The notes below the pieces were generated by a model. It searched no databases, was not told the origin of the DNA, and was given only the letters and a program-made list of their open reading frames with translations. This document shows, in pieces, positions 1 through 28,102 of a stretch of 28,102 bases of DNA. The translations under genes and the position numbers were made by a program. This stretch comes from a virus, in IMG/VR virus record IMGVR_UViG_3300010885_018765, positions 1-28,102 of that record. The stretch is one strand, 5' to 3'. Within the stretch, counting starts at the first letter, position 1; every line of letters begins with the position of its first letter.

Positions 1-322
1 CGGTAGTAGTGGTAGTTGTAGCAACATCCTCATAGGCAACTTGCATCCACGGTCCATTTGGTTTATCTTTACCAGTATATATTTTTAACATATCTCTTTT
101 ATTATCATACCAGAGCATACCAATAATTGGATGTGGTGGTGCTTTTTCACCACAAAAATTCTCTAACAGATAATATAAATTATTCTGGAAATTTTGACCA
201 TACTCTCTAAAATTTTTACCATATAATGTTATAGGTAAATTACTATCCGAATCTAATGGTTCAATGGTATCATTCTGTGATACAGATAATATAGCAGTAT
301 CAGATGTTTTTAATTTATACAT
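1..322 (-). CDS. Fibre-like structural protein, N-terminal part (truncated by window edge)
   Basis: The reading frame starts at an ATG at 322 and stays open to the window edge, so only about 107 N-terminal residues are visible. They form the same attachment-type domain found in six other genes here: a YGQNFQNNLYYLLENF block, then GMLWYD and a KIYTG...GPW stretch. The last visible residues run into a threonine string (VATTTTT), which in the sister genes is the linker before the distal module. A Shine-Dalgarno-like AAAGGA lies just before the ATG, and the start is 2 bases past the stop of the upstream gene, so the two are probably co-transcribed. By analogy it is a tail or baseplate fibre subunit. 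The role is inferred from family architecture and the distal domain is unknown because it lies outside the window. Confidence 0.8.
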   Translation of the reverse strand, partial: MYKLKTSDTAILSVSQNDTIEPLDSDSNLPITLYGKNFREYGQNFQNNLYYLLENFCGEKAPPHPIIGMLWYDNKRDMLKIYTGKDKPNGPWMQVAYEDVATTTTTT

Positions 323-324
323 TA

Positions 325-2169
325 TTATCCTTTATAGAATAAGCCAAATGTTTTTGAATTGGTATTATAAAATACTTTCCATAATAACGCATCTGTTGGT
401 GTGGCAGTATTTAATAATAAAGAATTTGTTGAATATGTTGACATTAACGTTGTTGTTGAAGTAATATCAGTCGGTAAAGTAGCATTATTTTTTACATTCA
501 CCGTAACCATTTGATAGCCAATAGGCATAGTTTTATTATTATTAATAATTAAAACCCCAAAAACATCAGAATCATTACCAGTATTTTGCCCACAATATAT
601 AACATCCACAATTTCAAATGATTTTAATAAGGTTGATGGAATTCTTTGCTTATCCATTGTTGGTTTTGTAGATAATCCAACATTAAAGGATTTAGTTAGA
701 TGGTTAGTTATATTATTATGTACATAAACCGCTAATTCATTATCAGCAATATCAAATGTCACAAATGATTTTGACAATTTGCTATTAGATTGGTATACTG
801 GTTTAACACCAGTTCCTAAAATTTTATAATCTTTATTCGATAGATAATAATGCATTACTGTACCAGAATCATTATATCCTGAATATATTAAATCATAATT
901 AGTATCCTTGGTAATATAAGTATTTGGATTTACATAATACCCATTATTAGGTGTATCAATAATATTATATTCAGATGATATTAGTGCGGTTACTGGTGAA
1001 TTAACTGATGCATTACCTACCGAATCATATATTTCATATTGTTTAGCATTTTGTCCATTATCAATTTTAAATGAAATATAATGGGTATCATCGATTTTTA
1101 TTATATTCTCATTAATGTTTATATCTATTAATGATGTATCTATAGATGCCGATAATTTACCAGAGGTATCTACAGTGTATTTAACCAGTTTATATTGTGT
1201 TACCCCAATAGTTTTGGGAGGTAATTGCATAATTTGTGAAAATTTTGTATTATCCGATGAACCTATTAAACTTTTTGGGATACTTAAACATTTATAACTA
1301 CCTAATGAATTGTTTAATTCTATTAGAGTTTTAGATTCAGTAATAACTTTTGAACTATTATAAACAACATATGACCCAAAATTTGCAGTATCTACAAATA
1401 CATCATAAACATTATTCAAAGTATCTTTTAATGTAAAATAGGATAAATCTGAAAATGAATATTCTAATGATGGTGTTATAGGTAAAGTATATGGATAAAA
1501 TAATATATTTTCATAATGATTGAAATTCCCAATTAGGTCAGCCACATTACCAGATAATCCATCAAATGCAGTAGTATTGAAAGTAATATTGAGTTTTACC
1601 GTATTTAACAAAAACGGTGGTGTTGTACCAGCAAATGAAATGGTTGCCGTAGTAGCGGTAGAAGTTATATTAGGTACTAATCCTGTTGGTAAACCATTAA
1701 TAATAAAATCAGAACCATTAACTAATATATTTTTAAAAGTAGTTCCTTCAGCATTTACTATTATTGTACCAGTAACTTCACCAGGATTAATAGATGATTC
1801 AACTAGTCCAGCACACTTCCAAACTAATCGTTTGCCATTAGTTAAACTAGGTGTTGCCGAAGATGTACCACCAGGAATATAATCTACTTTTACCCATGGT
1901 CCTCTAGGATAAGATTCACCGGTATACAATTTTAGATATTTTAATGCAGAATCGTACCATAACATACCTACAGCGGGATTTGTTGGAGCATCTTCCCCAC
2001 AAAAATTTTCTAAAAGATAGAAAAAATTGTTTTGTAATTCTTGTCCATAATTGGGTCTACCTTGACCGAATAATGTTAATGGTAATTTTGCATTTTTTGC
2101 AACAGTGGTCAATTGTTTAACTACAATTTCAGCATCTGCATCTCTATCAAGTTGTAAATTATATTGCAT
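325..2169 (-). CDS. Fibre-like structural protein with beta-rich, possibly propeller-like, distal part
   Basis: About 614 residues. I chose the ATG at 2169 over an upstream in-frame ATG at 2208 because GAGGA lies 9 bases before it and the protein then begins like its paralogues (MQYNLQLDRD). Residues 1-95 are the shared N-terminal domain (YGQELQNNFFYLLENFCG, then GMLWYD...LKLYTG...W). Residues 105-235 resemble the bacterial-surface-type beta module seen in the other fibres (RLVW...GEVTGTIIV...F...NGLPTGL). The remaining 380 residues are rich in short beta-strand patterns such as IDDTHYISFKIDNG and NYDLIYSGYNDSG, which could be a beta-propeller or similar receptor-binding fold; that is a guess from periodicity. 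The distal part differs from the TerD-tipped fibres and loosely resembles that of the gene at 8208-10007. It is the first gene of a minus-strand transcript read from the 2170-2293 intergenic region. Confidence 0.8.
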   Translation of the reverse strand: MQYNLQLDRDADAEIVVKQLTTVAKNAKLPLTLFGQGRPNYGQELQNNFFYLLENFCGEDAPTNPAVGMLWYDSALKYLKLYTGESYPRGPWVKVDYIPGGTSSATPSLTNGKRLVWKCAGLVESSINPGEVTGTIIVNAEGTTFKNILVNGSDFIINGLPTGLVPNITSTATTATISFAGTTPPFLLNTVKLNITFNTTAFDGLSGNVADLIGNFNHYENILFYPYTLPITPSLEYSFSDLSYFTLKDTLNNVYDVFVDTANFGSYVVYNSSKVITESKTLIELNNSLGSYKCLSIPKSLIGSSDNTKFSQIMQLPPKTIGVTQYKLVKYTVDTSGKLSASIDTSLIDININENIIKIDDTHYISFKIDNGQNAKQYEIYDSVGNASVNSPVTALISSEYNIIDTPNNGYYVNPNTYITKDTNYDLIYSGYNDSGTVMHYYLSNKDYKILGTGVKPVYQSNSKLSKSFVTFDIADNELAVYVHNNITNHLTKSFNVGLSTKPTMDKQRIPSTLLKSFEIVDVIYCGQNTGNDSDVFGVLIINNNKTMPIGYQMVTVNVKNNATLPTDITSTTTLMSTYSTNSLLLNTATPTDALLWKVFYNTNSKTFGLFYKG

Positions 2170-2198
2170 TATGTAAATCCTCGGAATCAGATAATCAA

Positions 2199-2206
2199 TA
2201 TTTATC
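2199..2206 (-). promoter_or_regulatory. Possible T4-type late promoter (GATAAATA) for the minus-strand fibre genes
   Basis: The minus strand reads GATAAATA here, one mismatch from the T4 late -10 element TATAAATA, 29 bases upstream of the ATG at 2169. That spacing matches the other late-promoter candidates in the window. It overlaps the 10-mer AATTATGATA that also precedes two other minus-strand genes. AT-richness makes chance matches common, so this rests mainly on position. Confidence 0.4.
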
Positions 2207-2248
2207 ATAATTCTAGTAATACTAATATTTTCATATGGTAAGAAAAAT

Positions 2249-2256
2249 TATAAATA
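2249..2256 (+). promoter_or_regulatory. T4-type late promoter TATAAATA for the wedge/fibre operon
   Basis: An exact TATAAATA octamer, the consensus -10 element of T4 late promoters (read by the gp55 sigma factor with the sliding clamp), lies 37 bases upstream of the gp6-like gene start, inside the 124-base divergent intergenic region. It would drive the overlapping plus-strand genes that end at the terminator at 10011. Confidence 0.6.
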
Positions 2257-2293
2257 ATGAATAATCCATTTCTTAGGACAATCGTTAATTATC

Positions 2294-5200
2294 ATGGCTA
2301 TCAATTTATCAAAAGCTGAATCTTGGGACCAACGGTTTACAACAAATAATTTTATCAATTTTGCAGCATACGACTATACTACGGTTAAACAAGCATTAAT
2401 TGATTACGTTAAATTATATCATCCAGAACAATTCCAAAATTTCATTGAAAGTGATGAGTTAATTGCTATTTTAGAATCATTTGCATATATTGCGGAATTA
2501 TATAGTTATAGAATAGATTCAGTAGCTAATGAAAATTTATTATCTACCGCCCAACGTAAAGATTCTATTTTAAATTTAGCAAAATTTATTTCCTATAATC
2601 CATCAAGAAATATTCCAGGCGTAGGATTAGTAAAATTAACATCTATTAGTACCACTGAGAACATTTATGATTTAAATGGTAATAATTTAGCAAATACCAC
2701 AATATTATGGAATGATTCAAATAATCCTAATTGGAAATCTCAATTTTTTGCAATTATTGATTCAGTAATTAAAACTACCTTTGGTGATGTTACTCCTAAT
2801 AATAGAGTACAAGTATATGACCAAATATTTGAATCATATACACTTAATAATGTACCATTAACTAATGGTGTAATACCATATCAAATACAATATCAAAATA
2901 AGAATATTGTTATGGAATTAGTATCATCATTATTAAATACTGATGGACCATATGAACAAACACCATCATCATATACTAATGGTAATAATTTTAATATTTT
3001 ATATGGTACTGACGGTCTAGGTGATTCCTCTAATTATACTGGATTTTTCATTTTAACAAAACAAGGTACCTTATCAAAAACATCTTCTATTACATTTGAT
3101 GGTGTAACACCACATCAAAAATATTCACCAAATTTTAAAAATGTTAATAATATAGACGTATGGGTTAATCAATTAACAACCAATGCACCACCAATATTAT
3201 GGAAATCTGTAGATACTGTTAATTCGCAAAATATAATTTTTAATGATAATGAAAATAAAAACATATATCAAATTGAAACATTAGATAATGATGGCATCAA
3301 TTTAATATTTGGTGATGGAGAATTCTCTAATATTCCTAATGGTAATTTTGAATGTTGGGTACGTATGTCGGACCCTGACCCAATTCCTATCCCAAAATCA
3401 GCAATAAGTGATATTAAAACCAACATTACTTATTTAGATGGTTTAGATAATACACAAAACGTTATCTTTACATTTTCTGCTGTACATGCCATTCAAAATT
3501 CGGCTGCCAGTGAAGATGCAACACATATTAAAAATAATGCACCAGCAGTTTATTCTACACAAAATAGAATGGTTAATGGTTCTGATTATAATTCTTTTTT
3601 ACTACAGGATAATACCATATTAAAATTGAATTCTGTTAATAGAACATATTCAGGACAATCTAAATATACCGATTTTAATGACCCTAGCGATACATATCAC
3701 AATATTAATCATTTTGGTACCGATTTATCTATCTATGCAGAAAATGATATTAAGACTATATCTAATATAAAAATATCATCAGCATTAACTATTTTAAATA
3801 ATATTGAAGCAGAGCTTCTACCGTTACCAGAATGTGAATTGTATAGAACTTCCAATAATTTAACCACTAGACGAACATTATCTGATACTGAAAAACATGA
3901 CATTTTGTTTAATTATATGGGTCAGAAGTATTGGGCAACAGATAATAATCCAAGCAATGCAGTATACCCGGTTGTTATTAAAATAGAAAATGATTCATAT
4001 GTTGCTAAAAATTATAGTGAAGTAGATGATAATTGGTTATTCTATATCGATTATAAAAATGAAAAATATGAAATACGTTATAAAACAACTACTATTAAGG
4101 TTAATAGTAAATCTACTAAATTTTGGAATAATAATATAGATTCCGATAATATTACTATATTACATACCAATACATCAAATTTAAGAACTAAAAACAATAC
4201 TACAATATTAAAATCAAATATTGTATTACCAGTAGTTAAAGAAGTATTGTTTAATACTCCAATAAAATTAAAAGGTTCTGTGGATGTACATAGTTTAAAT
4301 GTAGCATTGAAAAATAATGAATACAAAGAATTATTGCCATTATTAAATAATAAAATATCCTTAAATATCCCGGATGTTGAAAATTATTTTGATGGTGCTG
4401 AGTATTATCGATTATTTGGTAGGGTGTTTGATGTACCATTTGATTCATATGATGTTAAATTTCCAACAATTGAATTAGATTATTCCTTTTTAACTATGGA
4501 TGTCGATGTTATTAGTACAGCGGTTAATGCGAATACTACGCTACAATGGCATACTGAAAAACCATTAGCAATATTAGATATGTTTGATAATGCTTTTGTT
4601 GGAAGAATAGCCATATCATCAGATAAAGCTATCTTTAAAACAGATTATCCATTTACTACGGATGAAGGTAAAGCAAAGCTATTAACAATTTTAGCTACTG
4701 ACCATACTGATACCGAAGCTATTATTAAAAATATAACCACTACTAAAATATCTGCTACTCAAAATAAATTAGTATTGGAAGTATCCATCACTGTTACTAA
4801 TAATGATTTAAAAAATGGTATTCTAACATTATCACAAGATGCATTACTAGATACTATCGTAGATGTTGACCGTAGTTATGCTATGCCAGTATGGTCAGAT
4901 ACTTCTGGACTATCAAATAGCATTACGGTTACAAACTTAGGTGATTCATCAACTATTGATATCATTATTAAAGATTATGTGTACTTTTATAGACCGACTA
5001 TTGATGATGTTTTTGAAATAGTTACCGAAGATATTCATAAAATTGGATGGTACCATGAGCATTTAAACAATATCCTACCTACAAAAGCATTATATAAAAG
5101 AAGTCCAGGTAGAAGCAATATTAATTATGTTTGGCAACATTCACCAACATCAGATAATAGAATCAATCCATCTTCATCAAATATTATAGATTGTTTTATT

Positions 5201-5722
5201 ATCACCAGTGGATATTATAAAAGTATGTTACAATGGATTAAAGGGTCATTGGTTACTAAACCAACACCACCATTACCACATGAGTTAAGAGCTTCGTATA
5301 GAAATTTAATGAATAAAAAAATGATATCTGATGAATTGGTTCTTAAATCTGGAAAATTGAAAATATTATTCGGTTCGCATGCATCATCAGAATTACAAGC
5401 TAAATTTATTATCATAAAATCTAATAATGCCTACTATAATGATAATCAAATAAAATCTATTATTGTTAGTTCAATATATGAATTTTTTGATATTAATCTT
5501 TGGAATTTTGGTGATACTTTCAATTTTACTGAATTATCTACTTTTATCCACAATAAATTAAATTCAAATGTGAGTTCGGTGCTTATTAGACCTAAAAACG
5601 ATTCTCAACATTTTGGTGAATTATTCCAAGTATTTGCAATGGAAGATGAAATATTTATACCCTCCATTACTGTTGATGATATTGAAATTGTTCCATACTT
5701 AGCAGCATCATATCTATCATGA
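2294..5722 (+). CDS. Baseplate wedge protein, T4 gp6-like (baseplate J family), enlarged
   Basis: 1142 residues, against about 660 for T4 gp6. The N-terminus (residues 50-105: ESDELIAILESFAYIAELYSYRIDS, then LNLAKFISYNPSR) matches the helical start of gp6/baseplate J proteins. Around residue 336 comes NLIFGDGEF, the family motif. Around 420-440, QNRMVNGSDYNSFLLQDN corresponds to the gp6 segment ending TATDYDTFV. The C-terminus (about 960-1140: KLKILFGSHASSELQAKFI through the DDIEIV stretch) fits the gp6 C-terminal half. In T4, gp6 forms the dimeric ring that holds the wedges together. The extra length sits between residues 450 and 960 and includes, at about 760-870, a beta module homologous to modules in the neighbouring fibres. 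The ribosome site is weak: AGGA lies 15 bases before the ATG. The stop overlaps the next start (ATGA), so the downstream fibre is translationally coupled. Confidence 0.85.
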   Translation: MAINLSKAESWDQRFTTNNFINFAAYDYTTVKQALIDYVKLYHPEQFQNFIESDELIAILESFAYIAELYSYRIDSVANENLLSTAQRKDSILNLAKFISYNPSRNIPGVGLVKLTSISTTENIYDLNGNNLANTTILWNDSNNPNWKSQFFAIIDSVIKTTFGDVTPNNRVQVYDQIFESYTLNNVPLTNGVIPYQIQYQNKNIVMELVSSLLNTDGPYEQTPSSYTNGNNFNILYGTDGLGDSSNYTGFFILTKQGTLSKTSSITFDGVTPHQKYSPNFKNVNNIDVWVNQLTTNAPPILWKSVDTVNSQNIIFNDNENKNIYQIETLDNDGINLIFGDGEFSNIPNGNFECWVRMSDPDPIPIPKSAISDIKTNITYLDGLDNTQNVIFTFSAVHAIQNSAASEDATHIKNNAPAVYSTQNRMVNGSDYNSFLLQDNTILKLNSVNRTYSGQSKYTDFNDPSDTYHNINHFGTDLSIYAENDIKTISNIKISSALTILNNIEAELLPLPECELYRTSNNLTTRRTLSDTEKHDILFNYMGQKYWATDNNPSNAVYPVVIKIENDSYVAKNYSEVDDNWLFYIDYKNEKYEIRYKTTTIKVNSKSTKFWNNNIDSDNITILHTNTSNLRTKNNTTILKSNIVLPVVKEVLFNTPIKLKGSVDVHSLNVALKNNEYKELLPLLNNKISLNIPDVENYFDGAEYYRLFGRVFDVPFDSYDVKFPTIELDYSFLTMDVDVISTAVNANTTLQWHTEKPLAILDMFDNAFVGRIAISSDKAIFKTDYPFTTDEGKAKLLTILATDHTDTEAIIKNITTTKISATQNKLVLEVSITVTNNDLKNGILTLSQDALLDTIVDVDRSYAMPVWSDTSGLSNSITVTNLGDSSTIDIIIKDYVYFYRPTIDDVFEIVTEDIHKIGWYHEHLNNILPTKALYKRSPGRSNINYVWQHSPTSDNRINPSSSNIIDCFIITSGYYKSMLQWIKGSLVTKPTPPLPHELRASYRNLMNKKMISDELVLKSGKLKILFGSHASSELQAKFIIIKSNNAYYNDNQIKSIIVSSIYEFFDINLWNFGDTFNFTELSTFIHNKLNSNVSSVLIRPKNDSQHFGELFQVFAMEDEIFIPSITVDDIEIVPYLAASYLS

Positions 5723-6597
5723 CCTATAATTTAAAAAAAACTGCATCTAAAACAACGGATTATGTTGTAGAAAATCACAAAATAAATAGAGAAACCATGA
5801 TTTCCCTTATTGGGAAATCATATATTGGATATGGTGATGAATTACAACAAAATACCATCGATTTATTGTGTAATTTTCATACACAGTTAAATGATTATAG
5901 TAAAGCTATACCGGGACAATTAATTTATGATGGTACTGATTTAAGATTATGTATTGGTGATAAATCATTTATCAAATTATTATTGATACCGTGTGATAAT
6001 GGTGAAGATAAACTACCTACTGGCAATGTAATAGTTACTGGTACATTAGGTGTTGGTCAAACATTAATAGTATCTAACACTATACAAGATGAGGATGGTA
6101 TTCAAAGTGCAATATCATATGAATGGTTCCTTAATGGTGCATCTGTTGCAACTGGTGCAACATATATACCTACTGCTGCTGGTTCTTTAATAGTAAAAGC
6201 ATCTTATAAAGATGGAATGAACAATAATAACTTTGTTAATAGTGCAACTTATAATATACCAGCGTTAAGCAGTAAATTAAAATGGACTATTAGCTCTCCA
6301 TTTATGGAAACTGCTGCAAATGATGGAACTATTATGGGTGAATTGACAGTATATGCAAATAATTGTACATTCAGTAATACATTCCCATATACTACTATTA
6401 CTGGTAAATCTACATTATTGAAACTAGTTGATGTTACTGATGTTACTGGAAGTGCAATAACAATATCATCAGTAGATTCTACTATTGTTTCAAGAACTTC
6501 CACCAAAATGGTTATAAAGGTTATTTTTAAAACTACCGGAACCTATGATTTCACATCAGGGTCTTTTGTATTAAATATAGATGCGGTAACATATTAA
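5719..6597 (+). CDS. Fibre-like protein, attachment half (possibly 5' part of a split fibre gene)
   Basis: 292 residues, starting in an ATGA overlap with the gp6-like gene. Residues 1-93 are the shared fibre N-terminal domain (YGDELQQNTIDLLCNF, then PGQLIYDG). Residues 95-180 are an Ig-like repeat (GTLGVGQTLIVSNTIQDEDG, then YEWFLNGASVATGATY). From 188 comes the surface-type beta module (KLKW...NDGTIMGELTV...F). The protein stops at TAA 6595-6597 where homologous modules continue for about 20 more residues. The next ORF begins 3 bases later in the same frame and its first residues resemble the missing final strand. The combined product would match the architecture of the 14001-16904 fibre. 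Either this is a genuine short subunit, or one long fibre gene has been interrupted, or the stop is read through; the sequence alone cannot decide. Confidence 0.8.
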   Translation: MTYNLKKTASKTTDYVVENHKINRETMISLIGKSYIGYGDELQQNTIDLLCNFHTQLNDYSKAIPGQLIYDGTDLRLCIGDKSFIKLLLIPCDNGEDKLPTGNVIVTGTLGVGQTLIVSNTIQDEDGIQSAISYEWFLNGASVATGATYIPTAAGSLIVKASYKDGMNNNNFVNSATYNIPALSSKLKWTISSPFMETAANDGTIMGELTVYANNCTFSNTFPYTTITGKSTLLKLVDVTDVTGSAITISSVDSTIVSRTSTKMVIKVIFKTTGTYDFTSGSFVLNIDAVTY

Positions 6598-6600
6598 ATC

Positions 6601-8208
6601 ATGACAACATTAACACAATTAGAACGAACCTTTTCAATTTCAGACAATTTTGTATCCATGGTGGCGGATTCATCAGGAGATACAACCGGAACTGGGGATA
6701 CAGGTACTGTCGATACTGGAACCGGGACAACTGGGACTGATACTACAGACACTGGTACTACAGGCACTGGAACAACTGGTACAGGTACTACAGGCACTGG
6801 AACAACTGGTACAGGTACTACAGGCACTGGTACAACTGGTACAGGTACTACAGGCACTGGTACAACTGGAACTGGTGCTACAGGTACTCCTACTTCCACT
6901 ACTACGTCTAATCCATTAGTAACGGAATTGAGAATTACTGGTATTGGTCAGGTTGGTAAAAAACTGTCATCTAATGCGTTACAATTATATGATAAAGACG
7001 GTATTGGTTCACTTACTTATCAATGGCAGTTGCAAGGGGTAGATATTCCAAAAGCAACTGCAGCTACTTACACTATAGCAAAAGCAGATTATGGGAAATC
7101 AATTAAATTAAAAGTCACGTATGTTAATAGATTCTCTGCAAAAATAGTTAAAGAAAGTAATTTTATTGTCGCTTTATTGTTTACTGACCCACCAACAGAC
7201 ACATCTACATTAACAAATGTATTAAAAATAACAGGCGTTGGTGAAATTGGTAAAACCTTGACCGCAGATATAACCCAATTATATGATACAAATGGAATGG
7301 GTCCTTTATCATATCAATGGCAATCACAAGGTATTGATATACCTAAAGCTACTGCAAAAACATATAAACTAACAAAAGCAGAATATGGGAAAACTATTAA
7401 ATTAAAAGTTTCTTATACTAATAGTAAAGCTATTGCAATTGTTAAAGAAAGTAATCTTATCAATGTAATGAATGGGAATTTTATTAATGATAAAGTAGAA
7501 TTCAAATTATCATGGCAAACGTTATTTGTCCCAAAAACTATTACTCCGAAAAATATTACATCTTCTGAAAAATTAGATGCGTTATTATTACTATATACTT
7601 CTGATGGAACCTGTGTTAAACAAGTAAAATCTGCCGATTCTGGTTTTAGTATTACGAAAAATACAACCTTAGATAAAGTTGGACCATTACAAGAATATTC
7701 CACCGTCGATACTGATATGAATGTGACTTCAAATATCATTACCTATCAATTAGATTTTACCAGACTAGATGCAAAATATACTAAAGTAGTATATTGTATA
7801 TACGAAATTGTAACTCCTATCAATATTACCATCGCATCAACTGATTTATATCCAAGAGCATCATGGGCAACATCAGCAGATTTATCTAAAAAAATAACAG
7901 TTAATGGGACAGTTTCACCATTTAAAACAATATTCAATGGTAAGGGTATGTTTGTATTAGATATTCATACCGTAGGTACCACTGCTAACCCACAAGTTAT
8001 ATTAAAATTTGGTGAAGAAAAACGTTTACATACGGCAACAGCAGATTCTAAAGAACGTTTATGTGTGTTTGGTGTGTTTACTCGGTCACCAGATAATAAT
8101 GGTTGGTTTTTTGAACCACAATGCAAAATTAAAACACAAGTAAAAGGCGTGGTCCCTTTAGATTATTTTAAACCTCCACTATCAAAATTCACAGACTTGG
8201 GGCTATAA
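6601..8208 (+). CDS. Fibre distal protein: Thr/Gly linker, two Ig-like repeats, divergent TerD-like end
   Basis: 535 residues. Unlike every other fibre here it lacks the N-terminal attachment domain. After about 25 residues comes a Thr/Gly-rich stretch (residues 26-100, encoded by 30-base repeats). Two Ig-like repeats follow at about 105-190 and 203-290, each with the pattern ITG.G..GK.L, D..G.G.L.YQWQ..G.DIPKA, Y.......YGK.IKLKV.Y. The C-terminal 240 residues look like a divergent TerD-type domain: VEFKLSWQ, LLLYTSDGTCVK, YQLDFTRLD, RLCVFGVFTRSPDNNGW, ending FTDLGL, where the paralogues end SLGL. The acidic metal-site motifs of TerD are not preserved. No clear ribosome site precedes the ATG. 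It lies 3 bases after, and in frame with, the stop of the previous gene, so expression may depend on reinitiation or readthrough. Its TAA overlaps the next ATG. Confidence 0.75.
   Translation: MTTLTQLERTFSISDNFVSMVADSSGDTTGTGDTGTVDTGTGTTGTDTTDTGTTGTGTTGTGTTGTGTTGTGTTGTGTTGTGTTGTGTTGTGATGTPTSTTTSNPLVTELRITGIGQVGKKLSSNALQLYDKDGIGSLTYQWQLQGVDIPKATAATYTIAKADYGKSIKLKVTYVNRFSAKIVKESNFIVALLFTDPPTDTSTLTNVLKITGVGEIGKTLTADITQLYDTNGMGPLSYQWQSQGIDIPKATAKTYKLTKAEYGKTIKLKVSYTNSKAIAIVKESNLINVMNGNFINDKVEFKLSWQTLFVPKTITPKNITSSEKLDALLLLYTSDGTCVKQVKSADSGFSITKNTTLDKVGPLQEYSTVDTDMNVTSNIITYQLDFTRLDAKYTKVVYCIYEIVTPINITIASTDLYPRASWATSADLSKKITVNGTVSPFKTIFNGKGMFVLDIHTVGTTANPQVILKFGEEKRLHTATADSKERLCVFGVFTRSPDNNGWFFEPQCKIKTQVKGVVPLDYFKPPLSKFTDLGL
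6751..6870 (+). repeat. 30-bp in-frame tandem repeat encoding Thr/Gly linker
   Basis: Four consecutive 30-base units start at 6751, 6781, 6811 and 6841, nearly identical (each contains ACTACAGGCACTGG and ACAACTGG). A degenerate tail runs to about 6895 and looser TG-rich units lie upstream from 6680. Each unit encodes a ten-residue Thr/Gly block. The repeat is in frame and more GC-rich than its surroundings. Copy-number change by slippage or unequal recombination would alter linker length without a frameshift. Confidence 0.9.
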
Positions 8209-10007
8209 TGAGCAATTATGACATATATAAAACGGATGGTGTCACCAAATATACCATCGTTGAAAAAGGTTTTAATACTGAAACCGATTTAACGTTTATC
8301 GGTAGCAATGCCCAAAAATATGGGGAATTACTACAACAAAATTTTATTAATTTATTGACTAATTTTTATGCATTGCCTTCAGATTTACAACCGGCATCAT
8401 CTCCGTCAGCGTATAAAGCTAAAGCTATTCCTGGTCAACTAATATATGATGGCTCATTAAATTTATTTTTATGTACCGCACCATCACCCAATGGGACCGA
8501 TAGTGCAACCTTTGCTAAATTAGGTTTATTACCATGTTTGGCATATATAAAATACGAAAATAAAAAATTAGAAGAAAATCAATATATTGATGGTACATTA
8601 TCAGGATATCTATTGGTAACAGCCAATAATTGTCATTTTAAGAAAAATATAGAATCTTTGCCAATTTCTGATGTACTAACAGTGTCGTCATTAAAAAATG
8701 CTAATAATATAGATGTTACCGGATTAAACCCAATCATTCATTATATAGATGCTTGTCATATTGGTATTACTTTTTCAGGTAAAGCTAGTGCTACTGATGC
8801 TAATATAAATTCAGGCACTATTACGATATTACCGTCAGCATTAAAAGAATTCTATTCACCATCATTATCATCTAGTGTTTATAGTTTTGTAGCAAATCCA
8901 ATAACCTTTTATTCTGGTACGTTATCATCATATAGTTACCCAGATATCAATCAAATTGAAAAATATAATACTTTACAAAACATTGAGATAGGTGTATATA
9001 TAATGTTGGTAAATTTAGTAGATGGTAGCAATTATAATATTAGTAAGTATGTTATGATTAATACCACAGATAATAAAATTTGTGATATTAATACATTATA
9101 TTCTCTACCAGCAGGCTCATATACTTATTTCAATGGGTTACAATCGCATGCAGGTATACCAGAATTTAAAAATAGAATGATTTCCTATTCTACTACCATG
9201 GCAGGAATTTTTACTAATACATCTACCGGTAAAAATACAATAATAGAGTATAATGTAGTTAATGATAAATTAACAGCTACTCTAAAAGCATTACCAGTTG
9301 ATTGTCAAGATACTGCTAATTCTAAAGTAATGTTCTTATTAACACAAAATTTAGTAGTTAGAGTAAATTTTGAAAATAAAATATATGTTCATAATTTAGG
9401 AAATGGTAATGTAACCACAGTAGGGTATTATTATAGCCCAGATATGTCAGATGTTACGCAACAATATAATCTAATTGACATATTCTATATCAATAATAAT
9501 GTTTATTATATTTGGGGATATGCTGGTAAAATCAATATTACTAATGCTGCTACTGGTACCAAATTATTACCAAATGATATTGAAATATTAAAAACCTCAA
9601 AATTTGATACGTATTTCTATAATAATCCACATGGTACTGCCTTAGCAGCATCATCGTCATATATTGCATTCTGTAGTATTTCTGGTTCTAATATTATGGC
9701 TCATAAATTTGATGGTACTACAGTAACTAATCATATTATAGATACTAAAGCATCATTTGGTGCAACAGTATATTGTGAGGATGTTATAATAGATAATGAT
9801 GTACATTTTATTATCAGTGGTGATAAAATATCTGATGTTTCCGTGAACACTGCATTCACATCTCACACCATCACTGAACTATCTCCAAATGTTCCAAAAA
9901 CAACATATACTGTATTAAATGAAAGTACCGTACTTGGTGCAGCACCACATATTTCCAAATATTTCTATTACAATAAAAAATATTTGGTAAATCTTAACAA
10001 TCCTTAA
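8208..10007 (+). CDS. Fibre-like structural protein with long beta-rich distal part
   Basis: 599 residues; the ATG overlaps the upstream TAA (TAATG), with GGGG a few bases before it. Residues 1-110 are the shared N-terminal domain (YGELLQQNFINLLTNFYA, then PGQLIYDG), here with an insertion before PGQL. Residues 120-240 fit the surface-type beta module (YIDGTLSGYLLVTANNCHF, later ITFSGKASATDANINSGTI). The C-terminal 350 residues are Tyr/Asn/Ile-rich beta patterns with no recognised motif (for example NNVYYIWGYAGKINI and SYIAFCSISGSNI). They look propeller-like and loosely resemble the end of the 325-2169 protein. There is no Thr-rich linker and no TerD-like tip. It is the last gene of the operon that begins with the gp6-like gene and is followed at once by a strong hairpin terminator. 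Confidence 0.8.
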   Translation: MSNYDIYKTDGVTKYTIVEKGFNTETDLTFIGSNAQKYGELLQQNFINLLTNFYALPSDLQPASSPSAYKAKAIPGQLIYDGSLNLFLCTAPSPNGTDSATFAKLGLLPCLAYIKYENKKLEENQYIDGTLSGYLLVTANNCHFKKNIESLPISDVLTVSSLKNANNIDVTGLNPIIHYIDACHIGITFSGKASATDANINSGTITILPSALKEFYSPSLSSSVYSFVANPITFYSGTLSSYSYPDINQIEKYNTLQNIEIGVYIMLVNLVDGSNYNISKYVMINTTDNKICDINTLYSLPAGSYTYFNGLQSHAGIPEFKNRMISYSTTMAGIFTNTSTGKNTIIEYNVVNDKLTATLKALPVDCQDTANSKVMFLLTQNLVVRVNFENKIYVHNLGNGNVTTVGYYYSPDMSDVTQQYNLIDIFYINNNVYYIWGYAGKINITNAATGTKLLPNDIEILKTSKFDTYFYNNPHGTALAASSSYIAFCSISGSNIMAHKFDGTTVTNHIIDTKASFGATVYCEDVIIDNDVHFIISGDKISDVSVNTAFTSHTITELSPNVPKTTYTVLNESTVLGAAPHISKYFYYNKKYLVNLNNP

Positions 10008-10010
10008 TGC

Positions 10011-10037
10011 AAAAAGCCCACCGAAGGTGGGCTTTTT
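10011..10037. terminator. Bidirectional rho-independent terminator
   Basis: A perfect 12-bp inverted repeat (AAAAAGCCCACC, loop GAA, GGTGGGCTTTTT) lies between convergent genes ending at 10007 (plus) and 10039 (minus). A-run and T-run flank it on both sides, so it can stop transcription in either direction. Confidence 0.95.
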
Positions 10038-10038
10038 A

Positions 10039-10317
10039 TTATCTTACCGTAAATTTTTTATTACAGAATTTACATTCTACATGGTCATCATGTTCTACTA
10101 ATTGGTCTATAGGGTGAATACATTCATCTACCATTGTATTACGTAGGATGGCAATATCATCAAATAATGGTAACATTTTTTTATCAATTTCTGTAATTTC
10201 TTCCGCATATGCATTAACTTCCTCAACTAATTTTTGCATATTATCAAATTTTCTTAACCATGAATTTTTATCAGAAATATTAGTGAAGCTGGAAATTATT
10301 TTTTTATCAGATTTCAT
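10039..10317 (-). CDS. Small putative zinc-ribbon protein
   Basis: 92 residues. The N-terminal two thirds are charged and helical (NMQKLVEEVNAYAEEITEID). The C-terminal 30 residues carry a possible zinc site: Cys-x-His (ECIHP) followed about 14 residues later by Cys-x-x-Cys (ECKFCNKKF). Small zinc ribbons of this kind are common in large phages, but no specific function can be assigned. AGGA lies 7 bases before the ATG. It is a single-gene minus-strand unit inserted among plus-strand structural genes, with its own upstream AT motif (10345-10359) and ending at the bidirectional terminator. Confidence 0.75.
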   Translation of the reverse strand: MKSDKKIISSFTNISDKNSWLRKFDNMQKLVEEVNAYAEEITEIDKKMLPLFDDIAILRNTMVDECIHPIDQLVEHDDHVECKFCNKKFTVR

Positions 10318-10344
10318 TATGTATCCTATATCATAAAAACCATA

Positions 10345-10359
10345 ATAATATCATAATTT
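10345..10359 (-). promoter_or_regulatory. Candidate promoter motif shared by minus-strand single genes
   Basis: The minus strand reads AAATTATGATATTAT. The same 15-mer with one change lies upstream of the other isolated minus-strand gene (19247-19261), at nearly the same distance from its ATG. The TATGAT inside could serve as a -10 element. No convincing -35 is visible, so this is a shared-motif call only. Confidence 0.4.
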
Positions 10360-10380
10360 AAAATATGATGCAATATTTTG

Positions 10381-10388
10381 TATAAATA
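10381..10388 (+). promoter_or_regulatory. T4-type late promoter TATAAATA for the lysozyme/fibre operon
   Basis: An exact TATAAATA lies 28 bases upstream of the lysozyme ATG in a 99-base divergent intergenic region. It is the same octamer, at comparable spacing, as the one upstream of the gp6-like gene. It would place the lysozyme and the following three fibre genes under late control. Confidence 0.6.
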
Positions 10389-10416
10389 TAGTTTTTAATT
10401 CATTGGAAACTATAAT

Positions 10417-10854
10417 ATGATTAACGAAGAATCTAAAAATGTAATCAAATTCTTTGAAAGCTGTTCTTTAAATGCATATCAATGTCCAGCGAAAATATGG
10501 ACAATCGGATGGGGCGCAACTAAATTTGCTAATGGTAAAAAAGTAAAATCTGGTGATAAGATTACACAAAAACAAGCAGATAAATTATTTGATGATTTAT
10601 TAGCTGAATTTGAAGCAGGTGTTACCAAGTTAGTCACGGTTAAATTAACTGATAATCAATTAGGTGCATTAGTATCATTTGGATATAATTGTGGATTACA
10701 TAATTTAGAATCAAGCACATTATTAAAAAAAGTTAATGCTTCCGATTTTGAAGGTGCATCACAAGAATTTGGTAAATGGACCAAAGCCGCTGGTAAAGTA
10801 TTGAATGGGTTAGTGGTTAGACGCAAACGAGAAGCGGAATTATTCAAAAAATAA
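10417..10854 (+). CDS. Lysozyme (endolysin), glycoside hydrolase family 24
   Basis: 145 residues, a normal length for soluble phage GH24 lysozymes (T4 lysozyme has 164), which cut the peptidoglycan glycan backbone. The catalytic pattern is intact: Glu14, then 8 residues, Cys23, 5 residues, Thr29 within WTIGWGAT. This is the Glu-8-Asp/Cys-5-Thr spacing of the family, with Cys in the position held by Asp20 of T4 lysozyme. The downstream blocks LTDNQLGALVSFGYNCG and VLNGLVVRRKREAELF are also family-typical. There is no signal peptide or membrane segment, so release would need a holin; none is recognisable in the window. It sits alone among fibre genes, so a tail-associated role in local wall digestion is an alternative to lysis. 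GGAA precedes the ATG. Confidence 0.93.
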   Translation: MINEESKNVIKFFESCSLNAYQCPAKIWTIGWGATKFANGKKVKSGDKITQKQADKLFDDLLAEFEAGVTKLVTVKLTDNQLGALVSFGYNCGLHNLESSTLLKKVNASDFEGASQEFGKWTKAAGKVLNGLVVRRKREAELFKK

Positions 10855-10860
10855 GATACT

Positions 10861-12711
10861 ATGTCATATACTATTCGCCGTTTCGACAAAAGCAATACAA
10901 CTCCTGCACTAATTGTTAACGATAAAAAAGTTGATACTTCCACTACTACGCTATCCTTTTATGGATTGAATAGTTCGGATTTTGGGGCAGGATTAAATGA
11001 GAATTATTTACATTTGATGGAACATTTTTGCAATAGAGATATTTCTTTAGCAAAAGTAGTTCAGGGGCAATTGTGGTTTGATACGACAATTAAAAAAATG
11101 AAAATATGGAACGGCAATAGATGGCATATATTGAAAGAATATACCACCAATAAATTTCCAAAAGGGTTTGTTACTATTGTTGGTAATACTGTAAATGGTG
11201 AAACCGTATCAACTGCAAATACATTATATGATGAAGATGGTTTAGGAGATTTTACATACCAATGGTATTTAGGTAGTGATAAAATTACTGGTGCTACTTC
11301 ACCTACATATACTATTTTATTATCAGATGTTGGTAAAGATTTGGCAGTATCATTAAGTTATACTGATGGTAGCCACAATTATGAAACGGTATATAGTAAA
11401 TTCTATCCAATCAATTCAGCAGCTAACCATTTACCAACTGGTACATTAACTATTACCGGTATTGCCGAAATCGATGAAATATTAACCGCCGAAATTGATA
11501 ATATTCAAGATGCGGATGGTTTTATTGGTGGTAATTTTGGATGGATGCTAAATGGGGTGGATATTCCTGGTGCGAATAGTTCTAGTTATACAATTCAACC
11601 AGGTGATGCTGGTGGAACGATAAAAGCAAAATATTATTTTACCGATTTGAACAATAATCAGGAAGTTGTTTATAGTAATCAAGTTGTTATACCATATGCA
11701 GTAACTACAACTACTGCTGAACCTACTACAACAACTACCGAAGTTCCAATACCGGGTGTTTCATCTACTACCACCGAAGTACCATCAACATCAACAACAA
11801 CCTCTACTACAGGGGTACCGTCTACTTCTACTACAACTACACGACCAGATACTTCTGTATTAGATGGAAAAATAACAGCATGTAATACTTTGGTACCTAC
11901 ATTAAAAGATATTTGGTTCCAATCTGAAAAAGATAGAATCGTAACCGAACAGAATTGTGCTAAGGAATACAAACTTGGCGATAACGCTGATAATTTATCT
12001 CGACGAATGGGATTAGAGAGTAGTGACGCTGCAGCTATAGCCAAAGTTATAACCAATTATAATACTTGGGTAACTGGCATAAATGCATGTATACAAAATA
12101 AGAAAGATTTATTTACTATATTACAAAATACTTCATCCGCATTATCGTTAACCCAAGCATATCAAAGTAAATTGGAAATATATAAAACGGCGATTGATAA
12201 TGCGATTGCTTTTTATACTACTACATTAAATGATTACAGTGCTATTATTGGACAAGATGTTAGTGATAATCGCACTGAAACAACGTTACGTTGTCGTGTG
12301 GATTTAGAAGAATTGTACGATTCCGATTTAATACATTATGGTGCATGGAATGTTGTTGGTAAATATAAAGCCGCATGGGATGCCACTTTTAATGATGCGG
12401 TGACTGCTAATTTAGACATTTTGGTAACGTTAAATACTAGTGCAGCGGTATCTACTGTTACAGCATTAGCACAATATAAAATCACTACATTAAAAGACAT
12501 CTATGAAAAATTAAAAGTAATCAGTGATGCAGCAGATGCGAAATATGCATCTGTCAATGGTAATTATGGTATCGATTTAGGTGCTCGAATGGAATGGGAA
12601 ACAATAAGTGATGACACTGATAATCATACAGCAGCAGCAAAAAATCAATGGATTCGCTCTATAACCGATGGTGCTACGCTTACAACACAAGCACAAAACT
12701 TATTAACCTAA
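10861..12711 (+). CDS. Fibre-like protein with Ig-like repeats, Thr-rich linker and alpha-helical C-terminus
   Basis: 616 residues, starting 6 bases after the lysozyme stop. Residues 1-92 are the shared N-terminal domain (LNENYLHLMEHFC, then GQLWFDTTIKKMKIWNG). Two Ig-like repeats follow at about 100-180 (TLYDEDGLGDFTYQWYLG) and 190-275 (ITGIAEIDEILTAEI). Residues 281-329 are a Thr/Pro/Ser-rich linker. The last 285 residues are quite different from the other fibres: mostly helical, with heptad-like leucine, isoleucine and alanine spacing and almost no beta pattern (YQSKLEIYKTAIDNAIAFY, YKITTLKDIYEKLKVIS). It could form a helical bundle or a trimeric coiled coil. The helical end does not resemble a known phage family to me. 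As the only fibre here with such an end it may be a spacer, a whisker or a distinct receptor-binding subunit. Confidence 0.8.
   Translation: MSYTIRRFDKSNTTPALIVNDKKVDTSTTTLSFYGLNSSDFGAGLNENYLHLMEHFCNRDISLAKVVQGQLWFDTTIKKMKIWNGNRWHILKEYTTNKFPKGFVTIVGNTVNGETVSTANTLYDEDGLGDFTYQWYLGSDKITGATSPTYTILLSDVGKDLAVSLSYTDGSHNYETVYSKFYPINSAANHLPTGTLTITGIAEIDEILTAEIDNIQDADGFIGGNFGWMLNGVDIPGANSSSYTIQPGDAGGTIKAKYYFTDLNNNQEVVYSNQVVIPYAVTTTTAEPTTTTTEVPIPGVSSTTTEVPSTSTTTSTTGVPSTSTTTTRPDTSVLDGKITACNTLVPTLKDIWFQSEKDRIVTEQNCAKEYKLGDNADNLSRRMGLESSDAAAIAKVITNYNTWVTGINACIQNKKDLFTILQNTSSALSLTQAYQSKLEIYKTAIDNAIAFYTTTLNDYSAIIGQDVSDNRTETTLRCRVDLEELYDSDLIHYGAWNVVGKYKAAWDATFNDAVTANLDILVTLNTSAAVSTVTALAQYKITTLKDIYEKLKVISDAADAKYASVNGNYGIDLGARMEWETISDDTDNHTAAAKNQWIRSITDGATLTTQAQNLLT
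11701..11847 (+). repeat. Thr-rich low-complexity linker coding repeat
   Basis: Degenerate ACN-codon runs (ACTACAACTACT, ACTACCACCGAAGT, ACATCAACAACAACC) encode a Thr/Ser/Pro linker between the Ig-like repeats and the helical domain. Similar ACN-rich tracts occur at 13381-13490 and 16311-16385, and at the left window edge in reverse orientation. These are likely sites of recombination between paralogous fibres. Confidence 0.8.
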
Positions 12712-12723
12712 GGTTATAATAAC

Positions 12724-13998
12724 ATGGGAAACTATAACATAAAAAAATATAATGGTGCCGATGCTCCAATCCCAGAGTTGGTTGAGCATTCTGGGACATT
12801 AGATACATCAACTAGTCTAAATTTTTTTAGTAGAGGATATGATTATGGTGTTGCGGTAAATACTAATATGTTACGATTGATGGAACATTTTTGTTCATTC
12901 TCTAAACCAAAAAATCCAGTAATGGGACAATTGTGGTTTGACAGTATTAATAAATCGTTATCTGTATATAATGGTAAAACTTGGGATAATGTTAAATTTG
13001 GTACTATTACACCAAAATCTCTTCAATGGTCGGGGAATTTAACACAAAATACTATTGGTACCGAATCTACTATTTCTGGCACCATAACTGTTACTGATTA
13101 TCATTATAACTGTATATTTAAACCGGATTTATTAGCCAATAGTAATCAAGCATTATCTGATTATATTATTAGTGGTAATATTCCAACTGGTTTAACAGTA
13201 AATGTGACCGCAAATTCCCTATTTAATAGTGCATATATTACTATAACTGGAACTATCCCATCATCAACACCATCTTTTAATTTTAAAATAGAATTTAATG
13301 CATCAGCATTCACCAATGTTATGGATATTTCCGAAGTTTCTGATACATCCAACACCGCTGTGATACCCATGACGTTTACACCACCAACAACTACGTCTAC
13401 AACTTTAGCACCTACAACTACTACCACAACAGAAGCAACAACTACAACTACTACTTCACAAATTACTACTACCACTACAGCGGCAGGTACAGTTCCATTG
13501 AGTACCTTTAGTAGTATCAAATTAGGTATAACATGGGGGGGTGGCGTTGATTTAGACACCGTTGTTGCAGCATATGATGCTACCGGAAAATGTACTGACA
13601 TGTCTACGGTTACGCATGCTGGTAGTATACCAGGGGTTACGTATGGTGGTGATATTAGAACTGGTGGTACAGAAGAATATTATAATATTGATTTAACTCA
13701 ACTAACATGTAGTAAATTAGTATTAGGTATTTTAGAATATACTGATAATTCATTTACTATTATGTCTAGTTTAAATACTAACATTGTTGATAATACCACA
13801 CATACTAATATTGCCAGCTTCACCCTTTCTACTATTGCAAAAGATGCATCAAATACACCTAATACAACATGTATCGTTGGGGTATTTACTAAATCTGGAA
13901 CTACTTGGAGTTTCGTATCTTACCAAAAATTAATAAATTCACATAATGGCAAACACGCAATTTGGCCCGATGATTTATATTCTTCTTTAGGATTGTAA
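12724..13998 (+). CDS. Fibre-like protein with TerD-like C-terminal tip
   Basis: 424 residues, the simplest TerD-tipped fibre. Residues 1-95 are the shared N-terminal domain (YGVAVNTNMLRLMEHFC, then GQLWFDSINKSLSVYNGKTW). Residues 98-218 are the surface-type beta module (SLQWSGNLTQNTIGTESTIS, later KIEFNASAFTNVMDISEV). Residues 220-257 are a Thr-rich linker. Residues 260-424 look TerD-like: IKLGITW, then VDLD at 275-278 followed by AYDATGKC, then GGDIRTGG...EEYYNIDL at 308-324, KLVLGILEYTDNSF, and a final GVF...G..W.F block ending SLGL. TerD proteins show an xDLD block and a GDNRTG...E.I.IDL block that bind calcium; both are recognisable here. Bacterial TerD proteins act in stress and tellurite resistance; here the domain is a fibre tip, so adhesion or metal-dependent stabilisation is inferred. 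AAGG lies 9 bases before the ATG. Confidence 0.85.
   Translation: MGNYNIKKYNGADAPIPELVEHSGTLDTSTSLNFFSRGYDYGVAVNTNMLRLMEHFCSFSKPKNPVMGQLWFDSINKSLSVYNGKTWDNVKFGTITPKSLQWSGNLTQNTIGTESTISGTITVTDYHYNCIFKPDLLANSNQALSDYIISGNIPTGLTVNVTANSLFNSAYITITGTIPSSTPSFNFKIEFNASAFTNVMDISEVSDTSNTAVIPMTFTPPTTTSTTLAPTTTTTTEATTTTTTSQITTTTTAAGTVPLSTFSSIKLGITWGGGVDLDTVVAAYDATGKCTDMSTVTHAGSIPGVTYGGDIRTGGTEEYYNIDLTQLTCSKLVLGILEYTDNSFTIMSSLNTNIVDNTTHTNIASFTLSTIAKDASNTPNTTCIVGVFTKSGTTWSFVSYQKLINSHNGKHAIWPDDLYSSLGL
13381..13490 (+). repeat. Thr-rich low-complexity linker coding repeat
   Basis: ACN-codon runs (ACAACTACTACCACAACAG, ACTACAACTACTACTTC) encode residues 220-257 of the 12724 fibre, a Thr-rich linker joining the beta module to the TerD-like tip. 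They resemble the tract at 16311-16385, which precedes the paralogous tip. Confidence 0.8.
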
Positions 13999-14000
13999 TT

Positions 14001-16904
14001 ATGCATTCAACCTATACCATCAAAAAATATAATGGAAGTGATGCTCCAATAACAACCCTTGAAGATGTAACAGGTATTGATATTTCCACCAGTTTAACAT
14101 TCTTTGGTAAAGAATATAAACATTATGGGAAAGGATTTAATGAAAATTTCCTACATCTATTAGAGCATTTTAATTCTACCGCAATATCTAAACCATCTAA
14201 TCCAATGGTAGGACAAATGTGGTATAATAATACTTCACACCTAATGATGGTATATAATGGTGTCTTTTGGGATGAATTAAAAACTATCATCCCACAATCA
14301 TTGTCATGGTCAGGTAGCTTTACACAAGTTATTACTGGTAATAACGCTACTTTTACCGGTACCGTAACAGCAACCGCATCAGAATGCTTATTTAATTCTA
14401 CTATAGTAGCAAGTGATTACACCATTACCAATCTACCAGCTATTTTTACACCTACTGTTACTATAGATACTGTAACAAACTCAGCAAATATTACCATATC
14501 TGGTAATATGATTAAAACCACCCCATCATTTAATTTTAACATAGCATTTAAACAATCTGCATTTTCAAATGTTTATGATATTGCTGATTTATTAAATAAT
14601 CCTAAGTCTATACCATTAAATTTTGCATCAGTTACGAATAATCAACCAGTAGGGGATGTTATTATTTTAGGTACGCCTAATATTGACGAAACATTAACAG
14701 CTACCAATAATTTAACAGATGCTGATGGTATTGGAACTATTCATTATCAATGGATGAGAAATGGTACTGATATTAATAATGCAAATACCGAACATTATAC
14801 AGTAGCATCAACTGATTCTGGTGCAATTATAACTGTTAAAGCATTTTATACTGATGATTTAGGATTCTATAATAGTAAAACTAGTGCAGGATTAACTATT
14901 ATAGCACCAGTAATACCATCTATATCATTATCCTTTGTTATCCCATTTGTAGAAAAAGTATCTAATATTGGGGAATTTGAAGGTAAAATAAAAATCATAA
15001 CCACAAATTGTACAATTAATCCGTTATATGATTATGCTACCCAAAGTGCAATACAATTCAATAATATGATTGATACTAATAATGACCCTGCGAAAATAAT
15101 ACCAGTTGTTATTGTAAAAGATAGTGCATCTACCAGTACCGAATTATTATTAACTATTACAGGCACTTCCGATATTCATGATAATAATTTGACTGGTAAT
15201 ATTCTAATAGACCCACTATTATTATCGGCTACGCTAGATTCATCACAATTAATATTATCTTCACCAGTATCAATGAGACCAGTTGATGCTGATATTATTT
15301 GGGATAATACTAATATGCTCCAAGAAGAGTTAATTGCAAATGATGGTACTATGACTGGCCAATTATTAGTAAATCTACCTACTGGTTTCAATTTTGTAGC
15401 AACACCATCCATATCAATGACACCGATTGCAGGATTAACACCGGTAATTTCTGTAAATGCTGCAAAAACGGTAGGTACCATAACTTTAACTGGTAAAGCT
15501 ACTATACATGCTGAAGATTATACTAATATTACCTTTACCTTATTAGCTTCGGATATTACTACGGCAACCTTAGGGGCTATATCACCATCAACATTATCAA
15601 CAACTATCGATATTGGTATGACAGCACCAGTATATAATGTTACTTGGGATGATTCCAACCCATTTAAAGAAAATAGTACATTAAATGATGGGACTATTAC
15701 TGGACAATTAAAAGCAACATTACCAACAGGATTTACTTTTAATAGTGCGTTGATTACTATGTCACCTACAATAAATGGGATTACCGCAACACCGACATTA
15801 AATGTTGCCAACAATGAAATGACCATTGAATTATCTGGTAAAGCAACTACGCATGATACGAATTATTCAGATATAACATTTGATTTAGGTATATCTAATA
15901 CGTCAAATACTATACCAGGAACTTTAGATGTAACTACATTATCTCATAAAGTCAATATTGAAATGACCCCACCGGTATATAATGTTGCATGGGATGATTC
16001 TAATCCGTTAATAGAAGATATCTCTTTAAATAATGGTACTATTGTTGGGGGAGTTAAAGCTATATTACCAACCGGATTTACGTTTAGTAATACTAATGTA
16101 ACTATGACACCCACCATAGCTGGTATCACAGTGTCCCCAACATTGAATGCCGCTAATACGGAAATGACTATTGCATTATCAGGTCAAGCAACATCAGCAG
16201 ATACCACTTTTACTGGAATTACCTTTACTTTAAATGTATCGGATACCACACATATAATACCAGGTACATTAGATAGTGCTACATTATCACATACGGTTAA
16301 TATTACTATGTATCCTACCACTACAACTACTGCAGCACCTACTACAACTACTACCACCGAAGTCACTACCACCACTACTGCATCGGCAGCAGCACCAGTT
16401 CAATTAGCAACATATACTGGTATTAAATTCGGTGTTACTTGGCAAGGGTCAGTTGATTTAGATTCTGTCATTGCCGCATATGATTCCTCCGGAAATTGTG
16501 TTGCTATGAAAACAGTCACGCATTCTGATAATATTACTGGGGTAGTATATGGTGGGGATATTACCACTGGTGGCCAAGAAGAATATTACGATATTGATTT
16601 ATCTACAGTACCATATGATAAATTAGTATTAGGCATAATGGAATATACCGATAATTCATTTAATTCGGTAACTGGATTGTCTACCAGAATTGTTGACCTT
16701 AGTAATAATACCAATATTGCACAATTCAATTTGGGAACAATTACTAAAACTGCATCAAATACGGCAAATACTACCTGTGTTATTGGGGTATTCTCAAAAT
16801 CTGGCAATAATTGGAACTTCACATCTTACCAAAAATTAATTAATTCCCATAATGGTAAACATGCCATTTACAATGGTGATGCTTACGCATCATTAGGATT
16901 ATAA
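14001..16904 (+). CDS. Long fibre-like protein with tandem beta modules and TerD-like tip
   Basis: 967 residues, the longest fibre in the window; AGGA lies 9 bases before the ATG, 2 bases after the previous stop. Order of modules: shared N-terminal domain (1-97; YGKGFNENFLHLLEHF, then GQMWYNN), a beta module (98-215), an Ig-like repeat (about 217-300; TDADGIGTIHYQWMRNG), a divergent beta module (about 305-425), three beta modules repeated with an exact 115-residue period (marked by Trp434, Trp549 and Trp664), a Thr-rich linker (772-800), and a TerD-like tip (803-967). The tip keeps VDLD (818-821), GGDITTGG...EEYYDIDL from 851 and a C-terminal SLGL, and is clearly paralogous to the tip of the preceding gene. 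The beta modules resemble repeats of bacterial surface proteins. Length and tandem modules suggest an extended rod with a globular tip. The stop abuts the stop of the convergent gene with no terminator between. Confidence 0.85.
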   Translation: MHSTYTIKKYNGSDAPITTLEDVTGIDISTSLTFFGKEYKHYGKGFNENFLHLLEHFNSTAISKPSNPMVGQMWYNNTSHLMMVYNGVFWDELKTIIPQSLSWSGSFTQVITGNNATFTGTVTATASECLFNSTIVASDYTITNLPAIFTPTVTIDTVTNSANITISGNMIKTTPSFNFNIAFKQSAFSNVYDIADLLNNPKSIPLNFASVTNNQPVGDVIILGTPNIDETLTATNNLTDADGIGTIHYQWMRNGTDINNANTEHYTVASTDSGAIITVKAFYTDDLGFYNSKTSAGLTIIAPVIPSISLSFVIPFVEKVSNIGEFEGKIKIITTNCTINPLYDYATQSAIQFNNMIDTNNDPAKIIPVVIVKDSASTSTELLLTITGTSDIHDNNLTGNILIDPLLLSATLDSSQLILSSPVSMRPVDADIIWDNTNMLQEELIANDGTMTGQLLVNLPTGFNFVATPSISMTPIAGLTPVISVNAAKTVGTITLTGKATIHAEDYTNITFTLLASDITTATLGAISPSTLSTTIDIGMTAPVYNVTWDDSNPFKENSTLNDGTITGQLKATLPTGFTFNSALITMSPTINGITATPTLNVANNEMTIELSGKATTHDTNYSDITFDLGISNTSNTIPGTLDVTTLSHKVNIEMTPPVYNVAWDDSNPLIEDISLNNGTIVGGVKAILPTGFTFSNTNVTMTPTIAGITVSPTLNAANTEMTIALSGQATSADTTFTGITFTLNVSDTTHIIPGTLDSATLSHTVNITMYPTTTTTAAPTTTTTTEVTTTTTASAAAPVQLATYTGIKFGVTWQGSVDLDSVIAAYDSSGNCVAMKTVTHSDNITGVVYGGDITTGGQEEYYDIDLSTVPYDKLVLGIMEYTDNSFNSVTGLSTRIVDLSNNTNIAQFNLGTITKTASNTANTTCVIGVFSKSGNNWNFTSYQKLINSHNGKHAIYNGDAYASLGL
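15285..16310 (+). repeat. 345-bp tandem repeat (three 115-residue beta modules)
   Basis: Three consecutive in-frame units encode homologous modules. The marker Trp codons lie at 15300, 15645 and 15990, exactly 345 bases apart. Each unit runs W.D.N...E....DGT(I/M).G, LPTGF.F, MTP.I.G, then LSG.AT and ends IXM. Units two and three are the most alike, including at DNA level (GATGATTC in both), suggesting the later duplication. Confidence 0.9.
16311..16385 (+). repeat. Thr-rich low-complexity linker coding repeat
   Basis: ACN-codon runs (CCACTACAACTACTGCAG, ACTACAACTACTACCACCG) encode the linker before the TerD-like tip of the 14001 fibre. They are similar to 13381-13490, so the two tips plus linkers form paralogous cassettes. 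Confidence 0.8.
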
Positions 16905-17141
16905 TTATTCCCATTGGTCATCAATAACTTCTTCATCTCTATATATAACATAAGTACGGTTATCGTGTTTCGCACGATAACCTACATCATTTAGATGGTA
17001 TTTAAAGAATTCATAAAACTTATTTTGAAAATGATAAGCTATTTTATCATTTAATTCTTGTTCTGTTATAATTATCCCATCAGGGAATTCTATTAATAAT
17101 TTTAAGTATTTTGATAATATTTTATAAAAGTTTGGTTTCAT
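16905..17141 (-). CDS. Small protein of unknown function
   Basis: 78 residues, no recognised family. The sequence is a mix of helical, basic and aromatic stretches (FYKILSKYLKLLIEF, HFQNKFYEFFKYHLNDVGY) with an acidic end (RDEEVIDDQWE). There is no signal peptide, membrane segment or cysteine pair. A strong AGGAG lies 6 bases upstream of the ATG, and a near-consensus sigma70-type promoter precedes it, so it is probably expressed by host polymerase, perhaps early, unlike the surrounding structural genes. Its stop directly abuts that of the long fibre gene. Good ribosome site and promoter make it likely real. Confidence 0.75.
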   Translation of the reverse strand: MKPNFYKILSKYLKLLIEFPDGIIITEQELNDKIAYHFQNKFYEFFKYHLNDVGYRAKHDNRTYVIYRDEEVIDDQWE

Positions 17142-17168
17142 TTTTTTCTCCTATATGTTATTATCAAA

Positions 17169-17197
17169 ATTATAATAAATATTGTATCTTCCGTCAA
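17169..17197 (-). promoter_or_regulatory. Near-consensus sigma70 promoter for the 16905-17141 gene
   Basis: On the minus strand TTGACG (17197-17192) is followed after exactly 17 bases by TATAAT (17174-17169): 5 of 6 and 6 of 6 matches to the sigma70 consensus with ideal spacing. The -10 lies 27 bases upstream of the ATG. It is the best host-type promoter in the window. Confidence 0.75.
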
Positions 17198-17212
17198 GAA
17201 ATTTCTTAATAT

Positions 17213-17737
17213 ATGTTATTAATAGAATTACATAATCCTAATGTACGAGCCTTGATATATAAGGATAAACCGCCACAATTGTTTCATCTTTCTAAGGATG
17301 CTAATCTTAAAAAATTATCACCAAATATCCCTAGAGATGTAAAAAATAAAGAAAATCCTTTTGAGGATAATACGATTCCCCGAATTTCATTTTCAGAATC
17401 TATTAATGGTTGCATTCTTGGACTACAATTAAAAGAATCACAATTTGATAAAGGGATTTGTAGATTCTATGTATATCAACCTATGGTACAAGAACATACT
17501 AATTTAGTATCAAATGATACTATTAATCATAATAGATTAGTATTTGATTCTAAGATTACCAAAGAATGGTGGGGATTAAATACGGTACATGTTAAACAAA
17601 TAGGTATAATAGAAGTAATCGAAAAACCTTTTAAAACCATAGAATTCACGCCATTAAGAATAGGTGATAAGAAATTTTTAAAACCCAATGGTAAATTAGA
17701 TACGTATCAATATAATTTCAAATGGATAGAGAAATGA
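17213..17737 (+). CDS. Unknown protein with possible ADP-ribosyltransferase-like fold
   Basis: 174 residues. After the leader MLLIELHNPN comes PQLFHLSKDANLKKLSPNIP (residues 21-40, His25), then NTIPRISFSESINGCILGL (53-71), FYVYQP, and a C-terminal EWWGLN...VKQIGIIEVIE strand. The order 'FH.S....L.P.iP', 'PRiSFs.sI..C..gL', 'fYVY.P', 'W.L..i' recalls small orphan domains of the ADP-ribosyltransferase type (first-strand His, serine-rich second motif, late Glu). This comes from pattern memory only. The N-terminal MLLIEL resembles the MKLVEL and MKLIEL starts of two other proteins nearby. The ribosome site before the ATG is poor. The stop overlaps the next start (ATGA), so the two genes are coupled and may act together. 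Confidence 0.7.
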   Translation: MLLIELHNPNVRALIYKDKPPQLFHLSKDANLKKLSPNIPRDVKNKENPFEDNTIPRISFSESINGCILGLQLKESQFDKGICRFYVYQPMVQEHTNLVSNDTINHNRLVFDSKITKEWWGLNTVHVKQIGIIEVIEKPFKTIEFTPLRIGDKKFLKPNGKLDTYQYNFKWIEK

Positions 17738-18786
17738 AATTAGTAGAATTATTTGAAGCTAGAAAAAATCCTGAATTAAATCCTAGATTGTCAGCATATG
17801 AACAATTATTAGAGTATAAAAGCAATCCCCATGCTTATATCCATTTTTCTAATGAAAATAAATTAGGTATCAACCCTAAAGAAAAAGTATATAATGGTGA
17901 AAAAGTTACGGAAACACCATTAGGAATATATGCATATCCGTTACGTGAATCATGGAAACATTATAGGGTAGACCATTCACAATCTTTCATGGAGTTCCCA
18001 CATTCTAAAAAGAAACCGTTCATATTGTTATTTAAATATGATAATCCTTTAGTAGATGTTTCTAAGTATAAAAGTTTAGAAGAAGATACGGAGCATTTAA
18101 AATCTAAATATTCTCATCTTATTAATGTTGATGCTTGTTTAGAAAGAGCTAAACATGAGGTATATAATCCTTCAGAATTCCAAATATTTTGGAGATTGAC
18201 CCATAATATTGCTAAAGAATTACATCCTGAACATGTGTCACATCAATGGAATACAGTTCTTAGAGCATTAGGATATGATGGCTTTCATGATAAAACAGGT
18301 AAGGGTTGGATTCATCATAGTGAACCAGTACAATCCATATTATTAAAATATCAAAATATTAATATTTTAGATATGGTTCTTAATAAAGATTATAGAAATC
18401 TTAAAACAGAATTAATGGATGTTGATTCTCCTCCAGAATTGGTAGAACTGTTAAAAGATAAAACTGTAAAAATTAGAAATGTGTTAATGTCTATTGATGA
18501 TAATTTAATCACTTATATGCATAAGTATCTACAACATATTAGCGATAGTGGTAGACTGATGCAATTTATTAATAATAGACAACCTACTGATATGAAGTTA
18601 CTATTATTAGTATGGTTAAATGGTCATGCTAATGTTAGTAGTCATGACCATCATATGATTGAACATTTAAAAAGAACCTTTGATGCACCATCTGATAAAA
18701 TATTAGCATATGCTAAACATATGGTGAAAATGAAATGGCATGAAGATATTCTGAAACATAATTTAGATTTATTAAAAACTTTGTAA
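17734..18786 (+). CDS. Putative ADP-ribosyltransferase-like protein, possibly virion-packaged
   Basis: About 350 residues. I chose the ATG at 17734 over 17722 because it forms an ATGA overlap with the previous stop and gives the leader MKLVELFEARK, like MKLIEL in a nearby gene. Residues 35-70 contain YIHFSNENKLGINP and TPLGIYAYPL; residues 179-200 are LGYDGFHDKTGKGWIHHSEPV. This order (His in the first strand, a Tyr-containing second motif, then GYDG...G.IH..EP.Q with Glu197) fits the H-Y-E arrangement of ADP-ribosyltransferase-like domains in phage proteins. The remaining 150 residues are helical with no recognised motif. T4 packages and injects the ADP-ribosyltransferase Alt, so ejection with DNA is possible here. 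Activity and targets are unknown, and the fold call needs a structure prediction. Confidence 0.72.
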   Translation: MKLVELFEARKNPELNPRLSAYEQLLEYKSNPHAYIHFSNENKLGINPKEKVYNGEKVTETPLGIYAYPLRESWKHYRVDHSQSFMEFPHSKKKPFILLFKYDNPLVDVSKYKSLEEDTEHLKSKYSHLINVDACLERAKHEVYNPSEFQIFWRLTHNIAKELHPEHVSHQWNTVLRALGYDGFHDKTGKGWIHHSEPVQSILLKYQNINILDMVLNKDYRNLKTELMDVDSPPELVELLKDKTVKIRNVLMSIDDNLITYMHKYLQHISDSGRLMQFINNRQPTDMKLLLLVWLNGHANVSSHDHHMIEHLKRTFDAPSDKILAYAKHMVKMKWHEDILKHNLDLLKTL

Positions 18787-18788
18787 TA

Positions 18789-18819
18789 AAAAAATCCCTG
18801 CCGTAGGCAGGGATTTTTT
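18789..18819. terminator. Bidirectional rho-independent terminator
   Basis: A perfect 14-bp inverted repeat (AAAAAATCCCTGCC, loop GTA, GGCAGGGATTTTTT) lies between convergent genes ending at 18786 (plus) and 18818 (minus). Its final bases overlap the stop codon of the minus-strand gene. Confidence 0.95.
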
Positions 18820-19222
18820 AAACTCTTTCAAATATTTTAACAATATATAGAGTATAGGGCAATTTTAGAAAGTATCCTATATTAAAATTATCATAATCAT
18901 AGAACCGTTCTATGACCGATGTTATTAAATTAGTTTCTTCCATTTCTTCATATTCATATACCTTTTCATATCCTTGTATGACTGTAATGAACTGCGTTTC
19001 ATAATAAGACCATTCATCAAAGGTATCACCATCTGGATAATATTTTAAAAACTTAGTATTTGTCAATCTTCTAAAATCATATTCATCATTAATAATAATG
19101 GTTTCATATGATAGTACATTTAATTTTGTTACTATATCATTACCATCATTAGATGCTGGTACAGTAGAATAATATTTACCATTGTTAGGGTCATAAATTT
19201 CGTAGATTGTTATATTGTCCAT
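18818..19222 (-). CDS. Protein of unknown function
   Basis: 134 residues, acidic and tyrosine-rich, no recognised family. The start (MDNITIYEIYDPNNGKYYS) and the middle (NDEYDFRRLTNTKFLKYYPDG, with an EEMEETN stretch later) look like a small soluble alpha/beta protein. The end (FLKLPYTLYIVKIFERV) is hydrophobic but too short and mixed to be a clear membrane segment. AAGGA lies 8 bases before the ATG. Like the other isolated minus-strand genes, it is one gene between plus-strand blocks with an AATTATGATA-containing upstream region and a shared bidirectional terminator. It may be an accessory (moron-like) gene. Confidence 0.75.
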   Translation of the reverse strand: MDNITIYEIYDPNNGKYYSTVPASNDGNDIVTKLNVLSYETIIINDEYDFRRLTNTKFLKYYPDGDTFDEWSYYETQFITVIQGYEKVYEYEEMEETNLITSVIERFYDYDNFNIGYFLKLPYTLYIVKIFERV

Positions 19223-19246
19223 AGGGATTCCTTATTATTTTCTACT

Positions 19247-19261
19247 ATGATATCATAATTT
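19247..19261 (-). promoter_or_regulatory. Candidate promoter motif shared by minus-strand single genes
   Basis: The minus strand reads AAATTATGATATCAT, 14 of 15 identical to the motif upstream of the 10039-10317 gene, 24 bases from the ATG at 19222. The overlapping TATAAATT (19264-19257 on the minus strand) is one mismatch from the T4 late octamer, so a late promoter is the alternative reading. Confidence 0.4.
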
Positions 19262-19268
19262 ATAAACA
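19261..19268 (+). promoter_or_regulatory. Weak late-promoter-like octamer (TATAAACA)
   Basis: One mismatch from TATAAATA, 30 bases upstream of the ATG at 19299, the same spacing as the better late-promoter candidates. It partly overlaps the minus-strand candidate in the same 76-base divergent region. On its own it would be unconvincing. Confidence 0.3.
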
Positions 19269-19298
19269 AGTAAATAATATATTTAACGGAGAACATAC

Positions 19299-19652
19299 AT
19301 GACAATCAAAAATCCTACTTCTTTAGTGGTAAATTTTACAGCAGATTTAAATTATGATATGGGTGCAGGTGTTACTAATACAGTAGCCATTCTTAATGAT
19401 GTAACAACATTACCATTTAACTCTTATGTACATGGTAGTTTAAATATTTCAAATGCTACTGCAGAAATTGCTTTAGGTACTGCCTCTACTATTGTTATTA
19501 TTGCTGATGATATTATATCAGTTAGAAATGATAATATGAATAATACCATCGATACTAAACTATTTTCTTATAGTGGTGCAGTTGATACTTTCTATGTTTC
19601 TACAGCATCTGCTGACCCTATCACTATTGAATATGTATTAGGTACTGAATAA
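19299..19652 (+). CDS. Small beta-rich protein of unknown function
   Basis: 117 residues, low in charge, with alternating strand-like segments (PTSLVVNFTADLNYDMGAG, TIVIIADDIISVRNDNM, FYVSTASADPITIEYVLG). There are no cysteines, signal peptide or enzymatic motifs. Composition and size resemble small phage structural or decoration proteins, but that is only a resemblance. GGAG lies 9 bases before the ATG. It has its own hairpin terminator immediately downstream although the next gene runs in the same direction, so it is transcribed as a separate, possibly highly expressed, single-gene unit. Confidence 0.75.
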   Translation: MTIKNPTSLVVNFTADLNYDMGAGVTNTVAILNDVTTLPFNSYVHGSLNISNATAEIALGTASTIVIIADDIISVRNDNMNNTIDTKLFSYSGAVDTFYVSTASADPITIEYVLGTE

Positions 19653-19656
19653 TGTT

Positions 19657-19683
19657 AAAATCCCCATCGAAGATGGGGATTTT
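19657..19683 (+). terminator. Rho-independent terminator after the small beta-rich gene
   Basis: A perfect 12-bp inverted repeat (AAAATCCCCATC, loop GAA, GATGGGGATTTT) followed by more T. It lies between two plus-strand genes, insulating the gene at 19299 from the 19704 operon. Confidence 0.9.
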
Positions 19684-19703
19684 TTTAAATAATAAGGAAA
19701 ACT

Positions 19704-20168
19704 ATGATTAATTTTGACCATTACCAAAATGCTAAAGATATATTAGATAATTACCCAATATATGATGATGGAGATACTTTTAAAATAACTTATGAATTCA
19801 ATGGTAAATCTTTTACCATCAATATGAAATATTTCTTTAAAGATGAAATATTATTTGGATTTATACATTATGATGTACCAGATAACAATTATGATGACGA
19901 TTCGTCATATTTAGTTGGATATATTATTGAACGATACGTTATAACTAAATGTGGTAATATTAGGTGTACATTTACATTTTATACCGATGATGATATCCCC
20001 AAATATCATTATTATCCAACATTTGGATTAAATCATATTAGCTTTTTTGATACCACCGTTGATATAAAATCAACTAAATATTCTTATTATATGGCATCAA
20101 ATCATAATTTTTCAACAACAATGATAAATTTTCAACCACTTATTGATTTTTTGGATAATGAAATATGA
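19704..20168 (+). CDS. Unknown protein, first copy of a tandem duplicated pair
   Basis: 154 residues. It is clearly paralogous to the next gene: both share NAKDILD.YPIYDDGDT, KSFTINMKYF, DSSYLVGYI.ERY and end FLDNEI. It is acidic and aromatic with alternating strands, with no known catalytic motif, signal peptide or membrane segment. AAGGA lies 8 bases before the ATG. The stop overlaps the next start (ATGA), so the two copies are co-translated, as expected for subunits of one complex or for a recent duplication. I do not recognise the family. Confidence 0.8.
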   Translation: MINFDHYQNAKDILDNYPIYDDGDTFKITYEFNGKSFTINMKYFFKDEILFGFIHYDVPDNNYDDDSSYLVGYIIERYVITKCGNIRCTFTFYTDDDIPKYHYYPTFGLNHISFFDTTVDIKSTKYSYYMASNHNFSTTMINFQPLIDFLDNEI

Positions 20169-20638
20169 ATATTTTTGAACATTGTTACAACGCCAAAGAC
20201 ATCTTAGATACCTACCCAATATATGATGATGGTGATACATGTACAATATCTTATGAATATAATAATAAATCATTTACAATCAACATGAAATATTTTTGGG
20301 GTACCGATAGACGGTTTTATGGATTTGTAAATTTTTTTGAGCAACAGAATAATTTGGATGAGGATTCATCATATTTAGTAGGGTATATATTAGAACGGTA
20401 TATAAACCACATTTCTAATACTGAATATCCACCAATAACTGTAGTATTTTATACAGCAGATAATATGCCAGAATATCATAAATTAGCAACACTGGGATTT
20501 AATCACATTTGGTTTTTCAATACTAGAACAAATATTAAATCCAATAAATATAATTTTTATATCGTTTCATGTTTTAATAATTTACAAACATCATGGGACG
20601 ATAAACAACTAATACATTTTTTGGATAATGAAATATGA
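20165..20638 (+). CDS. Unknown protein, second copy of a tandem duplicated pair
   Basis: 157 residues, aligning end to end with the preceding protein; the most conserved parts are residues 9-25, 35-45 (KSFTINMKYF) and DSSYLVGYILERY. The middle differs most (ITVVFYTADNMPEYHKLATLG here against CTFTFYTDDDIPKYHYYPTFG there), consistent with divergence after duplication. It starts in an ATGA overlap with copy one and ends in an ATGA overlap with the next gene, making a three-gene coupled unit. Function unknown. Confidence 0.8.
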   Translation: MNIFEHCYNAKDILDTYPIYDDGDTCTISYEYNNKSFTINMKYFWGTDRRFYGFVNFFEQQNNLDEDSSYLVGYILERYINHISNTEYPPITVVFYTADNMPEYHKLATLGFNHIWFFNTRTNIKSNKYNFYIVSCFNNLQTSWDDKQLIHFLDNEI

Positions 20639-21216
20639 AATTAATTGAGCTTAAAAACATATATGAAAGTATGGAGACCAAAATAGAAGATATACAATGG
20701 CATATTAATGGGTATAGATTTGACGGTGAATTTGTGGATAGTAGAGGTGATACATATGAAATAAGATTAGTTAATCTGTCATCGTATACTTCTAATTACC
20801 CACATTTATATGGTACATTGAGACATGCACTAATATATGATATACAATTTGGTATATTAAAAAATGGTAAATCTGATATTGCCCTTACTGATAAAGGTAA
20901 TGTGATGGAGATTTTGAGTATTGTTCGACATGCAGCATTTGATAAATTTAAAGCCGACCATATTGTACCAGATGTTATAAGTTTCACAGCGTCAAGTATA
21001 CCTACGGATAATACCCCAGAACAATTTAACAAACGTAAACAAGCATATCATATTATTGCTAATAGATTACGCAAAGAATTAACAGAACCATATAATTATC
21101 CTTACGTAATCCCCAATATTGTCGGTAAGTATGGAACTGCGGTTTTGTTGAGTAAAATTTATTTAGATGCTACTGAAGTACAACGAATATCCAATGTCCT
21201 ACAGAGAAAACCATAA
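20635..21216 (+). CDS. Unknown phage protein with MKLIEL leader
   Basis: 193 residues. It begins MKLIELKNIYE, like the leaders of the genes at 17213 and 17734. A beta-rich part (GYRFDGEFVDSRGDTYEIRL, YDIQFGILKNGKSDIALTD) is followed by a helical segment (GNVMEILSIVRHAAFDKF), a short strand (VPDVISFTASS) and another helix (NKRKQAYHIIANRLRKEL). The pattern 'mEIl..v...i..f......d.i.FtA......R...Y..ia.rL' is common in uncharacterised phage proteins; I cannot name a function. The start overlaps the stop of the duplicated pair (ATGA). No terminator follows before the neck operon promoter region. Confidence 0.75.
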   Translation: MKLIELKNIYESMETKIEDIQWHINGYRFDGEFVDSRGDTYEIRLVNLSSYTSNYPHLYGTLRHALIYDIQFGILKNGKSDIALTDKGNVMEILSIVRHAAFDKFKADHIVPDVISFTASSIPTDNTPEQFNKRKQAYHIIANRLRKELTEPYNYPYVIPNIVGKYGTAVLLSKIYLDATEVQRISNVLQRKP

Positions 21217-21234
21217 TCATATATCCATATTTTT

Positions 21235-21242
21235 CATAAATA
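21235..21242 (+). promoter_or_regulatory. Late-promoter-like octamer (CATAAATA) for the neck operon
   Basis: One mismatch from TATAAATA, 30 bases upstream of the neck-protein ATG at 21273, in the only gap (56 bases) before that operon. Position and spacing match the exact octamers at 2249 and 10381. Confidence 0.45.
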
Positions 21243-21272
21243 TTTGATTTAAAATATACATGAAAAATTCCT

Positions 21273-24056
21273 ATGATAAATTCACCCTATAAAGATTCAC
21301 CTAATAGTTTAACCGATGAAAATAATCGCATAGATTTATCATTTAACAGAAATGGTACCTCCGGTACCATTTCTTGGACTATTCCTCAGAATTTAGATAA
21401 TCCTAATGCTCCTCCAGTCTATTACAATGGTATTTTACTATTACTGGATAATAAACCCATTGTTGATAAACCTATTAACCAAAAAAGATATCAAGATGAT
21501 AGCACAGTAGATAGGAATAGACATGTTGGAGATATTATTGGTGATTCTTTAGTTATAGGTAGTTTATATAATGATATTAAAACCAATTCTATTACCATTA
21601 CTGATTTAAATGATAATGAAGATTATTATATTGCTGGATTTTCAGTAGATAATGTTACCAATTATAGTACACCTATATTTTCTTATCAATTACCCTTAAA
21701 ATTAAATAAGGATAGCGATAGTACAGCAGGATATCATGTTATTAAACTAGGTATTCTCCCTGAAGATGAAATCACTATTGATAATGATTTATATCTTAAT
21801 ATAGATAATAAAGATTATACGGTCCATATTGTTGCTAATACCTATCAAGAATTAGTAGATGATATCAATTTTAAATTAAATAAGTTAGATAATCCTTATA
21901 TTGGTAATGAACCTAAGAACACTAATGGTTTTTATTTAACCAATAATACATTATATCAATTTGATGGTGTTAATGATATTAAGCAAGAATGTTTTTTCGG
22001 TGATAATCCTCCTAATCAAATAGCAGATGGTACTTATTGGATTACCGATGATAAATTATCACAATGGAATAATAATAAATGGGATGAATTAAATGTTATT
22101 AGATATACTAAGCCTACTTTAGATTTAGAAGATGGTGATTATTGGTATGATGGTAATAATGCCTATAGATATGATGGATATATTTGGAAAAAATTAAAAA
22201 CTTCTGATGGTAAAGACCCAAGCATTACCAAAACATTGAAAAATAATGCGATTTGGTATAATGGAACAAATTTCTTTAAGTATACTAAAGAAAAATGTAG
22301 TGCTATATGGAACAATATTGATGTGTTCTATAGTGAGAATAACCCATTAACCTATTTAAATGGTTATTATTGGTTAAAAGATAATAAAATATATCAATTA
22401 ATTAATAAAGTATGGACATTAACGGATATTGAAACTGGTACAAGACCAGATGTGTTTGCTCCTGTTAATTGGTATGATGGTACCAGTGTATATCAATATA
22501 ATACACTAACCTTAGCATGGGATTTATTACCTATTTCTATTATTACCTTTGACAAAGATGTCACTATTGGTGATGAATGGTACTGGTATGATGGTAAAAA
22601 ACTATATACCTATGATAAAATAAATACACAATGGGTTAGTATCTCTTTTACTACTAATAAAGATGACCCTACTTTATCAAAGGTAAAAAAAGGTGATGCA
22701 TGGTTTGATGATGTCCTTAAAATCTGGGATGGTTCACAATGGCAAGCTGTTGATTATATTGATAATAGTTACGAACCTAAACTTTTGAATGGTGTCTATT
22801 ATCAAGATATCATAAATAGAAGGTATGTACAATTTAATGGACCATCATGGAATGATTTACAGGGATGTAACCTTTCTTTCGACCCATCCTTATTAACCAC
22901 TGGTCAATATTGGTACAATATCTCAAACAATACATTATATGTGTGGAACGGAATCACCTGGCAATCATTAATGTATTCATCTTCTTCATTAAAGCCGCAA
23001 ATACATGATTTGTGGTATAACCCATCCACTAAAAAATTATTAAAATTCAATAAATCATGGGAAGAAACTTCTCCCAAGGCTGTCTGTACTTTAGAAAACG
23101 GTGATATTAAAATTTCTAGCACATCATTAGGTAGTAAGTCTATCCTATTCATGTTAGAAACATTTGAAAATAATTCTAATCTATTTAATTTTACATCACC
23201 TAGAGGAAGTTATCAAGAACCTGTTAAAGGTACTGATAGTATTCCTAATGAACCACTATATAAACAAGTTGGTGTAGGTACAGATGGTTCATTTGATGAA
23301 AGAAGAAATATTATTGATAATATTATGAGAATGTTAGGGTACCCAGCAGTATCCGTTGAATTAGACAAATCTCAATTAGAATTAGCAGTAGATTTAGGAT
23401 TAGCAATGTTCCGTAAATTATCTGGAAGTTCATATGAACGCGCATTATTCTTCTTAGATTTGAAAAATAACACACAACAATATTATTTAACTGATGCTAC
23501 TATTGGATATAATAAAATTGTTAATGTACAGGCTGTTTACCGTAGAAATAGTGCTTATATGAGTTCAGCTAGTGGTAATGGTATCTATGCTCAACAATTA
23601 TTACAATGGATGTACAACCCCACAATGGGGTTTGATTTAACATCTTATCATATCATTAGTGAATATACTGAATTAATGGATACTTTATTTGCTACTAGAA
23701 TCGTTAGTAGATTCAATGAACGTACCAGACGGTTAGATATCTATCAGAATATTGGTAATTACGAAAGAGTCATTTTAGATACCACTATCGAACGTACTGA
23801 AAATGAATTATTCATGGATAGAATCTCTGGTACATGGATTTTAAATTGGAGTCTTGGTGAAGCATGTCTAATGTTAGCAAATGTAAGAGGAAAATATTCA
23901 AATGTCCCTGGTGCTGGTGGTTCAGTATCTTTAAATAGTGCTGACTTAGTTACCAGAGCTAATGATTTATTTGAAAAGTGTCGTTATGATATTGATAATT
24001 TCATTGCTAATGAACCTGAAAAAATTGGCTTAGAATCAACCATCGTTTGGGGATAA
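21273..24056 (+). CDS. Neck protein, T4 gp13-like, fused to a fibronectin-like domain and Trp-rich repeats
   Basis: 927 residues, about three times T4 gp13 (309). The C-terminal 257 residues (from about 671) carry the gp13 pattern: IIDNIMRMLGYPAVSVEL, then a helix and SYERALFFLDL, YYLTDATIGYNKIVNVQAVY, YHIISEYTELMDTLF, a FNERTRRLDIYQNIG strand, and WILNWSLGEACLMLANVRGK. In T4, gp13 with gp14 closes the portal and joins head to tail. Residues 1-135 look like a fibronectin type III-type domain (GTISWTIP, VYYNGILLLLD, NEDYYIAGFSVDNV). Residues 219-600 are about eleven tandem copies of a 35-residue Trp/Tyr repeat absent from T4. There is no good ribosome site before the ATG; a short overlapping ORF (21260-21292, out of frame) begins just upstream. 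It leads a three-gene neck operon. Confidence 0.82.
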   Translation: MINSPYKDSPNSLTDENNRIDLSFNRNGTSGTISWTIPQNLDNPNAPPVYYNGILLLLDNKPIVDKPINQKRYQDDSTVDRNRHVGDIIGDSLVIGSLYNDIKTNSITITDLNDNEDYYIAGFSVDNVTNYSTPIFSYQLPLKLNKDSDSTAGYHVIKLGILPEDEITIDNDLYLNIDNKDYTVHIVANTYQELVDDINFKLNKLDNPYIGNEPKNTNGFYLTNNTLYQFDGVNDIKQECFFGDNPPNQIADGTYWITDDKLSQWNNNKWDELNVIRYTKPTLDLEDGDYWYDGNNAYRYDGYIWKKLKTSDGKDPSITKTLKNNAIWYNGTNFFKYTKEKCSAIWNNIDVFYSENNPLTYLNGYYWLKDNKIYQLINKVWTLTDIETGTRPDVFAPVNWYDGTSVYQYNTLTLAWDLLPISIITFDKDVTIGDEWYWYDGKKLYTYDKINTQWVSISFTTNKDDPTLSKVKKGDAWFDDVLKIWDGSQWQAVDYIDNSYEPKLLNGVYYQDIINRRYVQFNGPSWNDLQGCNLSFDPSLLTTGQYWYNISNNTLYVWNGITWQSLMYSSSSLKPQIHDLWYNPSTKKLLKFNKSWEETSPKAVCTLENGDIKISSTSLGSKSILFMLETFENNSNLFNFTSPRGSYQEPVKGTDSIPNEPLYKQVGVGTDGSFDERRNIIDNIMRMLGYPAVSVELDKSQLELAVDLGLAMFRKLSGSSYERALFFLDLKNNTQQYYLTDATIGYNKIVNVQAVYRRNSAYMSSASGNGIYAQQLLQWMYNPTMGFDLTSYHIISEYTELMDTLFATRIVSRFNERTRRLDIYQNIGNYERVILDTTIERTENELFMDRISGTWILNWSLGEACLMLANVRGKYSNVPGAGGSVSLNSADLVTRANDLFEKCRYDIDNFIANEPEKIGLESTIVWG
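21927..23072 (+). repeat. About eleven tandem 35-residue WYD/YxG/W protein repeats
   Basis: Within the neck protein, residues 219-600 repeat the pattern '(D)G.YWYD..N.LY.Y.G..W..L' followed by a 10-20 residue spacer ending DP..L. Examples are EDGDYWYDGNNAYRYDGYIW, GDEWYWYDGKKLYTYD and GQYWYNISNNTLYVWNGITW. DNA identity between copies is low, so the expansion is old or under diversification. The same pattern is the second half of the fibre N-terminal domain. Confidence 0.88.
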
Positions 24057-24058
24057 TA

Positions 24059-24784
24059 ATGGAATATTTCTATAGCCAACAATTCAAAAGAAATATTATT
24101 CAATTTATGGAAATATTCCGTGGGGTGATTGTCAAAACTGGAAAATCATCGGATGGAACAATAAAAGATATTATTGTTCCTATAAGATATGGGAGCATGG
24201 ATAGGGTAGCAGAATCTATAGCCACAAATAACACTCAGAACCTCCCTACGCGCCTTCCAATCATGACCGCATACCTAAGTACCATATCAATGGCTACGGA
24301 CCGTTACAAGGGCATAGATAGCGTTAAAACGATGCCTTATACTCCAAGGGGTGGTGTTTTTCCAGATGATACTAAAACTATCAATCAAGTTATGCCAATG
24401 CCGTTCAAATTATCACTAGATTTACATATCTATTCTAGTAATATGGAACAACAATTACAAATTTTAGAACAAATTTTATTATTGTTCAATCCTTCTATCC
24501 AAATTCAAACATCTAATGCTCTTTATGATGGTGGAAGAATAACGAATGTTGAATTAGTCGGCATTAATAATGATGAAAATTATCCATTAGGCAATGACCG
24601 TAGAATGGTTATGCATACCCTTAATTTTGATATGATTGTATACTTAACAGCACCAGCGAAATTAAGAGATAATCTTGTAAAACAAATCAATATTAGAATT
24701 TCAGAATTAGATGTAACCAATACCGATATTTTAGAAAATGATTTAGATAATATCACCATATCGATTAATGATGTTTTAGGATAA
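24059..24784 (+). CDS. Tail sheath stabiliser/completion protein, T4 gp15-like
   Basis: 241 residues from the ATG at 24059, which has GGGGA at good spacing and gives MEYFYSQQFKR; an in-frame TTG at 24047 is not needed. T4 gp15 (272 residues) begins similarly with YFYNSSFRRY. The shared pattern runs: FY..QFKR..I.F..IF, DIIVPIRYGSMDRVAESI, LPIMTAYLSTISMATDRYKG, the mPMPFKLSLDLHIYSSNMEQ stretch, LEQILLLFNPSIQIQ, and a final MHTLNFDMIVYLTAPAK. In T4, gp15 forms a hexameric ring that caps the tail tube and sheath and docks to the neck. It lies between the gp13-like and gp14-like genes, whereas T4 has the order 13-14-15. Confidence 0.85.
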   Translation: MEYFYSQQFKRNIIQFMEIFRGVIVKTGKSSDGTIKDIIVPIRYGSMDRVAESIATNNTQNLPTRLPIMTAYLSTISMATDRYKGIDSVKTMPYTPRGGVFPDDTKTINQVMPMPFKLSLDLHIYSSNMEQQLQILEQILLLFNPSIQIQTSNALYDGGRITNVELVGINNDENYPLGNDRRMVMHTLNFDMIVYLTAPAKLRDNLVKQINIRISELDVTNTDILENDLDNITISINDVLG

Positions 24785-24788
24785 TATT

Positions 24789-26297
24789 ATGACCAATTAT
24801 AATAGATATATTCCAGAACCCACTTTACAAAATACACCCTTCCAATTATCTAATGACGATAAATCTAATCGTTTAATGAATGATTATGTTACCGAAGGTT
24901 TAATCATTGGTGGTACACCTATTAAAGTATTTAAATTGTTAGGGATACATGAACAACAATCATTAACCGCATTATCCGGGAAACCCATTTCTAATGGTGA
25001 ATATCCTGATTATCCCACCAATAATTTATTATTAGATGATTGCACAGAATGGCGTTCAATCAAACATTGTGGCAAACGGTCTACCGAAACATATATTGGA
25101 TATGATTTTGGTCCCATATTATATGAAGATGGTGGTACAAAATATGCCATTGATACTCAAAAAAAATATCATGTTACTTCGGTATTCATCCAACAAGGCG
25201 AATTATCTAAAAATAGAATATCTAAAGCTAGAATAGAAAATTCTGAAGATGGTAAAACATGGAAAGGTGTGTCATTATTGTTATTACCTGATGATGGTGA
25301 TGAACATTGGTTAGATATTAAACAATCCCATCCTGCAAGATACTGGAGGATTGTCCCTATTATATACAATGGTTCTGATGATGATTTATGGATTGTTAAA
25401 AAATTAGCATTATCCGAATATGTAAAAACTAATATTACTAATATCCAAGATAGCATCTTTATGGAAAATAGAGACCGTTCTTATTCTATGGACCCTATTG
25501 ATATTAAAGCCTATTACAGCCTAATAGATATTACTACAGATTTAACACAATATGGCATTCAATTATCTGACCAATATACCTTCAAATTTGGTTTTAATTT
25601 AACTATCAATAAGTTAAAAAGACCTATTGTTATTGGGGATATTTTAGAAATACCATGTGAAGTTCAATATGATATTAATATGAATCCTGTCAGAAAATAT
25701 CTTGAAATTACGGATGTTGGGTGGGATAGTTCAGGATTTACACCAGGATGGCAATCTACCATATATTCAGTTATTGCTAAACCTATGATAGCATCGCAAG
25801 AGACTATGGATATTGTTGGAGATTTAAATAATGATTTCTTTGAGAATGTATTAGATACCTATAATTCTACAGCATTAAAAGTATCCAATAATATTAAAGC
25901 TACTGCTAATACCAATGTTCCCGAATTTGGTGCTAATATTAATGATACCGTTACTATTCCTGAAAATATTGTGCAAAATGCTGCTAATTATGGTGTTGAC
26001 CTTAAAAAATTAAATCCTGACCCACATGGATATGGTTTAGAAGATGCTATGCCTCCTAATAATGCACCCTATACAGAAGGTGATGATTATCCTAAGAATC
26101 CTATCAATGGTGATTATCATCGTTTAACTTATAGTAAATTATCTGACCCTATTCCTCCTAGACTATATCAATATAGTGCTAAAAAGAATCGTTGGATATT
26201 CTTAGAATCTGATAAACGATTTGCATCTAATAGTAAAAAACCACAATTGGAACAGTATCTAAAGAATGGTGAAGATATTACAAAAATTGTAAAATAA
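24789..26297 (+). CDS. Neck protein, T4 gp14-like, with F5/8-type C (discoidin-like) domain
   Basis: 502 residues, about twice T4 gp14 (256). Residues about 75-210 resemble an F5/8 type C (discoidin) domain: EWRSIKHCGKRSTETYIGYD, VTSVFIQQG, ENSEDGKTWKGVSLLLL, ARYWRIVPI. Residues about 225-345 fit gp14: QYGIQLSDQYTFKFGFNLTI, then PIVIGDILEIPCEVQYDIN, KYLEITDVGW, IYSVIAKPMIASQETMDI, corresponding to the gp14 run from FGMQVQDE through EGDLIYFP to FEI..VE. The end carries one copy of the repeat found in the gp13-like partner (RLYQYSAKKNRWIFLE). Discoidin domains usually bind glycans or lipids, so the collar may be decorated with a binding domain; that is inference. AGGA lies 7 bases before the ATG. 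It is the last gene of the neck operon. Confidence 0.78.
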   Translation: MTNYNRYIPEPTLQNTPFQLSNDDKSNRLMNDYVTEGLIIGGTPIKVFKLLGIHEQQSLTALSGKPISNGEYPDYPTNNLLLDDCTEWRSIKHCGKRSTETYIGYDFGPILYEDGGTKYAIDTQKKYHVTSVFIQQGELSKNRISKARIENSEDGKTWKGVSLLLLPDDGDEHWLDIKQSHPARYWRIVPIIYNGSDDDLWIVKKLALSEYVKTNITNIQDSIFMENRDRSYSMDPIDIKAYYSLIDITTDLTQYGIQLSDQYTFKFGFNLTINKLKRPIVIGDILEIPCEVQYDINMNPVRKYLEITDVGWDSSGFTPGWQSTIYSVIAKPMIASQETMDIVGDLNNDFFENVLDTYNSTALKVSNNIKATANTNVPEFGANINDTVTIPENIVQNAANYGVDLKKLNPDPHGYGLEDAMPPNNAPYTEGDDYPKNPINGDYHRLTYSKLSDPIPPRLYQYSAKKNRWIFLESDKRFASNSKKPQLEQYLKNGEDITKIVK

Positions 26298-26325
26298 AAA
26301 AAACCCCGCGAAAGCGGGGTTTTTT
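26298..26325. terminator. Bidirectional rho-independent terminator with GAAA loop
   Basis: A perfect 12-bp inverted repeat (AAAAAACCCCGC, loop GAAA, GCGGGGTTTTTT) begins right after the neck operon stop and 11 bases before the convergent sheath stop. A GNRA-type tetraloop and A/T runs on both sides fit a strong two-way terminator. Confidence 0.95.
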
Positions 26326-26336
26326 ATGACTATCTA

Positions 26337-28102
26337 TTATTGTGTAATAGAATCCGCAGTTCTTACTAATGTGATTGGAATATAAATGAATTCCACAGTT
26401 TTTGCTGGTTTAAGAGCAATTTTAACTTCTAATTCATTTCTATCAATCATATCAGCAGTATTGTTTGTAGCATCACATTGAACAGCAAATTCATATAAAC
26501 CACGGCTTACTTGAATATTGTGCAAATATGCTGTAACAGCAGATGATAATCCTTGTCTAGTAATTTCATCATTAGGTTGCATTAAGAAATTATATGCTAA
26601 TTTTCTAACACCACGTCTAATGAATGCTACCATTCGTGATACATTCAAACGGTCTAATGATGAGTTAAATGCTAATGCAACTCTTGTTTTTTGACCCCAC
26701 ACCGCAATACCATATTGTACTGAATCGTGAATAGGGTTAATGTTACATGCGTTGTATAGACTATCACGCATACCTTGGTTTAAACGAACACGTTCAAATA
26801 CTGCAGCAGATGTACCAATTGCACCTTTTGTAGTATCAACATAACCTACTGCTGCTACACTAGATACACCAGATAATAGACCACGGTTTGGACCAGCAGG
26901 AGCAGACCAAACGTTACCAATACTATCACTATAGGCAATAACAGCTAATGCTAAACCAGATGAAGGACATAATACATCATATCCATCTAAGTTAGTGGTA
27001 TAACCATGTGGATAGTAATAAGCAATCAAACCACGGTTATCAGAACGGATATTGTTACCTGTAGAAACAATAGAACTTTCATTAACTTGTTGACCCCATC
27101 TAATAGCATCTCTAGGTGATAAATCCATAGGAACATCACCGATAACGACAGCTTCTTGATTAACTCTATCAGCTAGTGTCAATAATTCGTCAGATACTTC
27201 TGGGAAACCAGGACATAACATAAGATTAAATTCATAACCTTCTGAAGCAATATCACTACCAAATTCTGGTTTAACATCCATATTCAAACTAGCATTATCT
27301 TGAATAACTTGTGCTAAACGTCTAACTACTTCTAATCTACGTGTAGCATCTGTATTGTTAGTAGATAAATTAAAATTCCCAGATTGTAAAGCATTTTTAG
27401 GATGTGTTACAAAATACCAACTATCTGTTTTAATATAATCACGGAATGCAGTATCCACCAAACTACCGAATTGAGCAATACTAAATCCTGGTTTAGTATT
27501 AACAAATCTAGTAATATCAACCACACCACCAAAATTGGTAGTTCCATTGCCAATTAATGGGCTTGTAGTATTAGCTGCAACAGTAAGTTCACCAATATTA
27601 GTAGTTACTGCACTAAGAACATCAGTATAGAAAATGTTAAATACTTTATCATCGGTGTTAGTAAAATGGAAAGCATTACCAGTTGTTTCTGCTGCGTATA
27701 ATAGCCCTTTAGTAACATCTTTAATGATACCAGTAAATTTACCGATTAATGTTGTACCGTGATATCTATTACCACTAACAACATATTCTACCGTAGCAAC
27801 AGTTTGGGTAGTAGCATTAGGTAAAGTAGTATCACTTGGTGGAACAAATACATTTTTCACATAACCAGTAACTTGTAATACGTCATTATAACCTGATGGT
27901 AATGGTAAAGTTAAAGATGATGGTAGTGCTGTGTATGCTACAGCAACAGTACCAACAGAATACGGATGGATTTTTGATTCCAATAATCCTTTTGTTCCCA
28001 TGAATGGGTCTGTTTTTGATGTATCATTTGACAAAATGTCACTGATTGCAGTTCTAACTTGGGTATGAATTGTTCTTGCACCATCTAACAAAATATCATG
28101 GA
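26337..28102 (-). CDS. Contractile tail sheath protein (T4 gp18-like), N-terminus outside window
   Basis: At least 587 residues; the frame is open to the window edge, so a TTG at 28091 is only an internal codon. Family features of contractile sheaths are clear in the C-terminal half: the CPSSGLALAVIAYSDSIGNV segment leading into WSAPAGPNRGLL, the block NACNINPIHDSVQYGIAVWG with QKTRVALAF after it, an arginine-rich NVSRMVAFIRRGVRKLAYNF segment, and the end MIDRNELEVKIALKPAKTVE with FIYIPITLVRT after it. The first visible part (VKNVFVPPSD, then IIKDVTKGLLYA) is the variable, surface-exposed region. Subunits stack around the tail tube and contract to drive it through the host envelope. It runs opposite to the neck operon and converges on it at the terminator, an inversion relative to T4, where 13-14-15-18 are co-directional. 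Confidence 0.92.
   Translation of the reverse strand, partial: HDILLDGARTIHTQVRTAISDILSNDTSKTDPFMGTKGLLESKIHPYSVGTVAVAYTALPSSLTLPLPSGYNDVLQVTGYVKNVFVPPSDTTLPNATTQTVATVEYVVSGNRYHGTTLIGKFTGIIKDVTKGLLYAAETTGNAFHFTNTDDKVFNIFYTDVLSAVTTNIGELTVAANTTSPLIGNGTTNFGGVVDITRFVNTKPGFSIAQFGSLVDTAFRDYIKTDSWYFVTHPKNALQSGNFNLSTNNTDATRRLEVVRRLAQVIQDNASLNMDVKPEFGSDIASEGYEFNLMLCPGFPEVSDELLTLADRVNQEAVVIGDVPMDLSPRDAIRWGQQVNESSIVSTGNNIRSDNRGLIAYYYPHGYTTNLDGYDVLCPSSGLALAVIAYSDSIGNVWSAPAGPNRGLLSGVSSVAAVGYVDTTKGAIGTSAAVFERVRLNQGMRDSLYNACNINPIHDSVQYGIAVWGQKTRVALAFNSSLDRLNVSRMVAFIRRGVRKLAYNFLMQPNDEITRQGLSSAVTAYLHNIQVSRGLYEFAVQCDATNNTADMIDRNELEVKIALKPAKTVEFIYIPITLVRTADSITQ

What the first reader, a model, noticed from the sequence alone, without database searches (positions are those of the whole stretch)
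17213..18786. Coupled pair of ADP-ribosyltransferase-like proteins among structural genes
The 17734 protein has an H-Y-E-like order (YIHFS, TPLGIYAYP, GYDGF...GWIHHSEPVQ), and the 17213 protein has FHLSKD...LSPNIP, PRISFSESI and FYVYQP. They are ATGA-coupled and lie in the late region. T4 injects such enzymes (Alt) to modify host polymerase. The pair could be a virion-delivered effector system with unknown targets; the second gene may be a partner rather than an enzyme.
Basis: inference. Interest (0 to 1): 0.6.

Follow-up and report, generated by a model that had tools for sequence, protein, structure and literature searches.

The report
Two tagged ADP-ribosyltransferase-like phage proteins
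Two neighbouring genes of an uncultured giant phage encode proteins with the fold of enzymes that attach ADP-ribose to other molecules; [quoted passage not shown]

Summary
Two ATGA-overlapping genes (17213-17737, 17734-18786) lie in a T4-type structural cluster of a jumbo myovirus fragment; both are under purifying selection. AlphaFold2 models of both give ADP-ribosyltransferase (ART) folds in PDB searches. Protein 1 matches TreX, pertussis and cholera toxin-type ARTs and Arr. Protein 2 (core residues 20-220, pLDDT mostly above 93) matches a cyanophage ejectosome protein, RES toxins, PARP1, diphtheria toxin and AcrIF11.

Protein 2 belongs to a large family (about 150 copies here, up to 9 per phage) that has no Pfam model and is nearly absent from cultured phages. 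Most members start with a short peptide ending [LI]xE, resembling the T4 capsid-targeting propeptide. Related phages encode the T4-type prohead protease, and their capsid proteins carry the same LxE site. A third window gene shares the start M-x-L-[IV]-E-L.

Best reading: Alt-like enzymes packed in the head, trimmed, and injected. The fold is well supported; packaging is inferred from tag and context; NAD-dependent activity is untested. The pairing is local: seen only in the window and its closest relatives.

The parts
17213..17737 (+). P1, 174 aa, ART-fold protein; begins MLLIEL
   Evidence: AF2 mean pLDDT 79.7; the ranked PDB matches are nearly all ARTs: TreX Z 7.7, pertussis S1 7.4, EcPltA 6.8, Scabin 6.4, cholera toxin 6.2, Arr 5.7; phrog_10766 E 2e-13, unknown function; dN/dS 0.13
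17285..17287 (+). P1 His25, strand 1, first-motif position
   Evidence: conserved in 11 of 12 relatives; by the alignment ends it falls opposite the first-motif residue of pertussis toxin, cholera toxin and Arr (residue numbers of those enzymes from memory, ungapped start assumed)
17564..17566 (+). P1 Glu118, candidate catalytic Glu in the T-x-E-x-W motif
   Evidence: invariant in 12 of 12 relatives, strand 118-121
17734..18786 (+). P2, 350 aa, ART-fold protein of a large family without a Pfam model
   Evidence: dN/dS 0.12
17734..17757 (+). P2 N-terminal peptide MKLVELFE, then A9: capsid-targeting-like, predicted prohead-protease site after Glu8 (LFE^A)
   Evidence: family-wide tag; [LI]xE in the first 16 residues in 91/125 family members against 228/870 neighbouring genes; separate helix 3-11 in the model
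17821..18402 (+). P2 ART core, residues 30-223
   Evidence: pLDDT mostly above 93; aligned range of 9k3a_B, MbcT, ParT, PARP1 and diphtheria toxin matches
17842..17844 (+). P2 His37 (motif 1; Ser, Thr or His in the family)
   Evidence: S 53, T 13, H 12 of 86
17929..17931 (+). P2 Tyr66 (motif 2, TPxGIYxYP)
   Evidence: 86/86, but the search pattern forced it; also kept in nearly all family copies that do not fit the pattern, wherever that region is covered
18322..18324 (+). P2 Glu197, candidate catalytic Glu (H-x-x-E-P-x-Q)
   Evidence: 81/86; His194 78/86, Gln200 82/86, Asp186 86/86
18403..18783 (+). P2 C-terminal helical region, variable in the family
   Evidence: low pLDDT; C-termini differ between members
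18789..18819 (.). 14-bp perfect hairpin with A- and U-rich ends between P2 and the convergent gene: likely bidirectional terminator
   Evidence: -20.6 kcal/mol, z -6.25; the scan tool did not list it, probably because the T run is part of the stem
20635..21216 (+). third gene with the same start (MKLIELKNIYES), 193 aa, unknown
   Evidence: only three of 63 window ORFs contain M-x-L-[IV]-E-L, all three at their start

Best explanation
Both genes encode ART-fold, probably NAD-using effectors made late in infection. P2, and probably P1, carries a short N-terminal peptide that targets it into the prohead core. The phage's S77 prohead protease cleaves it after LFE8 (P1: perhaps after LIE5). The trimmed enzyme stays in the head, enters the next host with the DNA, and modifies host molecules early in infection, as T4 Alt does. 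The P2 core (S/T/H-Y-E positions plus conserved Lys43, Asn47, Asp186, His194, Gln200) is the catalytic part; its variable C-terminus may select targets. Shown here by computation: real coupled genes under purifying selection, ART folds, the conserved residues, and an N-terminal peptide matching the protease motif. Inferred: packaging, cleavage, injection, ADP-ribosyl transfer. Unknown: the targets.
For: Fold of P2: AF2 core pLDDT mostly above 93. Matches over residues 30-223 are dominated by ART-superfamily chains: 9k3a_B Z 7.8, MbcT 5.5, ParT 4.7, PARP1 4.7, diphtheria toxin 4.5; Foldseek 9k3a_B E 5e-4 and 6kyf prob 0.93; viral ART-PolyVal and PARP-domain proteins. Fold of P1: nearly every ranked match is an ART; top Foldseek match is Arr. 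Catalytic-type conservation: Tyr66, Asp186, His194, Glu197, Gln200. Tag. S77 protease in 12 of 26 family-bearing records, including the window's closest relative G001; gp23-type capsid proteins whose N-terminal propeptide ends LxE[A/S/N/T], also in the cultured relatives XacN1 and RAS14. T4 gp21 cleaves after L/I-X-E, and 10-19-residue N-terminal propeptides target internal proteins; Alt is head-packaged and cleaved (PMC9026906). About 44% of phage ARTs lie in contexts suggesting head packaging (PMC9503650).
Against: His37 is Ser or Thr in most members, so the NAD-binding first motif is not canonical. The Z-scores are moderate (below 8). The top match is a structural ejectosome chain, so an ART fold need not mean activity. 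[LI]xE is short and common (26% of neighbouring genes), and family members are related, so the enrichment counts shared ancestry many times. The strict tag with EAR was not seen in unrelated genes. The window genes lie among tail and neck genes, not head genes. No proteomics exists.
Confidence: 0.52

Rival explanations
1. P2 is a packaged virion or ejection component whose ART fold is structural (a pseudo-enzyme), like the ART-like part of the cyanophage A4 ejectosome chain.
For: The best structural match is that virion chain; Pf-WMP3 protein 26 also matches; the first-motif His is lost in most members.
Against: Strong conservation of polar residues at the ART active-site positions (Tyr66, Glu197, Gln200, His194, Asp186), with up to nine divergent paralogues per phage and variable C-termini, looks like enzymes or effectors rather than one structural part.
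Confidence: 0.2
2. The proteins are ARTs acting inside the infected cell late in infection (like ModA or ModB), not packaged; the N-terminal peptide is just part of the fold.
For: Late operon-like position with a likely terminator; no virion data; the EAR tag is confined to this family.
Against: The peptide is a separate N-terminal helix outside the core, matches the protease motif, and a shorter form of it is shared with two other window proteins that show no sequence similarity to P2.
Confidence: 0.15
3. P2 breaks down NAD (NADase or NAD phosphorylase, RES-like) rather than transferring ADP-ribose, for example to deplete NAD or defeat NAD-based defence.
For: RES-domain proteins (MbcT, ParT, Xre-RES) are among the matches over the core; family genes sit next to NAMPT in L088 and near NAD synthetase in L045.
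Against: PARP1 and diphtheria toxin match about as well; jumbo phages often carry NAD genes, so the context is weak.
Confidence: 0.1
4. P1 and P2 are an obligate pair (enzyme and partner, or toxin and antidote).
For: The ATGA overlap is kept in L001 and L002 at 85% identity.
Against: Both have ART folds. Most P2 phages searched lack P1, and the P1-bearing cultured jumbo phages searched lack P2.
Confidence: 0.03

Closest known systems
T4 Alt (Alt/VIP2 clade, R-S-E) and the T4 capsid-targeting sequence system
   Same: Phage ART made late; N-terminal peptide ending in an L/I-X-E prohead-protease site; T4-type head with S77 protease.
   Different: P2 is closer to the diphtheria/PARP/RES side than to the R-S-E clade; it is multi-copy; packaging is not shown.
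ART-PolyVal (Tox-ART-HYD2) domains of phage polyvalent proteins
   Same: ART fold in phage proteins thought to be injected; viral structure matches include ART-PolyVal-annotated proteins.
   Different: Those have His-Tyr-Asp (PMC5512222); P2 has Ser/Thr/His-Tyr-Glu, no Pfam match, and is a stand-alone protein with a tag.
Cyanophage A4 pre-ejectosome chain (PDB 9k3a_B, residues 1419-1610)
   Same: Best structural match of the P2 core (Z 7.8, 158 residues aligned).
   Different: Part of a very large ejection protein; 12% identity.
AcrIF11 (PDB 6kyf), RES toxins MbcT and ParT, PARP1, diphtheria toxin
   Same: ART core topology matched by P2. The name AcrIF11 for 6kyf is from memory; the record says anti-CRISPR protein.
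   Different: Very low sequence identity; no shared context.
Rhs ART toxins TreX/TreTu, pertussis and cholera toxin ART subunits, Arr (for P1)
   Same: Fold of P1, with His25, the Ser-rich strand and Glu118 at plausible motif positions.
   Different: P1 has His rather than Arg in motif 1 and Thr-x-Glu rather than Glu/Gln-x-Glu; no secretion context.

Membership tests
ART superfamily (fold) | Split beta-sheet ART core matched to solved ARTs | tested here: met
   P2. P1. Z moderate (below 8), but the matches over the cores are dominated by ARTs.
H-Y-E class ART (P2) | Conserved His in strand 1 | tested here: not met
   Position 37: Ser 53, Thr 13, His 12 of 86; the window protein itself has His.
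H-Y-E class ART (P2) | Conserved Tyr and catalytic Glu | tested here: met
   Tyr66 in all aligned members, and in nearly all copies where the search did not force it; Glu197 81/86. Their spatial placement was inferred only from alignment ends.
R-S-E class ART (P1) | Arg in strand 1, Ser motif, Glu/Gln-x-Glu | tested here: not met
   His25 in place of Arg, Thr116-x-Glu118; Ser61/Ser63 and Glu118 are kept.
ART-PolyVal (Tox-ART-HYD2) | His-Tyr-Asp active site; Pfam match | tested here: not met
   No ART model among the matches listed in the Pfam scan of 86 members; Glu, not Asp, at the third position.
T4-type capsid-targeted internal protein | Short N-terminal propeptide ending L/I-X-E | tested here: met
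   motif from PMC9026906
T4-type capsid-targeted internal protein | Phage has an S77 prohead protease with LxE sites in its capsid protein | tested here: met
   Protease in the nearest relative and 11 other records; capsid-protein sites in other family-bearing phages and in XacN1 and RAS14. The window itself is too short to contain these genes.
T4-type capsid-targeted internal protein | Protein present and cleaved in the mature head | not testable with these tools
   needs virion proteomics
Active ADP-ribosyltransferase | NAD-dependent transfer | not testable with these tools
   needs biochemistry

The most novel reading that the evidence does not exclude
P2 founds a large family of ART-fold effectors, missing from Pfam and almost unseen in cultured phages, with an unusual Ser/Thr-Tyr-Glu active site. 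Jumbo phages load arsenals of up to nine variants into their heads through a T4-style cleavable tag, each variant aimed by its own C-terminal region.
Probability: 0.4. Interest if true: 0.75.

Novelty: new variant of a known kind. Interest (0 to 1): 0.58.

Why it matters
Head-packaged ARTs are known from T4 Alt and predicted in polyvalent proteins, but this family is large and multi-copy and had no Pfam model and only scattered unknown PHROGs, so it is invisible to usual annotation. If the tag is a capsid-targeting signal, it offers a simple sequence rule for predicting which proteins uncultured jumbo phages inject, testable in one proteomics experiment.

Tried and rejected
Pfam and PHROG scans of P2 alone gave nothing useful. 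Profile search of PDB sequences: no relative. A protein or alignment search of the viral collection returned only the closest relatives plus one huge-phage homologue; the family appeared only through the peptide pattern TPxGIYxYP, which forces that motif, so conservation there was rechecked on copies that do not fit the pattern. A first P1 pattern found nothing; a looser one gave bacterial and phage relatives. Portable strict tag (ending E[AK]R): not found in unrelated neighbouring genes; a looser tag was in excess over shuffles, 38 against 10, but this is weak. P1-P2 as a conserved system: rejected. A regulatory reading of TATAATAAAT upstream of P1: fewer matches in the window than chance, dropped. 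An intrinsic-terminator scan missed the hairpin that folding shows. A search for a paper on the cyanophage A4 ejectosome found none in the library.

Full report
What is there. The window is a 28-kb virus record from a jumbo myovirus whose structural proteins are distantly related to Xanthomonas phage XacN1 and Stenotrophomonas phages RAS14 and CM1 (29-40% identity). It holds a T4-type late cluster: baseplate wedge, lysozyme, TerD-domain virion-type proteins, head-tail adaptor, gp15 sheath stabiliser and tail sheath. P1 (17213-17737) and P2 (17734-18786) overlap by ATGA. The unit is bounded upstream by a short ORF on the other strand (16905-17141) and downstream by a 14-bp perfect hairpin with A/U-rich ends, a likely bidirectional terminator. 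Contigs L001 and L002 keep the same overlap. dN/dS is 0.13 and 0.12.

P2 family. Direct searches found close relatives and one 735-kb metagenomic phage. A profile gives 161 hits in the fetched loci, with duplicates from overlapping loci. All 26 records searched whole have copies, up to nine per phage, often in tandem. Among 86 aligned members Asp186 is invariant; Lys43, Gly45, Asn47, Pro48, His194, Glu197 and Gln200 are at least 90% conserved. The TP-G-Y-YP residues are invariant but were forced by the search; nearly all copies that do not fit the pattern keep them. Position 37 is mostly Ser, Thr or His. No Pfam family describes the group, and only nine member-level matches to four PHROGs of unknown function were found among 86 members. 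tblastn against 50,697 phage records finds almost no cultured member; Rhodothermus phage RM378 has two.

Fold of P2. The model (86 sequences) has a core at residues 20-220, mostly above 93 pLDDT, a separate N-terminal helix 3-11, and a low-confidence helical C-terminus. Matches over the core are the cyanophage A4 pre-ejectosome chain (Z 7.8), MbcT (5.5), ParT, PARP1, diphtheria toxin and the anti-CRISPR protein 6kyf; viral matches include ART-PolyVal and PARP-domain proteins. With the diphtheria toxin chain the aligned ends (30 to 14, 223 to 174) would put residues 37 and 197 opposite 21 and 148, the His and Glu of that enzyme as I remember them. This assumes ungapped ends and is a hint, not a test.

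Fold of P1. Relatives occur in other jumbo phages and in bacterial and viral contigs, some inside proteins of 850-1,500 residues. His25, Ser63, Asp112, Glu118 and Trp120 are conserved. The model's ranked matches are nearly all ARTs. Foldseek's top match is Arr.

N-terminal peptide. Most P2-family proteins start like MRYHEIVE^ARRNPEQNPK. [LI]xE falls in the first 16 residues in 91 of 125 members against 228 of 870 neighbouring genes; relatedness inflates this. T4's gp21 cleaves after L/I-X-E, and short N-terminal propeptides carry internal proteins, Alt among the cleaved ones, into the head (PMC9026906). The S77 protease is in 12 of 26 family-bearing records, including the window's nearest relative, whose own protease starts MKTQLLVE^D. 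Capsid proteins of these phages and of XacN1 and RAS14 carry LxE followed by A, S, N or T just before the conserved part. In the window, M-x-L-[IV]-E-L occurs in exactly three ORFs, each time at the start: P1, P2 and the 20635 gene. Among 8,277 ORFs of all loci it is otherwise found only in P2-family and P1 genes. The pattern was drawn from P1 and P2, so only the third gene is independent evidence.

Pairing. P1 is absent from nearly all other P2-bearing records, and P2 from the P1-bearing cultured phages searched and from XacN1 and RAS14. The pair is a local arrangement.

Judgement. ART fold for both: about 0.9. Head packaging with cleavage: about 0.6. NAD-dependent activity of P2: about 0.6. 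Jointly about 0.5. The idea of injected phage ARTs is known; the family, its altered first motif and its tag are what is new.

Noticed in passing
window 20635-21216: 193-aa protein of unknown family with the same start (MKLIEL) as P1 and P2; a candidate third head-targeted protein.
   Followed up: partly
window 19704-20638: Two adjacent paralogues (154 and 157 aa...NAKDILDxYPIYDDGDT...) look like a tandem duplication.
   Followed up: no
window 12724-16904: Two large virion-type proteins end in TerD-like domains after Thr-rich low-complexity linkers.
   Followed up: no
L043:6126-7013 (-): Neighbour of a family gene starting MRINEILTE^GL followed by YHYTN...G.F; might be another ART-like protein with the same kind of tag; no Pfam match.
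   Followed up: no
L061:2591-3847 (-): CCA-adding or poly(A) polymerase-like enzyme starting MKIIKFITE^A, as if head-targeted.
   Followed up: no
L088:7868-9301 and L045:1386-3302: NAD salvage or synthesis genes (NAMPT, NAD synthetase) beside family genes.
   Followed up: no
L101:1-3126: T4-type portal protein gene interrupted by an intein, upstream of a family gene.
   Followed up: no
L167, L193, L195: P1-like domain embedded in very large proteins of bacterial or viral contigs.
   Followed up: no
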